From the NCBI GenBank assembly GCA_001769505.1, contig MEOF01000069.1, forward strand, positions 1 to 64,000: a stretch of DNA of 64,000 nucleotides, in the 5' to 3' direction. Positions 1 through 64,000 of this stretch are shown here, piece after piece. The position numbers and the translations under genes are program-made. The notes beneath the pieces were generated by a model. That model had not been told where the DNA came from and searched no databases. It worked only from the letters and a program-made list of their open reading frames with translations. This stretch comes from Bacteroidetes bacterium GWF2_33_38 (GTDB taxonomy: Bacteria > Bacteroidota > Bacteroidia > Bacteroidales > GWF2-33-38). Numbering within the stretch: the stretch's first letter is position 1; each line of letters begins with the position of its first letter.

Positions 1-30
1 TTCGAAGAGCCTAATTAGCTGTTTATCAGC

Positions 31-246
31 ATGTTATATGTTTTGTCATGTACTAAAAATATTTTTACATCCACGAAAAGTATTATATTATGGGACATTC
101 TTTATCCAATATCATTTTTTGGTTTAGCTTTTGGTTTTTCTTCAAAATATGGTAGCATTTTAGGAAATATGCTAACTACTTTTATGTTATGGGTTACAGT
201 TATACTAATTAGAAATTTATTTTTCTCTGTTTCTTCAAAAAAATAA
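31..246 (+). CDS. Small hydrophobic protein of unknown function
   Basis: A 71-residue ORF opens with ATG; an in-frame TAG lies five codons upstream at 16-18, so it is not the tail of a longer intact ORF. Two hydrophobic stretches, roughly residues 18-35 and 43-65, suggest a two-pass membrane peptide, and the C-terminus ends in a basic SKK. I do not recognise a family. The gene is followed at once by strong hairpins at 252-333, consistent with transcript termination. It could be the remnant of a larger membrane protein lying to the left of the window. Confidence 0.4.
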   Translation: MLYVLSCTKNIFTSTKSIILWDILYPISFFGLAFGFSSKYGSILGNMLTTFMLWVTVILIRNLFFSVSSKK

Positions 247-251
247 ATCGC

Positions 252-293
252 AAATTTGGGACTGTTCCAAATAGAGAAGCTAATCCCAAATTT
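252..293. repeat. Inverted repeat, 10-bp arms
   Basis: AAATTTGGGA at 252-261 is the exact reverse complement of TCCCAAATTT at 284-293, enclosing 22 bases. It lies immediately upstream of the second, stronger hairpin at 294-333, so the two stem-loops stand in tandem between the small ORF and the rhamnose genes. Confidence 0.5.
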
Positions 294-342
294 CCCCTAA
301 GCTACCGCAAGGCTCTGCCTTGCGGTAGCGGGGCTTTTTTTT
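294..342 (+). terminator. Rho-independent terminator hairpin
   Basis: A perfect 13-bp GC-rich stem (GCTACCGCAAGGC at 301-313 with its complement at 317-329, loop TCT) is flanked by CCCC at 294-297 and GGGG at 330-333, which extend the pairing across a TAA bulge. A run of T follows at 335-342. It would end transcription from the left before the rfb promoter. Confidence 0.7.
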
Positions 343-444
343 TAAGCATTTGAAATGCAGAAAATATCCTAAACTCCAATGCAATGTTTTAGGGTTGAGT
401 AAATATTTTTTAATTGTTTTTACTTCCTTTGCCGAGAGTAAATG

Positions 445-475
445 TTTGTGCAATCTTTAATTTGTCTTAACTTTG
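445..475 (+). promoter_or_regulatory. Bacteroidota-type promoter of the rfbACD operon
   Basis: TTTG at 445-448 and TAACTTTG at 468-475 are separated by 19 bases, matching the known Bacteroidota pattern TTTG-N19-TAnnTTTG. The expected transcription start near 482 leaves a short leader before the rfbA ATG at 510. Confidence 0.6.
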
Positions 476-509
476 TAATTAACTTTAAAAACTTTATAAG
501 CTGAAAAAA

Positions 510-1400
510 ATGAAGGGAATTATTTTAGCAGGAGGAGCTGGAACACGTTTATATCCAATCACAAAGAGCATTTCAAAACAAATTATCCCGATTTACGATA
601 AACCTATGATTTATTATCCATTATCGGTTTTAATGTTGGCTGGAATTCGCGAAATTTTGATAATTTCAACACCTACCGATATTCATTTGTATGAAAATCT
701 GTTAGGAGATGGTTCTCAATTGGGGTTGAAACTTGAATATGTAATTCAGCCTTCGCCTGATGGACTTGCACAAGCATTTATTTTAGGCGATAAATTTATC
801 GGCAACGATAATGTTTGTTTAGTTCTTGGAGATAATATTTATTACGGTTATGGTTTTAGCAAAATGCTCGAAGAATCGGCTAAATTGAAAGACGGAGCAC
901 TTGTTTTCGGATATTATGTAAAAGACCCTGAGCGATATGGAGTTGTTGACTTTGACGACCATGGAAATGCTCTCAGCTTAGAAGAAAAACCCGAAAAACC
1001 AAAATCGAATTATGCTGTTACCGGACTTTATTTTTACAGCAACGATGTAATTCAAAAAGCAAAAAGTTTGAAACCCTCGAAACGAGGAGAACTCGAAATC
1101 ACAGACTTAAATCGTTTATATTTGAATGAAAATCGCTTAAAAGTCAATATTTTAGGACGAGGAATGGCTTGGCTTGATACAGGAACACACGATAGTTTAC
1201 TCGAGGCTTCTAATTATATAGCAACCATCGAACATAGGCAAGGATTAAAAGTCGCATGTATAGAAGAAATCGCATATAAGAAAAATTTTATTACCAAGCA
1301 GCAATTATTATCTTTAGCTGAGCCTTTGAGAAAAAACCAATATGGCGAATATTTATATCGTATAGCCGAAGAAAGTATAAAAACGTATAATATTTTATAA
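510..1400 (+). CDS. rfbA: Glucose-1-phosphate thymidylyltransferase (RmlA)
   Basis: The 296-residue protein makes dTDP-glucose from dTTP and glucose-1-phosphate, the first step of dTDP-L-rhamnose synthesis, in the cytoplasm. It shows the nucleotidyltransferase signature [11 protein letters not shown] near residues 8-18, a following KSISKQ lysine segment, LGDNIYYG near 108, the [15 protein letters not shown] sugar-binding stretch near 153-168, and [13 protein letters not shown] near 220. Length is normal for RmlA. It has its own promoter at 445-475 and is followed 32 bp later by rfbC. The family identity is clear. Confidence 0.97.
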
Positions 1401-1432
1401 AAAGAGCCTTAAGAATTTATTACAATTAAAAT

Positions 1433-1981
1433 ATGAAATTGATTAAAACCGAAATTCAAGATTTATATATTATTGAACCAAAGGTATTTGAAGATACAAG
1501 AGGCTATTTTTTCGAAAGTTATAATGAGAAAATTTTCAAAGAAAACAATATCAATTTACTTTTTGTTCAAGACAATGAATCAAAATCATCATACGGTGTA
1601 ATTCGAGGCTTGCATTATCAACTAGCACCTTATTCTCAAACTAAATTAGTACGAGTACTACAAGGAACAGTGTACGATGTTGCAGTTGACTTGCGTAAAA
1701 ATTCTCCAACTTATGGCAAATGGGTAGGAGTTGAACTTTCGTCACAGAACAAACGTCAATTTTTGATTCCTAAAGGTTTTGCACACGGTTTTTCGGTTTT
1801 AAGCGAAACTGCCGTTTTTTCGTACAAATGTGATGAGTTTTATAATCCAAATGCTGAAAGAGGAATTTGTTATAACGACACATTTCTTAATATCGATTGG
1901 AAAATTGAATCGAAAAATTCAATTGTTTCGGATAGAGATAAAAGGATGGCTTCATTTGATAAAGCTGAAAAAAACTTCTAA
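1433..1981 (+). CDS. rfbC: dTDP-4-dehydrorhamnose 3,5-epimerase (RmlC)
   Basis: A 182-residue cupin enzyme that epimerises C3 and C5 of dTDP-4-keto-6-deoxyglucose. The catalytic pair of the family is present: His61 in GVIRGLHYQL and Tyr131 in FSYKCDEFYNP. PKGFAHGFSVLSE (residues 113-125) forms the conserved cupin strand. Length and residue spacing match canonical RmlC. It sits between rfbA and rfbD and begins with ATG. The enzyme that normally supplies its substrate, the 4,6-dehydratase RmlB, is not encoded in this window. Confidence 0.96.
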   Translation: MKLIKTEIQDLYIIEPKVFEDTRGYFFESYNEKIFKENNINLLFVQDNESKSSYGVIRGLHYQLAPYSQTKLVRVLQGTVYDVAVDLRKNSPTYGKWVGVELSSQNKRQFLIPKGFAHGFSVLSETAVFSYKCDEFYNPNAERGICYNDTFLNIDWKIESKNSIVSDRDKRMASFDKAEKNF

Positions 1982-1984
1982 AAT

Positions 1985-2857
1985 ATGGCAAAAATTCTTG
2001 TAACAGGAGCAAAGGGACAATTAGGTAACGAGCTTTTTGAAATTTCAAAAAAAAATAAAAATCATCAATTTTTTTATACCGACATCGACGACCTTGACAT
2101 TTTGGACAAGGAAATGGTAAAGGAATTTATATCAGGTTTAAAACCAAATTATTTGATTAATTGTGCTGCTTATACCGCTGTTGATAAAGCAGAACAAGAG
2201 CAAGAACTTGCTGAAAAAGTAAATTTCGAAGCTGTAAAAAATATTTCATCTGTTTGTAAATATCAAAATGTTCGATTGATTCATATTTCTACCGATTATG
2301 TTTTCGATGGAACTTCTTGTGTTCCATATGTTGAAAACACAAAAGTAAATCCAATTTCAGTTTACGGAAAAACTAAATTGAAAGGCGAAAAAGCAGTTTT
2401 AGCAAGTTCCGATTCACTTGAAGCGATTATTATTCGCACCTCTTGGCTCTATTCTTCGTTTGGGAACAATTTCGTAAAAACAATTTTAAAGTACGGCAAA
2501 GAAAGAAATGAATTAAAAGTTGTTTTCGATCAAATAGGTACACCAACTTATGCACGCGATTTAGCAAAGGCAATTATCGAAATTATTGATTATTCTGAAA
2601 ATAAAAATGAATTCAAAAAAGGAATTTATAATTTTTCAAACGAAGGCGTTTGCAGTTGGTACGATTTTGCCAACGAAATTGTTTCTTTTGCAAAAATCGA
2701 TTGTATAATAAAACCAATTCGAACAATAGAATATCCAACAGCAGCAATAAGACCAGCATACAGCGTGTTAGATAAATCCAAAATAAAATCCTCGTTTAAT
2801 ATCGAAATACCATATTGGAAAAATAGCTTGAAAGATTGCTTGAAAAAAATAAAGTAA
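1985..2857 (+). CDS. rfbD: dTDP-4-dehydrorhamnose reductase (RmlD)
   Basis: A 290-residue short-chain dehydrogenase/reductase that reduces dTDP-4-keto-rhamnose to dTDP-L-rhamnose with NAD(P)H. The Rossmann motif GAKGQLGNEL covers residues 8-17. Thr103 in ISTDYVFDG and Tyr127/Lys131 in VYGKTK form the SDR catalytic set. It starts three bases after the rfbC stop, so the two are translationally close. The next gene, an AddA-like helicase, begins six bases after its stop and probably shares the transcript. Confidence 0.96.
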   Translation: MAKILVTGAKGQLGNELFEISKKNKNHQFFYTDIDDLDILDKEMVKEFISGLKPNYLINCAAYTAVDKAEQEQELAEKVNFEAVKNISSVCKYQNVRLIHISTDYVFDGTSCVPYVENTKVNPISVYGKTKLKGEKAVLASSDSLEAIIIRTSWLYSSFGNNFVKTILKYGKERNELKVVFDQIGTPTYARDLAKAIIEIIDYSENKNEFKKGIYNFSNEGVCSWYDFANEIVSFAKIDCIIKPIRTIEYPTAAIRPAYSVLDKSKIKSSFNIEIPYWKNSLKDCLKKIK

Positions 2858-2863
2858 AACCTA

Positions 2864-5800
2864 TTGGCAAATCTTAAAGTATATAATGCTTCGGCAGGTT
2901 CAGGAAAAACATTTAAGTTAACCGAAGAGTATTTGCTGTTGATTTTTAAAAATTACCAACAAAAAAAATATCGAAATATTCTTGCTGTAACCTTTACCAA
3001 TAAGGCTACCGAAGAAATGAAAACTCGAATTATCAGCGAAATTTACAAATTGTCAATTGGAAAAATTTCAGGATACGAAAATCTTCTAAAACAAACCTAT
3101 CATTTTACAAATGATGATTTAAAAATAGCTGCAAAATTCGTACTTACGTCAATTTTACACGATTATTCCCGATTTAACATATCAACAATCGATAGTTTTT
3201 TTCAATTAATAATTCGTGCTTTTACACGTGAAATTGGACTGCAAGCAGCTTTCAATGTCGAACTAAACGACCATAAAATATTAGAGAAGTCGGTCGATTT
3301 GCTTTTCAATACACTTGATGAAAACAATGAATTGCTTAAGTGGCTAATTGAATTTTCAGATATAAAAATTCAAGATGGCAAAAGCTGGAATTTGAAGAAT
3401 GATATTATTTCGCTTTCAACTGAAATTTTTAATGAATCGTTTAAATCGATTACCCCCGAGTTATTAGATAAAATTCAGAATAAAAACTTTATTAAAGAAT
3501 ATTACGATAAACTTGCTCTGATTGAGAAAAACTTCAAAAGTACGTTAAGTGAATATGCAAAACAAGCCATCGATTTAATTGAAAAATCAGGATTATCAAA
3601 AGATGATTTTAAAGGTAAAAAAAATGGGTTTACTAATTATTTTTATAAAATTTACGAAAAACAAGATTTCAAACCCACGCAAACGGTTCTGAACGCAGTA
3701 AATAACATCGAAAATTGGTACACAAAAGATTCAGAAAAAATTGTTGAAATTTCTGAAATTTATCACAATGGATTAAATCAAAAATTAATTCAAATAATTG
3801 ATATTTATAACAGTCAATCAGTTAATTATAATTCAGCAAAAGCCATTAAGAAAAATTTATTTACCCTTGCAATCATTGTGGATGTAAACCGAAAAGTGCG
3901 AGAATATGTTAGCGAGAATAATTTGTTTTTGCTTTCCGATGCTGCGAAACTTCTAAATCAGGTCATTTCAGGTAGCGATACTCCATTTGTGTACGAAAAA
4001 ATAGGAAACACCTATAAAAATTTCATGATTGACGAATTCCAAGATACATCAACAATTCAGTGGGGAAATTTTAAAAATTTGATAAGCAATTCCTTGTCCG
4101 AAGGAAATAATTGCTTGTTGGTTGGCGATATAAAACAATCGATTTATCGATGGCGAAATAGTGATTGGAATTTACTAGCAAATCAAGTTCAATACGATTT
4201 TGCAACGAATTTTGAAAAACAAAACCTGAGTCATAATTGGCGAAGTAACAAAAATATTATTTTGTTTAATAATCATTTTTTTGCAAACGCATCGAATATT
4301 TTGCAAAATGCTTACAATGCTCAGAATAATTTGAATGATAATACAATAAATTCAGCTTACGAAAACATTGTTCAGAAAATTCCTGAACAAAATATCAATT
4401 CAGCCGGCTATATAAATTTCACTTTTTTAGAAGGGGAAAATTCCTTATGGAAAGCAAAAGTTGATGAAAAAATCCCTGAATTAATCAATAATTTGCTCGA
4501 GAAAAACTACAAACAAAAAGAAATTACAATACTTGTAAGAAATCGATCTGAAGGCAATCGAATAGTAGATGTACTGTTGGGAGCAAACAATAGCGACAAA
4601 TTCCCTCATAAATTTAAAATAATATCTGACGAGTCGCTTTATATCAAAAATTCTGTTTCTGTCAGGCTGATGTTGGCTTTACTCAGATATATGCAAAATA
4701 CAAATGATAATTTTTATCGTGTTTTAATGATAAGCGAATATTTAAAATATGTAAAAAATAATACTGTATTATTCGAGTCAAGCATGCAAAAAATAAACGA
4801 TAAATCGAGTATTGAATCTATTTTACCTCCCGATTTTATACTCCAACAAAACGATTTATTAAAACTGCCTCTTTACGATTTAGTTGAAAAATTGATACTT
4901 ATTTTCGATTTAAAATCAATCGGAAGAGAAACTCCGTTCGTTATAACTTTTCAAGGCATAGTTTTCGATTATGTAAATTCTGAAAAATCAGATATAAATT
5001 CCTTTCTTAAATGGTGGGAAGAGCAGGGAAGTTTGGCGACTATTAAAGCTTCTGAATCACAAGACGCTATTCGCATATTGACAATTCATAAATCAAAAGG
5101 CTTGGAATTTGATGTTGTGCTGATTCCATACTTAGATTGGACTTTAAATCAGCGTCATACACATATATTATGGTGTGAAACTGATGTTGAACCATTTAAT
5201 GAAATCAATAAACTTCCGATTTTTTACACTTCTGATTTAGTCGATACAATTTTTTCAAAATATTACTTCGATGAACAACAGAAATCGTTTGTCGATAATC
5301 TTAACTTGATGTATGTAGCATTTACTCGTGCTAAAGAACAATTATTCGCTTTTTTGCCTATTAAAAAGAAAATAGAAGATATAAAAAGTACGTCTGATAT
5401 CGCATGGAGCGTAGTAAATCAACATTCTGATTTTTCTCAGTTTTGGAACAAACAAGAAAATATTTTTGAGTTTGGCGAAATTCCAGATAAAAAAACAAAA
5501 CAAATAGAAGAAAATTCTGAACTTCAACTTTCCATTTTTAATAGCAATATAAATATTTACGATAAACTAAGACTTAAATTTAATAGTTTAGAAATCAATA
5601 GCTTTACAAATCCAGAAATGAAATTTGGTAACGAAATGCATTACTTATTTCAAAATATTAAATATGCTGACGATATTGTTACCGCCGTTAGAAGAATGAT
5701 TCACGAAGGAAAAATCTCAAAAAATAAAGAATCTGAAATAATTAAAGAACTTGAAACAGAATTTAAAAATGAACCCATAAAATCATGGTTCGACAATTCA

Positions 5801-6037
5801 TGGGAAGTATTAAACGAACGTTCGATTCTTCTCAAAAATGGAGATATTAGACGTCCCGACAGAGTCATAGTTAAAGATAATCAGGCAATTTGTATTGATT
5901 ATAAGTTTGGTATTACCGAGCGAAAATCGTATATAAATCAGTTGAACGACTACATTTCGTTTTTGAAAAGCATGGGATATAAAAATACAAAAGCATATAT
6001 TTGGTATTATAGTTTAAAAAAAATTGTAGAAGTATAA
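2864..6037 (+). CDS. AddA-like UvrD-family helicase/nuclease subunit
   Basis: A 1057-residue superfamily 1A helicase with a C-terminal PD-(D/E)XK nuclease, the architecture of AddA/RecB, used to resect double-strand breaks. Visible motifs in order: Walker A ASAGSGKT (9-16), motif Ia TFTNKATEEMK (~44-54), Walker B MIDEFQDTS (~388-396), GDIKQSIYRWR (~420), HKSKGLEFDVVLIP (~742-755), LMYVAFTRAKEQL (~814-826). The nuclease core is Asp999 in RRPDRV with Asp1012 and Lys1014 in IDYK, plus an upstream GNEMHYLF His. The start codon appears to be TTG at 2864; MANLKVYNASAGSGKT fits the family N-terminus. The stop overlaps the next ATG by one base. Its likely AddB partner lies at 7715, two genes away. 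Confidence 0.9.
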   Translation: MANLKVYNASAGSGKTFKLTEEYLLLIFKNYQQKKYRNILAVTFTNKATEEMKTRIISEIYKLSIGKISGYENLLKQTYHFTNDDLKIAAKFVLTSILHDYSRFNISTIDSFFQLIIRAFTREIGLQAAFNVELNDHKILEKSVDLLFNTLDENNELLKWLIEFSDIKIQDGKSWNLKNDIISLSTEIFNESFKSITPELLDKIQNKNFIKEYYDKLALIEKNFKSTLSEYAKQAIDLIEKSGLSKDDFKGKKNGFTNYFYKIYEKQDFKPTQTVLNAVNNIENWYTKDSEKIVEISEIYHNGLNQKLIQIIDIYNSQSVNYNSAKAIKKNLFTLAIIVDVNRKVREYVSENNLFLLSDAAKLLNQVISGSDTPFVYEKIGNTYKNFMIDEFQDTSTIQWGNFKNLISNSLSEGNNCLLVGDIKQSIYRWRNSDWNLLANQVQYDFATNFEKQNLSHNWRSNKNIILFNNHFFANASNILQNAYNAQNNLNDNTINSAYENIVQKIPEQNINSAGYINFTFLEGENSLWKAKVDEKIPELINNLLEKNYKQKEITILVRNRSEGNRIVDVLLGANNSDKFPHKFKIISDESLYIKNSVSVRLMLALLRYMQNTNDNFYRVLMISEYLKYVKNNTVLFESSMQKINDKSSIESILPPDFILQQNDLLKLPLYDLVEKLILIFDLKSIGRETPFVITFQGIVFDYVNSEKSDINSFLKWWEEQGSLATIKASESQDAIRILTIHKSKGLEFDVVLIPYLDWTLNQRHTHILWCETDVEPFNEINKLPIFYTSDLVDTIFSKYYFDEQQKSFVDNLNLMYVAFTRAKEQLFAFLPIKKKIEDIKSTSDIAWSVVNQHSDFSQFWNKQENIFEFGEIPDKKTKQIEENSELQLSIFNSNINIYDKLRLKFNSLEINSFTNPEMKFGNEMHYLFQNIKYADDIVTAVRRMIHEGKISKNKESEIIKELETEFKNEPIKSWFDNSWEVLNERSILLKNGDIRRPDRVIVKDNQAICIDYKFGITERKSYINQLNDYISFLKSMGYKNTKAYIWYYSLKKIVEV

Positions 6038-6750
6038 TGCTCCAAAAAAATAATATAAAAGTATTTTTTATGACAGCGATAATGTTTCTATTATTCGTTG
6101 TGCAGCTGTATTCGCAGAAGTCTAAACTTCAATCATCAGAATCTCATGTGCTTGTAAATGTTTATGTTAAAGATTTAGATAATACTCCAAGACCCAACGA
6201 AAGAATAATTATCATTGCTCAAGCAACAAAAGGAAAATATCAACGAATTAGCAACGAAAAAGGAGAGTTTAGTTTACTTTTGCCTAAAGGCGACAAATAC
6301 AAAATTATGTATGAAGATTTGGGAAGCGAAGTTGACTATTCTTTTTTAAGCATTCCTAGCGATTCTGGATTATTCACATTTGAAGTAAATGTTCGTTTCG
6401 AGAATAATATCGTTCAACCACTCGAAAATGTTACGTTCGAAAATGGAAAAGCAGATTTGACCATTGAATCGTATCCAGAGTTAAATCGATTAGTCGATTT
6501 AATGAAACGAAAACCGACAATGGTAATCGAAATTGCTGGACATACTGATAATTTGGGAAGTTCTGAAGATAACATGAGTTTATCACAAAGTAGAGCCGAT
6601 AGCGTAAGAGCATATTTAACTAAATGTGGAATAACAGCAACCAGAGTTTATGCTAAAGGTTATGGAGATACCGAGCCTATTGAAGAAAACACAAGCGATG
6701 AAGGACGCCGACAAAATAGAAGAGCTGAAGTTAGAATTTTAAAGGAATAA
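6037..6750 (+). CDS. OmpA-family outer-membrane/peptidoglycan-binding protein
   Basis: The 237-residue precursor begins with a hydrophobic signal segment (about residues 12-25, ending LYSQ) without a lipobox cysteine. Residues ~38-110 look like a carboxypeptidase-regulatory or Ig-like beta module. Residues ~130-235 form the OmpA C-terminal domain, with ENGKADL, IEIAGHTDNLG, LSQSRADSVRAYL and the arginine-rich RRQNRRAEVR; the Asp and Arg of such motifs bind diaminopimelate in known members. It starts inside the stop codon of the AddA-like gene and ends inside the start of the radical SAM gene, so all are co-transcribed although no shared function is obvious. Confidence 0.85.
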   Translation: MLQKNNIKVFFMTAIMFLLFVVQLYSQKSKLQSSESHVLVNVYVKDLDNTPRPNERIIIIAQATKGKYQRISNEKGEFSLLLPKGDKYKIMYEDLGSEVDYSFLSIPSDSGLFTFEVNVRFENNIVQPLENVTFENGKADLTIESYPELNRLVDLMKRKPTMVIEIAGHTDNLGSSEDNMSLSQSRADSVRAYLTKCGITATRVYAKGYGDTEPIEENTSDEGRRQNRRAEVRILKE

Positions 6751-7694
6751 TGGAAAAATATAGTTGGGGGCATAATCGAAGGTTTAATTCTTATCCCGAA
6801 TATTTCAAAAAAATATTCGGCGAAAGAATTCAAAAAGTATCGGTAAATGCTGGATTTTCATGTCCTAATCGTGATGGGAGCGTATCAATAGGCGGTTGTA
6901 TTTTTTGCGATAATAATGCTTTTAATCCATCATATTGTAGCAATCAGAAAACAATTATTCAACAAATCGACGAAGGAATATTATTTCATAAAATACGCTA
7001 TCGTCGTGCTAATAAATACTTAGTTTATTTTCAAGCTTTTTCGAACACTTATGCGTCAATAGATATACTTGAAAAAAAATACAATGAAGCATTAAACCAC
7101 CCTGAAGTTATTGGGTTAATCATTGGAACACGTCCAGATTGTGTCAATATTGAGAATCTGAGTTTATTAAAAAAAATTTCTAAAAAATATTTTATTGCCA
7201 TTGAATTTGGAGTGGAAAGCACAAATAATAAATCCTTAGAAATAATAAATCGTGGGCATACTTTTGAACAAGCAGTTGAAGCGATTGAATTAACGGCAAT
7301 TCATGGTCTAAATACCGGTGGACATTTTATATTTGGTTTACCCGAACAAACAATTGATGACATGCTCGAAAGCGTAAAAATAATTTCTAAATTACCTTTA
7401 AATACAATAAAATTTCATCAATTGCAGATTTTGAAAAACACCAAACTTTTTGATCTTTACGAGAATAACGAAATTAAAGTTAAGTTGTTTGAACTTGACG
7501 AATACATCGATTTTATTATAAAATTTACCGAGCGACTTAATCCAACTTTTATTATTGAACGATTTAATGCCGAAGTTCCGCCAAGATACTTGCAAACTAA
7601 ACCTTGGGGAGAATTGCGTCTTTTTGAGATTCAACGTATGATTGAAGCCGAAATGGAAAAGAGAAATACTTGGCAGGGAAAATATTTCAAATAA
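6750..7694 (+). CDS. Radical SAM protein, TIGR01212/YhcC family
   Basis: A 314-residue cytoplasmic radical SAM protein. The Fe-S cysteines lie in SCPNRDGSVSIGGCIFCDN, a C-X11-C-X2-C arrangement typical of YhcC rather than the classical CX3CX2C. Further family motifs are YFQAFSNTYAS, GLIIGTRPDCV, IEFGVEST, GHFIFGLPEQT and the C-terminal PPRYLQTKPWG. The substrate of this family is not established to my knowledge. The ATG overlaps the TAA of the OmpA gene by one base. Length is normal for the family. Confidence 0.9.
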   Translation: MEKYSWGHNRRFNSYPEYFKKIFGERIQKVSVNAGFSCPNRDGSVSIGGCIFCDNNAFNPSYCSNQKTIIQQIDEGILFHKIRYRRANKYLVYFQAFSNTYASIDILEKKYNEALNHPEVIGLIIGTRPDCVNIENLSLLKKISKKYFIAIEFGVESTNNKSLEIINRGHTFEQAVEAIELTAIHGLNTGGHFIFGLPEQTIDDMLESVKIISKLPLNTIKFHQLQILKNTKLFDLYENNEIKVKLFELDEYIDFIIKFTERLNPTFIIERFNAEVPPRYLQTKPWGELRLFEIQRMIEAEMEKRNTWQGKYFK

Positions 7695-7714
7695 TCAATT
7701 CAAAAAAAGCGATA

Positions 7715-10549
7715 ATGGAATTTTATTTATCACAGTTAGCCGAGCACGTTTATATAAATTATAAAGATAGACTTTCAAAAATATGCATTGTCTTTCCAAA
7801 TAGGAGAGCAGGTTTATTTTTTCAGCAATATCTTGCCGAAAAAATTGATAATCCGATTTGGTCGCCGCAAATTTTAACAATTAAAGAGTTTGTATTTGAA
7901 CACACTAATCTCACTCAAGCTGAAAATCTGAAATTGCTTTATGAACTTTATAAAATTTATGTTAAAGTCAAAAATAGCAATGAAAATTTCGATGATTTTT
8001 TGCCTTGGGGAGAAATAATTCTGAGAGATTTTGATGAACTTGATAAATATTTGGTTAATGCCAGCGAGCTTTTTAAAAATATATCGGAATTAAAAAAAAT
8101 AGAACGAGATTTTAATTATCTAACTGAAGAACAAATAATTGCAATTACTGAATTTTGGAAAACTTTTTCGAATTCTAAATTATCTAAAAATCAAGACAAT
8201 TTCATTTATATATGGGAATTGTTAAATAAAATATATACAGCCTATAAAACTAGATTAACCGAAATAGGAATTGCGTACGAAGGAATGATTTATCGTAATG
8301 TGGCAGAACAAATTAAAGAAGGCAAATTCCATGATAAATTTAATTTCGATAAGATATTGTTTGTCGGTTTTAATGCAATAAACAACGCAGAACAAGTATT
8401 TTTAAATTACTTTAAAAATAAAAACATAGCAGAATTTTATTGGGATTACGACAATTATTATGTAAAATCGGAGCATCACGAAGCCGGTGGATTTTTGCGA
8501 AAGAATTTCAATTTATTTTCAAAAACGGACATCAATATTTCATTAGATAATTTCAATTCCAATAAAAAAATTAATATTATTTCGTGCCCAACTGATTTAA
8601 TGCAAGCAAATGTTTTAAATAAACTTTTAAGCGACATTTCTACAAAAACGAATAATTCAAATATTAAATTCAACGAAACGGCTATTGTTTTGGCAGACGA
8701 AAACCTTTTAATTCCTGTACTTTATTCGATTCCAAACAATTTCGACGATGTAAACGTAACAATGGGTTACCCTGTTAGAAATACGACTGCGTATGGTTTT
8801 GTAGAAATACTGGTTGATTTAGCTTTGAATTCGATTGTAAAAAACGATTCCATTCAGTTTTATCATCTTGATGTTGAAAATTTGCTCTCTCATAATTACA
8901 CAAATTATTTCGACAATAATGTAAATCAAGTAGTTGATACTATTAAAAATAAAAATTTAAACTACATCAACATTTCGTTTTTAACTGATTTAAATATTTT
9001 CAAAAATGCTGATAAATTATCGAAAACGGCTATTGAATTACTCGAATTTATTCAAGAAAAATTAACCCACACTTTTCAGTCATTTGACGAAAAAAACTAT
9101 ATCGAAAAAGAGTTTGTATACTCAGTATATAATGAACTTAAGAAACTTCACGATATTATTTTGCTTGAAAATTTAAACATTAAAAAAGAAACATTTATTC
9201 GTCTTTTACGAAAAATCATACAATTAGCTAAAATCCCTTTTGCTGGAGAGCCTTTATCAGGAATTCAGGTTCTAGGTATTCTAGAAACCAGACTATTGGA
9301 TTTTAAAAACTTAATTATTTTATCCCTAAACGAAGACAAATTTCCTCCGAGCAGTTCAGTAAATTCATTTATTCCTTACAACTTACGTAAAGGTTTTGGA
9401 ATGCCCACAATAGAGTATGGAGATGCTATGTATTCTTATTATTTCTACCGTTTGATTCAGCGTGCAGAAAATGTTTTTTTACTATATAATACTGATAAGT
9501 CGTTCGAATCGACTGGTGAGATGAGTCGATTTCTTTACCAATTGAAATACGAATCTGGCTTGACGATTTTTGAAAAAGATTTGAATTACGATGTTGAAAT
9601 AAAACCAAATCAGGAAATTATCATTAAAAAAGCCGATTATAAGGCTAAATTGGAATTATATCTTGATTCTCAAAAACCAAAATATCTTTCACCAAGTTCG
9701 CTAAACACATATCTTGACTGTAGTTTAAAGTTTTATTTCAGATACATTATAAATATAAATGAACCAGAGAAAGTTAACGAAGATTTAGGAGCAGATGTAT
9801 TTGGAAATATTTTACACAATACGTTGGAGAATTTTTACTCACAATTTGTAGAAAAAGAAATTACCGAAAGTGTCTTAAATAATTGGTTGAATGATGATAA
9901 ACTAATTGACGATGAAGTTTTAAAATCATATAAAAAGCTTTATTCAACTGATAAGCCAAGCGGTGAAAACATAATAATTGTCGAAACAATTAAGAAATAT
10001 GTGAAACAAATATTCCGCTACGATAAATCAAGACTTCCTTTTAAAGTCTTATCAACCGAAAAATCGTTTAATCTGAATTATAATTTTGTAATTGATAACG
10101 AGACTAAAAATGTCAATATTGGAGGCAAAATTGACAGGGTTGATTTGAAAAACGATACAATTCAACTTATTGATTACAAATCAGGAAAGGCAGAAATCGA
10201 AGTAAAAAAAGGAATTGATGGCTTGTTTTCCGATGAAAAAAAACATCGAAATCATATCGCACTCCAAATGTTTTTGTATTCTTATATTTACGCAAAAACA
10301 ATCGAGCTAAATTTGCCTATATCACCTTGTATATTCAGTGTGCGAGAACTTTACAAAAAGGATTTTGATTCACGTTTGAAAATAAATGGAGTACCAATAA
10401 ATAATTTTACTTCATATAATCAAGAGCTAGAAAATCAATTAAACAATTTGCTTTACGAGATATTTGATGTAAACACAGATTTTAAGCAAACAACCGATTT
10501 GTCAATCTGCGAATATTGTGCATATAATATTATTTGTCATCGAAATTAA
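7715..10549 (+). CDS. AddB-like PD-(D/E)XK nuclease subunit with Fe-S cysteines
   Basis: I start at ATG 7715 (944 residues; MEFYLSQLAEHVY) because the only upstream in-frame start is a TTG at 7670 inside the radical SAM gene. The N-terminal half is a helicase-like, probably inactive scaffold (VFPNRRAGLFFQQYL; no Walker A seen). The C-terminal nuclease contains FGNILHNTLENFY, then Asp807 in KIDRVD and Asp820/Lys822 in IDYKSGK. Four cysteines, Cys669 plus C-X2-C-X5-C at 932, 935 and 941, reproduce the split Fe-S staple of AddB around the nuclease. It is therefore the probable partner of the helicase at 2864, forming an end-resection enzyme. Confidence 0.87.
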   Translation: MEFYLSQLAEHVYINYKDRLSKICIVFPNRRAGLFFQQYLAEKIDNPIWSPQILTIKEFVFEHTNLTQAENLKLLYELYKIYVKVKNSNENFDDFLPWGEIILRDFDELDKYLVNASELFKNISELKKIERDFNYLTEEQIIAITEFWKTFSNSKLSKNQDNFIYIWELLNKIYTAYKTRLTEIGIAYEGMIYRNVAEQIKEGKFHDKFNFDKILFVGFNAINNAEQVFLNYFKNKNIAEFYWDYDNYYVKSEHHEAGGFLRKNFNLFSKTDINISLDNFNSNKKINIISCPTDLMQANVLNKLLSDISTKTNNSNIKFNETAIVLADENLLIPVLYSIPNNFDDVNVTMGYPVRNTTAYGFVEILVDLALNSIVKNDSIQFYHLDVENLLSHNYTNYFDNNVNQVVDTIKNKNLNYINISFLTDLNIFKNADKLSKTAIELLEFIQEKLTHTFQSFDEKNYIEKEFVYSVYNELKKLHDIILLENLNIKKETFIRLLRKIIQLAKIPFAGEPLSGIQVLGILETRLLDFKNLIILSLNEDKFPPSSSVNSFIPYNLRKGFGMPTIEYGDAMYSYYFYRLIQRAENVFLLYNTDKSFESTGEMSRFLYQLKYESGLTIFEKDLNYDVEIKPNQEIIIKKADYKAKLELYLDSQKPKYLSPSSLNTYLDCSLKFYFRYIININEPEKVNEDLGADVFGNILHNTLENFYSQFVEKEITESVLNNWLNDDKLIDDEVLKSYKKLYSTDKPSGENIIIVETIKKYVKQIFRYDKSRLPFKVLSTEKSFNLNYNFVIDNETKNVNIGGKIDRVDLKNDTIQLIDYKSGKAEIEVKKGIDGLFSDEKKHRNHIALQMFLYSYIYAKTIELNLPISPCIFSVRELYKKDFDSRLKINGVPINNFTSYNQELENQLNNLLYEIFDVNTDFKQTTDLSICEYCAYNIICHRN

Positions 10550-10701
10550 ATTTCTAAATTCACAACATCTTAATACATAAGCATTAAGTTTACCACAAAT
10601 AAATGCATATTCATAAATAAATTTTGCAATTAAGTATTAGATTTCTTAATTTGCATTTATATTTTTATTATGTTTGTATTCATATATTTAGATTATTATA
10701 A
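10550..10701. other. Intergenic gap before the MCP-like gene
   Basis: AT-rich. A possible promoter is TTTG at 10650-10653 with TATGTTTG at 10669-10676, but the 15-base spacer is shorter than usual. Nothing else is recognisable. Confidence 0.35.
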
Positions 10702-11739
10702 ATGAATGTGATGCAAAAATATACAGTTTATGGCGTAATTTTCGGATTTATGTTCCCGATTATGGCAATTTTTTTTGAATGTATCCGGCTTGATTTAGAG
10801 TTTAATTTAGAATGTTTGAGTTATGTGCATAATAATAATCCACTTCTTTATATAATAGATTCGGCTCCAATATGGTTGGGGCTTTTTGCATTACTTGGAG
10901 GAGTGAGTAAAGCAAAATCATTACAATTATTAGAAACAATAAAAATTTTATCAAAAAATCTGCAAGACAATTCAATCCAACTGAAACAAGATTCATCTAA
11001 CGAATTTGAAAATTTAAACACGCATGCAACTCGTTTAAGTACTATTTTCAACGAAGCTTCAGAACATGTTAAAAATGTTGGAACCCAAATCAAAGGAACC
11101 ACCCATCAAGCTGAAATTTTGAAGTCCGAAGCCGATTTTGTTATTAAAAATACTCAGAAATTAATTCAAATTAATAATAAACTGAAAAGCGAAAACAATG
11201 CTCTTAATGAAATTATCATGCAATTTGTTGCAAAAGTAGGAGAGATGGAAAAACACTTGAGTAAAGTTGGAAGTTTAGGTTATGAAATCAACACATTGTC
11301 GATAAATTCAAGTATCGAAGCCTATAAACTTGGAATTAAAGGGAGTAGTTTTTCTGTTATTGCTCAAAATATTAAATCTTTGTCGGAACAAATGAGCAAT
11401 ATTAATTCTACTCTATCGGCGATTACTAAAGATGTTGAGAGCAGCATTTGTGAAATCACTGTAAAAATTGATGAGAAGAAAAAAATGCTTGAAGAAACAT
11501 CTGAGCTATCAAGTCATATAGAACAACGAATTGGTTATTACGAAGATAACCTACGTCAACTTATCGAAAATATCAATTCTGCTACAAATGTTAATGAGCT
11601 GCAAAATCAAAATTTTATAGAAGTAAACGAAATCTTATTAACACTTATTGATACAAAAGAAAACATGATTGACTCAATTGAAGTGCTTATCAATAAGGAA
11701 TTTAAAATGGTAAAACAACTCTCGGAAGAGAACAATTAG
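10702..11739 (+). CDS. Methyl-accepting-chemotaxis-like membrane signalling protein
   Basis: A 345-residue protein with two predicted N-terminal membrane segments (about 8-28 and 48-70) and almost no periplasmic sensor domain. The rest is a long coiled-coil hairpin. The tip, residues ~196-230 (INTLSINSSIEAYKLGIKGS then SFSVIAQNIKSLSEQ), matches the MCP signalling motif that contacts CheA/CheW. No che genes lie in the window, so its partner is unknown. The next gene converges on it with only a 3-bp gap. A regulatory rather than chemotactic role is possible. Confidence 0.75.
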   Translation: MNVMQKYTVYGVIFGFMFPIMAIFFECIRLDLEFNLECLSYVHNNNPLLYIIDSAPIWLGLFALLGGVSKAKSLQLLETIKILSKNLQDNSIQLKQDSSNEFENLNTHATRLSTIFNEASEHVKNVGTQIKGTTHQAEILKSEADFVIKNTQKLIQINNKLKSENNALNEIIMQFVAKVGEMEKHLSKVGSLGYEINTLSINSSIEAYKLGIKGSSFSVIAQNIKSLSEQMSNINSTLSAITKDVESSICEITVKIDEKKKMLEETSELSSHIEQRIGYYEDNLRQLIENINSATNVNELQNQNFIEVNEILLTLIDTKENMIDSIEVLINKEFKMVKQLSEENN

Positions 11740-11742
11740 TAT

Positions 11743-12822
11743 TTACAGAACCTTTCCTTTTTGAATTAAGAAAAAATCTGTAATTGTTATTGCAGCCATC
11801 GCTTCGACAATAGGAACAGCACGTGGAACAAAACACACGTCGTGTCGTCCTTTGGGTTTAATGGTCGTTTCTTCCTTATTTGTATTTACTGTGTTTTGTT
11901 CTTTAAAAATAGTTGCTGTAGGTTTAAAAGCAATATTGAAGTAAATATCTTCTCCGTTCGAAATTCCACCTTGAATTCCTCCTGAATGATTTGTTTTTGT
12001 TCGTATTTTGTTATCTCTTATTATAAACTCATCGTTATGCTCAGAGCCTTTCATCTGAGCAGAATAAAAACCTTCGCCAAACGAAACTCCTCGACTTGCA
12101 TTAATGCTCATCATCGCTTTTGCCAACTGAGCAGTGAGTTTATCGAAAACGGGTTCGCCTAAACCAGCTGGAACATTTTTAATCACACAAGTAATCACGC
12201 CTCCAATACTGTCAAATGATTTATGAACCTCGTGCAACAAATCAATCATTTTATTGCTAATCTCAATATCCGGACATTTAACTTCACTTTTTTCAATAGT
12301 AGATAAGTCAATTTCGGAATAATGTTTTTCGAGTTTTATATTTCCAATTTGGCAAACATAAGCCATTATTGAAATGTTATGTTTTTGCAAAAAATGTTTA
12401 GCAATTGCACCTCCAACAACTCTTGAAGCTGTTTCTCGAGCCGAAGAACGTCCTCCGCCTCTGTAGTCGCGAATTCCATATTTTGCATCGTAAACAAAAT
12501 CGGCATGAGAAGGACGATATGTTGTTTTTATCGATTCGTAATCTCCAGACTTAACATCGCTATTTTTTATTAAATATGCGATGGGAGTTCCCGTAGTTAT
12601 GTCTTCAAAAATTCCTGAGAGAAATTCAACTTTTTCTTCTTCATTTCGGTGCGATGTATAGAATGATTGAGAAGGTTTACGACGATTAAGTTCAGATTGA
12701 ATAAAATCGAAATTCAATTTAATCCCAGCTGGACATCCGTCAATTACGCCTCCAATTGCAGTTCCATGAGATTCGCCAAAACTTGTAATCTTAAATATAG
12801 TTCCAAAAGTATTTCCTGACAT
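11743..12822 (-). CDS. aroC: Chorismate synthase
   Basis: I choose the ATG at 12822 (359 residues, MSGNTFGTIFKITSFGESHG) because this is the conserved family N-terminus; an upstream ATG at 12891 would overlap the nitroreductase. The enzyme converts EPSP to chorismate using reduced FMN. Signatures seen are SFGESHG, the RGGGRSSARETASRVVGGA FMN/phosphate-binding stretch, MSINASRGVSFGEGF and KPKGRHDVCFVPRAVPIVEA. It starts one base past the nitroreductase stop, so the two are co-transcribed. Its product is the substrate of MqnA encoded at 61029. Confidence 0.97.
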   Translation of the reverse strand: MSGNTFGTIFKITSFGESHGTAIGGVIDGCPAGIKLNFDFIQSELNRRKPSQSFYTSHRNEEEKVEFLSGIFEDITTGTPIAYLIKNSDVKSGDYESIKTTYRPSHADFVYDAKYGIRDYRGGGRSSARETASRVVGGAIAKHFLQKHNISIMAYVCQIGNIKLEKHYSEIDLSTIEKSEVKCPDIEISNKMIDLLHEVHKSFDSIGGVITCVIKNVPAGLGEPVFDKLTAQLAKAMMSINASRGVSFGEGFYSAQMKGSEHNDEFIIRDNKIRTKTNHSGGIQGGISNGEDIYFNIAFKPTATIFKEQNTVNTNKEETTIKPKGRHDVCFVPRAVPIVEAMAAITITDFFLIQKGKVL

Positions 12823-12823
12823 A

Positions 12824-13333
12824 TTACCAACGATTAAAGTGAATTTTATTGCTATCGTAACGATTGGTTGTATGAGGATTTTCGTCAGCATATCCCAATG
12901 CTACTAAAGAAAAAGGAACGATGTCTTCGGGTAAATTCAAATATTTTTTAAGTCCATTTTCGCGATCTTCTCTTGGATATACACCTAACCAAACACTTCC
13001 AATGCCTAAACTATATGCTTGAAGTAGAATATTTTGTGTAACTGCTGCTAAATCTTGAATCCAGAAACCATCGGATTTAACTTTTTGGTGATTGTGGCAC
13101 ACCAAAATTGCTAAAGGAGCTTGTTTTAGCATATTTGCATAAGGATGAATTTCTGAAATATCATCAAGCATTTGTCTATTGTTTATAACCACAAACTCAA
13201 ACGTTTGTTGATTTCTTGCTGTGGGAGCGTACATTGCAGCTTTTAGAATATCTTCAACTTTCTGAATTTCGATATTTTGATTCTTAAATCGACGAATGCT
13301 TCTTCGATTAATGATACAATTTAACACGTCCAT
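12824..13333 (-). CDS. Nitroreductase-family FMN oxidoreductase
   Basis: A 169-residue FMN-dependent oxidoreductase. The N-terminal phosphate/FMN-binding RRSIRRFKNQNIE, the APTARNQQTFEFVVI segment and the GIGSVWLGVYPR stretch are diagnostic. Physiological substrates of this family are usually unknown. It is the first gene of a leftward pair with aroC; a flavin link is possible because AroC needs reduced FMN, but that is inference. Confidence 0.9.
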   Translation of the reverse strand: MDVLNCIINRRSIRRFKNQNIEIQKVEDILKAAMYAPTARNQQTFEFVVINNRQMLDDISEIHPYANMLKQAPLAILVCHNHQKVKSDGFWIQDLAAVTQNILLQAYSLGIGSVWLGVYPREDRENGLKKYLNLPEDIVPFSLVALGYADENPHTTNRYDSNKIHFNRW

Positions 13334-13570
13334 AAAAAATAATTTTAGTAAAGATATAAAAAACCAAATAATCTAATAATAATAGGTAGGGTATATTTTA
13401 CAATGTCTTGATTATTAGCTAGATTTATTATATCCGTTCGGAATCATAAAAATCCTAAAAATCAGCACATTGTCATTTCGAAGATAGGATAAATCTAAAA
13501 TATTAACGAACCATTGTAATAGCAATTCGATTGCATCAATATGTAACGAATTTTTCAAAATACTACATTA
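13334..13570. other. Non-coding region next to the clpB relic
   Basis: AT-rich with no intact ORF. A 21-base segment at 13491-13511, read on the minus strand, matches 20 of 21 bases at 47005-47025, the only recognisable feature. It may be decayed sequence left behind when the neighbouring clpB was lost. Confidence 0.5.
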
Positions 13571-13633
13571 TTATTGAAATATTGCTTGTTCTATAGCTTC
13601 TTGCGATTTTATTGTATATTTATCGAAATTCAT
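13571..13633 (-). pseudogene. Relic of clpB 5' end (20 codons)
   Basis: Reading leftward from ATG at 13633 gives MNFDKYTIKSQEAIEQAIFQ, then two stops. The first 17 residues match the N-terminus typical of Bacteroidota ClpB disaggregases, after which similarity stops abruptly. ClpB is normally over 800 residues and nothing downstream resembles the rest. I therefore read this as the stub of a deleted or rearranged clpB. The residues are too conserved for a chance ORF. Confidence 0.7.
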
Positions 13634-13666
13634 AAGATATTTTTTTATTTTTACTGTTGACAAATT

Positions 13667-13708
13667 GATTGCCAACGAAAATTTTGTCTTTCTTTTGACA
13701 AATTGACA
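13667..13708. promoter_or_regulatory. Paired TTGACAAATTGA direct repeats
   Basis: TTGACAAATTGA at 13667-13678 is repeated as TTGACAAATTGACA at 13695-13708; the second copy is itself two TGACA units three bases apart. The pair lies between the divergent clpB stub and the T9SS gene. It overlaps the -33 element of the rightward promoter, so it could be an operator for either direction. No regulator is known to me for it here. Confidence 0.45.
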
Positions 13709-13722
13709 TATATTTACGTTTG
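13694..13722 (+). promoter_or_regulatory. Promoter of the T9SS type B gene
   Basis: TTTG at 13694-13697 and TACGTTTG at 13715-13722, spacer 17 bases, fit the Bacteroidota promoter pattern. The ATG follows about 30 bases later at 13753. Confidence 0.5.
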
Positions 13723-13752
13723 TAATATTTTCATAATGATCAAGTTAAAGAG

Positions 13753-16491
13753 ATGTTTAGGTATTTTTTAATATTATTTTTATCGACCTTATCATACAGT
13801 TTAATAGCTCAAGAGGTTATTATAAACGAAATTATGGCAAATCCTGCTGGAAATGATACGACTTTTGAATCAAGTATAAATGCCAATTCGCTATATAATC
13901 TTTATTCAAACTATCAACCTCCTCAAAATAAAGAATGGATTGAATTATTTAATCCTAGTAATACCGATACTGTTGATATAAGTTGTTATACACTTGGTTC
14001 AAATGCCTATGACTATTCTTCGGGCTCTGAAAATTGGGGAGCCTTAACTTTTCCCGAAGGAACAATTATTTTACCTCGACAATATTTGATTGTTGGAGGA
14101 AACGACTCAGATGTGCCATTTTTAGATTTTGATTTGAATTACTATTACGAAAACTACTTTCAATCTCAATATCTTGATGGAGATTCGTATCGTTGGTTTT
14201 TGCGAAATCAATGGGGGTGGATTGCATTATACAATGAAGTAGGAGAGCCAGTTGATGCTGTATATTGGGTTGATTCTTTGTCGTCAAGTGATGATTTATA
14301 CACAATGTCGCAATTCAATACAGTTTTAAGTACATCAACAGCATGTTCAGGCTATATGAATTTTACTTCAGCTGCAGAAATAAGCAATATCGAATTTGCA
14401 GGATTTATTCCGAGCGAAAATATTTCGTTTCAACGCGATTTTGATGAGAGTTCGCATTGGAATATTTCGGAAAATCCTAGTCCAGGCAGTTGTAATGGGG
14501 GAGAATGTTTAGATTTTTTGTACCAAACCGTTTGCAGCGATGATACAACTTTTTTTACCTTGATAATTAATGATTTTATAGTTTTAGATTCCATAAAATG
14601 GTTCTTTGATGATACTATAAGTGGTTCTAATAATATTTCATATGATGAAAATCCATATCACATTTTCAGCGATGCCGGAAACTATAATGTAACAGTAATT
14701 GCATACTACAATAATAATTACGATAGCCTCACAAAAAACGTAACAGTATTAACTAGACCGTTTATTGATTTGGGTGCAGATATCGAAATTTGTAATGATG
14801 ATTCGGTCGTTTTAAATGCAGGTGCTATTTACATGAGTTATTTTTGGAATACAGGAAGTACTGCTTCGAGTATATCTGCCGATACTTCGGGAATATATTG
14901 GCTTCGGGTTTCAAATGGGACTTGTTATGCTTATGATTCAATAACCGTTTCGTATTTTCCTTTTCCACCAAATTTTAATTTAGGAAACGATACTGCAATT
15001 TGCCATACTCAAGATATAACTTTTGATGCTGGCAGCGGATTTCTCTCTTATCTTTGGCAAGATGGAAGCACAACGCAAACATTTTATGCGTCAACAATGA
15101 ATTGGTATTGGGTCGAAATCGAAAATATTGATGCTTGCAAATATATCGATTCAATTTTTTTAGCAACAACCGTTTATCCTGTTATTAATCTACCCGAAGA
15201 TACGCTAATTTGCGATGTTGATAGTTTTTTGATTGATGCAGAAAACCACTGGTCGTCGTATGCTTGGTCGACAGGCGAAAGCACTCAAATAATTTCGGTT
15301 ACTGAAACTAATATGTATTACATTACGGTTACCAACAATTGTGGAATTCAAAACGATTCATCGTTTATAAAAATTTCCCGAAAAGCAGACATTGACCTTT
15401 CTAACGATAGTTTGATTTGTAGTGGAGATACTATTGTACTTCAAATAGATAGTCTTTTAAACAATATTCTATGGTCAACAGGTGATACAAGTTATTTTAT
15501 TCAAATTTATAATGAAGGCGAATACATCGTGAGTGTTGAAAATGAATGTGGGGTAAAAATCGACACTTGTAATGTAATATTTCAAGCAAATCCATTCATC
15601 GAACTTGGAGTTGACACAATTATATGTGATAGCAGTTTTTATTTTCTTCCAATCTCAAATAGTAACGACATCGTAAATTGGATTTGGTCAACAGGAGACA
15701 CGCTTCCAAACATTAGTGTTTTAGAAAGCAATACATATTACGTTACAGTTAGCAATATTTGTGAACATAGCATCGATTCCGTAAAAATAGAATTTGATAT
15801 TACACCTTTCTTTGAAATTTTGGATACCACAATTTGTATTGGCGATTCAATTTATATAGAAATCGACAGTTTGTACAATACGGTAATATGGTCGACCGGA
15901 GACACTACGAATAATTTTTTAATTACGAATTCGGGCGAGTATATTGCCGAAGTTCAAAATTTGTGTGGAAGTTGGAAAGATACATCTATTGTTACTTCAT
16001 TTGAATATCCAAATATATACTTAGGTAAGGATACAACCCTAGAAGAGGGAAATGTCTTACTTTTAGATGCAGAATTCCCCGAAGTTCAGTATTTGTGGAA
16101 TACTGATGATACAATTTCTACCATCGAAGTTAATGAAAGTGGAACATATTGGGTGCAAATTTCTAATTTTTGTGGCCTTGCAACCGATACAATTACCATA
16201 AACTTTACAAATTGTTCGATAAAAATTGAAGTTCCTAATGTTTTTACGCCTAATGGAGACGGCATTAACGATGCAATATTGCTTTACAATAATTGCGAAG
16301 TTGAATTAACTATGAATGTATATACTCGATGGGGAGCCTTAGTCTATCAAAATACAGCCGAGGTTATTTGCTGGGAAGGTCGAACTTTTGCAGGAAAAGA
16401 ACTGAACACCGGAGTTTATTTCTACACCTTAGAATACAATTTTGAAGACAATACAGAAAAACTTTCCGGATTTATTCATATTGTAAAGTAG
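13753..16491 (+). CDS. T9SS type B secreted protein: lamin-tail, PKD and seven Ig-like repeats
   Basis: A 912-residue secreted protein. A signal peptide ends near residue 20 (SYSLIAQ). A lamin-tail domain follows (EVIINEIMANPAG, KEWIELFNPS, GTIILPRQYLIVGG). A PKD-like module lies at ~255-325. Then come seven degenerate repeats of ~70 residues beginning near 336, 407, 477, 546, 615, 686 and 754, each with a xLGxDTxIC start, a W(S/N)TG(D/S)T centre and a YxVxVxNxCG end. The C-terminus (~826-912, VPNVFTPNGDGIND to GVYFYTLEY) is the gliding-motility-associated type B sorting domain. It is likely an adhesin or surface scaffold; no catalytic domain is seen. Confidence 0.88.
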   Translation: MFRYFLILFLSTLSYSLIAQEVIINEIMANPAGNDTTFESSINANSLYNLYSNYQPPQNKEWIELFNPSNTDTVDISCYTLGSNAYDYSSGSENWGALTFPEGTIILPRQYLIVGGNDSDVPFLDFDLNYYYENYFQSQYLDGDSYRWFLRNQWGWIALYNEVGEPVDAVYWVDSLSSSDDLYTMSQFNTVLSTSTACSGYMNFTSAAEISNIEFAGFIPSENISFQRDFDESSHWNISENPSPGSCNGGECLDFLYQTVCSDDTTFFTLIINDFIVLDSIKWFFDDTISGSNNISYDENPYHIFSDAGNYNVTVIAYYNNNYDSLTKNVTVLTRPFIDLGADIEICNDDSVVLNAGAIYMSYFWNTGSTASSISADTSGIYWLRVSNGTCYAYDSITVSYFPFPPNFNLGNDTAICHTQDITFDAGSGFLSYLWQDGSTTQTFYASTMNWYWVEIENIDACKYIDSIFLATTVYPVINLPEDTLICDVDSFLIDAENHWSSYAWSTGESTQIISVTETNMYYITVTNNCGIQNDSSFIKISRKADIDLSNDSLICSGDTIVLQIDSLLNNILWSTGDTSYFIQIYNEGEYIVSVENECGVKIDTCNVIFQANPFIELGVDTIICDSSFYFLPISNSNDIVNWIWSTGDTLPNISVLESNTYYVTVSNICEHSIDSVKIEFDITPFFEILDTTICIGDSIYIEIDSLYNTVIWSTGDTTNNFLITNSGEYIAEVQNLCGSWKDTSIVTSFEYPNIYLGKDTTLEEGNVLLLDAEFPEVQYLWNTDDTISTIEVNESGTYWVQISNFCGLATDTITINFTNCSIKIEVPNVFTPNGDGINDAILLYNNCEVELTMNVYTRWGALVYQNTAEVICWEGRTFAGKELNTGVYFYTLEYNFEDNTEKLSGFIHIVK

Positions 16492-16542
16492 TTTTTTCAT
16501 ATTTTTTTCATTTACAAAGAAATCATAAATCGAATACAAATT

Positions 16543-16582
16543 CCACTCTAGAGGGGTGGCAGTCGAAAGACTGACGGGGTGG
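16543..16582. repeat. Two short hairpins of an intergenic repeat
   Basis: CCACTC and GGGTGG pair around a TAG-centred loop, followed by CAGTC-GAAA-GACTG at 16560-16573 and another GGGGTGG. The composition is GC-rich against its surroundings. It looks like a degraded copy of a dispersed intergenic repeat, but I see no second copy in this window. Confidence 0.35.
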
Positions 16583-16659
16583 TTGTATTGTTTTACTCAA
16601 TATTAAAGACCTTCAAGCTTTGGGCGATTGTGAACTTTCTGAAATTTGGTTGGCAAATA

Positions 16660-16692
16660 AAGAAGGCTGTCTAAAAAAAACAGCCTTCTTTT
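16660..16692. terminator. Bidirectional terminator between convergent genes
   Basis: A perfect 11-bp stem, AAGAAGGCTGT at 16660-16670 and its complement at 16680-16690, with A-rich and T-rich flanks that would serve both strands. It ends the leftward thioredoxin operon and may also end the T9SS gene. Confidence 0.75.
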
Positions 16693-16715
16693 CAATCAAA
16701 AACTAAAAAACACTA

Positions 16716-17168
16716 TTATTTACTAACCTTCAAAATATCTGTTATCGTTTTTTCAAATGTTGGTTTATCTGAATAACCCATGCTCATTTGAGGTTCTCCT
16801 TCTACTGGAATGAAAAGAAAAGCAGGAATACCAGTAATTCCGAAAACATTTGCAAGTTCTTGTTCTTTTTGAGTATCAATTTTGTAAAATATTATTTTGC
16901 CGTCATATTCTTTATTCAATTGTTCTAAAATAGGCGACATTTTTTTACAAGGTCCACACCAATCGGCATAAAAATCGATAATAACCGGAGTATTTCCTTT
17001 AAATTTCCATTCTTTATTTTTTTCGTAATCGAAAACTTTTTCAATGAAAGTTAATTTTGTTAAATGTTCAATTCCTTCCGATGTTTTTGTAGTGTCGTTT
17101 GAAGCATAATTGCTACAAGAGAAAATAACCAGCGTTATTAACGATAAGATATATAATACTTTTTTCAT
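16716..17168 (-). CDS. Thioredoxin-fold lipoprotein
   Basis: A 150-residue thioredoxin. The N-terminus MKKVLYILSLITLVIFSCSN is a lipoprotein signal with the lipidated Cys at residue 18, so it acts outside the cytoplasm. The active site is DWCGPC in FYADWCGPCKKMSPIL, and the cis-proline loop is GITGIPAFLF. From about residue 35 onward it is a close paralogue of the neighbouring cytoplasmic thioredoxin, sharing EHLT, NKEWKF and EGQPQM-like segments. The 12-bp gap implies one operon made by tandem duplication with one copy gaining an export signal. Confidence 0.9.
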   Translation of the reverse strand: MKKVLYILSLITLVIFSCSNYASNDTTKTSEGIEHLTKLTFIEKVFDYEKNKEWKFKGNTPVIIDFYADWCGPCKKMSPILEQLNKEYDGKIIFYKIDTQKEQELANVFGITGIPAFLFIPVEGEPQMSMGYSDKPTFEKTITDILKVSK

Positions 17169-17180
17169 ATTTTTTTAATT

Positions 17181-17543
17181 TTATGATTCATCAACTTTTA
17201 AAACGTCTTTTATCGCTTTTTTAAAAGTATCTTTTGGCAAAGCTCCCATTGCCATTTGTGGTTGACCTTCCAAAGGAACAAATAACAAAGATGGAATGCT
17301 TCTGATTCCAAACATACCAGCCAATTCTTGTTCTTGTTCAGTATTTACTTTGTATATGTTTATTTTTCCGTTATATTCTTTTTGCAATTCTTCAAGAATA
17401 GGAGCAACCATTTTACAAGGAGAACACCAGTCTGCATAAAAATCTATCATACATGGAACGTTTCCTTCAAATTTCCATTCTTTATTTACTTCAAAGTTAA
17501 AAACTTTTGTTTTAAAAGTTTCTTGTGTCAAATGTTCGAGCAT
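17181..17543 (-). CDS. Thioredoxin, cytoplasmic paralogue
   Basis: A 120-residue thioredoxin without a signal peptide, starting MLEHLTQETFK. The redox site is DWCSPC within FYADWCSPCKMVAPIL, with Ser replacing the usual Gly between the cysteines, and the cis-Pro loop is GIRSIPSLLF. It reduces disulfides in client proteins. It is first in a leftward pair with the lipoprotein paralogue. Confidence 0.9.
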   Translation of the reverse strand: MLEHLTQETFKTKVFNFEVNKEWKFEGNVPCMIDFYADWCSPCKMVAPILEELQKEYNGKINIYKVNTEQEQELAGMFGIRSIPSLLFVPLEGQPQMAMGALPKDTFKKAIKDVLKVDES

Positions 17544-17592
17544 AATTTTAAGTATTAATTTATTAATTTAAAAATTCACATATCAACATATA

Positions 17593-17654
17593 TGCCAATA
17601 TTAAAATTTTGGCAAATCTAGTAAATTTGGACTAAATAAGTTGTAATTTTGGCA
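17593..17654. repeat. TTGGCA repeats upstream of the thioredoxin pair
   Basis: TGCCAA at 17593-17598 pairs with TTGGCA at 17609-17614, and AATTTTGGCA occurs both at 17605-17614 and 17645-17654. On the minus strand TAGATTTG (17620 to 17613) matches the TAnnTTTG -7 element, but no clear -33 is visible. This may be the control region of the thioredoxin operon. The rest of 17544-17802 is plain AT-rich DNA. Confidence 0.3.
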
Positions 17655-17802
17655 CAGAAAAAAATATATTCAAATATTTATTTGAAAAAAATACGTATTT
17701 GATATTAAACAATAAATAAAAAAAACATATTTAAATAATTTATTTTCAGATATTTACATTTTTTATGAATAATTTTGAAAATATAAACTCTAGGTATTTA
17801 GT

Positions 17803-19224
17803 ATGCCAGAAATAATGCATATAGAATTAAAAGAAAAAATATTAAAGCAAATAGCTGACATTATTGCAGAAAATAATATCGAAGCGTATGTCATAGGTGG
17901 GTACGTGAGAGATATCTTTTTGAACCGAGAATCTAAAGACATCGACATTGTTACTATTGGCAGCGGAATAGAATTAGCTCAGCTAGTTGCTAAAAAACTA
18001 GGCTGTATCAACGTAAACTATTTTAAAAACTTCGGGACAGCTATGTTGCATTTCGACGATATTGAAGTAGAATTTGTAGGTGCGCGGAAAGAATCATATG
18101 ATAGAAATTCGCGAAAACCAATTGTAGAAGATGGAACTTTTAAAGACGACCAATTACGACGTGATTTTACTATAAATGCAATGGCAATAAGTCTTAATCG
18201 TGATAATTTGGGTGAACTTATCGATCCTTTTAACGGAATTGCCGATTTGAAAAATAAATTATTACGTACACCTCTTGACCCTGAAATTACGTTCTCCGAC
18301 GATCCTTTGCGAATGATTCGTGCAATTCGTTTTGCTTCGCAATTAAATTTTACGATTGATGAAATAGCGATTGATGCTATAAAAAATAATGTTGACCGAA
18401 TTAGAATAGTTTCAAACGAACGAATTGTTGATGAAATTAATAAAATAATTTTATCAAAAGAGCCATCTATAGGATTTCTTTTATTAGATAAAACAAATTT
18501 ATTACCTCTTATTTTTCCTGAGTTAGAAGCTTTAAAAGGAGTCGATACCCTTGAAGGAAAAGCACATAAAGACAATTTTTATCATACGCTTAAAGTTCTT
18601 GATAATATTAGCCTTAAATCTGATGATTTATGGCTACGCTGGGCTGCTATTTTACATGATATTGGAAAGGCTAAAACTAAAAAATTTCACAAAAAACAAG
18701 GCTGGACTTTTCATGGACACGACGCTTTAGGCGGAAAAATGGTTGTTGAAATATTTAAAAGATTAAAACTTCCTCAGAATCAAAAAATGAAATATGTTCA
18801 AAAATTGGTGCAACTTCATTTACGCCCAATTTCTTTGGTCGAAAGCATTGTAACTGATTCAGCTGTACGTCGTTTGCTTTTTGATGCGAGCGATGACATT
18901 AATGACTTAATGACTTTGTGTGAAGCTGACATAACATCAAAAAACGAAGAAAAACTTAAAACTTATTTGAATAATTTCAAATTAGTTCGTGAAAAATTGA
19001 AAGAAGTCGAAGAAAAAGATCATATTCGTCAATGGGAGCCACCCATTTCAGGAGAATTGATTATGGAGACATTTGGAATAAGTCCATGTAAACATGTTGG
19101 AGATATTAAAAATGCAATTAAAAATGCAATTCTCGACGGAGAAATTAAAAACAATTATGAAAGTGCCTACGAATTTATGATAAAACTCGGAAAAGAAATA
19201 GGATTAAGATTGAAAAACGTTTAA
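17803..19224 (+). CDS. cca: tRNA nucleotidyltransferase with HD domain (CCA-adding type)
   Basis: A 473-residue class II nucleotidyltransferase. The catalytic head has [11 protein letters not shown] and KDIDIV (DxD) near residues 30-47, then the [32 protein letters not shown] and [13 protein letters not shown] motifs. A central HD phosphohydrolase domain follows ([14 protein letters not shown], then GHDALGG). It adds or repairs the 3' CCA of tRNAs; neither tRNA gene in this window encodes CCA, so the enzyme is needed. Poly(A) or A-adding activity cannot be excluded from sequence. Confidence 0.9.
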
Positions 19225-19291
19225 ATACAGGTTACAAATACGCTAGCCGAATAAAAACAAACAATTATAGTAATACTCTGAAAATAAAGCA

Positions 19292-19299
19292 TATCTTTG
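19292..19299 (+). promoter_or_regulatory. Candidate -7 element for the RRM/CspA transcript
   Basis: TATCTTTG fits TAnnTTTG, but no -33 TTTG is evident at the right distance. If it is used, the RRM mRNA would have a leader of about 145 bases containing the inverted repeat at 19399-19429. Confidence 0.3.
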
Positions 19300-19398
19300 T
19301 TAAAGTTATTGATTTGAGAATTTGTGCTTTAATTTACTAATTATATTCTCGCTTATTAGTTCATCACTGCTATCCTTTTTAAATCCAATTTTTACAAT

Positions 19399-19429
19399 TT
19401 TTAGTAACAAAATTTGATTGTTACTAAAA
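19399..19429 (+). promoter_or_regulatory. 12-bp inverted repeat in the RRM leader
   Basis: TTTTAGTAACAA at 19399-19410 is perfectly complementary to TTGTTACTAAAA at 19418-19429 with a 7-base loop. It ends 20 bases before the RRM start codon. It may be an RNA structure controlling translation or a DNA operator; no T-run follows, so it is unlikely to be a terminator. Confidence 0.5.
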
Positions 19430-19449
19430 GAATTTAATTTTATAAAACA

Positions 19450-19713
19450 ATGAACATTTATGTAGGTAACCTTGATTTCAAGGTAAATGAGAACGACTTA
19501 GAAGGTATTTTCGAAGAGTACGGAACAGTAAGTTCTTCAAAAATTATTATTGACAAATTTAGTGGACGAAGCAAAGGCTTTGGTTTTGTAACTATGGAAA
19601 ATGGTGATGAAGCAACAAAAGCTATTAATGAATTGCATGGAGCAACATTTGAAAATCGTGAAATGGTTGTAAATGAAGCCAAACCAAAAAAAGAAAATTT
19701 CAATAGAGAATAA
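19450..19713 (+). CDS. RRM-type RNA-binding protein
   Basis: An 87-residue single RNA-recognition motif. RNP2 is IYVGNLDF (residues 2-9) and RNP1 is KGFGFVTM (residues 40-47), with the aromatic residues that stack on RNA. The tail is short and basic (KPKKENFNRE). Such small proteins are RNA chaperones, often cold-inducible. The stop is one base before the CspA start, and a further CSD gene follows, giving an RNA-chaperone cluster. Confidence 0.92.
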   Translation: MNIYVGNLDFKVNENDLEGIFEEYGTVSSSKIIIDKFSGRSKGFGFVTMENGDEATKAINELHGATFENREMVVNEAKPKKENFNRE

Positions 19714-19714
19714 C

Positions 19715-19915
19715 ATGGCAAACGGAAAAGTAAAATGGTACAACGAAGTCAAAGGCTTTGGCTTTATTGAATCTGAAAATGGTGAAAATATTTTCGTTCA
19801 TCGTAGCGGACTTGCTAATGCATATGGCGGACTTCAAACCGATCAATCTGTTGTTTTTGAAACAAAGCAAGGAGAAAAAGGTCTGGTTGCTGTTAATGTT
19901 AAAGCATTAAATTAA
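19715..19915 (+). CDS. Cold-shock-domain protein, CspA family
   Basis: A 66-residue protein starting MANGKVKWYNEVKGFGFIE, the canonical CSD N-terminus, so I use ATG 19715 rather than the upstream in-frame ATG at 19673 inside the RRM gene. RNP1 is KGFGFI and RNP2 is ENIFVHRSGL. It binds single-stranded RNA or DNA and melts structures. It is probably translationally coupled to the RRM protein and followed by a terminator at 19941. Confidence 0.93.
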   Translation: MANGKVKWYNEVKGFGFIESENGENIFVHRSGLANAYGGLQTDQSVVFETKQGEKGLVAVNVKALN

Positions 19916-19940
19916 ACCAAAAACACTAATAAATATATAA

Positions 19941-19980
19941 ATACCCGTTCCAATCTATTTAGAAAGGAATGGGTATTTTG
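19941..19980 (+). terminator. Terminator after cspA
   Basis: ATACCCGTTCC at 19941-19951 pairs with GGAATGGGTAT at 19966-19976 (one G-U pair) and is followed by a short T-rich run. Confidence 0.65.
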
Positions 19981-20028
19981 TTTATAATTTTTCGACAGAT
20001 ATTAATCAAACAAAATCAATAATAATTT

Positions 20029-20478
20029 ATGGGCAGATCGCAAGAAACATTTAATAAAAAGGAAGTACGAAATAAAAAAGAAAAAAAACGAAAAGAGAAA
20101 GAAAAAAAACGACTTGCACGTAAAGATAACGAAAAAGTTGGTATGGATGATATGATTGCTTATGTTGATGAAAATGGAATGATTTCTTCAACTCCTCCAG
20201 ACCCAACTAAAAAGAAAAATGTTTTACTCGAAAACATTGAGATAAACGTTCCAAAACGTGATTCATCACAAAATGCTGATCCAATTCGAAAAGGCATTGT
20301 AAGTTTTTATAACGATTCAAAAGGTTATGGATTTATAAAAGATTCTGAATCAAAGGATAGTATTTTCTTTCACGTAAATAATTTACTTGAAGAAATAAAA
20401 GAAAATAATATTGTTAACTATGAGTTAGCAATGGGACCTAAGGGTTATACAGCCATCAATGTCAAGAAAGTAAAATAA
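20029..20478 (+). CDS. CSD protein with charged N-terminal extension
   Basis: A 149-residue protein. Residues 1-40 are a highly charged Lys/Glu/Arg helix (MGRSQETFNKKEV then KKEKKRKEKEKK), a form common in Bacteroidota CSD proteins. Residues ~85-149 form a cold-shock domain (IRKGIVSFYNDSKGYGFI, SIFFHVNNL). It is presumed to be an RNA chaperone. It is transcribed separately from the cspA pair, having a terminator on each side. Confidence 0.85.
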   Translation: MGRSQETFNKKEVRNKKEKKRKEKEKKRLARKDNEKVGMDDMIAYVDENGMISSTPPDPTKKKNVLLENIEINVPKRDSSQNADPIRKGIVSFYNDSKGYGFIKDSESKDSIFFHVNNLLEEIKENNIVNYELAMGPKGYTAINVKKVK

Positions 20479-20498
20479 ATTTACTTTCTTATTTTTTT
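20464..20498 (+). terminator. Terminator overlapping the CSD stop codon
   Basis: AAGAAAGTAAA (20464-20474) and its perfect complement (20480-20490) flank the TAA stop at 20476-20478, followed by a run of T. The left arm encodes the last codons of the gene. Confidence 0.65.
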
Positions 20499-20560
20499 TG
20501 ATGATGTAATGAATAATTATCAACTTTAATTATATTTATAGCTTATTTAAAGAATCAAGC

Positions 20561-23500
20561 ATGAATATTCCAGTAAATTCTAATTTAGCTGACGAATTAA
20601 ATTTATTTGAACACTATAAGTCATTTGCTGACAGTGCAATTGATTGGGAAATGATTCAAGACGTAAAAGGAAAATATATTTATATTTCACCTTCATTTTT
20701 CAATATTACAGGCTATGAAGTTCTTAATTTGACCGAAAATCCATCATTAATTGAAAAAATAATGCATCCCGATTACATTGAGTATTATAAAAATGAACAC
20801 TGCGAATCATTTAGAAATAGCGAAAAAAGTCATAACCTAGAATTTAAAATCATTTCAAAAAATGGCACTGAAAAATGGATTGAGCATTATTGTAAGCCAT
20901 TGTTTAATGAAAAAGGAATACGATTAGGTCGAAAAATTAACAATCGAGACATTACAGAAAAGAAAATTATTCACAACATATACTCCGAAGAAAAACGGAA
21001 ATTTGATACGCTCACTAAAAACATTGCCGGCTTTGCATATCGTTGTAAAAATGATGAAAATTGGACAATGGAATTTATTAGTAGTGGCTGTTTTGAAGTT
21101 ACAGGTTACCATTCAGAAGATTTTATTAATAATCATAAAATTCCATTTAACGATATAATTCATCCTAGTCACCAGCATAAATTATGGGAAGAGTGGCAAA
21201 CTGTGCTTGCAAAAAACGCAACATTTAAAGGAGAATACCAAATTATTTGTGCCGATGGAAAAGTAAGATGGGTGTGGGAGCAGGGTTGTGGTATTTATGA
21301 CACAAAAGGTAAATTACTTGCCCTCGAAGGTTTTATAATGGATATTACCGAAAGAAAAGAAAACGAAACTAAAATAAAAAATAGTGAAGAACAATATCGA
21401 GTTCTTGCTAGTTTGACAATGGATTCGGCTAGTGTTGCCTGTTTTTACCCAGACGGAAGAATTGAACGCGAATGGTTAAGCGATAAACTTTTTAAAGAAT
21501 ATGGAATTCCACCTTCAGACATCGATACATTTGAAAAATGGGCTAAATTCGTTCACCCCGAGGATTTACATATTTTTATCGATGCATCAAAAATAGTTAT
21601 GCGAGGAGAGTCTGCCTCTCGCGATTTTAGAGTAATCACTCCTGCCAAAGGAATTCGATGGATAAATAATTCAATAATATCCAATATCATTAAAGAAAAA
21701 GGTTGTTTAAAAATTTATAGTGCCGTTTCAGATATAACTGATATTAAAGAGGCTGAACTTAAGCTAATAAAAACCAATCAAGATTTAGAATTCTCTAAAG
21801 AAGAATTAATTCAAGCCGATAAAAAACTTCGAAATCAAATGGCTGATTTGAAGAGAATTAATAATGAACTTCAAATTTCGGAAAAACGATTCAGGGAATT
21901 AACCAATACCATTGGTTCAGCTGTATTTATTTTTCAAAATGAGAAATTTTGTTATGTAAATAAAGAATTTACAAATATTTCTGGATATTCCGAGGAAGAA
22001 GCATTCAATTTAAATTTTTGGGATTTTGTACATCCCGATTATATTGATATAATTAAGCAACGAGGTTTTAGTCGAATTATGGGAGAATCAATATCACCTC
22101 GTTACGAATTTAAAATAATTAGAAAAGATGGTCAGGAAAGATGGATAGACTATACTGGAGGATTAATAGAATTTAAAAACTCCCCCGCTGGTTTAGGAAC
22201 CGCTTTTGATGTAACAACAAAAAAATTAGCCGAAGAAAAGTTGCGAAAACTATCTAGAGCTGTTGAACAAAGCCCAGTTTCAATTGTTATTACAAATCCA
22301 AAAGGAGCAATTGAATATGTAAATCCAAAATTTGAAGAAATTACAGGTTATAAACTATCTGAAATTTTAAATCTAAATCCAAATGTCTTAAAATCAGGAT
22401 ATACTTCAAAAGCAGTATATGAGGAAATGTGGAAAATTCTTTTGGAAGGGAAGGAGTGGAGAGGAGAATTTTATAATAAGAAAAAAGATGGAACCTTGTA
22501 TTGGGAACGGGTTTTTATTTCACCTATTTTCAATAAAGAGAGTAATATAACACATTTTGTTGCCATTAAAGAAGATATTACCGAACTTAAAGAAGTGATG
22601 TCGGAACTTGTACTAGCAAAAGAAAAAGCAATTGAGTCAGAAAAACTAAAATCTGCATTTTTAGCAAATATGTCGCACGAAATAAGGACTCCAATGAATG
22701 CTATTATGGGTTTTTCTGAATTATTACTTAGCGATGATTTATCGAAAGAGCAACAAAAAGATTTTTCTGAAATTATATGGAAGCGAAGCAACGATTTATT
22801 GCACCTGATTGATGATATTCTAGATATTTCAAAAATAGAATCGGGAGTGCTGAAAATCACTGAGACTGATGGACGAATAGATGAACTTTTTGCTGAAATA
22901 TATCAATTTTTCAACTCAAAATATTTGATTCTTGATAAGAAAAATATAGTACTACGATTTATCAATAAAATAGAAAATAATAAGCTTTTAATTCACACTG
23001 ATTTTTATCGCTTAAAGCAAATTATATTTAATTTAGTTGATAATGCAATAAAGTTTACTGAAGATGGGTACGTTGTATGCAGTTGCGAAATTATAAATAA
23101 CGACTTGTTATTTAGTGTTAGAGATACAGGAATAGGAATGAATTCAGGTATGTCCGAAAAAGTTTTTGACCGATTTTGGCAAGCTGATGCTATCAAAAAG
23201 ACAAATTATGGCGGGACTGGTTTGGGACTCTCTATTTCAAAAGGACTTGTCGAAATAATGGGAGGGAAAATTTGGGTAACATCTGAATTAAATCAAGGTT
23301 CGCAATTTTACTTTACAATACCTTATAAATCGGCTGTACAAGAAATTAATAAAAATAACCCAAAGACATCTTACGATTTGAGTTCAAAAACATTTTTAAT
23401 TGTTGAAGACGACAATGCCAATAAAAAATTTCTACAAATTTTATTAGAAAATCATAATGCAAAAGTTTTTACGGCCGACTCGGGTTATAATGCATTAGAA

Positions 23501-23740
23501 TTAGCACAAAAAGTTAATGGTATTGATATTGTTATGATGGATATTCGGTTGCCAGATATAAGTGGATACGAAGTTACAAAGCAAATTCGAGAATCATTTC
23601 CAGATATTAAAATCATTGCACAAACAGCATATGCGAATCAAGAAGACAGAATTAAGTGCCTGGCTGAGGGCTTCGATAATTATATTTCGAAACCAATTAA
23701 TCAATCTGCTTTATTCAAAATTTTGATGGATTACGTGTAG
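20561..23740 (+). CDS. Soluble hybrid histidine kinase with five PAS domains
   Basis: A 1059-residue protein with no signal peptide or membrane segment, so it probably senses a cytoplasmic cue. Five PAS/PAC modules lie at ~25-140, ~150-268, ~275-392, ~440-557 and ~565-680. HisKA contains FLANMSHEIRTPMN with the phospho-acceptor His706. HATPase motifs are NLVDNAIKFT, VRDTGIGMN and YGGTGLGLSIS. A receiver domain (~942-1058) has VEDDNANKK and Asp994 in MMDIRLP. No response-regulator output protein is adjacent, so it is an orphan phosphorelay component. The converging gene begins 5 bp after its stop. Confidence 0.93.
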   Translation: MNIPVNSNLADELNLFEHYKSFADSAIDWEMIQDVKGKYIYISPSFFNITGYEVLNLTENPSLIEKIMHPDYIEYYKNEHCESFRNSEKSHNLEFKIISKNGTEKWIEHYCKPLFNEKGIRLGRKINNRDITEKKIIHNIYSEEKRKFDTLTKNIAGFAYRCKNDENWTMEFISSGCFEVTGYHSEDFINNHKIPFNDIIHPSHQHKLWEEWQTVLAKNATFKGEYQIICADGKVRWVWEQGCGIYDTKGKLLALEGFIMDITERKENETKIKNSEEQYRVLASLTMDSASVACFYPDGRIEREWLSDKLFKEYGIPPSDIDTFEKWAKFVHPEDLHIFIDASKIVMRGESASRDFRVITPAKGIRWINNSIISNIIKEKGCLKIYSAVSDITDIKEAELKLIKTNQDLEFSKEELIQADKKLRNQMADLKRINNELQISEKRFRELTNTIGSAVFIFQNEKFCYVNKEFTNISGYSEEEAFNLNFWDFVHPDYIDIIKQRGFSRIMGESISPRYEFKIIRKDGQERWIDYTGGLIEFKNSPAGLGTAFDVTTKKLAEEKLRKLSRAVEQSPVSIVITNPKGAIEYVNPKFEEITGYKLSEILNLNPNVLKSGYTSKAVYEEMWKILLEGKEWRGEFYNKKKDGTLYWERVFISPIFNKESNITHFVAIKEDITELKEVMSELVLAKEKAIESEKLKSAFLANMSHEIRTPMNAIMGFSELLLSDDLSKEQQKDFSEIIWKRSNDLLHLIDDILDISKIESGVLKITETDGRIDELFAEIYQFFNSKYLILDKKNIVLRFINKIENNKLLIHTDFYRLKQIIFNLVDNAIKFTEDGYVVCSCEIINNDLLFSVRDTGIGMNSGMSEKVFDRFWQADAIKKTNYGGTGLGLSISKGLVEIMGGKIWVTSELNQGSQFYFTIPYKSAVQEINKNNPKTSYDLSSKTFLIVEDDNANKKFLQILLENHNAKVFTADSGYNALELAQKVNGIDIVMMDIRLPDISGYEVTKQIRESFPDIKIIAQTAYANQEDRIKCLAEGFDNYISKPINQSALFKILMDYV

Positions 23741-23744
23741 AATT

Positions 23745-24518
23745 TTATCGAATCAATATTTTTTTACTTTCGATTTCTTGATTATTAACTACAAATTTAA
23801 GCATATAAATTCCGTTTGGAATATTATTCCTATTCATTCGTGTTTGATTAATACCAGGTGAAAACTTTGCGAAAAATCTTAATTTTTCTTTGCCTAGCAT
23901 ATCGTATAAAATAAATTCAATATTAGAAATAGTTGGAATATAAAATTCAATCTTTATTTCGTTATAAGAATTAAGATTAAGGATTTTAGATTTTGAAATT
24001 ACAGATGGTTCGCTTGAATAAACAACATTCCTGCAATTGTTAATCCCAATTTGTAAACTGTCGATGTAATAACGACGAAATTGTTGATTTGGACATACAA
24101 CAATATAAGTTGGAGTTCCGCCAATGTTGAACATATCATACAAACTTGTGTGAGGCTCTTGCGTTGGTAAATTAATTCCGTTTTGAGTAGAGAAACTTGG
24201 GAAAGAAGTTCCGAATAGTGCTGCAAAATTTTCAATCATTGAGGAGTCGTAGCCGCCGGTTTCAATTCCCCAAATCCAAACCGAATCGCTGCCGCCATTG
24301 TTTTGCCATATAGAATCAACTCTAGACGAATTTTCTCGGCAAGTTTCACAGTAATATGAGAAAAAATCAAAAACAATAATTTTATTTGCATTAAGTTCTT
24401 CAAAAATCGAATATGTATTTCCGTGTATATCTGTTAAATTAGCATCATATAATTCCGTTTGTGAAAAAGATTTCACATAAACAAAAAATAATATGATTGT
24501 AAAAACGATTTTGTACAT
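23745..24518 (-). CDS. Secreted thioredoxin-like protein with T9SS type A sorting domain
   Basis: I start at ATG 24518 (257 residues) because MYKIVFTIILFFVYVKSFSQ is a clean signal peptide; an upstream ATG at 24563 would bury it. Residues ~25-165 are a TlpA/AhpC-like redoxin with a CETC active site in FDFFSYYCETCREN and the GTPTYIVV cis-Pro loop. Residues ~180-257 are the type A T9SS signal (IEFILYDMLGKE, NIPNGIYMLKFV, KKILIR). It would be exported to the surface or medium, where its redox clients are unknown. Confidence 0.82.
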   Translation of the reverse strand: MYKIVFTIILFFVYVKSFSQTELYDANLTDIHGNTYSIFEELNANKIIVFDFFSYYCETCRENSSRVDSIWQNNGGSDSVWIWGIETGGYDSSMIENFAALFGTSFPSFSTQNGINLPTQEPHTSLYDMFNIGGTPTYIVVCPNQQFRRYYIDSLQIGINNCRNVVYSSEPSVISKSKILNLNSYNEIKIEFYIPTISNIEFILYDMLGKEKLRFFAKFSPGINQTRMNRNNIPNGIYMLKFVVNNQEIESKKILIR

Positions 24519-24599
24519 TACAGTAAATTTATGCAAATGTATGAATAATTGATATCTACGCAATATTATAAGAGGCTTCTAATTTGTCCTATAATTAAT

Positions 24600-24642
24600 A
24601 TTATGTTAAATAGTAAATGACGTTTAAAATTATGTTAAATAG
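24600..24642. repeat. 14-bp direct repeat between leftward genes
   Basis: ATTATGTTAAATAG occurs at 24600-24613 and again at 24629-24642. It lies upstream of the T9SS redoxin and downstream of the TPR gene. It may be operator-like or chance in AT-rich DNA. Confidence 0.3.
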
Positions 24643-24683
24643 AATATTTATATTAACTCGCCTAAAGTCTAATTTATGATTTC

Positions 24684-25820
24684 TTATTTATTTAACAAGA
24701 TTAACTTATCTTGAATATTATAGCGTTCGTAAAGGAATTTTAAATTTTTAATAGAGTTTTCTTCTTTAGGATTCAATTCATGAACTTTTTCAAAATAAGG
24801 AATTGATTTTTTGAACCATTCTTCTACTTTATGTTTTTCAGCCTTATATGCATTATTGTCAGTCAATTCATTTACGGTTTGATTTTGTAATATTGCTGTA
24901 TTGAAATACAAAACTCCTAATTTATAATTAGCTTCGACATAATTTGGATTTAACTCCACTGATTTTAGTAAATTTTTTTCAACTATGTCAAAATCTTTTG
25001 CTGAATCGTATAATCCTGCTAAAACTTGGAAAAATTCCGGATTATTTGGATTTTTTGTGATTGCTTGTTCCAAATACTCTTTCGCTTTTTCGTATTGATT
25101 ATCAGTTAAATAAACATTTATTAGCTTATTGATGAGTAAATTATATTCATTTGGATTCAATTCGATTGACTTCAATAAAAGTTCTATAGCTTTAGCATTG
25201 TCTCGCTCTTCGATATATATGTTTGCTAAATGCATATAAACTTTACCTCCTCCATAATTTATTTCAGCTAATTTATGAAAGTACTCCTTGGCTTTTGCGT
25301 TTTTCTTTGCATTCATTGCAGCCATCGCTGCATTATATATTCCCATTGTATCAAGGTTCATAATCATAGGCATTTTTTGAATTTCCAACGATTTTTCAAA
25401 AGAATTTAAAGCTTCGTTGTACTTATATTCGTTAAATTCATTAATCCCTTTATTGCTATACTGATTTGAAACAACTAACAAACGTTTGCGAATATCAACG
25501 TTATATTCTTTATTCTCATCGAATTCAAGTGTTTTTATGTAAGCCTGATATGCTTCGTCAAGCGGATTTTCGTGCAAATTATAATAATCACGAACTTTAC
25601 TTTCGTAAATTGCATGATAAACCATCGCTTTGATAAACCACGCTTTAGGGCTCCATTGTACGTTTACATCTTTAATTGCAACATCAATATCTAATTTTGC
25701 TTTATCTAATTCTTTCGATTTTAGATAATTAAATGCTGATACTAATTTCTCGTTTTCTTGAGAATATAACGATAAGTTAAGTAAAATTAATGAAACTAAA
25801 ATGCTTATTAAACTTCTCAT
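24684..25820 (-). CDS. Secreted TPR-repeat protein
   Basis: I use ATG 25820 (378 residues, MRSLISILVSLILLNLSLYSQ), which gives a signal peptide; an ATG at 25886 would add 22 residues of non-signal sequence. The mature protein is built of about seven TPR helices pairs, clearest in YMHLANIYIEERDNAKAIEL, INKLINVYLTDNQYEKAKEY and ANYKLGVLYFNTAI. It is a paralogue of the next upstream gene, probably periplasmic and mediating protein contacts. No enzymatic motif is seen. Confidence 0.82.
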   Translation of the reverse strand: MRSLISILVSLILLNLSLYSQENEKLVSAFNYLKSKELDKAKLDIDVAIKDVNVQWSPKAWFIKAMVYHAIYESKVRDYYNLHENPLDEAYQAYIKTLEFDENKEYNVDIRKRLLVVSNQYSNKGINEFNEYKYNEALNSFEKSLEIQKMPMIMNLDTMGIYNAAMAAMNAKKNAKAKEYFHKLAEINYGGGKVYMHLANIYIEERDNAKAIELLLKSIELNPNEYNLLINKLINVYLTDNQYEKAKEYLEQAITKNPNNPEFFQVLAGLYDSAKDFDIVEKNLLKSVELNPNYVEANYKLGVLYFNTAILQNQTVNELTDNNAYKAEKHKVEEWFKKSIPYFEKVHELNPKEENSIKNLKFLYERYNIQDKLILLNK

Positions 25821-25903
25821 TTTATATGTATTTGATTGCGAAATTAGAAAAAAAAAGGAGAAACAACTACTGCTTCTCCCCTTCATATAGTAATCTTAGC
25901 TAA

Positions 25904-27169
25904 CTATTTTCCACCTTCGCTAGTAATTTCAGCCTTGATTTGATCGTGCTTTTCGATATTTCCAACTTTATAATACGATGTTTTTAACATTACCATTGTA
26001 TTCATGTCTTTTGGAGTAATTTCATGAGCTTTTTCGAGATAAGGTATTGAATTCCCAAATTCAACATCAGCTTTCTTTTTCATTTCATCGTACTTTTTCA
26101 TATCATTTGCTGGAAGTTTATTTGCTTCATCAATAATGTCAGCAGCTGTGTTGTAGTAATGTGCTCCTAAATTATATAATGCATCAAAATAATCAGGCTT
26201 TAATTCAATAGCTTTTTTGTAGCAAATTACAGCACTATCAACCACATTTTTATCATCATACAATGAACCTTGAGCAAAGTGATAAGTCGCATTTGAAGGA
26301 TCTTTTTCTATAGCCAACTTCAAGTAACTTAATGCTTTATCTGATTGTTTGTTAATTAAGTAATAGTTAACCAATTCAGGGACAAGAACAGCTCCTCCAT
26401 TTGGATATTTTTCGATTCCTTTTTTAAGTTTCTCAATATATGCAACTGTATCTTTTTGAGCTAGTTTTACTTTAGCATGTAAATAATACATCGAAGCTTT
26501 TTCTTTTTCATCAACACCATACCCTGTTTGGGTAATAATTTGGTAAAAAACGTCTGCTTTTTCAAAATTTTGTAATTTTTCAGCGGCCAATGCAGCATAA
26601 TAATAAATTGGGGTATCTAATTTCATCGATAAACTTGATAAAAACAATGAACTTTCAAATGCATCAAGTGCTTTTTGATAGTTTTTTGTGTCTTTATATT
26701 CAATCACTCCAATATTAACAAAGGTGTTTGCTAATGTGGGAAATTGAGCCAAAATAATATCCATAAAACATTCATCGTCTAAATATTTGGTTTCTTTACT
26801 CGATATTAATTTTATGAATTTCATTAAATCAACTTCTTTATTTAAGATATCTAATCCAAGATTTGCTGGATCTTTAAAGTTCATCGATAAAGCTTTAGCA
26901 TAAGCTTCTAATGCTTTTTGAGATGCATTTGGATCTAAACTTTGAAAATTTTTATTCACAGAAATATTTTGGTAAATTCGTCCATAATACCACCATGTTT
27001 TATAATCACTCATCGTTTTGGGATTTGTAATGCAAGCATCAATTTGCTCTTTTGCTTTATCAAATTCTCCTGAATTCATATAATTGTAAGCAGCTACCCT
27101 TTTGTTAACTTGGGCATAAATAGCTGAAATAGCGAACAATAGAGTTAAGGCTAATGTTATTTTTTTCAT
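25904..27169 (-). CDS. Secreted TPR-repeat protein (paralogue)
   Basis: A 421-residue protein with signal peptide MKKITLALTLLFAISAIYAQ and TPR repeats throughout, for example ALSYLKLAIEKDPSNATYHF, AVICYKKAIELKPDYFDALY and NLGAHYYNTAAD. Both TPR genes end with a similar module (FGNSIPYLEKAHEITPKD here), showing common ancestry by duplication. It lies 83 bp upstream of its paralogue on the same strand. Its function is unknown beyond a likely periplasmic scaffold. Confidence 0.83.
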   Translation of the reverse strand: MKKITLALTLLFAISAIYAQVNKRVAAYNYMNSGEFDKAKEQIDACITNPKTMSDYKTWWYYGRIYQNISVNKNFQSLDPNASQKALEAYAKALSMNFKDPANLGLDILNKEVDLMKFIKLISSKETKYLDDECFMDIILAQFPTLANTFVNIGVIEYKDTKNYQKALDAFESSLFLSSLSMKLDTPIYYYAALAAEKLQNFEKADVFYQIITQTGYGVDEKEKASMYYLHAKVKLAQKDTVAYIEKLKKGIEKYPNGGAVLVPELVNYYLINKQSDKALSYLKLAIEKDPSNATYHFAQGSLYDDKNVVDSAVICYKKAIELKPDYFDALYNLGAHYYNTAADIIDEANKLPANDMKKYDEMKKKADVEFGNSIPYLEKAHEITPKDMNTMVMLKTSYYKVGNIEKHDQIKAEITSEGGK

Positions 27170-27242
27170 AATTTATTCAATTTTTGTTTATTATATTTTT
27201 CCAAAATTATAGATTTATACATACTTAACAAATTTATTGCCA

Positions 27243-29789
27243 CTATTCTTCAGCATTTGGTTGGATTTCTTCATTTGAATCAACATTATCAACATTATCG
27301 ACAATTTCGGCATCTGAGAATTCATCTTCAATGATTTCTTCTGTATTATTTGAATTATCGATATACGCCACTGCTGCAATTGCATCTCCATTTTTAAGAT
27401 TTATTAGTCGAACTCCTTGAGTTGCTCTACCCATAACTCTTAATCCGGCAACAGCCATTCTAATAGCAACTCCTGATTCATTGATAATCATAATATCGTC
27501 GTTATCTACAACACCTTTGAGAGCGATTAATTTACCTGTTTTTTCGGTAACATTTATAGTTTTAACTCCTTTCCCGCCTCTATTCGTAATTCTGTAATCT
27601 TCTATACTAGAGCGTTTTCCATATCCATTTTCTGAAACAACTAAAATATCTTCGTTTCCATTTTCAACGCACACCATTCCAATTACTTCATCTTTTTCAT
27701 GATCGATAGTAATTCCTTTTACACCAGATGCGTTTCGTCCCATTGGTCGAACTTTGGCTTCAGGAAAACGGATAGCTCTACCCGAACGAATTGCAAGCAT
27801 AATGTCGTGATTTCCATTGGTTAGTTTTGCTTCAAGTAAATGATCATCTTCTCTAACACTTATGGCAATAATTCCATTTTGTCGTGGTCTGGAATATGCT
27901 TCAAGATATGTTTTCTTTATTATACCTTTCTTAGTACATAAAACAATGTAATTATTATTGATATATTCTTCATCGTGTAAATTAAGAACGTTGATAAATG
28001 CTTTTACTTTATCGTTTGGTTCAATATTTATTACATTTTGAATTGCTCTACCTTTCGAAACCTTAGTTCCCTCTGGGATTTCGTAAACTTTCATCCAGAA
28101 GCACTTTCCATTTTCTGTAAAGAACAACATTGTATTGTGCATAGTAGCAATAAACAAATGCTCTATAAAATCCTCGTCTCTTGTAGTACTTCCTTTTGAG
28201 CCAACTCCTCCTCTACTTTGTCGTCTGTATTCGGTTAAAACCGTTCTCTTTATATATCCCATCCTAGAAATTGTAATCACGACACTTTCGTCGGCATAAA
28301 AATCTTCAGGATTAAAATCTTCAGATGCATATACGATTTCAGAACGTCTCTCATCGCCATATTTTTCTTTTATTTCGAGAAGTTCATCTTTTATAATTTG
28401 CATACGAAGCAAGTAATCAGCTAAAACTGTCTTGAGATACTCGATTAATTTCATTAATTCATCGTATTCAATACGAATTTTATCTTGTTCTAAACCAGTA
28501 AGTCTTTGAAGCCTCATTTCAAGTATTGCTTTAGATTGAATTTCAGATAATGAAAATCTTTCCATTAATCCTACTTTCGCTTCATCAGGATTTTTTGACT
28601 TTTTGATTAATTCAATAACTTCATCTAAATGATTTAATGCAATCAGTAAACCCTCGAGAATATGAGCTTTCTTTTCGGCTTGAATGAGATCAAATTGAGT
28701 TCTTCGAGTAACAACATCATGTCGATGTTCAACGAAATAATGAATTAACTCTTTCAAATTCAACATTTGTGGTCTTCCTTTTACAAGTGCAATATTATTT
28801 ACACTAAAAGAAGATTGTAATTGAGTTAGTTTGAATAAATTATTTAAAACAACATTCGCAATTGCATCTCGTTTAAGTTCAAAAACGATACGCATTCCGT
28901 TTCTATCCGACTCGTCATTGATATTTGAAATGCCTTCTATTTTTTTGTCATTAACAAGTTCAGCCACTTTTTTAATAAGTTCAGCTTTATTTACCAGGTA
29001 AGGTATTTCGGTAACAATAATTTGCTCTTTACCTGAATTGGTAACTTCGATGTTTGATTTTGAACGGATAACAACTCGTCCTCTTCCAGTTTCAAATGCT
29101 TCTTTTACACCTTGCATTCCATAAATGGTTCCTCCGGTTGGAAAATCTGGTGCTTTTATGTAGTGCATCAACTCTTCAATCGTAATATCTCGATTTTCAA
29201 TATATGCTACGGTTCCATTAATAACCTCAGTTAAATTGTGAGGAGGCATATTTGTTGCCATTCCTACAGCAATTCCAGATGCCCCATTTATTAGCAAGGT
29301 AGGAATCTTTGTAGGAAGAACGGTTGGTTCTTTTAATGAATCATCAAAATTATTTTGAAAATCAACAGTATCTTTTTCAATATCTCCAATAATTTCTTCG
29401 GTAATTTTTTTGAATCTAGCTTCTGTGTACCGCATTGCAGCAGCACTATCGCCATCAACTGAGCCAAAGTTTCCTTGTCCATCGACCAACATGTACCTCA
29501 TTGACCATTCTTGAGCCAAACGAACCATTGCTTCGTAAACAGAAGAATCGCCATGTGGGTGATATTTACCCAAAACTTCTCCAACGATTCTAGCTGATTT
29601 TTTGTAGGGACGATTCGACATTAACCCTAAATCAAGCATGCCATATAAAACTCTTCTGTGAACTGGTTTGAGTCCATCACGCACATCAGGAAGTGCTCTT
29701 GAAACAATAACTGACATTGAATAATCAATGTAAGCTGTCTTCATTTCTTCTTCAATATTGACTTTAAGTATTCTTTCTCCTTCTATCAT
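27243..29789 (-). CDS. gyrA: DNA gyrase subunit A
   Basis: An 848-residue type IIA topoisomerase subunit that cuts and rejoins DNA during supercoiling. The winged-helix/tower core has [12 protein letters not shown] and [17 protein letters not shown], with the catalytic Tyr121 in [10 protein letters not shown]. Residues Ser82 and Glu86 correspond to E. coli Ser83 and Asp87 of the quinolone-resistance region. The C-terminal beta-pinwheel includes a degenerate GyrA box, [10 protein letters not shown]. The tail is acidic. It is transcribed divergently from clpC. Confidence 0.97.
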
Positions 29790-29964
29790 TTTAACGAATT
29801 TTACATTTTTTAAATAAGTCCACTAAGGTAGATATTTAGTCCCTATTTTCATGGTTTTAAATATCCATATTTATTAACAGTTTTTTGTTAAAATTGTTAT
29901 TAATTTGGTATTTAATTAAAATAAACTTATTTTTAATTTTCAGTGTTTAAAATATTTTAAATTT

Positions 29965-32493
29965 ATGGATGCTAAATTTTCACAAAAAATCAAAGATGTT
30001 CTTACTTACAGTAAGGAAGAAGCGATACGGCTTGGTAATGAATATATTGGTTCGGAGCACCTCGTTTTGGGAATGTTACGCGAATCGGAAGGTGTTGCTA
30101 TAGAGATTTTAAATTCATTAAAAGTTAATTTGCATGAATTAAGAATGGAAATAGAAGCTAAAATAAAGCCAGAAAATTTTGAGCAAATTAAAGTTAACGA
30201 TAATATTCCTCTATTAAAACAAACTGAACGAACATTAAAATTAGTTTATTTGGAGGCAAAAGATTTAAAGAGTCAGACTATTGATACTGGACATTTATTA
30301 CTAGCCATTTTAAAAGACCATGAATCGATACCCACAAAGGCGTTAGCAAAATTTGATATTGATTATATTGTTGTAAAACAAAGCATTACTGAATTTAATC
30401 CAAAAATGAAATCAGACTATTCTGACGAAGGTTCTGATGAATCAACTTTTGGCGGAGCAGGTAAAGGTGCTCAAAAAAATCCTAAATCTAATTCTGATAC
30501 TCCTGTACTTGATAGTTTTGGCGTTGACATAACTAAAGCCGCTGAAGAAGGAAAACTTGATCCAATAGTTGGACGAGAGAGAGAAATTGAACGTTTAGCT
30601 CAGATTTTGAGTCGTAGAAAAAAGAATAACCCAGTCTTGATTGGAGAACCAGGAGTTGGAAAATCTGCAATTGCGGAAGGCTTAGCAATTAGGATAAATC
30701 AGAAAAAAGTATCACGAGTTTTGTTTGGAAAACGAGTTGTAACACTTGATTTAGCTTCAATTGTTGCAGGTACAAAATATCGTGGACAATTTGAAGAAAG
30801 AATGAAAGCTATTTTAAATGAGCTAGCAAAAACTACAGATATAATTTTATTCATTGACGAAATTCACACAATTGTTGGAGCTGGAGGAGCAACCGGTTCG
30901 CTTGATGCTGCAAATATGCTAAAACCGGCACTGGCTAGAGGCGAAATCCAATGTATTGGAGCAACTACCCTTGATGAATATCGTCAGCACATTGAAAAAG
31001 ATGGTGCTCTTGAAAGACGTTTTCAAAAAGTAATGGTTGAACCAACATCATATGAAGAAACTATCGAAATTTTAAATAATATCAAAGAACGATACGAAGA
31101 ACATCACAATGTTACATACACACCTGAAGCAATAGAGGCTTGTGTGAAATTGACATTACGTTATGTAAGCGATAGACATTTGCCAGATAAAGCAATTGAT
31201 GCACTTGACGAAGCTGGCTCAAGAGTACATATCTCGAATATTCATGTTCCTAAAAAAATCATTGAAATTGAAAAAGATATTGAAAAAGTTCGCTTGGATA
31301 AGGTAAGTTCTGTTAAAAATCAAAACTTTGAACAAGCAGTTATTCTTCGAGATAAGGAAAAAGATTTATTGAAACTTCTTGATGATGAAAAGAAAAATTG
31401 GGAAAAAGAATTAATAAAACATCGTCAAATAGTTACAGATGATAATGTTGCCGAAGTTGTTGCCATGATGACGGGCGTTCCTGCTCAGCGAATTGCTCAA
31501 GCTGAAGGGACAAAGCTAATAAAAATGGCAGATGAACTTAGAAGTAGAGTTATCGGTCAAAACGAAGCCATAGAAAAAATCGTAAAATCAATTCATAGAA
31601 ATAGAGCCGGTTTAAAAGATCCAAATAAACCAATTGGAACTTTTGTGTTCTTAGGTCCAACAGGAGTTGGAAAAACTCAATTAGCTAAAGTATTATCTAA
31701 TCTTTTATTCGATAATAATGATGCTCTTATTCGAATTGATATGAGCGAATATATGGAGAAATTTTCTGTTTCGCGATTAGTCGGGGCTCCTCCAGGCTAT
31801 GTTGGATATGAAGAAGGCGGACAATTGACCGAAAAAGTCAGACGAAAACCATATTCTGTTATTTTGCTTGATGAAATTGAAAAAGCTCATCCTGATGTTT
31901 TCAATATTTTGTTACAAGTTTTAGACGAAGGTCGCTTAACTGATGGTTTAGGACGCAGAATTGATTTCAAAAATACAATTGTTATTATGACTTCGAACAT
32001 CGGCTCTCGCGAAATAAAAGAATATGGACGTGGGGTTGGCTTTGATACAAAAGCACGAGAAGAAGGTATGAAAGATGCTTCGAATAGTATTATTTCAAAA
32101 GCCTTAAAAAAAGCATTCGCCCCTGAATTTTTGAATCGTCTTGATGATGTAATAATGTTTAATCATCTATCTATTGACGATATTCATAAAATTATTGATA
32201 TCGAAATTAAAGGTTTATATAAACGAATCGAAGGCTTAGGGTACAAATTTAAGATTTCGGCTCAAGCAAAAGACTTTATTGCTTCGAAAGGCTACGACAT
32301 TCAATTTGGAGCAAGACCGCTAAAGCGAGCCATTCAAAAATATTTAGAAGACCCAATGGCTGAAGTTATTATTAATTCGTCTATTAGTCAGGAAGATACT
32401 ATCAATATTGGCTTCGATAGCAAGAAAGAAGAAATTAAAATAAATGTTATTAAAGCTAAAAAAGAAGAAGCAAGCGAAAAGGATTCAATTTAA
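29965..32493 (+). CDS. clpC: ClpC-type AAA+ protease ATPase
   Basis: An 842-residue Hsp100 unfoldase. The N-terminal Clp repeats (residues ~1-145, including [14 protein letters not shown] and [10 protein letters not shown]) precede two AAA+ modules with Walker A GEPGVGKS (~228) and GPTGVGKT (~562). Between them a UVR-like coiled segment ([16 protein letters not shown]) is shorter than the ClpB middle domain, which identifies ClpC rather than ClpB. It feeds substrates to ClpP; no clpP is in the window. Its stop overlaps the mnmD start by one base. Confidence 0.93.
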
Positions 32494-33146
32494 TGACAAC
32501 TAAAAATGCCATTTTCAAAACCGATGATGGCTCTCACTCAATATACAGCAATAGATTTAATGAATCGTATCATTCACAACATGGTGCGATTCAAGAGTCT
32601 ATGCATATTTTTATCGAATCGGCTTTCAATTTATTTATTAAAAATGAAATTACTGTTTTCGAAGTTGGATTTGGAACAGGCTTAAATGCAATTTTAACCT
32701 ATATTGAAGCCAAAAAACTTAATAAATTTGTTACTTACGAAACCATTGAACTTTATCCGATTATAGAATCAGAATTTAAAAATTTAAATTTCTCGGCAGA
32801 ACTGAAGATTGATAAATCCATTTTTGAAAAAATACACCGTAGCGATTCAAGTATTGAACTCTCTCCCACTTTTAAACTCAAAAAAAATATCACAGATTTT
32901 ACAAATTATCAATTTCAAAACAAATACGATTTAATTTATTTCGACGCTTTTTCTCCAAATACTCAGCCTGAAATGTGGACACGAGAAATTTTTCAAAAAA
33001 TATATAATAGTATGAATGTTGGAGGGATTCTCATAACTTATGTTTCGAAAGGAGAAATTCGACGTAGGCTTATTGACATTGGGTTTAATGTTGAAAAACT
33101 AGCTGGTCCTCCAGGGAAAAGACATATTTTGAGAGCCGTGAAATAA
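32493..33146 (+). CDS. mnmD: tRNA wobble-uridine methyltransferase, MnmD type
   Basis: A 217-residue class I SAM methyltransferase of the DUF752 family, equal to the methyltransferase half of E. coli MnmC without the FAD oxidase half. Motif I is FEVGFGTGLNA, the catalytic-domain signature is IYFDAFSPNTQPEMWT, and the C-terminus has LAGPPGKRHILRA. It would convert nm5(s2)U to mnm5(s2)U at position 34 of tRNAs. It is translationally coupled to clpC through the overlapped stop/start. Confidence 0.85.
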   Translation: MTTKNAIFKTDDGSHSIYSNRFNESYHSQHGAIQESMHIFIESAFNLFIKNEITVFEVGFGTGLNAILTYIEAKKLNKFVTYETIELYPIIESEFKNLNFSAELKIDKSIFEKIHRSDSSIELSPTFKLKKNITDFTNYQFQNKYDLIYFDAFSPNTQPEMWTREIFQKIYNSMNVGGILITYVSKGEIRRRLIDIGFNVEKLAGPPGKRHILRAVK

Positions 33147-33221
33147 TCTAGTTTTTATCCTAAATGGCATGTAAATTTAAAAGAGAAACATTTTCGTTTA
33201 AAATAATGATTATTGATGCTG

Positions 33222-33800
33222 TTAAAGGCTTAGTAGAATTTTTAATGCTTTTTCAAGCTTTTTTATTCCCATATTTTCAAAATCGACAGCATTATTAAGA
33301 GCTTGACAAGTTTGATTGAAATCATCTAACTTATATGCCCTTTTTCTGATTTCTTCGGTTCGATAAAAAAATGTTTCGGCTTGCTCGATAAGCTTATTAA
33401 TTTCATTTTCCTGTTCGTTTTTTAGCTTATTTCTCTTTTTTTGCTTCAAATATTTCAAATATATTTTTTTACGAGTTTCGTTAATAATCTCGTAATATTC
33501 ATCAATGTCATACGATTTTTCGTTTATGTCCTCTTTTAAATTTTCGAGTTGAGCTGTGTTTGATTTTGGAGAATCAATAATTTCTTTGACTTTTATTCTA
33601 AGTTTTTGTCTTGAATTTATCCAAATTTCTGATTCTTTTTCTAAATCAAAACTTTCTTCAAACATCATTTTTTCATTTTCGTCTAATGGGAGTTTTTTAT
33701 ATATCAAATACGCATCACTTTTATCGGCAGATTCAACTTTTTGAGCAAAGATCAGTTGATTTAAAAATATAGTAAAAATTGCAAAAAGGACTATTTTCAT
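33222..33800 (-). CDS. Secreted charged helical protein, unknown function
   Basis: I use ATG 33800 (192 residues, MKIVLFAIFTIFLNQLIFAQ), a signal peptide; an ATG five codons upstream is an alternative. The mature protein is very rich in Glu and Lys and is predicted almost all helical or coiled coil. I recognise no domain. It lies just downstream of the IF-2B-like gene on the same strand, about 30 bp apart, and may share its transcript. Confidence 0.65.
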   Translation of the reverse strand: MKIVLFAIFTIFLNQLIFAQKVESADKSDAYLIYKKLPLDENEKMMFEESFDLEKESEIWINSRQKLRIKVKEIIDSPKSNTAQLENLKEDINEKSYDIDEYYEIINETRKKIYLKYLKQKKRNKLKNEQENEINKLIEQAETFFYRTEEIRKRAYKLDDFNQTCQALNNAVDFENMGIKKLEKALKILLSL

Positions 33801-33829
33801 TTTTTTTATAAGCACTATGTCTAATTAAA

Positions 33830-34765
33830 TCAATGGTGTAAATTAAATAACTGTGATGTTACTTCAATCGAATTAATATAATGATTTATTTTTTTTGTAG
33901 TAAAAACGCCTTCTTCGTTTATATAAACTGAAACTAATTTCGATGGAATTTCTTCGTAATAATAATTTTGGACTGAAATATTTTCATAATTATCATCAGA
34001 AAATATTTCTTTTTCCGATTTCAGTGTTTCATTTAACAATGTTTTGATATAACTACTTGTGTGTTCTGTATTTGGTATGTATTTTCGCGTGTCAGCGATG
34101 ACAAAAACTGGTAATTTCGATTTATAAGAAGCGTGACATAAATACGAAGTTCCAATTTTATTAATAAACGTATCTCCTAATACCGCATCAGCTCCCAACA
34201 AAACCAAGTCGATTTTATCAATAATTTTACCTATTCCAGCATCCTCAATCAAAACTACTTTGTGTCCATATTCTGACAAACATTTTGCTTGTACTATCCC
34301 CTCTTTAGCTGGATGCGAGACTGTTTGATAAATAGTTAGCAGAATGTTATTCTCAGCTATACGTTTTAAAAAATACTTAATTGAAGTACTACTGCTATGC
34401 AATAAAAGGGTTTTATTGTTTAAGCTCGCCATCGAAGTAATATTGTCGAATATTTGATTCAAACTTTCATTCCATTTTTCTTTATAACTTGTAAGAAAAT
34501 TTAATATTGGAAGCTTTGAATTAGGTTCATTTTCAATTACAAAGAGTATTTCATTTATGAATTTATAAAGTGCCACCAATTGAATATGTTTATTGGCAAC
34601 ATTAAGTAGCTGGTCAATAATAATTCTGTTGATAACATTAATATCATTTTCATGATTATGGTGAAGAAAATCTTCGCATGCAACCACAAGGTCATCAATC
34701 AATTGTACCGAACCGGCATGATTATTACTAACAATTGTATTAATTCGTGCTACGAACTTCTTCAT
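33830..34765 (-). CDS. IF-2B-family protein (eIF2B-alpha / ribose-1,5-bisphosphate isomerase-like)
   Basis: A 311-residue protein with an N-terminal helical half and a C-terminal Rossmann-like IF-2B domain: LLGADAVLGDTFINKIGTSYL (Asp193, NKIGT 202-206) and VFVIADTRKYIP. The family covers eIF2B regulatory subunits, MtnA and ribose-1,5-bisphosphate isomerase. The isomerases have a His-Cys at the position where this protein has His123-Ser124 (LLHSSSTS), so catalysis by the known mechanism is doubtful. It lies upstream of a small secreted protein and downstream of tRNA-Leu. Its function is unknown. Confidence 0.75.
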   Translation of the reverse strand: MKKFVARINTIVSNNHAGSVQLIDDLVVACEDFLHHNHENDINVINRIIIDQLLNVANKHIQLVALYKFINEILFVIENEPNSKLPILNFLTSYKEKWNESLNQIFDNITSMASLNNKTLLLHSSSTSIKYFLKRIAENNILLTIYQTVSHPAKEGIVQAKCLSEYGHKVVLIEDAGIGKIIDKIDLVLLGADAVLGDTFINKIGTSYLCHASYKSKLPVFVIADTRKYIPNTEHTSSYIKTLLNETLKSEKEIFSDDNYENISVQNYYYEEIPSKLVSVYINEEGVFTTKKINHYINSIEVTSQLFNLHH

Positions 34766-34787
34766 CTGTAAAATGATTTAAAAAAAG

Positions 34788-34871
34788 TGCCCAGGACAAG
34801 ACTCGAACTTGCATGCTTTTGACGGCGCCAGCCCCTCAAGCTGGTATGTCTACCAATTTCACCACCTGGGC
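34788..34871 (-). tRNA. tRNA-Leu (anticodon GAG)
   Basis: The reverse complement folds as a class II tRNA: acceptor arms GCCCAGG and CCTGGGC, discriminator A, the D-loop segment AATTGGTAGAC, anticodon stem-loop CCAGC-TTGAGGG-GCTGG giving anticodon GAG, a long variable arm, and a T-arm GCAAG-TTCGAGT-CTTGT. The 3' CCA is not encoded. A TAAATTTG -7-like element lies just upstream (34894 to 34887), overlapping the end of the DPP IV gene. Confidence 0.93.
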
Positions 34872-34891
34872 AATTTTAAAGGTTTGCAAAT

Positions 34892-37090
34892 TTACAAATT
34901 TTCTAATACAAATGAAGTCATTTTTGTAAAAAGATGTAATCTCGTGTTTCCTCCGTATATACTGTGATTTTTATTCGGATAAAACTGCATGTCAAATTGA
35001 ATATTTGCCTTCACCAATGCATCAACAAGTTCCATCGAATTTTGAAAATGAACATTATCATCAGCGGTTCCATGAACCAATAAAAATTTGCCTTTTATTT
35101 TCTCTACATGATTAATTGGAGAATTATCGTCGTAACCATCGGCATTATTTTGGGGTAAACCCATATATCTTTCAGTATAAACACTGTCGTAAAATCTCCA
35201 ATTTGTTACAGGTGCAACAGCAATTGCCATTTTAAAAACATCGGATCCTTTCGAAAGACATAAAGTTGACATATAGCCGCCATAGCTCCAACCTTGAATT
35301 CCAATTCTTGTTTTATCTACGTAAGGCAAGGTTCCTAAATATTTTGCGGCATCGATTTGGTCAATGGTTTCATATTTACCAAGTTGTCCGTATGTAACTT
35401 TTCTAAAATCAGCACCTCTAGCACCAGAACCTCTTGTATCAACAGAAACAACGATATATCCTTTTTGTGCTAGCAATTGATACCAAACTGAGTTATAGTC
35501 AAATTCATCCATTACAGTTTGATGTCCAGGTCCTCCATAAACATACATGAAAACAGGATATTTTTTTGCTGGGTCAAAGTTTAACGGTTTAATCATCCAA
35601 GCATTTAATGTAATATTATTTTCAGTTTTAATGGTTAAAAATTCTTTTTTAGCAAAGCCGTACTCTTTCATTTTTTCGAGTAATACGGTATTGTATTTAT
35701 TTACTTCAAACTCCCGAATTTGTTTACCTTTCGAATCATTTAAGGTTGTCATATAAGGCGTATTAGCATCGGAATGCACATTAATAAAATATTTAAAACT
35801 TTTGCTGAAATACGGTTCGTTTTTACCAGATTTTTGAGTGAGTTGTATTTTGTTATTTCCATTAATATCAATTGAATATACGTGACGTTGTATAGGAGAT
35901 ACTTCTGCCGATTCGAAGTATAGCAATTTATTTTTTTCATCATAACCATAGAATTTTGTTACATCCCACTCTCCTTTTGTGATTTGACGAATTAGATTTC
36001 CATTTACATCGTACAAATACAAATGATTGTATCCATCTCTCTCACTTGATGTTATAAAAGTTTTTCCATCATTTATAAAAGTTAAATTGTCGTGAGTTAC
36101 TTCTACATAATATTTATCTTCTTCTGTATAAGCAACCGTCGAACTTCCTGTATTTGCATCGGCGTACAACATTTCTAATTTATTTTGAAGTCGGTTTAAT
36201 CGCAAAACACATAAGGTACTTTGATTAGCAGTCCATTTAATTCGTGGAATATATTGGTCTTTTTCGTTCCCAACATCAACTTTGATTGTCTGTTTTTTAT
36301 TTATATCGTAAATATGAATACTGACCACAGAATTGGCTTCGCCTGCTTTAGGATATTTAAATTTATACCATTCGGGATATAAAGTTCCGTACATAGTCAT
36401 GTTAAATTGTTTAACATTGCTTTCGTCGAACTTGTAATACGCAATCTTGGAGCCATCAGGAGACCAAACGAATGGTTTTAAAAAATTTGCTTCCGAGTCG
36501 TTAAATTCTTCTTCATAAACCCAATCTAATGCACCGTTTATAATTTCGTTAAATTTTCCATCGTTAGTAATTGCAAATTCTTCATTCGTATTCAAATCTT
36601 TGATAAACATATTATTTTCGCGAACAAAAGCGACTTTAGTTCCATCGTGCGAAAATGTTGCTAGTTGCTGTTTCCCTTTATCCGAAATAGCTTTTAGTTC
36701 TTTTGTTTTTATATCAAAAACATAATATGATGCGACAAAAGAGTGTCGATAAATTGGTTCAACCTCAGTAGAAAAAAGCAACTTAGTTTCATCGGCAGAA
36801 AAAACATATTCATTGATATTTGATACTCCCGAAACTTTCAATTCATTCAAATCAATAATAGTTGCAACCTTTTCTCCAGATTTATATTCGTACTTCACAA
36901 CGCCAGTTTCGCCTACAAGCATAGTATAATTAACTCCATCATTCATCGAATTAATTCCACTCACAGTAGCAGGATAGAATGAATATTTTTTCCAAACATC
37001 TTCAAGCGTGATTTCTTTGAATGAAGTTTGGGCGATTGTAATTGTTAAAAATGCTGAGGAAACTAAAAATAATACAATAAACTTTTTCAT
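34892..37090 (-). CDS. Dipeptidyl peptidase IV-like serine peptidase (S9B)
   Basis: A 732-residue exported prolyl dipeptidyl peptidase. It has a signal peptide (MKKFIVLFLVSSAFLTITIA), an eight-bladed propeller domain carrying the DPP IV signature DWVYEEEF whose Glu residues hold the substrate amino terminus, and an alpha/beta-hydrolase domain with the triad Ser602 (GWSYGGY), Asp677 (GTADDNVHFQ) and His709 (NKNHSI). The Asp-His spacing equals that of human DPP IV. It removes X-Pro or X-Ala dipeptides in the periplasm, supporting peptide use. Confidence 0.95.
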   Translation of the reverse strand: MKKFIVLFLVSSAFLTITIAQTSFKEITLEDVWKKYSFYPATVSGINSMNDGVNYTMLVGETGVVKYEYKSGEKVATIIDLNELKVSGVSNINEYVFSADETKLLFSTEVEPIYRHSFVASYYVFDIKTKELKAISDKGKQQLATFSHDGTKVAFVRENNMFIKDLNTNEEFAITNDGKFNEIINGALDWVYEEEFNDSEANFLKPFVWSPDGSKIAYYKFDESNVKQFNMTMYGTLYPEWYKFKYPKAGEANSVVSIHIYDINKKQTIKVDVGNEKDQYIPRIKWTANQSTLCVLRLNRLQNKLEMLYADANTGSSTVAYTEEDKYYVEVTHDNLTFINDGKTFITSSERDGYNHLYLYDVNGNLIRQITKGEWDVTKFYGYDEKNKLLYFESAEVSPIQRHVYSIDINGNNKIQLTQKSGKNEPYFSKSFKYFINVHSDANTPYMTTLNDSKGKQIREFEVNKYNTVLLEKMKEYGFAKKEFLTIKTENNITLNAWMIKPLNFDPAKKYPVFMYVYGGPGHQTVMDEFDYNSVWYQLLAQKGYIVVSVDTRGSGARGADFRKVTYGQLGKYETIDQIDAAKYLGTLPYVDKTRIGIQGWSYGGYMSTLCLSKGSDVFKMAIAVAPVTNWRFYDSVYTERYMGLPQNNADGYDDNSPINHVEKIKGKFLLVHGTADDNVHFQNSMELVDALVKANIQFDMQFYPNKNHSIYGGNTRLHLFTKMTSFVLENL

Positions 37091-37132
37091 GTTGTAATTT
37101 TAAATTTTTAACGAATTCAAATATTGTCAATA

Positions 37133-37224
37133 AAATTTGGAAAAAGAAATTTATTATCAAATTCTATAGCATATAAAAATGCAATCTATTACCTTTTTTT
37201 ACTAAATTTGGAAAAAGAATTTAT
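37133..37224. repeat. Direct repeat in the DPP IV/amidase divergent region
   Basis: AAATTTGGAAAAAGAA followed by TTTAT occurs at 37133-37154 (with one extra A) and at 37204-37224, the latter ending at the amidase start codon. TAAATTTG within the second copy resembles a -7 element, but it lies too close to the ATG for a normal leader. Confidence 0.35.
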
Positions 37225-40200
37225 ATGAAAAATACATTATTAACTATTATTTTGCTAATAATTAGCAATTTACTTTCATTTTCGCAATCGACAAATATTG
37301 CTGTAGAGAACAATTATCAATCGTTTTTTAACAATGCGTACGAACAATTTCCAAATATTCCGAAAGGTATGCTTGAAGCAGTGTCATATACAAACACTCG
37401 TTTTGTGAACATAGATGAAAATCAACCGGAAAGTTGCACCGGAATGCCAAAAGCATGGGGAGTTATGGGTTTAATTTTAGATGGAAAAAATTATTTCAGA
37501 AACAATCTGATTTATGTTTCTCAGTTGGCTGAAATAAGTGTCGAAGAAATGCTTCAATCGCCCGAAAAGCAAATATTCGCATATGCAAAAGCCTTCGATA
37601 AACTTTCAACAGAAAAATCGATAAATTCTAGAAATCCTGAAGATTTCATACAGGTTCTTATCGCATTAAGTGAAATTCCTATTAACGAAAGAAATGATAT
37701 TGGAAATGATTTCGCATTAAACTCACAACTTTACTCCTTTTATTCGTTTTTGGACAATCAAAACTTTCAATCGAAATACCTTCTTCCTCAATATGAAATA
37801 AACCTAAAAAAAATATTCGGAGAAAATTTAAAAATACTTTCTGCAAAAAAAATTCTGATTGATGATAATTCAATTGAAAACGAAAATGGAGAATCGTATA
37901 GAAATTCAGATCGTGCAGCTTGTCCAGACTATCCTTATTCAAATTGCAGTTGGGTAACATCACCAAACTATAGCTCAAGAAGTGGTACAGTTATTACGGC
38001 TGTTGCAATGCATACTGTACAAGGAAGCTATTCCGGCTGTATCTCGTGGTTTCAGAACGAAAGTTCAAATGTATCAACACACTATGTTGTTAGGTCAGAT
38101 GATGGACAGTTGACCCAAATGGTTTTAGAATCTAACAAAGCATGGCATCTTGGGCTCGAAAATCCGTACACAATTGGATATGAACACGAAGGTTACGTTG
38201 ATAATCCGGTTTGGTACACGCTCCCAATGTATCAAAGCTCTGCTGCTTTAACTAAAGATATTTGTGGAGCTTGGAATATAAATTCACTCCGAATGTTTTA
38301 TCGAGATACTTTAGATGACGGAACGGTTTTAGATTACGGCGTTCATAGCTTGGGTGCCGACGGAAGTTGCGTTAAAATAAAAGGGCATCAACACTTTCCA
38401 AACAATACACATACCGACCCAGGACCAAATTGGAATTGGGACTTATATTTTAAACTTGTAAATCAAACAGAAGGAACATTAACCACCTACACTGATGCTT
38501 CGGGGAGTTTCACTGATTCAGGAGTAAATTCAGGGAATTACGACGACGACGAACGGTTGTTTTGGTTAATTAAGCCTGCGAACGCATCAAGTATTACCCT
38601 AACTTTCAGTAGTTTTGATTTAGAAGACAATTACGATTTTTTATACATCTACGATGGTGATAATGAATTTGCACCTAAACTTGGACGTTGGAATACTCAA
38701 AGTCCAGGCACTGTTACTTCAACAGGAGGAAGTTTGTTAATCGAATTTCGTTCCGATTGTGCAACTCCAGCTGCTGGTTGGGTTGCAAATTGGACTTCTA
38801 CCAGTTTAGACAATGTAGCTCCAACAACTCAAATTTCGACAACAGGAACTTGGAAAACCGACGATTTTATAGCAACCTTTACCGATGCTGATAATGTTGG
38901 AGGTTCGGGGCTTGAAAAAAGCTTTTATCAAGTTCTAGACTATGATGGAACTGAATGGAGAGCAAACAATAATAATGGATTTTTTGCTGATAATTTTGAT
39001 ACTCAAATTCATAGCGATTGGACTTCGTACGCAGGAACTTGGCAAATTACGAGTAATGCTTTGCACCAAAGCGACGAAAGTAATGGAAACTCAAATATTT
39101 ATGCTCCATTGAATCAAACTCTATCGAATCGATATTTGTATAATTTTACTGCAAAAGTTTTAGGTACTCAGGCTGACAGACGTTTTGGTTTTCATTTCTT
39201 TTGCGATGATGCAAATTTAGAAAATAGAGGAAACTCTTATTTCATTTGGTTTAGAGTTGACGACCAAACAATGGAATTTTATAAAGTAACAAATAATGTA
39301 AATTCGCAAGAATATATCGTGAGCAACATTACGACAAACCTTGACCAATGGTATGATTTTAAGATTATTTTCGATAGAATTTCTGGCAAAGTTGATGTTT
39401 ATAGAGATAATATTTTTATAGCAAGTTGGACAGACAACTCTCCTCATACTGCTGGAAATTACATTTCGTTTAGAACCGGAAATATGCAAATGATGATAAA
39501 CGAATTAAAAGTTTATCGATCACGATATCCTTCATTGACCGTGAGTGTTGGCTCAGAAGCAACGAACGACATTCGTTATCAAAACCCAAATCCATCAACA
39601 TATGGAGCTAAAATTAAATCAATTGTTAACGATGAAATTGGAAATCTTTCGGCAATTGCTTACCACGATTTGAATGTAGATTGGACTGCTCCAAGCAATG
39701 TAATAGTTTATGATGGTGTAGCGACTGATGTTGATACAATTACTGTAACATCGTCGTTAAGTGCAAATTGGACAAACTCAATAGATGAAAATTCAGATAT
39801 TTCAAAATATTGGTATTCAATTGGAACAATTGCTGGAGCAACAGATATAATAAATTGGACAAATAATGGAATAAATACGTCTGTAACTCAAAACGGATTA
39901 TCGCTTTTGCAAGGACAAACATATTTTATAAATGTAAAAGCAGAAAACAATGCAGGTTTGTTTAGTAATATTATTTCTTCCGATGGGCAAATGGTTGCTG
40001 GCTCAACTGTTATTGGTTTTACTTCTTCAGCAAACGAAATTTGTGCTGGAGATTCTGTAATATTTACAAATACCAGTATGAATGCAAATTCATTTGTTTG
40101 GACTTTTGATGGCGGAACGCCTTCAACTTCAACCGATGAAAATCCAATTGTAATATACAATTCAGAGGGAAATTTTGATGTGCAAATTCAAGCAAACGGT

Positions 40201-40785
40201 TTGGTTGATACCCTTTATTTAAACGAGTCGAATTTAGTAAATGTAAATGCTTTACCTATTGCAAATTTTACGGTAAACGATACATTAGTTGAGCTTCCTG
40301 GTGCTCTTGTTCTTTTCGAAAATTTATCAGAAAATACGAATTCGTATTTGTGGAATTTTGGTGATGAAAGTTTTACTACTGATTTTGCTCCTTGGCATAT
40401 TTACGACACATTGGGGTATTATTCTATTACGTTAATTGCTTATAGCAACTCTTGTGGTAGCGATACGCTTATCTCCCATAATTTGATACATGTCGATGTT
40501 ATTGATAATAACGAATGGCTCAAAAAATCAAATATAAGCATTTACCCTAACCCATTTTCCGACAATTTAACAATTGAATACTCGTGTACAAAAAATGAAG
40601 AAATTGGTATTAGTTTAATCGACATGCAAGGAAAAGAAATTTACTTGCTTCCGAAAAAAGAATACATCGCAGGAAAATACGAATATTCGTTATCTACAAA
40701 AGATTATTCGTTAACCGACGGAGTTTACTTTTTAAAAATTCTAAAAAATGAACAATCATTATACTACAAAATTGTTAGAGAGTGA
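37225..40785 (+). CDS. T9SS-exported N-acetylmuramoyl-L-alanine amidase, multidomain
   Basis: A 1186-residue exported enzyme. It has a signal peptide (1-22) and an N-terminal region (GMLEAVSYTNTRF) vaguely like a lytic transglycosylase. An Amidase_2 domain at ~255-405 shows Zn-ligand motifs MHTVQGS and HTDPG plus IGYEHEG. A CUB domain follows at ~420-527 (LYIYDGDN). Next come a LamG-like beta region (~590-765), an FN3-like segment (~815-925) and PKD domains near 931 and 1010. The type A T9SS signal lies at ~1101-1186 (SIYPNPFSDN, GVYFLKIL). It would cleave peptidoglycan stem peptides outside the cell. Self versus foreign wall as target is open. Confidence 0.88.
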   Translation: MKNTLLTIILLIISNLLSFSQSTNIAVENNYQSFFNNAYEQFPNIPKGMLEAVSYTNTRFVNIDENQPESCTGMPKAWGVMGLILDGKNYFRNNLIYVSQLAEISVEEMLQSPEKQIFAYAKAFDKLSTEKSINSRNPEDFIQVLIALSEIPINERNDIGNDFALNSQLYSFYSFLDNQNFQSKYLLPQYEINLKKIFGENLKILSAKKILIDDNSIENENGESYRNSDRAACPDYPYSNCSWVTSPNYSSRSGTVITAVAMHTVQGSYSGCISWFQNESSNVSTHYVVRSDDGQLTQMVLESNKAWHLGLENPYTIGYEHEGYVDNPVWYTLPMYQSSAALTKDICGAWNINSLRMFYRDTLDDGTVLDYGVHSLGADGSCVKIKGHQHFPNNTHTDPGPNWNWDLYFKLVNQTEGTLTTYTDASGSFTDSGVNSGNYDDDERLFWLIKPANASSITLTFSSFDLEDNYDFLYIYDGDNEFAPKLGRWNTQSPGTVTSTGGSLLIEFRSDCATPAAGWVANWTSTSLDNVAPTTQISTTGTWKTDDFIATFTDADNVGGSGLEKSFYQVLDYDGTEWRANNNNGFFADNFDTQIHSDWTSYAGTWQITSNALHQSDESNGNSNIYAPLNQTLSNRYLYNFTAKVLGTQADRRFGFHFFCDDANLENRGNSYFIWFRVDDQTMEFYKVTNNVNSQEYIVSNITTNLDQWYDFKIIFDRISGKVDVYRDNIFIASWTDNSPHTAGNYISFRTGNMQMMINELKVYRSRYPSLTVSVGSEATNDIRYQNPNPSTYGAKIKSIVNDEIGNLSAIAYHDLNVDWTAPSNVIVYDGVATDVDTITVTSSLSANWTNSIDENSDISKYWYSIGTIAGATDIINWTNNGINTSVTQNGLSLLQGQTYFINVKAENNAGLFSNIISSDGQMVAGSTVIGFTSSANEICAGDSVIFTNTSMNANSFVWTFDGGTPSTSTDENPIVIYNSEGNFDVQIQANGLVDTLYLNESNLVNVNALPIANFTVNDTLVELPGALVLFENLSENTNSYLWNFGDESFTTDFAPWHIYDTLGYYSITLIAYSNSCGSDTLISHNLIHVDVIDNNEWLKKSNISIYPNPFSDNLTIEYSCTKNEEIGISLIDMQGKEIYLLPKKEYIAGKYEYSLSTKDYSLTDGVYFLKILKNEQSLYYKIVRE

Positions 40786-40809
40786 TTAATCTTCAAAAAT
40801 CGAAATAAG

Positions 40810-40840
40810 AAGTCCTGCGAAAGCGGGACTTGTTGTTTTA
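40810..40840 (+). terminator. Terminator after the amidase
   Basis: AAGTCCTGC (40810-40818), loop GAAA, GCGGGACTT (40823-40831), followed by TGTTGTTTT. The stem has one G-U pair. Confidence 0.65.
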
Positions 40841-40964
40841 TGAAGTTTGTATTTTGATAACTACAAACTGAAATAAAATTGCTTGATTATTTGATTGGCA
40901 AACAAAAAAAGCTGATTTTGAAATTTCTTATTGTACTTTTGCCAACAAAATAAAAATTCATAAA

Positions 40965-41252
40965 ATGGTTAATGAAATAGTTGGTTGGGTTGGAAGTATT
41001 ATGCTTAGTATTTGTGCTGCACCGCAAGTTTATCACACATGGAAAACAAAAAAAACAGGTGATTTATCGTGGGGATTTCTTTGGTTGTGGTTTTATGGAG
41101 AGATTTTCACTTTTGCCTATATCATATATAGCGATTTAGTCGAAGAAGTTTATCATTTGCCTTTATATTTGAATTATTTACTCAATACATTGATGGTCAC
41201 ATATTTACTTTATGCTAAAATGTATTTCAAAAAAGATGAAATCGCAAAATGA
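40965..41252 (+). CDS. SemiSWEET/PQ-loop small transporter
   Basis: A 95-residue protein with three predicted membrane helices and the PQ-loop motif in LSICAAPQVYHTWKTKKTGD. The length suits a bacterial SemiSWEET, which dimerises to pass sugars. TACTTTTG at 40934-40941 could be its -7 element. The substrate cannot be read from the sequence. It ends one base before the converging sulfatase-type gene. Confidence 0.78.
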   Translation: MVNEIVGWVGSIMLSICAAPQVYHTWKTKKTGDLSWGFLWLWFYGEIFTFAYIIYSDLVEEVYHLPLYLNYLLNTLMVTYLLYAKMYFKKDEIAK

Positions 41253-41253
41253 T

Positions 41254-43113
41254 TTAATAATTTAAGTATTCTTTAAACAAAATTTGCAAGTAAGCTTTAC
41301 CCTTTTTTAGTTCAATTTCGAGAGAATCTTTGTCAGCAAAAGTATTATGACGATATTTTTTCAAATCGTGGTCATAGGCATACGAACCCGATGGTACAAT
41401 CCAACCAATTCCATCGTCAAACGAATAGTAGGCAAATTCTTTTGTATAAGGATTCATCATGTTTTTACTCCATACGAATTTTCGGTAATCGAACTTCAAT
41501 TGTGCCAACAGTGTTGAAGTTATGTCGATTTGAGAAAATATTTTATGTATCGTTTTTCCTTTATATTCAGGTTTCAATGCCGGTCCGGTAATTAGCAAAG
41601 GTATTTTTCTCATTGAATGCGAATGATAACCCCATTTCATGTGTGAAGCATGGCTATGATCTGCAACAAGCACAAACAAAGTATTTTTATACCATGTTTG
41701 TGTTTTAGCTTCGTTCAAATAGCTGTTTAGACAACTATCGGTATAATAAACTGAAGTTAAAAAATCGTCAAACTCCCCTCCTGTCTTGAAAACGTTTTGT
41801 AACGATTGATCATATGGTGAATGCGAACTTAAAGTAAACATTACGCTCATAAAAGGTTCTTTTTCTTTTTTTAACTCTTCGAAATTTCGTTCGAATAAGT
41901 ATTCATCGTGAACCCCTAGCCGCCCCTGTGGAATTGAATCGTCAAAATCTATCCCCTCTATAATTTTGTCGTACTCGTTAAAATAGATATAGCCCTTTAT
42001 GTTTCCATAACTAAGTTGTCCACCGAAGTAGTAAGAAGTTGAATAATTGTGAGTTTTCAACACTTCGTTCATGCAAGGTAAAAATTGATATTTTTGAGGT
42101 AATTTAATTATTGAAACCGTTGGCTGAGCGGGATATCCGCTTAAAATACCGGCCATACCCTGATCTGAAACTGTACCAGTTGCATATATATTATCGAAAA
42201 ATAAGCCTTCTTTAAACAATTGCTTAAATTTCGGAGCAGCTACGCCGTATTTATCCTTTGCTATTAACACATCGTAAGTCCAACTTTCGAGAATAATAAG
42301 TACAATATTGGGTTTTTCAACCGATAAAATGTTTTCGGTTGTATCTTTCTCAACAGCATGCATTTTTTTTACAATCTGTTCGGCTTCGGCATCGCTTAAA
42401 TAATTAAACGGATTTTTATTTATGAATTTTTTATTCTGAACAATACTATGCATAAAATTCCATGCCGAATTCACTGCAGCTTGATTTACATTATTATTTT
42501 TTGAAAAAAACACATCGCTTTGATTAATTGGGATAGGCTGAAACCCGCCTCGAATCCCATAAAATATTATAAATGGAGCAATAAGAAAATATAAAACGGA
42601 AAAAAGATAACTTTTGGGAGTATTCTTAATATCAACTTTTATGAGCTTATTGAAGCCATAAATTCCAATTAATGATTGGATAATCATGAAAAAGAAACTA
42701 AAAAATATAACACTACCTTTCGCAGTATTAAAAACTTCGTCGGGGCGTTCCATATATGTAATTGCCTTGTAATTGAGTTTAATTTTCCACTCTTCGTAAA
42801 TTCCTAGTTCGCTGGAAGTTATAATTGAAACTACGATGATGATTACATAAAAATAAAATCGATTCATCTTTTCGAAAAACGTACTTTTAAACAAGGAATA
42901 AAACAGAATTATAAAAAAGGGCAAAACCATTAAATACATAGCGGCAGAATTATCGAGATACAGAGCATGCCAAAAAGACATTAATATATCGCTGTATCCA
43001 ATATCGGTAAGAATACCCCAGTTATAAATAATAAAAATCAATCGATTTAAAACGAAAAACAACATCAAAAAAAGATATTGTTTGAAAAAGTAAGGAATAA
43101 TTTTCTTATACAT
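41254..43113 (-). CDS. LTA synthase-family membrane sulfatase/phosphoglycerol transferase
   Basis: A 619-residue protein with about five N-terminal membrane helices (to ~residue 190) and an extracytoplasmic sulfatase-fold domain. Metal-site and catalytic motifs are NIVLIILESWTYD, the candidate nucleophile Thr in YATGTVSDQG, and LVADHSHASHMKWGYHSHS. Gram-negative homologues are thought to transfer phosphoglycerol or phosphoethanolamine to glycans or lipids; the acceptor here is unknown. Confidence 0.85.
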   Translation of the reverse strand: MYKKIIPYFFKQYLFLMLFFVLNRLIFIIYNWGILTDIGYSDILMSFWHALYLDNSAAMYLMVLPFFIILFYSLFKSTFFEKMNRFYFYVIIIVVSIITSSELGIYEEWKIKLNYKAITYMERPDEVFNTAKGSVIFFSFFFMIIQSLIGIYGFNKLIKVDIKNTPKSYLFSVLYFLIAPFIIFYGIRGGFQPIPINQSDVFFSKNNNVNQAAVNSAWNFMHSIVQNKKFINKNPFNYLSDAEAEQIVKKMHAVEKDTTENILSVEKPNIVLIILESWTYDVLIAKDKYGVAAPKFKQLFKEGLFFDNIYATGTVSDQGMAGILSGYPAQPTVSIIKLPQKYQFLPCMNEVLKTHNYSTSYYFGGQLSYGNIKGYIYFNEYDKIIEGIDFDDSIPQGRLGVHDEYLFERNFEELKKEKEPFMSVMFTLSSHSPYDQSLQNVFKTGGEFDDFLTSVYYTDSCLNSYLNEAKTQTWYKNTLFVLVADHSHASHMKWGYHSHSMRKIPLLITGPALKPEYKGKTIHKIFSQIDITSTLLAQLKFDYRKFVWSKNMMNPYTKEFAYYSFDDGIGWIVPSGSYAYDHDLKKYRHNTFADKDSLEIELKKGKAYLQILFKEYLNY

Positions 43114-43209
43114 CGAAATAAAAATCTGTAAATAAATAGCAAATTTTATTAAAAAATATCATACTTTCGCCCAATATTTAAAATATTATTTACTTATAAC
43201 TTAGAATTT

Positions 43210-43902
43210 ATGAAAATTTATTATTTAGCATTTGTTGTTATTTCCTTGTTCTTGTATTCATGTGGTAATCAATCGGCACAAGAGGTTAAACTAGGTACTG
43301 AAATTGATTCGATGAGTTACTATCTAGGTATCAGCATAGGTAACAACCTAAAAGCCCAAGGACCAGATTCAATTAATATTAACGCATTGGTAAAAGGCAT
43401 GCAAGATGTTTATTCTGGAGCCAAAGATTCAGCAATGGCTGAAGCAAATGGGTATCTCGAAACTTTTTTCAAAAAAGATCAAATGAAAGCCCATGAAAGT
43501 AAAATAGCACAAGAGAAAACTTTTTTCGAAACAAATAAATCAAAAGCAGGAATCGTAACTCTTCCTAGCGGTTTACAATACGAAATTATTAAAGAAGGAA
43601 CTGGAGCAACACCAATCATTAGCGATGTTGTTAAATGTCAATATAAAGGAAGTTTATTCGATGGAACTGTATTCGATAGTTCATACGAAAGACCAGAACC
43701 GACTACATTTCCTGTTAACGGTGTTATTCCAGGTTGGACAGAAGCTCTTCAATTAATGAAAGTTGGTTCGCATTGGAAATTGTATATTCCTTACGATTTA
43801 GCTTATGGCGAAAGAGGTGCTGGTCCAATTGAACCTTACAGTTCGTTGATTTTTGAAATCGAATTGTTAGAAATTGTTACCGATGAAGCAGTGAAAAAAT
43901 AA
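43210..43902 (+). CDS. FKBP-type peptidyl-prolyl isomerase lipoprotein (Mip-like)
   Basis: A 230-residue protein with a lipoprotein signal (FLYSCGNQ, lipidated Cys18). An FKBP N-terminal dimerisation domain lies at ~30-105 (DSMSYYLGISIGNNLK) and the FKBP PPIase domain at ~115-225 (VKCQYKGSLFDGTVFDSSYE, VIPGWTEALQLMKVG, YGERGAGPIEPYSSLIFEI). It catalyses proline isomerisation of exported proteins in the periplasm or outer membrane. Confidence 0.93.
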   Translation: MKIYYLAFVVISLFLYSCGNQSAQEVKLGTEIDSMSYYLGISIGNNLKAQGPDSININALVKGMQDVYSGAKDSAMAEANGYLETFFKKDQMKAHESKIAQEKTFFETNKSKAGIVTLPSGLQYEIIKEGTGATPIISDVVKCQYKGSLFDGTVFDSSYERPEPTTFPVNGVIPGWTEALQLMKVGSHWKLYIPYDLAYGERGAGPIEPYSSLIFEIELLEIVTDEAVKK

Positions 43903-43920
43903 AAACATTTTTTCAATCTT

Positions 43921-43955
43921 AAAAAGACCGAAATACTTCGGTCTTTTTTTTTTTT
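43921..43955. terminator. Terminator between fkp and pyrD
   Basis: AAAAAGACCGAA (43921-43932) and TTCGGTCTTTTT (43937-43948), a perfect 12-bp stem with loop ATAC and T-run; its symmetry allows use by both convergent genes. Confidence 0.8.
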
Positions 43956-43969
43956 AGATGAATTAAACT

Positions 43970-44887
43970 TTACTTTTCTCGATTAATTAATCCAATAATA
44001 TCGTAAACCGATTTGAAATTATGTAGTTCGAGGTAATCTTCAATTCCTTGAACTATTTTTTCGGATATTTGTGGGTCAATAAAGTTAGCTGTACCAACCT
44101 GAACAGCCGTAGCTCCAGCTAATAAAAACTCAATCGCATCAATCGGATTCATAATTCCGCCCAAACCTACAACGGGGATTTTCACTCTGTTTGCGACCTG
44201 CCAAACCATTCGCAAGGCAACCGGTTTGATACATGGACCTGAAAGCCCGCCAGTAAATGTCGAAAGTACAGGTTTACGTTTGTGAGCATCAATAGCCATC
44301 CCAAGTAAGGTATTTATAAGCGAAACACTATCAGCTCCTTCGTCTTCAACCGATTTAGCTATATCGGCTATATTACTTACGTTTGGCGACAACTTAACCA
44401 TTATTATTTTATTGTACGCTTTTCTCACCTCTTTTGTGATTAATGCTGCCGAAGCACAAGAAGTTCCAAATGCCATTCCACCCTCTTTAACATTCGGGCA
44501 AGAAATATTTAATTCAATTGCAGGAATTTTATCCAAATGATTGAGTTTTTCAACCACAGCAACATAATCTTCGATTTTAGACCCCGAAACATTTACCAAT
44601 ATATTTGTATCGTAATGCTTTATTCTCGGATAAATATCATTTATAAAATTATCAACTCCTTTGTTTTGCAATCCAACCGCATTCAACATTCCAGAAGGAG
44701 TTTCAGCCATCCTTGGATAAGGATTTCCTTCACGATGTTCTAATGTTGTCCCTTTGACAATTATACCACCTAGATTATTTATATCTACAAAATCGGCGAA
44801 TTCTTCACCAAATCCAAAAGTTCCTGAAGCAGTTAAAACAGGATTTTTGAATAATAAATCTTTAATTTTAATGTTTAAATCTACCAT
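43970..44887 (-). CDS. pyrD: Dihydroorotate dehydrogenase, class 1B catalytic subunit
   Basis: A 305-residue FMN enzyme that oxidises dihydroorotate to orotate in pyrimidine synthesis. Motifs are [33 protein letters not shown], the [13 protein letters not shown] segment with the catalytic-site Cys, and [20 protein letters not shown]. The 1B assignment follows from the adjacent PyrK gene, whose 3' end overlaps this gene's start by 7 bases. The pair forms an NAD-dependent heterotetramer. Confidence 0.95.
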
Positions 44888-45648
44888 TTTAAATCTTTTG
44901 TATTAAAAACAGGACCTTCGGTACAAACACATTTATTTCCCTTTGTTGTCTCAGTAACACAACATAAACAAGCTCCAATTCCGCAAGCCATTGTGTTTTC
45001 GAGAGAAACGTAACATTCAACTTTTGCTTCGGCTGCTAATTTGGCAAGTGCCTTCATCATTGGCTCAGGACCACAGGTATAAACCGCATCGTATTCTTCG
45101 AGTTGATACATCAATTGACTTTGAGTTACATAACCTTTTTCGCCAAAACTACCATCTTCAGTCGAAATACTTACACAACCTTCCTGTTCAAATTCCTCAA
45201 TAGAAAATATATCGTCATGACTCTTTCCTCCAAATGCAAAATCAACCTCATTATTTGCTTCGTTCAGTTTTTTCGATAAATACAAGAGTGGAGCAATTCC
45301 GCAACCACCGCCAACAAGCAATACTTTTTTATTTTCAAGTATTTCAAAACCATTTCCAAGCGGATATACTAAATTCAGATAATCACCTTCTTCAGAATAA
45401 GCTAATTGACGAGTTCCATCTCCAACAATTTTTATGTAAACCGAAATGATATTCTCTTTATAATCAACATCATGAATAGAAAAAGGTCGTCGAAGAAAAG
45501 TCGATTGAGAATTATTTACAAGAATCTCAACAAATTGTCCTGGTTTAATTTCTTCAAGTGGATCAAAACAACGAAGCCTAAGCATAAAACTATCAGGGCT
45601 AACACGCTGATTTTGAATAATTACAAAATCTTTTATTTGTTTTTTCAT
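44881..45648 (-). CDS. pyrK: Dihydroorotate dehydrogenase electron-transfer subunit
   Basis: I use ATG 45648 (255 residues, [14 protein letters not shown]); an ATG at 45669 would add seven residues. This is a ferredoxin-reductase-like FAD/2Fe-2S subunit. [10 protein letters not shown] binds [16 protein letters not shown] binds NAD, and the 2Fe-2S cysteines are CGIGACLCC plus CVC near the C-terminus. It passes electrons from PyrD's FMN to NAD+. It is the first gene of the pyrKD pair. Confidence 0.94.
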
Positions 45649-45758
45649 GCGTACGTTTATTTTTTGCATAAGGTAAGCGGAGCAACAATCTTTATATTAT
45701 TGTTTTGCAAATATAAGAACGATTGCTTTTAATAATATCTAAATTTTATTAAATATTA

Positions 45759-46124
45759 TCAACGATTCGAATAGTATTCTTGAAAAGTATTATCATCGAA
45801 AAAAATCACAATTTTAGCTATGTTTCTAGGCATTCCAAGCTTATTTACAACTTCTATTGATTCATTAGTAGGCACATTTTCGGGTTCATAATTAAATTTC
45901 ATCTGTGTTGTCTCTGATTTTAACATTTTGCCTGTTCCAAGAATTAGCCATTCAGGATTAATTCCAGGAAAACGGAGAAGTATTTTTTGTGCAATATCTA
46001 AACTCGGATTATTTCTACCAGAAATTATATGAGAAATTTGTGCTCGCTGCACTTTTATTTCATCAGCAAAAATTGATGATGACAATGCATACTCCTTTAT
46101 AATTTTTTCGATTCTAGAACGCAT
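45759..46124 (-). CDS. XRE-family DNA-binding protein
   Basis: A 121-residue protein with an N-terminal Cro/C1-type helix-turn-helix (~5-62; FADEIKVQRAQISHIISGRN then PSLDIAQKILLRFP, ending PEWLILGTGKML). The C-terminal half (~66-121) has no known domain. An inverted repeat TTTACAT-N15-ATGTAAA lies 10 bases upstream of the start, suggesting self-regulation. It stands alone at the edge of a 1-kb non-coding stretch; I see no toxin partner. Confidence 0.8.
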   Translation of the reverse strand: MRSRIEKIIKEYALSSSIFADEIKVQRAQISHIISGRNNPSLDIAQKILLRFPGINPEWLILGTGKMLKSETTQMKFNYEPENVPTNESIEVVNKLGMPRNIAKIVIFFDDNTFQEYYSNR

Positions 46125-46133
46125 AATTTATAA

Positions 46134-46162
46134 TTTACATATTTAAATTAGTAAAATGTAAA
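46134..46162. promoter_or_regulatory. Operator-like inverted repeat upstream of the XRE gene
   Basis: TTTACAT (46134-46140) and ATGTAAA (46156-46162) are exact inverses 15 bases apart, centred just upstream of the XRE start codon. An 18-base relative (16 of 18 identical to ATTTACATATTTAAATTA) occurs at 46533-46550. Confidence 0.5.
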
Positions 46163-46518
46163 TATAATATAATTTTGTATATTATATGTGATTTACAATT
46201 CTAAATGCCAAGCAAAACAATAGTTTCATTAATTAGCCACAGGCAATAATTACTGCTATTTTATAACAAAAATGAGAAGTGTTAATTTATTACTTGAATA
46301 AAAAACACATATTTAATTGATTATTAATTATATAAAACTTAATTATAATTAGTATTAACATGAAATGCTAAAAAAATCATCATAACAAGATTTCAATACT
46401 AAATAATAACATTATATAAATTTCATAAAGTACTGATAATATAACTATTATATATTAACTATACTATGTCATAACTCGAGCAATTTACGGCATGTTATTT
46501 TGGCAGTCGCATTAGATT

Positions 46519-46555
46519 TCGACTAATTTTTAGTTTACATATATAAATTAATCGA
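46519..46555. repeat. Inverted repeat around a second operator-like sequence
   Basis: TCGACTAATTT (46519-46529) pairs with AAATTAATCGA (46545-46555) with one G-T pair, enclosing GTTTACATATAT, which resembles the XRE operator half-site. No gene starts nearby. Confidence 0.4.
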
Positions 46556-46747
46556 CTGGATAGTCTTAATTATTAATATACTTATGTATATTATCAAGAT
46601 TGCTTATTTTGATTTAAAAGCATGAATAATGCTTGGAATAAGGAAATATATTGTATGTTTTTTAAATGCTTTAAAAGCCTTTAAAATTAAATTTTAATGA
46701 CTCCCCTGCTCCATTAAAATTTCTTGAAATTAAAATTTGGCAAAAAA

Positions 46748-46897
46748 TAATACCAATTACGATTCAATGTGACCGACACAATTTAAAAATAAGATACCCG
46801 CTTTTGCGGGTATGTGGTAATTTTTTGAGGCACATTCCCTTGAAAAAGGGAATCTAAAAAATCACATATGTGTCATATGGAAATAGAATTGGTATTA
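46748..46897. mobile_element. MITE-like 150-bp palindromic element
   Basis: Terminal inverted repeats of 11 exact bases (TAATACCAATT at 46748-46758 and its complement at 46887-46897) continue imperfectly to about 26 bases (20 of 26 matching). Inside are two perfect 8-bp hairpins, ATACCCGC-TTTT-GCGGGTAT (46794-46813) and ATTCCCTT-GAAA-AAGGGAAT (46834-46853), and the palindrome CACATATGTG (46863-46872). It has no coding content. It may be a non-autonomous element or a dispersed intergenic repeat; only one copy is in the window. Confidence 0.4.
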
Positions 46898-47155
46898 GTA
46901 GAAAATTTATATAAAAAAGGCTTATGCCAGATAAATGATTTATAAAAAGAATCCAGACAATACGCAAGACTTAATAAATTATTACAACGAATATTATAAT
47001 AGCAGTTCGTGAATATTTTAGATTTCACCGATATTTGAAAAGAAATGTACTTATTAGCGACGTTGATACTTCGAACAAATGGTATAATAAAAATTTAACG
47101 AACTATCAAGCCTAGCTAGATTGGGATACACTAGCTAAATTATAACATTAGGGAA

Positions 47156-47362
47156 TTATTTCGAAGAAATAAATTGACCTGATGGCATCATATCATCAAC
47201 AGGAGGTACTCCATTTTTTTTTCGATACTCCATTCGTTTACACTCACTTTGTTTCCCGCCTTTGCAATACATGCTAATAAATCCTTTACAAACCAATTCT
47301 TTCGAAGACTGATATTTTTTAAAAAAGCCACATGTAGCCAATAAGTTACATTCGTTTGCCAT
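47156..47362 (-). CDS. Cysteine-rich mini-protein of unknown function
   Basis: A 68-residue soluble protein with five cysteines at 5, 11, 25, 33 and 41 (C-X5-C-X13-C-X7-C-X7-C), a basic centre (YCKGGKQSECKRMEYRKK) and the tail VPPVDDMMPSG. The pattern suggests metal or Fe-S binding. I have the impression of similar small proteins in other bacteria but cannot name a family or function. It is a single gene, about 100 bp from the fucose-isomerase-like gene on the same strand. Confidence 0.7.
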   Translation of the reverse strand: MANECNLLATCGFFKKYQSSKELVCKGFISMYCKGGKQSECKRMEYRKKNGVPPVDDMMPSGQFISSK

Positions 47363-47463
47363 AATTTTTAGATTTAATTTATGAAGCTAAATTAAAAAAG
47401 AAATATACAAAAGATACATGTGTCTTTATTTATTTTAGCTGAAATTGGAAAAATAACAATTAT

Positions 47464-48636
47464 TTAAGAAATAATTGTTATTCCTATAAATTGGCAGAAA
47501 AAGCCAAGAATCTCAGACTCATCGCCTTGAATTACCAAATGGTGGTTTCCAAAAGGGTTTGATTTTAGAATTTCGAGATGATGATTTGACAAACTCACTT
47601 CGATTTGAGTTCTGCAAGCATCGTCCATGTTTGGAATACGAATAACTTCTCCAACTGCAACAAATGCTTTCGTAAAATCTTTATTAAATCGTAAAATTGT
47701 AACTTTTTTGAAAACGTAATCTCCCTTTATGGCTGTGCCAACTCCTGTTTCGAAATGAGTTTTAATAGAATGATTTGAAACCAAACGTGTTGCTATCGTG
47801 CAATGAGCCAGTAAAATAGATTTTTCTTGAACTGAAATAAGATTAGCCATCCAAGGAATATTTCCAGTTAATTCTTTGGATACAATCATACCAACGCTAC
47901 TAACTAAGTCGCCTTCACAACCTGCAGGAATACCTAAATCGTTAAATTTAGATAGGGCTAAGCAAGCGGTAACGGAATGTTCTCTAACCATTGGAAAACA
48001 TTCAACGCTGATTGATGAAAGCTGTTCTTTCTTTACAATTGTATCTAATAAATTATAAACTTTCGATGAATCTTCAAGCTCGAATTTATCAGGATTTGTA
48101 AATGAGTTGATAAAATCTTTATTTATTTCAAATGACTTATAATCAGCATATTTAATCCAAGATATTTGGTTTAATTCAATTCCTGTTTTATTTTTGATTT
48201 GTTCACTATTTGGATTTGAAGCAATCAGCCAATTTGAAATTTTTCCGATTAAACCCAACTTATGCGATTGTAAATTATCGACAGTGCGTTTAAAAACAAG
48301 GTAATTTTTCAAAATGTTATTTACATCGATATTATCGATATTTACCAGCAAAGACGATATATTGTTAATATTACAATAAGCCTTGATTTCGGTCGCTGCA
48401 GCATTACTATTATCCGCATTCATCGATAGAATTAGAATATGACTTTTATTGTCTAATAAACTTTTTGCATCGTTCTCGGCTCCTCCCGAAACTACAAAAA
48501 TAACATCTGTTTTGTCTTGAGAAAAACTAACAATTTCTTTATTGTCAATTTTGCTTAATAAAATTTCTTTTCCTTTATCGAAAATTTCTGTTGGAGCATT
48601 AGGAAATGCTACTAAACTAAACGATAATACTTCCAT
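47464..48636 (-). CDS. L-fucose/L-arabinose isomerase-like protein
   Basis: I use ATG 48636 (390 residues) because the only longer option begins with TTG at 48645. The C-terminal half matches the fucose-isomerase family: AGCEGDLVSSVGMIVSKEL, a GTAIKGDYVF barrel segment, and LEILKSNPFGNHHLVIQGD with the His residues expected near the metal site. The N-terminal half is divergent. The natural substrate is uncertain and other aldose isomerase-fold roles are possible. It ends downstream of typA and is probably co-transcribed with it. Confidence 0.75.
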   Translation of the reverse strand: MEVLSFSLVAFPNAPTEIFDKGKEILLSKIDNKEIVSFSQDKTDVIFVVSGGAENDAKSLLDNKSHILILSMNADNSNAAATEIKAYCNINNISSLLVNIDNIDVNNILKNYLVFKRTVDNLQSHKLGLIGKISNWLIASNPNSEQIKNKTGIELNQISWIKYADYKSFEINKDFINSFTNPDKFELEDSSKVYNLLDTIVKKEQLSSISVECFPMVREHSVTACLALSKFNDLGIPAGCEGDLVSSVGMIVSKELTGNIPWMANLISVQEKSILLAHCTIATRLVSNHSIKTHFETGVGTAIKGDYVFKKVTILRFNKDFTKAFVAVGEVIRIPNMDDACRTQIEVSLSNHHLEILKSNPFGNHHLVIQGDESEILGFFCQFIGITIIS

Positions 48637-48647
48637 CGTAAACAAAT

Positions 48648-50414
48648 TTATCTTGATATCTTTCTCATTCTAAGGCTTAAAGGAGTAACTTCTAAAAACT
48701 CATCGTCCTTAATATATTCCATTGATTCTTCGAGTGAGAATTTAATTTTGGGTGATAATTTAACATTTTCATCGTTGCCTGATGCACGCATATTTGTTAA
48801 TTTTTTCCCTTTGGTAATATTTATTTCAAGGTCTTTTTCACGTGTGTGCTCTCCTACTACTTGTCCAATGTAAATTTGTTCGCCCGGATCAATGAAAAAA
48901 CTTCCTCGGTCTTGCAATTTATCAATTGCATAAGCGGTAGCAGATCCTGCTTCCATCGAAACTAACGAGCCATGATGTCGTCCGGGTAAATCGCCTTTAT
49001 AAGGAGCAAAATCTTTAAATCGGTGATTCATAATTGCTTCACCCGCTGTAGCTGTTAAAATATTACTTCGCAAACCAATTAATCCTCTCGATGGAATTTC
49101 AAATTCTAAATGCATTAAATCGCCTTTTGGTTCCATAACCAGTAAATCTCCTTTACGTTGAGTTACAAGCTCTATGGCTTTTCCCGAAGATTCAACCGGA
49201 ACGTCAATGGTCAAAATTTCAATAGGTTCGTTGCGGACTCCATTTATTTGCTTATAAAGAACTTGTGGTTTTCCAACTTGTAATTCATAGCCTTCGCGAC
49301 GCATAGTTTCAATCAGAATGGATAAATGAAGTACGCCTCTTCCAAAAACGGTAAACCTGTCTTCACTTCCCGTCTCTTCGACACGAAGAGCAAGATTTTT
49401 TTCTATCTCTTTATAAAGTCTGTCACGTAAGTGTCTAGAAGTAACATATTTACCTTCTTTTCCAAAAAATGGAGAATTATTAATCGAAAACAACATACTC
49501 ATAGTTGGTTCGTCAACTTCGATACGTTGCATTACTTCAGGATTTTCAATATCAGCAATAGTATCTCCAATTTCAAAATTATCGATTCCTACAGCTGCAC
49601 AAATATCACCACTTCTAGCTTTTTTTACTCGAACTTTTCCTAAGCCTTCGAACACGTACAATTCTTTAACTCGAACCTTTTTTTGCTCACCGTCGCGTTT
49701 ACACAAAATATAATCTTTCCCTTCTTCAATATTGCCTCGGAAAATACGTCCAATTGCGATTCGTCCAACAAAAGAAGAAAAATCGAGCGATGCAACCTGC
49801 ATTTGCAAAGTTCCCTCTACATAAGGAGCTTCAGGAATTTCTTCGAGAATGGTATCCAAGACAGGTGAAATATTATTTGTATCGATGCTCAAATCTTTTG
49901 TCATCCAGCCTTGTTTTGAAGAACCAAATAAGGTTTCAAATTCGAGTTGATCTTCGCTTGCATCGAGGTTAAACATTAAATCAAAAACATCTTGCTGAAC
50001 ATCAAGAGGTTTACAATTTTCTTTATCCACTTTATTAATAACCACAATCGGTTTCAATCCTAATTCGACTGCTTTTCCTAGTACAAAACGTGTTTGAGGC
50101 ATAGGTCCTTCAAAAGCATCTACCAATAAAAGAACTCCGTCGGCCATTTTCAAAACTCGTTCAACTTCTCCTCCAAAATCGGCGTGACCAGGAGTGTCAA
50201 TTATATTGATTTTTACGCCATTGTACTGTACCGATACGTTTTTTGCAAGGATTGTAATTCCTCTTTCTCTTTCAAGGTCGTTACTATCGAGAATTAAATC
50301 GCCATGTTCTTTACGTTCGTCAAGAACTTTGCATTGATGAATAATTCGGTCAACCAGGGTTGTTTTTCCATGATCAACGTGGGCAATAATTGCTATATTT
50401 CTAATTGATTGCAT
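48648..50414 (-). CDS. typA: Ribosome-associated GTPase TypA/BipA
   Basis: A 588-residue translational GTPase. G1 is AHVDHGKTTLVD (residues ~10-21), G2 RGITILAKN, G3 DTPGHADFGGEV and G4 NKVDKENC. They are followed by domain II (GRIAIGRIFRGN), an EF-G-like domain (REGYELQVGKPQVLYK) and the BipA C-terminal domain (TNMRASGNDENVKLSP). It binds ribosomes and supports 50S assembly and stress growth, particularly in the cold. The first gene of a pair with the isomerase-like gene. Confidence 0.96.
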   Translation of the reverse strand: MQSIRNIAIIAHVDHGKTTLVDRIIHQCKVLDERKEHGDLILDSNDLERERGITILAKNVSVQYNGVKINIIDTPGHADFGGEVERVLKMADGVLLLVDAFEGPMPQTRFVLGKAVELGLKPIVVINKVDKENCKPLDVQQDVFDLMFNLDASEDQLEFETLFGSSKQGWMTKDLSIDTNNISPVLDTILEEIPEAPYVEGTLQMQVASLDFSSFVGRIAIGRIFRGNIEEGKDYILCKRDGEQKKVRVKELYVFEGLGKVRVKKARSGDICAAVGIDNFEIGDTIADIENPEVMQRIEVDEPTMSMLFSINNSPFFGKEGKYVTSRHLRDRLYKEIEKNLALRVEETGSEDRFTVFGRGVLHLSILIETMRREGYELQVGKPQVLYKQINGVRNEPIEILTIDVPVESSGKAIELVTQRKGDLLVMEPKGDLMHLEFEIPSRGLIGLRSNILTATAGEAIMNHRFKDFAPYKGDLPGRHHGSLVSMEAGSATAYAIDKLQDRGSFFIDPGEQIYIGQVVGEHTREKDLEINITKGKKLTNMRASGNDENVKLSPKIKFSLEESMEYIKDDEFLEVTPLSLRMRKISR

Positions 50415-50472
50415 AAATTTTTTTTTGAATCGGCAAAAATAAAAAAAATTGTGATTTGATAATTGAATAAAG

Positions 50473-52227
50473 CTATTTTCTTATTCGTTTCGCTCGTCTC
50501 CTTCTCGGGTTATCATTCTCATCTCCTCTGGAATGACTTCGTTGTGGAGGTCTTGTTGCATCGTTATTTACTCTCAATTTTCGACCTTTTAACTCAACAT
50601 TTTTAAAGCTAGAAAGAACTTTTTTTGAGAATTTTCTATCAACTTCAAAAAATGAAATTGATTTTTGCATTTCGATATCACCAATATCATTTTTCTTAAG
50701 CTTAGCATAATCGCAAATCATGTCGAGCAAATCCTTTTTCGTTAATTCGTCCATACGCCCCAAATTAATAAAAAAAGTTTCAAATTGAGAAGAAGATGAA
50801 GATGTGGATGTGGTTGAATCAAAATCTGTTGATTTTGACATTTCTTTATCTCTACTCTTTCTGTTGTCTGACCTTTCAGAACGTTCGTGTTTTTCCGATT
50901 TACTTTTGTCGTTTAAATCTCGTTCTTTAGCACTGTAATTAAGTTTTAAAATTTCGCTTGTAACTAATTTTTTAAGCAGTTCTGTTTTATCAATATCTTT
51001 AAAAATAAGTTCGGCTTGTTGATAAGCTAATTTATTAAGATTCAGTTCGCTATCAACTTGGAAAATTGAAGTAGCCCAACTTACTATATTTTGAAGTTGA
51101 ATGTCGCCAACATGCGGAACATTAACTTTGTTGAATTCTACTTTTAAGTCTCGTTCAAAACGACGCAATCGATCAACTTCTCTTGTTGAAACCAAAGAGA
51201 GTGAAATTCCTTTTTTACCAGCTCTAGCAGTTCTTCCACTTCGATGAGTATAATAAGCTGTTTCGTCGGGCAAAGTATAGTGAATCACGTGAGTTAGATT
51301 ATCTACATCAATACCACGAGCAGCGACATCGGTTGCAACAATAACTTGAAGTGTATGACTTTTAAATCGACGCATTACAATATCTCTCTGACCTTGAGAT
51401 AAATCACCGTGAAGAGCATCGACTCTATAATGAGCTTTTTTTAGGCTTTCGGCTAAATCTTGTGCTGAAAGTTTAGTGCGGCAAAAAATAATAGCTCGCA
51501 TATCGTTTTCCAAATCCATAAAGCGTTTTAACGCATCGGTTTTATCGGTTGATTTAACAACACAATAACGATGTTCAATGTTTTCATTAATTTCTTTTTT
51601 TGAATTTAGCGTAACTTCATTTGGTTCAGACATATATTTTTTAACAATATGTCGAATTTCTTTTGGCATGGTTGCCGAAAAAAGCCAAGTATGTTTTTCT
51701 GCAGGAGTATGTGAAAGAATATTGTCAATATCCTCTTTGAAACCCATATTCAACATTTCATCGGCTTCGTCGAGAACGACTAAATTTATTTTATCAATTT
51801 TTAGGGCTTTTCGGTCAATTAAATCAATAAGTCTTCCGGGAGTTGCCACAATTATTTGAGGCATTTGTTTTAAGGCTTTTATTTGGTCAGAAATAGAAGC
51901 TCCACCGTAAACGGCAACAGCGTGAATATCATCGAAATATTTTGTAAAAGCATTAATATGTTGTGCCACTTGTTGACCAAGTTCGCGAGTTGGAGTCAAT
52001 ATCAGAGCTTGGGTTTGTTTTAGCTTAGGGTCGATGTTATCGATTAATGGTAATCCATAAGCAGCTGTTTTTCCGGTACCTGTTTGTGCTAAGCCAATAA
52101 AATCTTTGTCGGCCAATGCTAATAAAGGAATCGATTGTTCTTGTATTGGAGTAGGAATATCAATACCTAACTCAGGAAGGACTTTAAGCAGTTTTGCAGA
52201 AAGACCTAAATCTTTAAATGTGTTCAA
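50473..52227 (-). CDS. DEAD-box RNA helicase with DbpA-type RNA-binding domain
   Basis: A 584-residue helicase. Motifs in order: Q-motif PTPIQEQSIP, Walker A AQTGTGKTAAYG, PTRELGQQ, DEAD in VLDEADEMLNMGF, SAT in LFSATMPKE, and HRSGRTARAGK. A charged linker (~430-475) leads to a DbpA/CsdA RNA-binding domain (~480-565; FETFFINLGRMDELTKKDLL) and a basic tail RRRRAKRIRK. It is likely involved in ribosome assembly or cold-adapted mRNA remodelling. Its leader has a hairpin at 52255-52277. Confidence 0.94.
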   Translation of the reverse strand: MNTFKDLGLSAKLLKVLPELGIDIPTPIQEQSIPLLALADKDFIGLAQTGTGKTAAYGLPLIDNIDPKLKQTQALILTPTRELGQQVAQHINAFTKYFDDIHAVAVYGGASISDQIKALKQMPQIIVATPGRLIDLIDRKALKIDKINLVVLDEADEMLNMGFKEDIDNILSHTPAEKHTWLFSATMPKEIRHIVKKYMSEPNEVTLNSKKEINENIEHRYCVVKSTDKTDALKRFMDLENDMRAIIFCRTKLSAQDLAESLKKAHYRVDALHGDLSQGQRDIVMRRFKSHTLQVIVATDVAARGIDVDNLTHVIHYTLPDETAYYTHRSGRTARAGKKGISLSLVSTREVDRLRRFERDLKVEFNKVNVPHVGDIQLQNIVSWATSIFQVDSELNLNKLAYQQAELIFKDIDKTELLKKLVTSEILKLNYSAKERDLNDKSKSEKHERSERSDNRKSRDKEMSKSTDFDSTTSTSSSSSQFETFFINLGRMDELTKKDLLDMICDYAKLKKNDIGDIEMQKSISFFEVDRKFSKKVLSSFKNVELKGRKLRVNNDATRPPQRSHSRGDENDNPRRRRAKRIRK

Positions 52228-52254
52228 TATTTATTTTGTTAAATTTATAAAAAA

Positions 52255-52297
52255 GAGAAAGTAACAGATTACTTCTCTAAAAAGCGGTGCAAAGGTA
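52255..52297 (-). promoter_or_regulatory. -7 element and leader hairpin of the DEAD-box gene
   Basis: On the minus strand TACCTTTG (52297 to 52290) matches TAnnTTTG, though no -33 TTG is seen. A few bases downstream GAGAAGTAA pairs with TTACTTTCTC across TCTG (52277 to 52255, one bulged base). The stem-loop would lie at the very 5' end of the mRNA, about 28 bases before the start codon. Confidence 0.45.
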
Positions 52298-52387
52298 CGA
52301 TTATTTAATTGACTATTACGATTTTATTAAATAAAAAAATACCACCTTTAAAAGATGGTATTTTCGATTTTATGTTGCATAAAAACC

Positions 52388-53407
52388 TTATGGAATCAAA
52401 TACATAATATTTGTTTGCCATTTGCTTGTATCGGGCTCTTGGCTTGGGTCGGTAATATACTCTTCAACTACAGGAAGTAAATGAGTTATATTTTTTTCTT
52501 TCATGTACTCGTCCATTGCATAATGAGCTTCGCCCGATTTTTCGTAAGCACCAAAGTATTCAATTTTAACAGCTTTAGTTGGTAAAATTTCGATTATTTC
52601 AAGCGGAGAAGCTAATTTTACTTCTTTTTCTAGCTTTACTGGAACAGCAAAAGCAGACTCTGATTCTTGTGTTTCTTCGTTCCAAGTGTAATAAAAACCG
52701 TGAACAGTTCCCGCCATTTCAATATTGTTGGCTTGAATAAAACCCATAACTTGTCCGGCTGCTTGCTCGAAAAAGCTAGTCATTTCTTCCATTTTGAGTG
52801 TTTTTTTCACAGCTATAAATTTACCTCCGGCAAATTCGATTTCGATTATATTATAACCTCTGTAAGTTTTATCGCTACTAGCTAACATTTCGCATTTTGT
52901 TTTTAAATTATTTAATCCTTTTTCAAAATCTGCACCCAACATTTCGTCCATATTCATAAACAAAGCGAATATGTTTGAAGGAAACGAATTATGACCTACA
53001 AAACTCCAAGTTACATTAATCGCACTATCGGTTTTTGTAATTATATACGATGTTTCGCTTGTAGATTCCCAAGGTTCGATAAAAGTTACTATTAAATCAA
53101 CCTTTTCGTTTGGAATGATGTTGCTAATTTCCATATTCCCTTTGCCTACATCTTCGTTTCCTTCCCAGATCGATTTTGCACCAATAGTTCCATCGGTTCC
53201 TTCGTAAGTTGTAACCATAGCTGAGTCGTAAGCTCGCCAAGGCGACCATGTATCAACATTTTTTAGTTGACTTATTTGTTCAAAAATAATTTCATTACTT
53301 GCATTAATGCTAACAGTACGTTCGACCTTGTAAGTTTTAGGAGCTATTAGACCAACTGCCAAAACCACAACGATTAAAATTACAATAATGATTAAAATTT
53401 TTTTCAT
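52388..53407 (-). CDS. Membrane-anchored SRPBCC domain fused to GyrI-like effector domain
   Basis: A 339-residue protein. Residues 1-22 are a membrane anchor or signal. Residues ~28-170 form an SRPBCC (START/polyketide-cyclase-like) hydrophobic-ligand fold (VERTVSINASNEIIFEQISQ, WSPWRAYD, VTWSFVGHNSF). Residues ~185-339 are a GyrI/AraC effector-binding domain (IEFAGGKFIAVKKT, TKAVKIEYFGAYEKSGEAHY, EYITDPSQEPDTSKWQTNI). It probably senses a small molecule outside or at the membrane; the ligand is unknown. It lies 3 bp from the NDK-like gene, in one operon. Confidence 0.8.
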   Translation of the reverse strand: MKKILIIIVILIVVVLAVGLIAPKTYKVERTVSINASNEIIFEQISQLKNVDTWSPWRAYDSAMVTTYEGTDGTIGAKSIWEGNEDVGKGNMEISNIIPNEKVDLIVTFIEPWESTSETSYIITKTDSAINVTWSFVGHNSFPSNIFALFMNMDEMLGADFEKGLNNLKTKCEMLASSDKTYRGYNIIEIEFAGGKFIAVKKTLKMEEMTSFFEQAAGQVMGFIQANNIEMAGTVHGFYYTWNEETQESESAFAVPVKLEKEVKLASPLEIIEILPTKAVKIEYFGAYEKSGEAHYAMDEYMKEKNITHLLPVVEEYITDPSQEPDTSKWQTNIMYLIP

Positions 53408-53410
53408 GAT

Positions 53411-54421
53411 TTAGATTTTAAGTGATTTAAGTATTTTAATTGCTTCAAAATTATTCTTTTCCTCGGTAATATCAAAAATTGATTGCGTTTTTTTATTATA
53501 CTCAACATCAGGATTTAACAGAATTATATCGATTTGTTTTTCTGTAAAATTTTCGTTTAAAAGTTGTCCCATTTTAAAACTCAATAAATCAGGCTTAATT
53601 TTATTTTCGAAATCAGAATTAAACCTCATCAATTCGATTAATCCTTCTACTGGCCCAGCTGATAAATGCACACCATTTAAACTATAACTTATGTCGGCAA
53701 GTCCAAACGTTGCCTTATTTACAAATAATTCTTTACGAATGCTTCCATCTTTTGCTACCGAAGGGTTTGTGCTACCAATCAAATCAGTTCTCGCAATTTG
53801 CCAATCGGTATTTCCTTGCAACGTAAAGGTAACGATTGAACGCCCCGGTTTAATAAAATGCAACAATTGTTTTGGGTGAAAACTGTTTATAATATAAGTA
53901 TCAGCTCCATTTAGCAAAACTTTTTGCACATAAGTTCCTCCGGACAACTTAATTATTTCGATTTTTGATACAAGTTCTTCTAATCGCTCAAGTGTGATTG
54001 AATCATCATGTTTCATTAGCTCAAGGCTTCCTAGCAAATTAACGTCGTTGATTGATTTATTGAAAACTTTTTGAAAATTTTGTACAGCTGTTTCAGAAAA
54101 ATAAGTTTTAGGATTTTGCGATAATTGATTGATGATTCCGTAATGCTGAGCCATTATATTTGTTTTATCTAAATACTTAGCTGACAAAATATTAACATCT
54201 TTTATCTTTAGTTTATACTCATTAAGTTTTTCAAAAATAAAAGATAAAATTTCGTTTAGTTTTATGTTATTATCGGCAATCGTAATTTCAGGTTTTATAA
54301 AAAATAAAAATTCATGATTCTCATTATTGTGGTCAGTATTTTTTAAAATTTTTTTCTTTTCGAATTGTTCGTTTTGAACATTCCTAACTTCGTTAACAAT
54401 TGTGTTTATTAATTCTTTCAT
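53411..54421 (-). CDS. Atypical nucleoside-diphosphate-kinase-like protein with insertion
   Basis: A 336-residue protein in which two halves of an NDK fold are recognisable. Residues ~38-108 give the first strand FLFFIKPEI (the IKP lysine is Lys43) and QHYGII. Residues ~193-275 give RTDLIGSTNPSVAKDGSIRK (Arg211, Asn219, Arg229) and LNGVHLSAGPVEGLIEL, where Asn249 and His252 match the catalytic N-x-x-H of NDK. Between them lie ~85 extra residues, and a ~60-residue tail follows. Usual NDK length is ~140. It may phosphorylate nucleotides or be a regulatory relative. Confidence 0.6.
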   Translation of the reverse strand: MKELINTIVNEVRNVQNEQFEKKKILKNTDHNNENHEFLFFIKPEITIADNNIKLNEILSFIFEKLNEYKLKIKDVNILSAKYLDKTNIMAQHYGIINQLSQNPKTYFSETAVQNFQKVFNKSINDVNLLGSLELMKHDDSITLERLEELVSKIEIIKLSGGTYVQKVLLNGADTYIINSFHPKQLLHFIKPGRSIVTFTLQGNTDWQIARTDLIGSTNPSVAKDGSIRKELFVNKATFGLADISYSLNGVHLSAGPVEGLIELMRFNSDFENKIKPDLLSFKMGQLLNENFTEKQIDIILLNPDVEYNKKTQSIFDITEEKNNFEAIKILKSLKI

Positions 54422-54440
54422 TGTGATTTTATTTTGAAAA

Positions 54441-54468
54441 AAAAAGCCATCAAAAAAGATGGCTTTTT
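54441..54468 (-). terminator. Terminator after the lipoprotein gene
   Basis: AAAAAGCCATC (54441-54451) and GATGGCTTTTT (54458-54468) form a perfect 11-bp stem; read leftward it is followed by a run of T. Confidence 0.75.
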
Positions 54469-54487
54469 TATGATTTTATAAAATATT

Positions 54488-55186
54488 TTATTCTCCAGCA
54501 GTTGCTTCCGTAACCAATTCGTCGATTCCTTTAACTTTTTTTACCATAACAAATTTACAACGTTGAAAATCTTCAACTGGCATTCCTGTCCAACTTACGT
54601 AATCTCCGTATTGATCTTTAATATTGTATCGGGCTTGTGTAACATCGTCGAAAGTCCATATCATAGTTTCTTTGTCAGTATCATCGATTTCTACTTTAAC
54701 ATCGATAAATTTATGATAAATTACAGATTCTACAAATGAAGGCAAGCTTAATCCCATAAGGTCAAGAATAGTTTCTAAAGTTTCTATTGTCGGAAATTTC
54801 ATTTTCATTTCAATAGTGAAACGTTCAACAACTTTATCTTTTTCCATAAAGAATTCGCCGTTGGTTAAGGTTAAATCGGCATATTTAAAAGCTTCGTCCA
54901 ATTTAGATGTAATGGTGATAAATTTACTTTCGCCATAAACAATGTACATAAACATTGGACCAGCGGTTGAAGTAACTCCATTCATATCGTCAAGCCAAAT
55001 ATAAGTAGGTAACATATGATTAACGTGCTCGATAATCGACGAATCGTTTGCGTCGTAAGCTTCGGTTATTTCCCAAACTCCTTGCATTAATTCGTGAGTT
55101 GGGGTTTCAACTTCATCGCAAGATGCAAAGCTAAACGCAATCAAGGCTAGCATAATCACTCTCCAATTTCCAATAATTTTTTTCAT
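54488..55186 (-). CDS. Lipoprotein, lipocalin-like, unknown function
   Basis: A 232-residue protein with a lipoprotein signal (IAFSFASCDEVETP, lipidated Cys23). The segment LMQGVWEITEAYD is a typical opening of lipocalin-like beta-barrel lipoproteins of Bacteroidota, and the rest alternates beta-like stretches. There are no catalytic motifs. It is the first gene of its leftward transcript and is separated from the NDK-like gene by a terminator. Confidence 0.75.
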   Translation of the reverse strand: MKKIIGNWRVIMLALIAFSFASCDEVETPTHELMQGVWEITEAYDANDSSIIEHVNHMLPTYIWLDDMNGVTSTAGPMFMYIVYGESKFITITSKLDEAFKYADLTLTNGEFFMEKDKVVERFTIEMKMKFPTIETLETILDLMGLSLPSFVESVIYHKFIDVKVEIDDTDKETMIWTFDDVTQARYNIKDQYGDYVSWTGMPVEDFQRCKFVMVKKVKGIDELVTEATAGE

Positions 55187-55277
55187 AAAATATTAAGATT
55201 AATTAAGTTTTCTTTGATTCAAAAATAAGAAATAAAATCAATAATTTTATAATTAAGAGTAATTTATTTATGCAAAA

Positions 55278-55308
55278 TTTGAAATCACGATAAAAAAGTG
55301 TACCTTTG
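55278..55308 (+). promoter_or_regulatory. Promoter of tRNA-Arg
   Basis: TTTG at 55278-55281 and TACCTTTG at 55301-55308, spacer exactly 19, match the Bacteroidota consensus. The mature tRNA begins 20 bases later. Confidence 0.65.
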
Positions 55309-55327
55309 TACTCCTAAAAATTATGAT

Positions 55328-55401
55328 GGTTCTGTAGCTCAGGTGGATAGAGCATCTGCCTTCTAAGCAGAGGGTCACAGGTTCGATTCCTGTCAGAATC
55401 A
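55328..55401 (+). tRNA. tRNA-Arg (anticodon TCT)
   Basis: A 74-base cloverleaf: acceptor GGTTCTG with CAGAATC (one G-U pair), D-arm TAGCTCAGGTGGATAGAGCA, anticodon stem-loop TCTGC-CTTCTAA-GCAGA giving TCT, and T-arm ACAGG-TTCGATT-CCTGT. Discriminator A; CCA is not encoded. It has its own promoter and terminator. Confidence 0.96.
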
Positions 55402-55410
55402 CAGAATTTG

Positions 55411-55440
55411 AAGCCTTGCAGAAATGTGAGGCTTTTTTTG
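55411..55440 (+). terminator. Terminator after tRNA-Arg
   Basis: AAGCCTTGCA (55411-55420), loop GAAA, TGTGAGGCTT (55425-55434), 10 bp with two G-U pairs, then a T-run. Confidence 0.7.
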
Positions 55441-55543
55441 TTTTTTAAATCCTTATTCAATTTTATTTGGCATTTCATAACCTAAGTTTTTTATTTTTCC
55501 GAAAGTTCTAAAACTTTTGGAAAATGTATCACATATTGGAAAA

Positions 55544-55576
55544 AAACCTCCAAGGTTTTTGAAACCTTGGAGGTTT
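55544..55576. repeat. Perfect 15-bp hairpin, CCTCC-type repeat
   Basis: AAACCTCCAAGGTTT (55544-55558) and its exact complement (55562-55576) with loop TTG. It lies in the gap 55441-55652 downstream of the leftward membrane-protein gene, and can act as its terminator. A sibling with a different inner stem is at 60942-60972. A 72-codon ORF crossing it is not convincing. Confidence 0.6.
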
Positions 55577-55652
55577 GGTGTTTTTTTTTCAAGCAGAGTT
55601 TCAAAACAGTAGCAAATGCTACGGAAATATATAATCGTTTTGCAAACTACGA

Positions 55653-56075
55653 TTAACGAGGGACTTGCCAATCAGCTCCCGGTCTGCCCATCATAAATAC
55701 TTTTGCTCCAAACCAAACTAAAAATATAAATAATATTAAAAATGCTAAATATCCTATAATACTTGTTGTTCTGCTTCCCTTGCTATCAAAATATTCTTCT
55801 ATCTTTAAGTATCTGTCTTTATAGTTGAATATCAGATAGTTTATTGCAAAAAGAATTGCTCCTTCAATTATTATAAGAATTCTGCCGTTTTCTCTTGAAA
55901 TTAAATCGCCATTGTATTTATCTATAAATAATTCAATAAACATTACAACATATAATAAAAAACAAGTATAAGCAAGATTGGCGTAAGTGTCAGACTCTGA
56001 TTTAGTTATATACTTATAATATACTTTGTAAATTTTATAATAATAATAGCTGTATATTTGCATAAAAATATTCAT
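55653..56075 (-). CDS. Small integral membrane protein, unknown function
   Basis: A 140-residue protein with three predicted membrane helices (about 33-53, 66-83 and 106-128), a Tyr-rich amino end (YSYYYYKIYKVYYKY) and a short hydrophilic C-terminus (MMGRPGADWQVPR). No family recognised. A hairpin at 55544-55576 lies downstream. Confidence 0.6.
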   Translation of the reverse strand: MNIFMQIYSYYYYKIYKVYYKYITKSESDTYANLAYTCFLLYVVMFIELFIDKYNGDLISRENGRILIIIEGAILFAINYLIFNYKDRYLKIEEYFDSKGSRTTSIIGYLAFLILFIFLVWFGAKVFMMGRPGADWQVPR

Positions 56076-56167
56076 AATTCAAAATATTAATGATTAAGCC
56101 ATACAAAAGTGGGATTATTTATCGGATTTGTTGTTGAATAAGGGTATCCTGCTTGTGTGTATTGGTA

Positions 56168-56380
56168 TTACTCAACAATAACAATCGTTTTTTCAAAAAA
56201 AATAATTTTGTCACCAATGACAAGTTTTTTTCTTTTTTGAGTTTCTATTTTGCCATTTAATTTTACTTCGCCTTCTGTAATAAGTGTATTTGCGACTCCA
56301 CCCGATTCAACCAATTGCAAAACTTTAAGTAATTTATTTAGTTCGATATATTCGTGTCCGTTTAGATTAAATTTTATCAT
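56168..56380 (-). CDS. S4-domain RNA-binding protein, YbcJ-like
   Basis: A 70-residue protein consisting of a single S4 fold: YIELNKLLKVLQLVESGG, VANTLITEGEVKLNGKIE, then the basic TQKRKKLVIGD. Members bind structured RNA, often rRNA; the specific target is unknown. It is leftward, separated from yebC by a terminator. Confidence 0.85.
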   Translation of the reverse strand: MIKFNLNGHEYIELNKLLKVLQLVESGGVANTLITEGEVKLNGKIETQKRKKLVIGDKIIFFEKTIVIVE

Positions 56381-56401
56381 TTTGTATTTTTTGAGTGCAA
56401 A

Positions 56402-56435
56402 AAAACCTTAAGATTCTTTAAAATCCTAAGGTTTT
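56402..56435 (-). terminator. Terminator after yebC
   Basis: AAAACCTTAAGATT (56402-56415) pairs with AATCCTAAGGTTTT (56422-56435) with one mismatch; leftward reading is followed by T-rich sequence. Confidence 0.65.
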
Positions 56436-56466
56436 GTGAATTTATTTTCAGCCGGAAGCAACAATA

Positions 56467-57180
56467 TTACTCCTTTATATTATGGAAAACATTTGTTACA
56501 TCGTCGTCGTCTTCAAATTTTGCAAGAAGTTTATCTATTTCAACACGTTGTTCTTCAGTAAGCGGTTTTGTTTCATGAGGAATTCTCTCGAAATCAGCAC
56601 TAATAATTTCAAAATTATTCGATTCTAAATATTTTTGAATTGAGCCAAAAGCTTCAAAATCTCCATATATAATAACATCTTCCTCTTCGGCAAAAATTTC
56701 TTGAGCTCCAACATCTATCATCTCTAATTCAAGTTCTTCTATATCGATGCCATCTTTTGCTTTAATTTTGAAGTTACATTTATGGTCAAACATAAAAGCA
56801 ACGCTTCCTGATGTGCCAAGACTTCCGTTGTATTTATTAAAGTAGCTTCGTACATTAGCTACAGTTCGAGTAGTATTATTCGTAGCCGTTTCGACCAACA
56901 CAGCTATTCCATAAGGACCATAACCTTCATAAGTTACTTCCTTAATATCTTCTTGTTCTTTCGATGATGCTTTTTTAATGGCTCTTTCAACGTTTTCTTT
57001 AGGCATGTTAGCCGCCTTAGCATTTTGAATAATTACGCGAAGTCTTGAGTTTGATTGCGGATCGGGACCACCTGCTTTAACTGCAATAGCTATATCTTTA
57101 CCAATTTTAGTGAACGTTTTTGCCATGTTACCCCATCGCTTCATTTTTCGTTCTTTTCTAAATTCAAATGCTCGTCCCAT
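56467..57180 (-). CDS. yebC: YebC/PmpR-family protein
   Basis: A 237-residue protein of the TACO1/YebC family. Signatures are MGRAFEFRKERKMKRWGNMA at the start, NMPKENVERAIKKA, EVTYEGYGPYGIAVLVE and FNKYNGSLGTSGSVAFMF. YebC proteins have been described as transcriptional regulators and, more recently, as factors relieving ribosome stalling on polyproline stretches. Length is typical of the family in this phylum. Confidence 0.95.
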   Translation of the reverse strand: MGRAFEFRKERKMKRWGNMAKTFTKIGKDIAIAVKAGGPDPQSNSRLRVIIQNAKAANMPKENVERAIKKASSKEQEDIKEVTYEGYGPYGIAVLVETATNNTTRTVANVRSYFNKYNGSLGTSGSVAFMFDHKCNFKIKAKDGIDIEELELEMIDVGAQEIFAEEEDVIIYGDFEAFGSIQKYLESNNFEIISADFERIPHETKPLTEEQRVEIDKLLAKFEDDDDVTNVFHNIKE

Positions 57181-57354
57181 TTTTATAATTTATGAAAATG
57201 ATTAATACTAAATCTTTTTTGCAAATTTAATTTACAAAAATGTAAATGAAAGAATTTTTTCATATATTTTTTCATTTTTAAGTTATATCCATTTTAAGGC
57301 AAACAAACCGTTGGTAAGAGTGCTTAAGTATAAATAATATGATATAAAACATAT

Positions 57355-57390
57355 AAAAAGCGTAAAAAACGAACTTTTTTGCGTTTTTTT
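57355..57390 (+). terminator. Terminator-like hairpin upstream of the HU promoter
   Basis: AAAAAGCGTAAAAAA pairs with TTTTTTGCGTTTTTT (loop CGAAC, two G-U pairs) and ends in T. No rightward gene precedes it within 57181-57354, which is otherwise AT-rich and featureless, so it may insulate the HU gene or end an unrecognised transcript. Confidence 0.45.
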
Positions 57391-57411
57391 TCAAAAAAAA
57401 TGCTGAAATCT

Positions 57412-57441
57412 TTTGTTAGTAAGGAATTTTGTGTATTTTCG
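57412..57441 (+). promoter_or_regulatory. Promoter of the HU gene
   Basis: TTTG at 57412-57415 and TATTTTCG at 57434-57441 (spacer 18), one base off TAnnTTTG. The start codon lies 29 bases further on. Confidence 0.45.
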
Positions 57442-57470
57442 GAGTAGATTTAACCTTAAAATTATAAAAA

Positions 57471-57743
57471 ATGAACAAACAAGAATTAGTAGCAGCAATC
57501 GCAGCAGAAGCTGGTTTGACAAAAAAAGATGCAGAAAAAGCATTAAACGCAACTACAGGTGCAATTTCTGGAGCTTTAAAAAAAGGAGAAAACACTCAAT
57601 TAATTGGTTTTGGAACATTCTCAGTTAGCAAAAGAGCTGCAAGAACAGGACGTAATCCTCAAACAGGAAAAGAAATTAAAATTGCTGCTAAAAAAGTAGC
57701 TAAATTTAAAGCTGGTAAAGCATTATCAGATTCTTTAAAATAA
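57471..57743 (+). CDS. HU-family nucleoid protein
   Basis: A 90-residue histone-like protein. [20 protein letters not shown] starts the helical body, and [20 protein letters not shown] contains the conserved beta-arm with the intercalating Pro in RNPQTG. It dimerises and bends DNA without strong sequence specificity. It is a single gene with its own promoter and terminator. Confidence 0.96.
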
Positions 57744-57763
57744 GCCACATTTTACAAGAAATT

Positions 57764-57796
57764 AAAAAGACCTCACATGTTGGGGTCTTTTTTTTT
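57764..57796 (+). terminator. Terminator after the HU gene
   Basis: AAAAAGACCTC pairs with GGGGTCTTTTT across ACATGTT (one T-G pair), followed by a run of T. Confidence 0.7.
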
Positions 57797-57859
57797 ACGA
57801 GTTAGCAAAAAATATCATTTCACAATGCTTAGTTTCCCTATTTAAATTTCGTTTAAAAA

Positions 57860-58027
57860 ATGAATGAAATAAAACCAATTGCAATGCCCAGAACTCATCA
57901 AAAATTTTTGAGTTTTTTTGAGAGTAAAAAAGTAGTAAATACTGCTAAAATATTGGATATTGGAGCAAGTTACGGTGCGTTTTCAAAAAGGACGTTATTA
58001 TTTCTAACATTCGCAAATAAAAATTAA
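57860..58027 (+). pseudogene. Truncated SAM-dependent methyltransferase (N-terminal stub)
   Basis: A 55-codon ORF starting MNEIKPIAMPRTHQKFLSFF contains a clear class I methyltransferase motif I, KILDIGASYGAFSKR, and then loses similarity and stops within 15 codons. Complete enzymes need 180 or more residues and no continuation is visible in any frame before 58153. The rest of the gap 57797-58152 holds only a TAAATTTG -7-like site at 58122-58129. Confidence 0.6.
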
Positions 58028-58152
58028 CTTGGTACCTTTAATTGATAATCGAGTGGTTTAAAACATAATCTTTGTATCATAACAATTTCAATTATATCTC
58101 AATTCTTTTCGATAAAAATTCTAAATTTGCATGAAAAGCAAACAATAAATTT

Positions 58153-59379
58153 ATGGCAAAAAAAATACAAATTGCAACAGCTGGAAACAACGATGCAAAG
58201 GTTCGTTCCGACTGCTTTGTTTCGGTTGAAATAACGACATCTGGCGGTCTTCAAATTGATCTAAAAAGTAAAGTGAAAGTTTTGTTTGGCGAGTCGATTT
58301 TGAAGCTTACAAACGATATTTTTAAATTTTATGGTATTAAAAATGCAAAAATAGCAATTGACGACCGAGGTGCTTTGCCTTTTACTCTTTCGGCACGAAT
58401 GGAATCAGCAATTAAGCAATTGATTGATAACGATTTGGAGTTTCTTCCCGAAATGATTAATGAGAACAATTATAAAAGTTCGAAAGAAAGTTTTCGTTTT
58501 TCGCGTTTATACTTACCAGGAAATACTCCAAGTATGATGATAAATGCTGGAATTCACAATCCAAATGGAATCATTCTTGACCTCGAAGATTCAGTTGCTC
58601 CAGCAAAAAAAGCCGAAGCTCAACTGCTGGTTCGAAACGCATTGCGACAAGTCGATTTTTATAAAGCCGAGAGAATGGTTCGTATCAATCAAATTCCGAA
58701 AGGTTTAGATGATTTAAAATACATAGTTCCTCACAATGTCCATTTGCTGTTGGTTCCAAAATGCGAAAGTGGTGACCAAATAAAATTGTTGGATAAAGAG
58801 ATTGAGAAAATCAAAAAACAACACAAAGTTAAAACTCCTATATATTATATGCCAATCATCGAAAGTGCATTGGGAGTTGAAAAAGCATTTGAAATTGCGG
58901 CAGCATCGGAAAATGTTGTTTCGCTTGCCATTGGACTAGAGGATTTAACTGCCGATTTGGGCGTTAAACGAACAGCAGATGCGAATGAATCGTTTTATGC
59001 AAGAACACGCTTGGTAAATGCTTGTAAAGCTGTTGGAATTCAGCCGATTGATTCGGTATTTTCCGACGTAGGAGACATGGATGCTTTGGCAAAAAATGTT
59101 AAAATATCAAAATCACTTGGATTTGAAGGCATGGGCTGTATTCACCCACGTCAAATAAAAGTTATTCACGATAATTATGCTCCAGAAACTGACGAAATCG
59201 AAAAAGCAAAGAAAATTGTAAATGCTTTTATCGAAGCTACCGAGAAAGGACTTGGAGTTGTTTCGCTCGGAACAAAAATGATTGACCCTCCGGTTGTTAA
59301 AAGGGCTCAAAAAATTATCGATTTATCAATTTCACTTGGTTTAATTTCAAAAGATTGGAGGACAGAAAATGCAGAATAA
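58153..59379 (+). CDS. Citrate lyase CitD-CitE fusion (acyl carrier plus beta subunit)
   Basis: A 408-residue fusion. Residues ~5-95 match the acyl carrier CitD (LQIDLKSKVKVLFGESI, IDDRGALPFTLSAR); the residue carrying the phosphoribosyl-dephospho-CoA arm should be Ser19 in VRSD, a context different from the E-S-x-D of enteric CitD. Residues ~110-400 are the CitE/HpcH aldolase-type barrel (RLYLPGNTPSMM, GIILDLEDSVAPAKK, LAIGLEDLTADLG, FEGMGCIHPRQI). CitE cleaves citryl-CoA-type thioesters to oxaloacetate and an acetyl thioester. It overlaps citF by 11 bases. Confidence 0.85.
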   Translation: MAKKIQIATAGNNDAKVRSDCFVSVEITTSGGLQIDLKSKVKVLFGESILKLTNDIFKFYGIKNAKIAIDDRGALPFTLSARMESAIKQLIDNDLEFLPEMINENNYKSSKESFRFSRLYLPGNTPSMMINAGIHNPNGIILDLEDSVAPAKKAEAQLLVRNALRQVDFYKAERMVRINQIPKGLDDLKYIVPHNVHLLLVPKCESGDQIKLLDKEIEKIKKQHKVKTPIYYMPIIESALGVEKAFEIAAASENVVSLAIGLEDLTADLGVKRTADANESFYARTRLVNACKAVGIQPIDSVFSDVGDMDALAKNVKISKSLGFEGMGCIHPRQIKVIHDNYAPETDEIEKAKKIVNAFIEATEKGLGVVSLGTKMIDPPVVKRAQKIIDLSISLGLISKDWRTENAE

Positions 59380-60934
59380 GAAAATAAAACTTGTAAAAAA
59401 TGCAGTTGGACGTATGGTTCCAACCGAAATTAACGGACAAGCTGCAATTCCTTATAAAGGAGTTGGAAAACATCGCCCAGAAGGCAGAAAATTTGCACCT
59501 CGAATAGCTACTTGTATTGATTATCCTGACGATGGAGATAAAAGAGTTCCTACTTTGAAAGATGCCTTGATAAAATCAGGTCTAAAAGATGGAATGGTTA
59601 TTTCTACTCATCATCATTTTCGAAATGGAGACTTAATTGCCAATCAAATATTCGATATCGCTCACGAATTAGGCGTAAAAAACCTAATTTGGGTGCCTTC
59701 GGCTTCATTTGAGTGCCACGTACCACTTATTAAGTATCTCGAAGACGGAACTATTCATCATATTGAAGGAAGTATGAACGGTTCGCTCGGAAAATTTACT
59801 TCGCATGGAAAAATGAAAGGCGTAGGAATTCTTCGTTCACATGGAGGTAGATACCAAGCTATTCAAGACGGAGAAGTTCAAATCGATATTGCGGTTATTG
59901 CCGCTCCTACTGCCGACCCTTTCGGAAATGCAACCGGAGACCGTGGGCCAGCTGCTTGCGGATTGCTCGGTTTTGCTTTGGCTGATTCGCAATATGCCGA
60001 TAAAGTTATTGTAGTTAGCGATACAATCGTTCCATTCCCTTGCGTACCTTGGCAAATTCAAGGAAATTATGTTGATTATGTTGTTGAAGTCGATAAAGTT
60101 GGAATTCCTGAAAAAATTGTTTCGGGAACTACCGAAGTAACCAAAAGCCCCGATAGACTTTTACTAGCCGAAATGACAGCCCAATTTTGCGACGAAGTTG
60201 GAATTATCCGCGATGGTTTTTCGTTTCAAGCCGGAGCCGGAGGAACAGCTCTTTCGATTGGTATATATTTTTCGGAAATGCTCCGTGCACGCGGAATGAA
60301 AGCTCGTTTTGCTCGCGGAGGAAGTAATAAATATTTGGTTAAAATGCTTGAGGAAGGTTTAACTGATTTTATTCTCGACGGACAAACATTCGATTTGGAA
60401 GGTGTGCGTTCGATGCGTGAAAATTGGAATCATTTGAATACAAGTCCATTTACAAGTTACAACTATCATGGAAAAGGAAATTTTGCCTCGATGATTGATG
60501 TGGTAATTTTGGGAGCAACTGAAGTAGATGTAAGTTTTAATGCAAATGTGGTTTCTCATTCCGATGGATTATTGTTGCATGGAATTGGCGGTTGGCAAAA
60601 TTGCTTGGCATCGAAATGTGTTATCTTACCGATTCCATTGTTCCGCGACCGTATTCCTGTAATTTTAGATGAAGTTACAACCATTTGCGGACCAGGCGAA
60701 TTAATCGATGTAATTGTTACTGAACGAGGTATTGCCGTGAATCCTAAACGCAAAGACTTACTTAAAAAACTTAATGGCTCGAAACTCCCAATCAAAACAA
60801 TTGAAGAGCTAAAAGCCGAAGCCGAAAAAATTTGTGGCAAACCAGCAAAACCTAAATTTACTGATAAAATTGTAGCAGCTGTTAAATGGGTTGATGGAAC
60901 AGTCATCGACGTTGTAAGACAAATTGCTGAGTAA
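59369..60934 (+). CDS. citF: Citrate lyase alpha subunit (citrate:acetyl-ACP transferase)
   Basis: A 521-residue CoA-transferase-like subunit that swaps acetyl for citryl on the carrier domain. Motifs include VISTHHHFRNGDLIAN, GSMNGSLGKF, HGGRYQAIQDGEVQIDIAVI, the GAGGTALSIGIYF loop and VSFNANVVSHSDGLLLHGIG. Length is normal. It starts inside the CitDE gene, so the subunits are made together. No citC ligase, citX or citG (prosthetic-group maturation) lies in the window. Confidence 0.93.
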   Translation: MQNKKIKLVKNAVGRMVPTEINGQAAIPYKGVGKHRPEGRKFAPRIATCIDYPDDGDKRVPTLKDALIKSGLKDGMVISTHHHFRNGDLIANQIFDIAHELGVKNLIWVPSASFECHVPLIKYLEDGTIHHIEGSMNGSLGKFTSHGKMKGVGILRSHGGRYQAIQDGEVQIDIAVIAAPTADPFGNATGDRGPAACGLLGFALADSQYADKVIVVSDTIVPFPCVPWQIQGNYVDYVVEVDKVGIPEKIVSGTTEVTKSPDRLLLAEMTAQFCDEVGIIRDGFSFQAGAGGTALSIGIYFSEMLRARGMKARFARGGSNKYLVKMLEEGLTDFILDGQTFDLEGVRSMRENWNHLNTSPFTSYNYHGKGNFASMIDVVILGATEVDVSFNANVVSHSDGLLLHGIGGWQNCLASKCVILPIPLFRDRIPVILDEVTTICGPGELIDVIVTERGIAVNPKRKDLLKKLNGSKLPIKTIEELKAEAEKICGKPAKPKFTDKIVAAVKWVDGTVIDVVRQIAE

Positions 60935-60941
60935 AAAATGA

Positions 60942-60972
60942 AACCTCCGATGTTTTCAAAACATCGGAGGTT
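60942..60972. terminator. Terminator/CCTCC-type hairpin after citF
   Basis: AACCTCCGATGTTTT (60942-60956), C, then AAAACATCGGAGGTT (60958-60972), a perfect 15-bp stem. It shares the outer CCTCC/GGAGG with the hairpin at 55544 but has a different, self-complementary inner stem. Confidence 0.65.
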
Positions 60973-61028
60973 GAAATTAAAATTTATTGAGATAAAAAAT
61001 CTAAGGATATTTTTAAATTTATTGAAAA

Positions 61029-61787
61029 TTAAAGTTCTTTCAGATACGATAAAAATAGTTTAACACTTTCTTTTTTGTCATTATCGAAATCGAAATTCAT
61101 ATTTTCGGTTAAATAATAACTAATATCGGTCAAAGATAACGAAGGATAATTGTGTTTAACTTGATGAATCGCAATATTTTTATTATCAAGTCCATACTTT
61201 ATCGCAGAATTAAAAATACTAATAAAAGTCTTATCGAGTTTTGAATTGCTTGCCCAAACAGCAAAAACGAAAGGCTTTGAAGTAAACGTAAACCACTCTT
61301 CCGCCAAATCGTAGTGGAACTTAAATTTATCTTTCAAATTAAATACTTTATCTCCAATAATTACAGCCCCTTGATTTTTATCAAAATTTACTTTTGAAAT
61401 ATCATCAACACTCGACCATTCAGGATTTATTTTCCAATAATTTTTGGCTAATATCTTAGTCAAATTTACCGATGTTTTTGAATCACCATCGAGATATATT
61501 TTCTTCAAATCGTTTAATTCACAGTTGCTTGCCAGCAAAACCGATTGAACTTTTTTCATTGAACTTAAGCAATAATCTGAAAAGGGAAATATGCTGGTAT
61601 CTTCAATAAGTGCAGCCACCGGAATTAAACCAATCGAAACCGTTCTATTTAAAACCTTTTTGGCACAAACCGAAGGAATGTCCAATTGTAATCGTATTAA
61701 ATTTTTAATATTCGGATAATTATTTAGCCCAAATAAAAAAAGTTTTGAGTTCAAATACGAAACAATTGAAATATCAATTTTATCCAT
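61029..61787 (-). CDS. mqnA: Chorismate dehydratase of menaquinone synthesis (MqnA-like)
   Basis: A 252-residue periplasmic-binding-protein-fold enzyme. The family motifs are ISIVSYLNSKLFLFGL, LDIPSVCAKKVLNRTVSIGL followed by IPVAA, and KPFVFAVWAS. MqnA converts chorismate to 3-enolpyruvylbenzoate, the first committed step of the futalosine pathway. Chorismate synthase is encoded at 11743. Its stop is followed by the citF terminator region; its ATG overlaps the stop of the EI24 gene by one base. Confidence 0.85.
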   Translation of the reverse strand: MDKIDISIVSYLNSKLFLFGLNNYPNIKNLIRLQLDIPSVCAKKVLNRTVSIGLIPVAALIEDTSIFPFSDYCLSSMKKVQSVLLASNCELNDLKKIYLDGDSKTSVNLTKILAKNYWKINPEWSSVDDISKVNFDKNQGAVIIGDKVFNLKDKFKFHYDLAEEWFTFTSKPFVFAVWASNSKLDKTFISIFNSAIKYGLDNKNIAIHQVKHNYPSLSLTDISYYLTENMNFDFDNDKKESVKLFLSYLKEL

Positions 61788-62584
61788 TATTTTATGTTAT
61801 CGATTTGATAAACTTCGGTCATGGCTAGACTTGCAGCAACTACCGAAACTATTGCGAAAAAACCTGATAATGACACTCCGCAAAAAGGAATAATCAACGA
61901 AAGCGAAAAAATTCCGCCATTCACAATCGCTAAACTTTTATGAGCTCTGATAAGTTGCACACTTTTACTTATATTTAGTCGTTTCCGCTCGTTTGAATAA
62001 TCCATAAACGAAAATCCATAAAAATACGAGGATACAAAAAACAAGAAAAAACTGCCAATAATCGAGAAAAACCAACCGATAAAAGGCATGAATCCAATTA
62101 TCAATAAAGCAAGCATATATGCAAATTCAATCGACATATTACGAATAGCAATAAGAATGCCTCGAAAAATATCTCTCATTAATTGTTCTGCACTTAACGG
62201 ATAATCTTTTCCGGTATAAATCTTTTCGGTTTTTTCTGATAAGTAAGCTAGAATTGGCGACATGGCAATTAAAACTATATATCCGCCAAAATATGTAAAT
62301 ACAAAAAAGAAAATGATTGAAAAAGAAATTCCAATAATCCACGAGACAGTTCCTTTTAAAAAATCGGAAAGAAAAAAATCAGCAGTATCTAATCCTGTTG
62401 CACCTAGAATTTTTGTATTGATTATTTCGGTAATATATTCCTTAAACTCAATGCCAGTCCAAAAAATAATAATATTGAATAAAATAGGGAATGCAAAAAA
62501 CCACCACAAATTATGTCGAAAAATAAAACTAATAGCTTTTCCGTAAGTGCTAAATCCTATTCCTATGTCTTTTGAAATTCCCAC
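61787..62584 (-). CDS. EI24/CysZ-like membrane protein
   Basis: A 265-residue integral membrane protein with about five hydrophobic helices and a cytoplasmic YGKAISFIFRHNLWWFFAFP start typical of the EI24 family. The conserved central part includes LMRDIFRGILIAIRNMSIEF and YGFSFMDYSNERKRL. CysZ homologues import sulfate, but many family members are uncharacterised. It is translationally coupled to mqnA. Confidence 0.82.
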   Translation of the reverse strand: MGISKDIGIGFSTYGKAISFIFRHNLWWFFAFPILFNIIIFWTGIEFKEYITEIINTKILGATGLDTADFFLSDFLKGTVSWIIGISFSIIFFFVFTYFGGYIVLIAMSPILAYLSEKTEKIYTGKDYPLSAEQLMRDIFRGILIAIRNMSIEFAYMLALLIIGFMPFIGWFFSIIGSFFLFFVSSYFYGFSFMDYSNERKRLNISKSVQLIRAHKSLAIVNGGIFSLSLIIPFCGVSLSGFFAIVSVVAASLAMTEVYQIDNIK

Positions 62585-62648
62585 GATTCAAAAATAATGA
62601 GTTTAGATTTAAAAACCGATAATGTTGTAATATTTTTGATTGTAATTA

Positions 62649-64000
62649 TTACGATATTCTTACTCCAATAATCAAAACATCATCGACTTGTTCGAGATTT
62701 CCTTTCCAATTATTGAATTTATCGGCAAGTATTTGTTTTTGTTCCAATAAAGTCAGCCGGTGATTTTCTTTAATGATTTCTTTTAAAGGCTTATACTTGA
62801 ATTTTTTCCCAAGCGGTCCGCCAAATTGATCGGCATATCCATCGGAATATAGATATACCGAATCGCCTTTACTTAGCTGAAACACATGATTTGTGTATAT
62901 ATCGGCAACTCCATCGTAATTTACGCCAATAGGAACTTTATCGGCTTTAATTTCAAATAATTCTCCATCTTTAATCAAAATCATTGGATTATAAGCACCT
63001 GCAAATTGTATTTGATTTGTTGAAATATCCCAAGTACAAACAGCAATGTCCATTCCATCTGAAACGCCACTTTCACCACCTTCTTGACGAAGGGTTTCAG
63101 TAATTCCTGAATCCAAAAAACTAAGTATTTCTGAAGGCTTTGTAATGTGATTTTGCTTAATTGCCTGATTTAAAATATTAAAACCAATAACGCTCATCAT
63201 ACTTCCTGGAACTCCATGTCCTGTACAATCTACCGCAGCAAAAATTACTTGATTGTTGCATTTTTCGATGTAGTAAAAATCACCACTAACTACGTCTTTA
63301 GGGAAGTACAATATAAAATGTTGCCCTAATAATTTTTCGACAAAATAATCGGGAGGTAAAATTGCTTTTTGAATTCGTTGAGCATAATTAATACTATCAA
63401 CGATTTCTTTTTTCTGATGTGCAATAAGCGTTCGTTGTTTTTCAGAAAACCCAAGTTGCACCTCTATTTCGTCTCGTTGTGCTGAAATCTCTTCTTTTTG
63501 TTGATTCAAGATTGAGTTTTTACTTTCAATTTCATCTTTTTGAATTTGTAACAATTTATTGTCTCTGCGTTTACGCGAATAACTACGAAGTAGTACAATG
63601 GCAAATAAAAGAACTATCAATAATCCTGCGATAAGCACATTTCGTTGAAACGTTTTTTGTTTTGATTCGGCAGTATTTTTATCAATTAATGCTTGTTGCA
63701 TCAAAATCTGCTGATTCTTTTTTTCGGTTTCGTATTTAGTTGAAATTTCCTGAATTCTGTCGGCGGTAGTTTCGTCCATTAGCGAATCCTTCAAGTGTAA
63801 AAATTTTTGTAAGTATTCGTATGCGAGATCAAACTTTTTGATGTTAGAATAGGTTTGTGCAAGATTTTCGTATGTTGCTTTTTTCAAATCTCTGAAGTTA
63901 TTTTCTTCGGAAATTTGCAAGGCTGATTTTAAATAATATATGGCTGAATCAATTTTGTTGCTTTGGCTGTACATAGTTCCTAAATTCATTTGAGCGGCAG
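62649..64000 (-). CDS. TPR membrane protein with SpoIIE-type phosphatase, 5' end outside the window
   Basis: The reading frame stays open to the last base (..AAQMNLGTMYSQ), so the true start lies beyond the window. The visible part has TPR units (SAIYYLKSALQISEENNF, AYEYLQKFLHLKDSL), a single membrane helix (NVLIAGLLIVLLFAIVLL), a coiled coil (~140-200 from the first visible Met) and a PP2C/SpoIIE domain (SGDFYYIEK, VDCTGHGVPGSMMSVIG, LYSDGYADQFGG, QVDDVLIIGV). The Asp residues of these motifs bind Mn2+. It probably dephosphorylates an anti-sigma-factor antagonist in response to a periplasmic signal. Confidence 0.88.
   Translation of the reverse strand, partial: AAQMNLGTMYSQSNKIDSAIYYLKSALQISEENNFRDLKKATYENLAQTYSNIKKFDLAYEYLQKFLHLKDSLMDETTADRIQEISTKYETEKKNQQILMQQALIDKNTAESKQKTFQRNVLIAGLLIVLLFAIVLLRSYSRKRRDNKLLQIQKDEIESKNSILNQQKEEISAQRDEIEVQLGFSEKQRTLIAHQKKEIVDSINYAQRIQKAILPPDYFVEKLLGQHFILYFPKDVVSGDFYYIEKCNNQVIFAAVDCTGHGVPGSMMSVIGFNILNQAIKQNHITKPSEILSFLDSGITETLRQEGGESGVSDGMDIAVCTWDISTNQIQFAGAYNPMILIKDGELFEIKADKVPIGVNYDGVADIYTNHVFQLSKGDSVYLYSDGYADQFGGPLGKKFKYKPLKEIIKENHRLTLLEQKQILADKFNNWKGNLEQVDDVLIIGVRIS

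What the first reader, a model, noticed from the sequence alone, without database searches (positions are those of the whole stretch)
13571..13633. Stub of a lost clpB, with its upstream region possibly still present
Twenty codons reproduce the start of Bacteroidota ClpB and then end in tandem stops. Upstream, two TTGACAAATTGA repeats remain, in the place where a heat-shock regulatory region would be. Loss of a general disaggregase, or a recombination event that moved it, is implied.
Basis: partly seen in the sequence, partly recalled or inferred. Interest (0 to 1): 0.5.

Follow-up and report, generated by a model that had tools for sequence, protein, structure and literature searches.

The report
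Leftover start of a deleted clpB
A Bacteroidota-like bacterium has apparently lost its ClpB protein-rescue chaperone and keeps only the gene's first 18 codons and its stress-type promoter region: ordinary gene loss caught with the switch still in place.

Summary
A DNA model of 37 relatives' clpB 5' ends, built without this genome, hits 13581-13644 (-) with 50.4 bits, E 7e-13 for the whole genome. Eighteen codons match ClpB; two more codons and tandem stops follow. No ClpB over the family cut-off was found in the 99%-complete assembly: the three matches are two halves of a ClpC-type paralogue (window 29965-32493) and one 21-bit hit.

The upstream region is still there. On the clpB strand it reads TGTCA-N3-TGTCA, then TTGGCA-N6-TTG shortly before the ATG. 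Upstream regions of groES and of part of the clpB genes in the order share this layout, as do this genome's groES and dnaK. It resembles a sigma54 (-24/-12) promoter; sigma54-type promoters for chaperones including clpB are published for Flavobacterium psychrophilum.

Thirteen of 59 relatives examined lack a ClpB-grade match; one of them, G041, has a likely, more decayed relic with the same kind of upstream site. Verdict: a real gene remnant from recurrent gene loss; modest interest.

The parts
13571..13633 (-). 20-codon stub ORF with tandem stops; codons 1-18 (13580-13633) are the clpB 5' end
   Evidence: R1 50.4 bits, E 7e-13; tblastn E 3e-4 and 1e-4; all 18 residues seen at the same place in 2 or more of 38 intact ClpBs
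13658..13676 (-). sigma54-like core box GTTGGCAATCAATTTGTCA, 24 nt before the ATG
   Evidence: 15.0 bits with a matrix trained on 29 Cpn10 upstream regions of relatives; 0 of 2000 shuffles reach it; rank 5 of 39. Second-best site in the window
13696..13708 (-). TGTCAATTTGTCA, upstream pair of TGTCA sites (probable activator site)
   Evidence: Only TGWCA-N3-TGWCA pair in the 64-kb window; pair in 9 of 38 clpB and 10 of 29 Cpn10 upstream regions, shuffles about 0
13694..13722 (+). TTTG-N17-TACGTTTG, housekeeping-type promoter candidate for the divergent gene, overlapping the upstream pair
   Evidence: Pattern match, 1.2% of mononucleotide shuffles of 113 nt; the consensus is recalled
13378..13519 (.). 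Interspersed repeat with imperfect inverted arms, downstream of the stub
   Evidence: 10 other places in the genome at E 1e-4 or better, two of them near full length; arms 70% complementary
12824..13333 (-). Nitroreductase-family gene, next gene downstream on the stub's strand
   Evidence: PF00881 E 1.5e-23; no NCBIfam cut-off reached
11743..12825 (-). aroC, chorismate synthase (start approximate)
   Evidence: TIGR00033 475 bits, over the cut-off
13753..16491 (+). Divergent gene: Lamin Tail Domain protein with type IX secretion signal
   Evidence: PF00932, PF13585
29965..32493 (+). ClpC-type Clp ATPase, a paralogue and not the missing ClpB
   Evidence: 911 bits against the ClpB model, cut-off 1232; the ClpC name is recalled

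Best explanation
This is the 5' relic of a genuine clpB. A deletion (inferred) removed everything from about codon 19 to beyond the gene's end, leaving 18 codons, the leader and a stress-type promoter: a TGTCA-N3-TGTCA site for an unknown activator and a sigma54-like TTGGCA-N6-TTG core. No intact copy is in the assembly, so the cell probably has no ClpB disaggregase; it keeps DnaK, GroES and a ClpC-type ATPase. Shown: homology of the stub, absence of ClpB from the assembly, shared layout of the upstream region. Inferred: the deletion, that the promoter can still fire, and that it survives because the loss is fairly recent and because the divergent gene's promoter overlaps the upstream site.
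For: R1 model E 7e-13; clpB starts of 15 relatives hit by the intergenic DNA; no ClpB over cut-off in the genome; 43 of 60 genomes in the sample, own included, have it; core box 15.0 bits, 0 of 2000 shuffles; same layout at own groES and dnaK; sigma54 gene present; differences from G001 at 4, 2, 10 codon positions 1, 2, 3 fit a late loss.
Against: Only 13 of 38 clpB upstream regions pass the pooled 95% shuffle level with the matrix, and the -12 half lacks the classic GC. Another window site, 17581-17599, scores higher, 15.8 bits. No same-genus genome was available to date the loss. No 3' remnant fixes the extent of the deletion. No reads were seen.
Confidence: 0.88

Rival explanations
1. Assembly mis-join: clpB is intact in the organism; the assembler jumped from codon 18 to unrelated DNA and the gene body was left out of the assembly.
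For: The genome is in 70 contigs, and a repeated element lies close by.
Against: Similarity ends about 50-60 nt before the repeat. No other ClpB piece over E 0.001 is in the genome except the paralogue and one 21-bit hit. Completeness is 99.12%. ClpB is absent from 13 of 59 relatives too.
Confidence: 0.07
2. The stub is a kept short ORF or leader with a function of its own, such as a stress-induced peptide or RNA, and the promoter is retained for it or for the genes downstream.
For: The core box is among the best of 39 clpB upstream regions. No terminator-like site was found between the stub and the nitroreductase. G041 also keeps an upstream pair beside a clpB relic.
Against: A late loss explains the same facts. 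RNA folding downstream is not notable (z -1.6), and Rfam has no match. In G041 the start codon is gone.
Confidence: 0.04
3. Chance resemblance of a short ORF to ClpB.
For: Only 18 codons match.
Against: E 7e-13 in the genome with an independent model, with a chaperone-type upstream region in front.
Confidence: 0.005

Closest known systems
Intact clpB of the same family (G001 contig C240, G002 contig C229)
   Same: First 18 codons 66.7% identical in amino acids with each; leader holds TGGCAATAAATTTGAC (G001) or TGGCAATAAATTTGAA (G002), with TGTCA/TGACA sites upstream
   Different: 863 codons instead of 20; other neighbouring genes
Sigma54-type chaperone promoters of Flavobacterium psychrophilum (PMC9723704, passages read)
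   Same: Chaperone genes including clpB start at promoters with the -24/-12 motif
   Different: There the gene is present and start sites were mapped; here the gene body is gone and nothing was measured
Likely clpB relic of G041 (L192:4715-4900)
   Same: Intergenic; TGTCA-N3-TGACA upstream; clpB 5' end only; no ClpB-grade match in the genome
   Different: Start codon lost, small internal deletion, no clear TTGGCA box; weak score (21.4 bits, E 0.001)

Membership tests
ClpB / Hsp100 disaggregase (TIGR03346) | Homologous N-terminal start | tested here: met
ClpB / Hsp100 disaggregase (TIGR03346) | Full-length protein with two AAA+ domains | tested here: not met
   20 codons; no ClpB over cut-off in the genome. 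A relic, not a member
Sigma54 promoter | GG at -24 and GC at -12, correctly spaced | tested here: inconclusive
   TTGGCA-N6-TTG present; the -12 half reads TTGTC here and TTGAC or TTGAA in G001 and G002; the consensus is recalled
Sigma54 promoter | Sigma54 encoded in the genome | tested here: met
   PF04552, E 3e-53
Sigma54 promoter | Transcription dependent on sigma54 and an activator | not testable with these tools
   Needs expression data
   In relatives the two places are different elements: an upstream pair and the core box

The most novel reading that the evidence does not exclude
The orphaned sigma54-type stress promoter is under selection after the loss of its gene: it puts the downstream nitroreductase and aroC, or a short stress RNA, under heat-shock control. 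G041 would then be a second, independent case in which the upstream site outlives clpB.
Probability: 0.08. Interest if true: 0.5.

Novelty: new member of a known kind. Interest (0 to 1): 0.3.

Why it matters
It is a snapshot of how a general disaggregase is lost: here the coding body is gone while the start and the promoter remain. It fits a wider picture in which clpB is dispensable in part of this order (no ClpB-grade match in 13 of 59 relatives examined). The comparison also gives a usable description of chaperone promoters in the order: TGTCA/TGACA sites above a TTGGCA-N6-TTG core.

Tried and rejected
Closer relatives: a genome-contig scan with the nitroreductase found none; one with AroC gave 18 loci of at most 61% identity, none from a near relative. 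In the 60-genome sample only G001 and G002 are of the same family; their clpB has other neighbours. A 119-aa gene downstream of their clpB (Hpt-type by recall) has its best counterpart here on contig C19, away from the stub. So neither the extent of the deletion nor a 3' flank could be fixed.

The Clp ATPase at 29965 as the moved clpB: rejected. It scores 911 bits against a ClpB cut-off of 1232, and G001, for one, has such a gene beside an intact ClpB. The repeat as agent of the deletion: possible, no evidence. CIRCE and CtsR operators were considered from memory and not tested with a tool.

R1 hits in ClpB-less relatives: G057's is the start of a polysaccharide biosynthesis gene; G019's reads as another frame, TPR-like by eye. 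Both are taken as chance. tblastn with ten full ClpBs (of 18 loci tried; eight dropped out by my length and motif rule) around the hits in G041, G057, G028 and G035 showed no clpB body: in G041 only a distant AAA match elsewhere (E 0.003), in G035 one hit of E 0.06. The remaining R1 hits in other ClpB-less genomes (E 0.015 to 1) were not followed. The G041 relic rests on E 0.001 in 1 of 13 genomes plus its upstream pair, a motif seen about 0.01 times per 150 nt in the loci held.

The pattern was written after seeing the stub, so its being the only match in the genome (control 0) is descriptive.

The promoter matrix was trained on 29 Cpn10 upstream regions; three of them (G011_L166, G015_L163, G014_L164) look unlike groES promoters and were left in. 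The genome's own groES was left out. Of 47 clpB loci examined, 8 gave no start by my pattern, leaving 39; G050 had too little upstream DNA, so 38 served. The 38 include G050 and leave out G046 (start offset). R1 used 37 (without G046 and G050). The output was cut in the middle.

Full report
WHAT IS THERE. On the minus strand, 13633-13571 encodes MNFDKYTIKSQEAIEQAIFQ and ends in TAA, with a second TAA next to it. It lies in a 419-nt intergenic stretch of 23% G+C between a nitroreductase-family gene (12824-13333, -), followed by aroC, and a divergent gene for a Lamin Tail Domain / type IX secretion protein (13753-16491, +).

IT IS CLPB. tblastn with the ClpB of G001 and G002 (same family) aligns residues 1-18 with E 3e-4 and 1e-4 in a 1.5-kb target. 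Searching 60 genomes, own included, with the intergenic DNA alone hit the clpB start of 15 relatives (places compared). A sequence model of 37 clpB 5' ends from relatives scores the stub at 50.4 bits, E 7.1e-13 for the genome; the next best place in this genome has E 0.010. All 18 residues are seen at the same position in at least 2 of 38 intact ClpBs. The first 57 nt differ from G001 at 4, 2 and 10 first, second and third codon positions, and from G002 at 4, 2 and 11; G001 and G002 differ from each other at 1, 0 and 8. Third positions still dominate, as in a working gene, which suggests a late loss, on small numbers.

THE REST IS GONE. The ClpB family model finds three matches in the genome: two halves of the Clp ATPase at 29965-32493 and a 21-bit hit; none reaches the cut-off. 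That ATPase scores 911 bits as a whole against a cut-off of 1232. I call it ClpC-type from recall; relatives such as G001 have such a gene beside an intact ClpB. No other clpB piece stood out around the stub: the best other alignments (E 0.013 and 0.031) run through stop codons and over the stub itself (output cut in the middle). The assembly is 99.12% complete, in 70 contigs. DnaK and GroES are present. Of the 60 genomes, own included, 43 have ClpB over the cut-off. Of the 16 relatives that do not, G010, G044 and G058 have truncated, contig-split or lower-scoring ClpB, and 13 have a best match of ClpC grade or weaker (the match list was cut, but the best E is given for every genome). Ten of the 13 are at least 94% complete. 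Lack of clpB is thus recurrent in the order.

THE PROMOTER IS STILL THERE. Read on the clpB strand, the upstream DNA holds TGTCAATTTGTCA (13708-13696) and then GTTGGCAATCAATTTGTCA (13676-13658), 24 nt before the ATG. Most of the 30 Cpn10 (groES-family) upstream regions looked at show TGTCA/TGACA sites above a TTTGGCA(C/T) box. A matrix trained on 29 of them, this genome left out, gives the stub's box 15.0 bits: none of 2000 dinucleotide shuffles reaches it, and it ranks 5th among 39 clpB upstream regions. Against this: only 13 of the 38 other clpB regions pass the pooled 95% shuffle level, so the box is far from universal at clpB; and in the window one other site scores higher (15.8 bits, 17581-17599, 38 nt before a thioredoxin gene). 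TGWCA sites average 1.5 per 200 nt upstream of clpB and 2.4 upstream of Cpn10 genes, against about 0.4 in shuffles; the pair with N3 occurs in 9 of 38 and 10 of 29, against about zero. In the 64-kb window the pair occurs once, here. In this genome groES (CATGGCAAAGTAATTGACT, 6.8 bits) and dnaK (AATGGCATAGTCATTGACT, 6.2 bits) have the same layout with TGWCA sites upstream; clpC has not. The genome encodes sigma54. The box resembles a sigma54 -24/-12 element, with the -12 half off the recalled consensus both here and in G001 and G002.

TTGACAAATTGA at 13695-13706 is part of the upstream pair; the copy at 13657-13668 covers the -12 half of the core box, where G001 has TGGCAATAAATTTGACA. They are two different elements that look alike. 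A housekeeping-type promoter candidate for the divergent gene (13694-13722, +) overlaps the upstream pair, which may help to preserve it.

DOWNSTREAM. Beyond the stops, 13378-13519 is an interspersed repeat with imperfect inverted arms, found in ten other places at E 1e-4 or better, two of them near full length. It may have taken part in the deletion; nothing shows it. The stretch has no Rfam match, no terminator-like site and no notable fold (z -1.6).

A LIKELY SECOND RELIC. Model R1 on the 13 ClpB-less relatives gave no hit as strong as this stub. The best, G041 (21.4 bits, E 0.001), is intergenic, lacks the start codon, reads NLNGNNFTLKSQ..KIASRLKHQAV, and has TGTCATTTTGACA roughly 95 nt upstream. 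I take it as a more decayed clpB relic. The hits in G057 and G019 are taken as chance.

LITERATURE. In PMC9723704 (passages read) clpB, groES-groEL, dnaK, grpE-dnaJ and htpG of F. psychrophilum are listed with promoters of the sigma54 motif. PMC12316311 (passages read) predicts a chaperone cluster as enriched for sigma54 control in Bacteroidota. Five full-text searches listed no paper whose title or abstract start describes a clpB relic with its promoter or a TGTCA activator site at chaperones; only those listings were seen, so this is no claim that none exists.

VERDICT. A real, well-supported clpB relic with its stress-type promoter in place: ordinary, recurrent gene loss.

Noticed in passing
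L192:4715-4900 (G041, contig C10): Likely second clpB relic in a ClpB-less relative: TGTCATTTTGACA, then a degenerate clpB 5' end without start codon.
   Followed up: partly
window 17581-17599 (-): Best sigma54-like box of the window (15.8 bits with the groES-trained matrix), 38 nt before a thioredoxin gene (17181-17543), which may belong to the same regulon.
   Followed up: no
window 13378-13519 and 47005-47055: Interspersed repeat of about 140 nt with imperfect inverted arms, ten further places in the genome at E 1e-4 or better.
   Followed up: partly
G010:C14:54488-56629: A relative's ClpB matches only model positions 145-851, as if the N-terminal domain had been lost.
   Followed up: no

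Follow-up and report, generated by a model that had tools for sequence, protein, structure and literature searches.

Nucleoside diphosphate kinase (NDK) is treated as a near-universal enzyme and forms a standard gap in the genomes that lack it. In the Mycobacterium tuberculosis enzyme, the active site comprises Lys10, Tyr50, Arg86, Thr92, Arg104, Asn114, His117, Ser119 and Glu128, while the alphaA-alpha2 helical hairpin and the Kpn loop together form the nucleotide clamp (PMC7554756). Canonical representatives (PF00334) include the enzymes of Myxococcus xanthus (2nck/1nlk) and E. coli (2hur), as well as a 145-aa protein (L001, 162.9 bits) encoded in the genome of Bacteroidetes bacterium GWF2_33_38. 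The same genome encodes a 336-aa protein (Table 1), hereafter the long NDK, within the window analysed here, a stretch of 64,000 nucleotides of contig MEOF01000069.1, and the initial annotation had described this product as an NDK fold split by an insertion, with the catalytic His retained.

Profile searches with the single sequence gave 16 bits against Pfam NDK, compared with a cut-off of 27, and aligned residues 185-236, while the NCBIfam NDK models placed the 336-aa protein far under their cut-offs. Joining the two halves, a check suggested in the initial annotation, yielded the expected NDK match over profile positions 20-117 of 135, but the score of 16.4 bits likewise fell under the Pfam cut-off. 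The same holds for the family as a whole, for which no Pfam or NCBIfam model reaches its cut-off, with 54 of 60 members matching Pfam NDK at E values up to 1 (best E 3.4e-6). A profile built from these 60 members retrieved NDKs from the PDB (E 7e-5), and comparison with canonical Bacteroidota NDKs by hhalign gave an E value of 1.9e-8. The AlphaFold2 model of the whole protein (pLDDT 96.6, pTM 0.91) bore out the proposed split fold, as the best 50 listed PDB matches in a Foldseek search were all NDKs (TM-score by target 0.61-0.78). Since these alignments cover about 245 columns and the targets are mostly 140-155 residues long, the insertion is directly visible. Based on the predicted ferredoxin-like NDK fold and the catalytic set of residues, the protein is thus assigned to the NDK superfamily. 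It lies outside classical NDK as modelled, since its score stays below the Pfam threshold and its hairpin is interrupted.

Alignment of 79 full-length members, at about 30% identity, and mapping onto the M. tuberculosis residues by alignment and counting revealed that K43, Y94, T218, R229, N249, H252, S254 and E263 are invariant, and that an N-x-x-H motif with Ser at +2 and Glu at +11 is present in every member. The active-site Lys, Tyr, Thr, Arg, Asn, His, Ser and Glu are therefore common to the long and the canonical NDK, as is the fold. The phosphate-loop motif reads F-F-I-K43-P-E, with Glu following K-P in the long NDK and Asp in the canonical enzyme, and the Kpn-loop signature G-x-T-x-P...A...G-S-[IL]-R is retained in the family. 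The IKP motif with Lys43, the STNP...GSIRK region with T218 and R229, and N-x-V-H with His252 lie where the initial annotation had placed them. Its reading of SDS as replaced by L-S-A is correct for Asp121 and Ser122 (human numbering), which have become A and G, but Ser120 is kept as S254 within H-L-S, so that HLSAGP stands against the canonical HGSDS. The base-stacking Phe (F60) is the sole canonical residue without a clear counterpart and is out of place in the long NDK: P183 occupies the aligned position by counting, with the invariant F181 close by.

Table 1. Coordinates of the long NDK gene, its mapped residues and its neighbours (window positions unless a locus is given; residue equivalents in human NDK numbering).
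Feature	Position	Strand	Remarks
Long NDK-like protein gene, whole ORF with stop	53411..54421	-	336 aa, ATG start; ORF and homologues
N-terminal extension ahead of NDK core, residues 1-35	54317..54421	-	helix 2-16, strand 22-27 (AlphaFold2 model)
K43-P44-E45 (Lys12-Pro-Asp14)	54287..54295	-	K and P in all members, E in 78/79
H93-Y94; Y94 = Tyr52 of catalytic site	54140..54145	-	both 79/79
Inserted domain, about 80 residues (99-178)	53888..54127	-	between alphaA and alpha2 of nucleotide-binding hairpin
R211, probable Arg88 equivalent	53789..53791	-	R in 68/79, K in 11/79; LIG motif preceded by one additional residue
T218 = Thr94	53768..53770	-	invariant, alignment
R229 = Arg105	53735..53737	-	invariant, alignment
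N249-G-V-H252 = Asn115 and catalytic His118	53666..53677	-	N, G and H invariant
S254 = Ser120	53660..53662	-	alignment, 79/79; retained despite loss of SDS motif as such
E263 = Glu129	53633..53635	-	invariant, alignment
C-terminal extension, residues 272-336	53414..53608	-	family-invariant N303, T319, E320; alignment and model
Membrane-anchored SRPBCC-GyrI protein gene	52388..53407	-	3 bp downstream of long NDK gene
Terminator-like hairpin upstream of long NDK gene	54440..54469	.	scan match on +; palindromic, reads on both strands
Terminator-like hairpin 3' of SRPBCC-GyrI gene	52335..52365	-	terminator scan
D-F-G-motif neighbour in four bins	L016:7296-7922; L031:7345-7971; L034:7307-7927; L057:4953-5648		

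In contrast to the canonical enzyme, the long NDK carries an insert of about 80 residues in the hairpin, a Kpn loop that is about ten residues longer than in L001, and extensions at both termini, with about 42 residues preceding the Lys (K43) in most members. The hairpin is split in all members and the length of the insert is nearly constant, as the spacing from Tyr94 to Leu186 amounts to 90-100 residues in the family (median 92) versus 12 in L001. The initial annotation had thus rightly noticed extra residues between the halves, although their number is 80 (Tyr94-Leu186), not 85, with the additional ten located in the Kpn loop. Modelled alone (residues 92-184), the insert folds with a pLDDT of 93. 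Its identity with a known domain was rejected, as we found no Pfam domain inside it, no matching fold in the PDB by Foldseek (best E 0.34) and no PDB match by profile (best E 1.2). Within this region G131, G162 and F181 are invariant, and K158, Y164 and N179 nearly so.

The best PDB sequence matches of the long-family profile, both restricted to the C-terminal half of the core, were the archaeal 195-aa NDK of Pyrobaculum aerophilum (1xqi) and the spirochaetal 190-aa NDK of Borrelia burgdorferi (4di6). Both resemble the long NDK in a longer Kpn loop and a lengthened stretch between R105 and N115, but differ from it in size (190-195 versus 336 aa) and in having H-A-S after the Asn, followed by Asp or Ala. 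In a review, additional subdomains are credited with making the P. aerophilum protein stable (PMC7554756). An acidobacterial 198-aa NDK (L107:1492-2085), with a long Kpn-loop stretch and N-x-I-H-A-S, is reminiscent of 1xqi, and its genome also has the long family. A further comparison is offered by two-domain NDKs of about 390-400 aa from Kiritimatiellae (L118, L120-L124, L126) and Spirochaetota (L108), which occupy the place of canonical NDK in the majority of the 146 Kiritimatiellae genomes. Their second domain is interrupted at the Tyr52-Phe60 hairpin as in the long NDK, whereas they possess an extra N-terminal NDK-like domain, retain HASDS and carry a helical insert; in hhalign the cores align (E 2.7e-5), but the inserts show no convincing similarity.

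A search of genomes of the same order returned seven homologues with 30-46% identity, whose alignment was then used to query 84,980 species genomes; 80 of 94 loci were kept. The family spans at least seven phyla, with members in Bacteroidota, Chloroflexota, Kiritimatiellota/Verrucomicrobiota, Spirochaetota, Acidobacteriota and Sericytochromatia and in one Nomurabacteria and one Micrarchaeota bin, whereby single occurrences in bins may reflect misbinning. In a tree, members cluster largely by phylum, with few exceptions. A divergent homologue, annotated as 'hypothetical protein' and devoid of the Thr94, Arg88 and Glu129 equivalents, is located on the conjugative Parageobacillus plasmid NZ_CP040554.1; a second hypothetical protein of this plasmid, considered as a possible paralogue, proved not to be one. 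We found no paper on the family in the open-access literature and no curated model describing it. A viral origin or phage role was rejected, as there were no matches among phage records or viral contigs; the top two structures retrieved from BFVD (E 1.5e-4 and 6.3e-3, TM by target 0.66-0.68) have the size of an NDK, and a single entry further down the ranking carries the name NDK-like. A role in defence was likewise rejected, PADLOC giving no match.

With regard to canonical NDK, 31 of the 42 genomes with the long family, drawn from different phyla, have no PF00334 match over the cut-off. In Caldilineales, 17 of 46 genomes carry the long family, and canonical NDK was found in none of these 17 but in 26 of the 29 non-carriers (Fisher p 6.5e-10, shared descent ignored); this value overstates independence, because the 17 carriers may stem from one replacement event. 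Among 121 sampled Chloroflexota genomes, 114 encode canonical NDK, and all three long-family carriers belong to the remaining seven. In Kiritimatiellae, 113 of 146 genomes match PF00334 over the cut-off, in most cases through the two-domain NDK of about 390 aa, and the six known carriers all have no such match, including the complete chromosome CP120722.1. As chromosome-level records (CP120722.1, OY282376.1 and OY282381.1) occur among the carriers without canonical NDK, genome incompleteness is an unlikely reason for its absence. Among Bacteroidota, a Chitinophagaceae isolate (Pseudoflavitalea) with the long family likewise seems to contain no second NDK. The presence of the family in Caldilineales and Kiritimatiellae genomes without canonical NDK points to a housekeeping role. 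Bacteroidales, by contrast, showed no exclusion (canonical NDK in 5/8 carriers versus 277/385 non-carriers, p 0.69), so a general replacement in this order was dismissed and the replacement claim is limited to some lineages, GWF2_33_38 not included. About 26% of high-quality Bacteroidales genomes (85/326) give no PF00334 match and few of these carry the long family; the existence of genomes with neither NDK indicates that absence of the canonical enzyme alone demands no substitute. Taken together, the long family has probably replaced canonical NDK in some lineages, and it coexists with it in GWF2_33_38.

We also considered whether possession of the long family goes with loss of Asp12 (KPD) from canonical NDK. 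KPG or KPM is frequent in carriers, but non-carrying Bacteroidales vary too, and the idea was discarded. Across canonical NDKs of Bacteroidales (L001, L099-L105, L109, L111, L112, L127-L166), the residue after K-P differs widely (G, M, R, T, N, C, Q and others) independently of the long family, while Asp12 has been described as conserved.

Gene neighbourhoods of the long NDK vary with lineage, with, for example, a SIS-domain gene in Anaerolineaceae and an RsmB-like gene in Kiritimatiellota. Genes of nucleotide metabolism adjoin it at few loci, namely a thymidylate synthase homologue (L034) and, on the Parageobacillus plasmid (L098), a SurE nucleotidase and a NUDIX protein. This plasmid region (L098:5209-18256) encodes myo-inositol-phosphate (MIP) synthase, methionine adenosyltransferase, an SDR, a HAD phosphatase, a small AAA/kinase-like protein, SurE, NUDIX, a PqqD-like protein and the long-NDK homologue, and constitutes a putative biosynthetic cluster, perhaps for a carbocyclic-nucleoside pathway. 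In four bins, a protein of 207-232 aa with kinase-like Lys and D-F-G motifs, for which we obtained no family or PDB match, is encoded directly upstream of the long NDK.

From the computed fold, active-site conservation, constant insert and distribution, we infer that His252 would receive the gamma-phosphate from ATP or a different NTP and that phospho-His252 would pass it on to an NDP, following the usual NDK ping-pong. The insert and the C-terminal extension would take the place of, or remodel, the mobile half of the base-gripping clamp that the helical hairpin forms, with the insert serving as a lid. The enzyme would have taken over from canonical NDK in several lineages and would act alongside it in GWF2_33_38. 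We regard it as reasonably likely that the long family is such a distinct, as yet unmodelled NDK class, with predicted phospho-His transfer, an insert reshaping the clamp and replacement of the canonical enzyme in several lineages, and the protein probably does the same housekeeping job as ordinary NDK. In GWF2_33_38, where a canonical NDK coexists, a specialised role is possible.

Because the clamp is the part that has changed, the main rival is a phospho-His phosphotransferase with a different acceptor, be it a nucleotide of a modified or uncommon kind, a phosphorylated sugar or cyclitol, or a protein, chosen by the insert. Such an enzyme would account for an insert with its own invariant G131, G162 and F181 in the base-gripping hairpin, for the altered position of the base-stacking Phe and for the canonical NDK already present in GWF2_33_38. 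It would also suit the divergent plasmid homologue in its neighbourhood of MIP synthase, methionine adenosyltransferase, SDR, SurE and HAD phosphatase, given that the MIP synthase orthologue Ari2 forms the cyclitol of aristeromycin (PMC11188666). This homologue, however, without its Thr94, Arg88 and Glu129 equivalents, may not represent the rest, and in the main family the NDK catalytic set is invariant and members occur where canonical NDK is missing; we therefore consider a different acceptor unlikely. A catalytically dead relative retained for a structural role appears far less probable still. The precedent is NME6, which has a complete NDK active site, yet is reported to be inactive, and activity can be lost through insertions close to the catalytic centre with all residues intact (PMC8597243); that the residues binding phosphate and His are strictly kept in at least seven phyla at about 30% identity nevertheless argues for selection on catalysis.

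The initial annotation had found the membrane-anchored SRPBCC-GyrI protein an odd partner for a housekeeping kinase and had suggested a signalling kinase or moonlighting relative. The neighbour itself was recovered as described (Pfam Polyketide_cyc2 31.6 bits, GyrI-like 32.4 bits), and both genes probably form a two-gene transcript in GWF2_33_38, flanked by the two terminator-like hairpins. This tight arrangement, together with the coexisting canonical NDK, would fit a regulatory protein or protein-histidine kinase working with SRPBCC-GyrI, but no homologue of the latter adjoins any of the 80 other long-NDK loci, where neighbours are lineage-specific. With the linkage unconserved, functional pairing was rejected, and the invariant active site in 79 members and the replacement pattern in other phyla make a signalling role very unlikely.

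A wider claim, which we judge slightly more likely than not, is that NDP kinases comprise a second class, separate from the first and marked by a new inserted substrate-clamp domain, and that this class took over from the canonical enzyme in several phyla, among them Chloroflexota and Kiritimatiellota, unseen for want of a family model. If true, complete genomes would seem to be NDK-less because such a model is missing. In Caldilineae, Anaerolineaceae, Kiritimatiellota and some Bacteroidota, the long family is a candidate for the missing NDK. The family also illustrates how an NDK can take a whole domain into its nucleotide clamp with the phosphate- and His-handling residues intact, and a family model would turn 'hypothetical proteins' of many genomes into candidate central enzymes.
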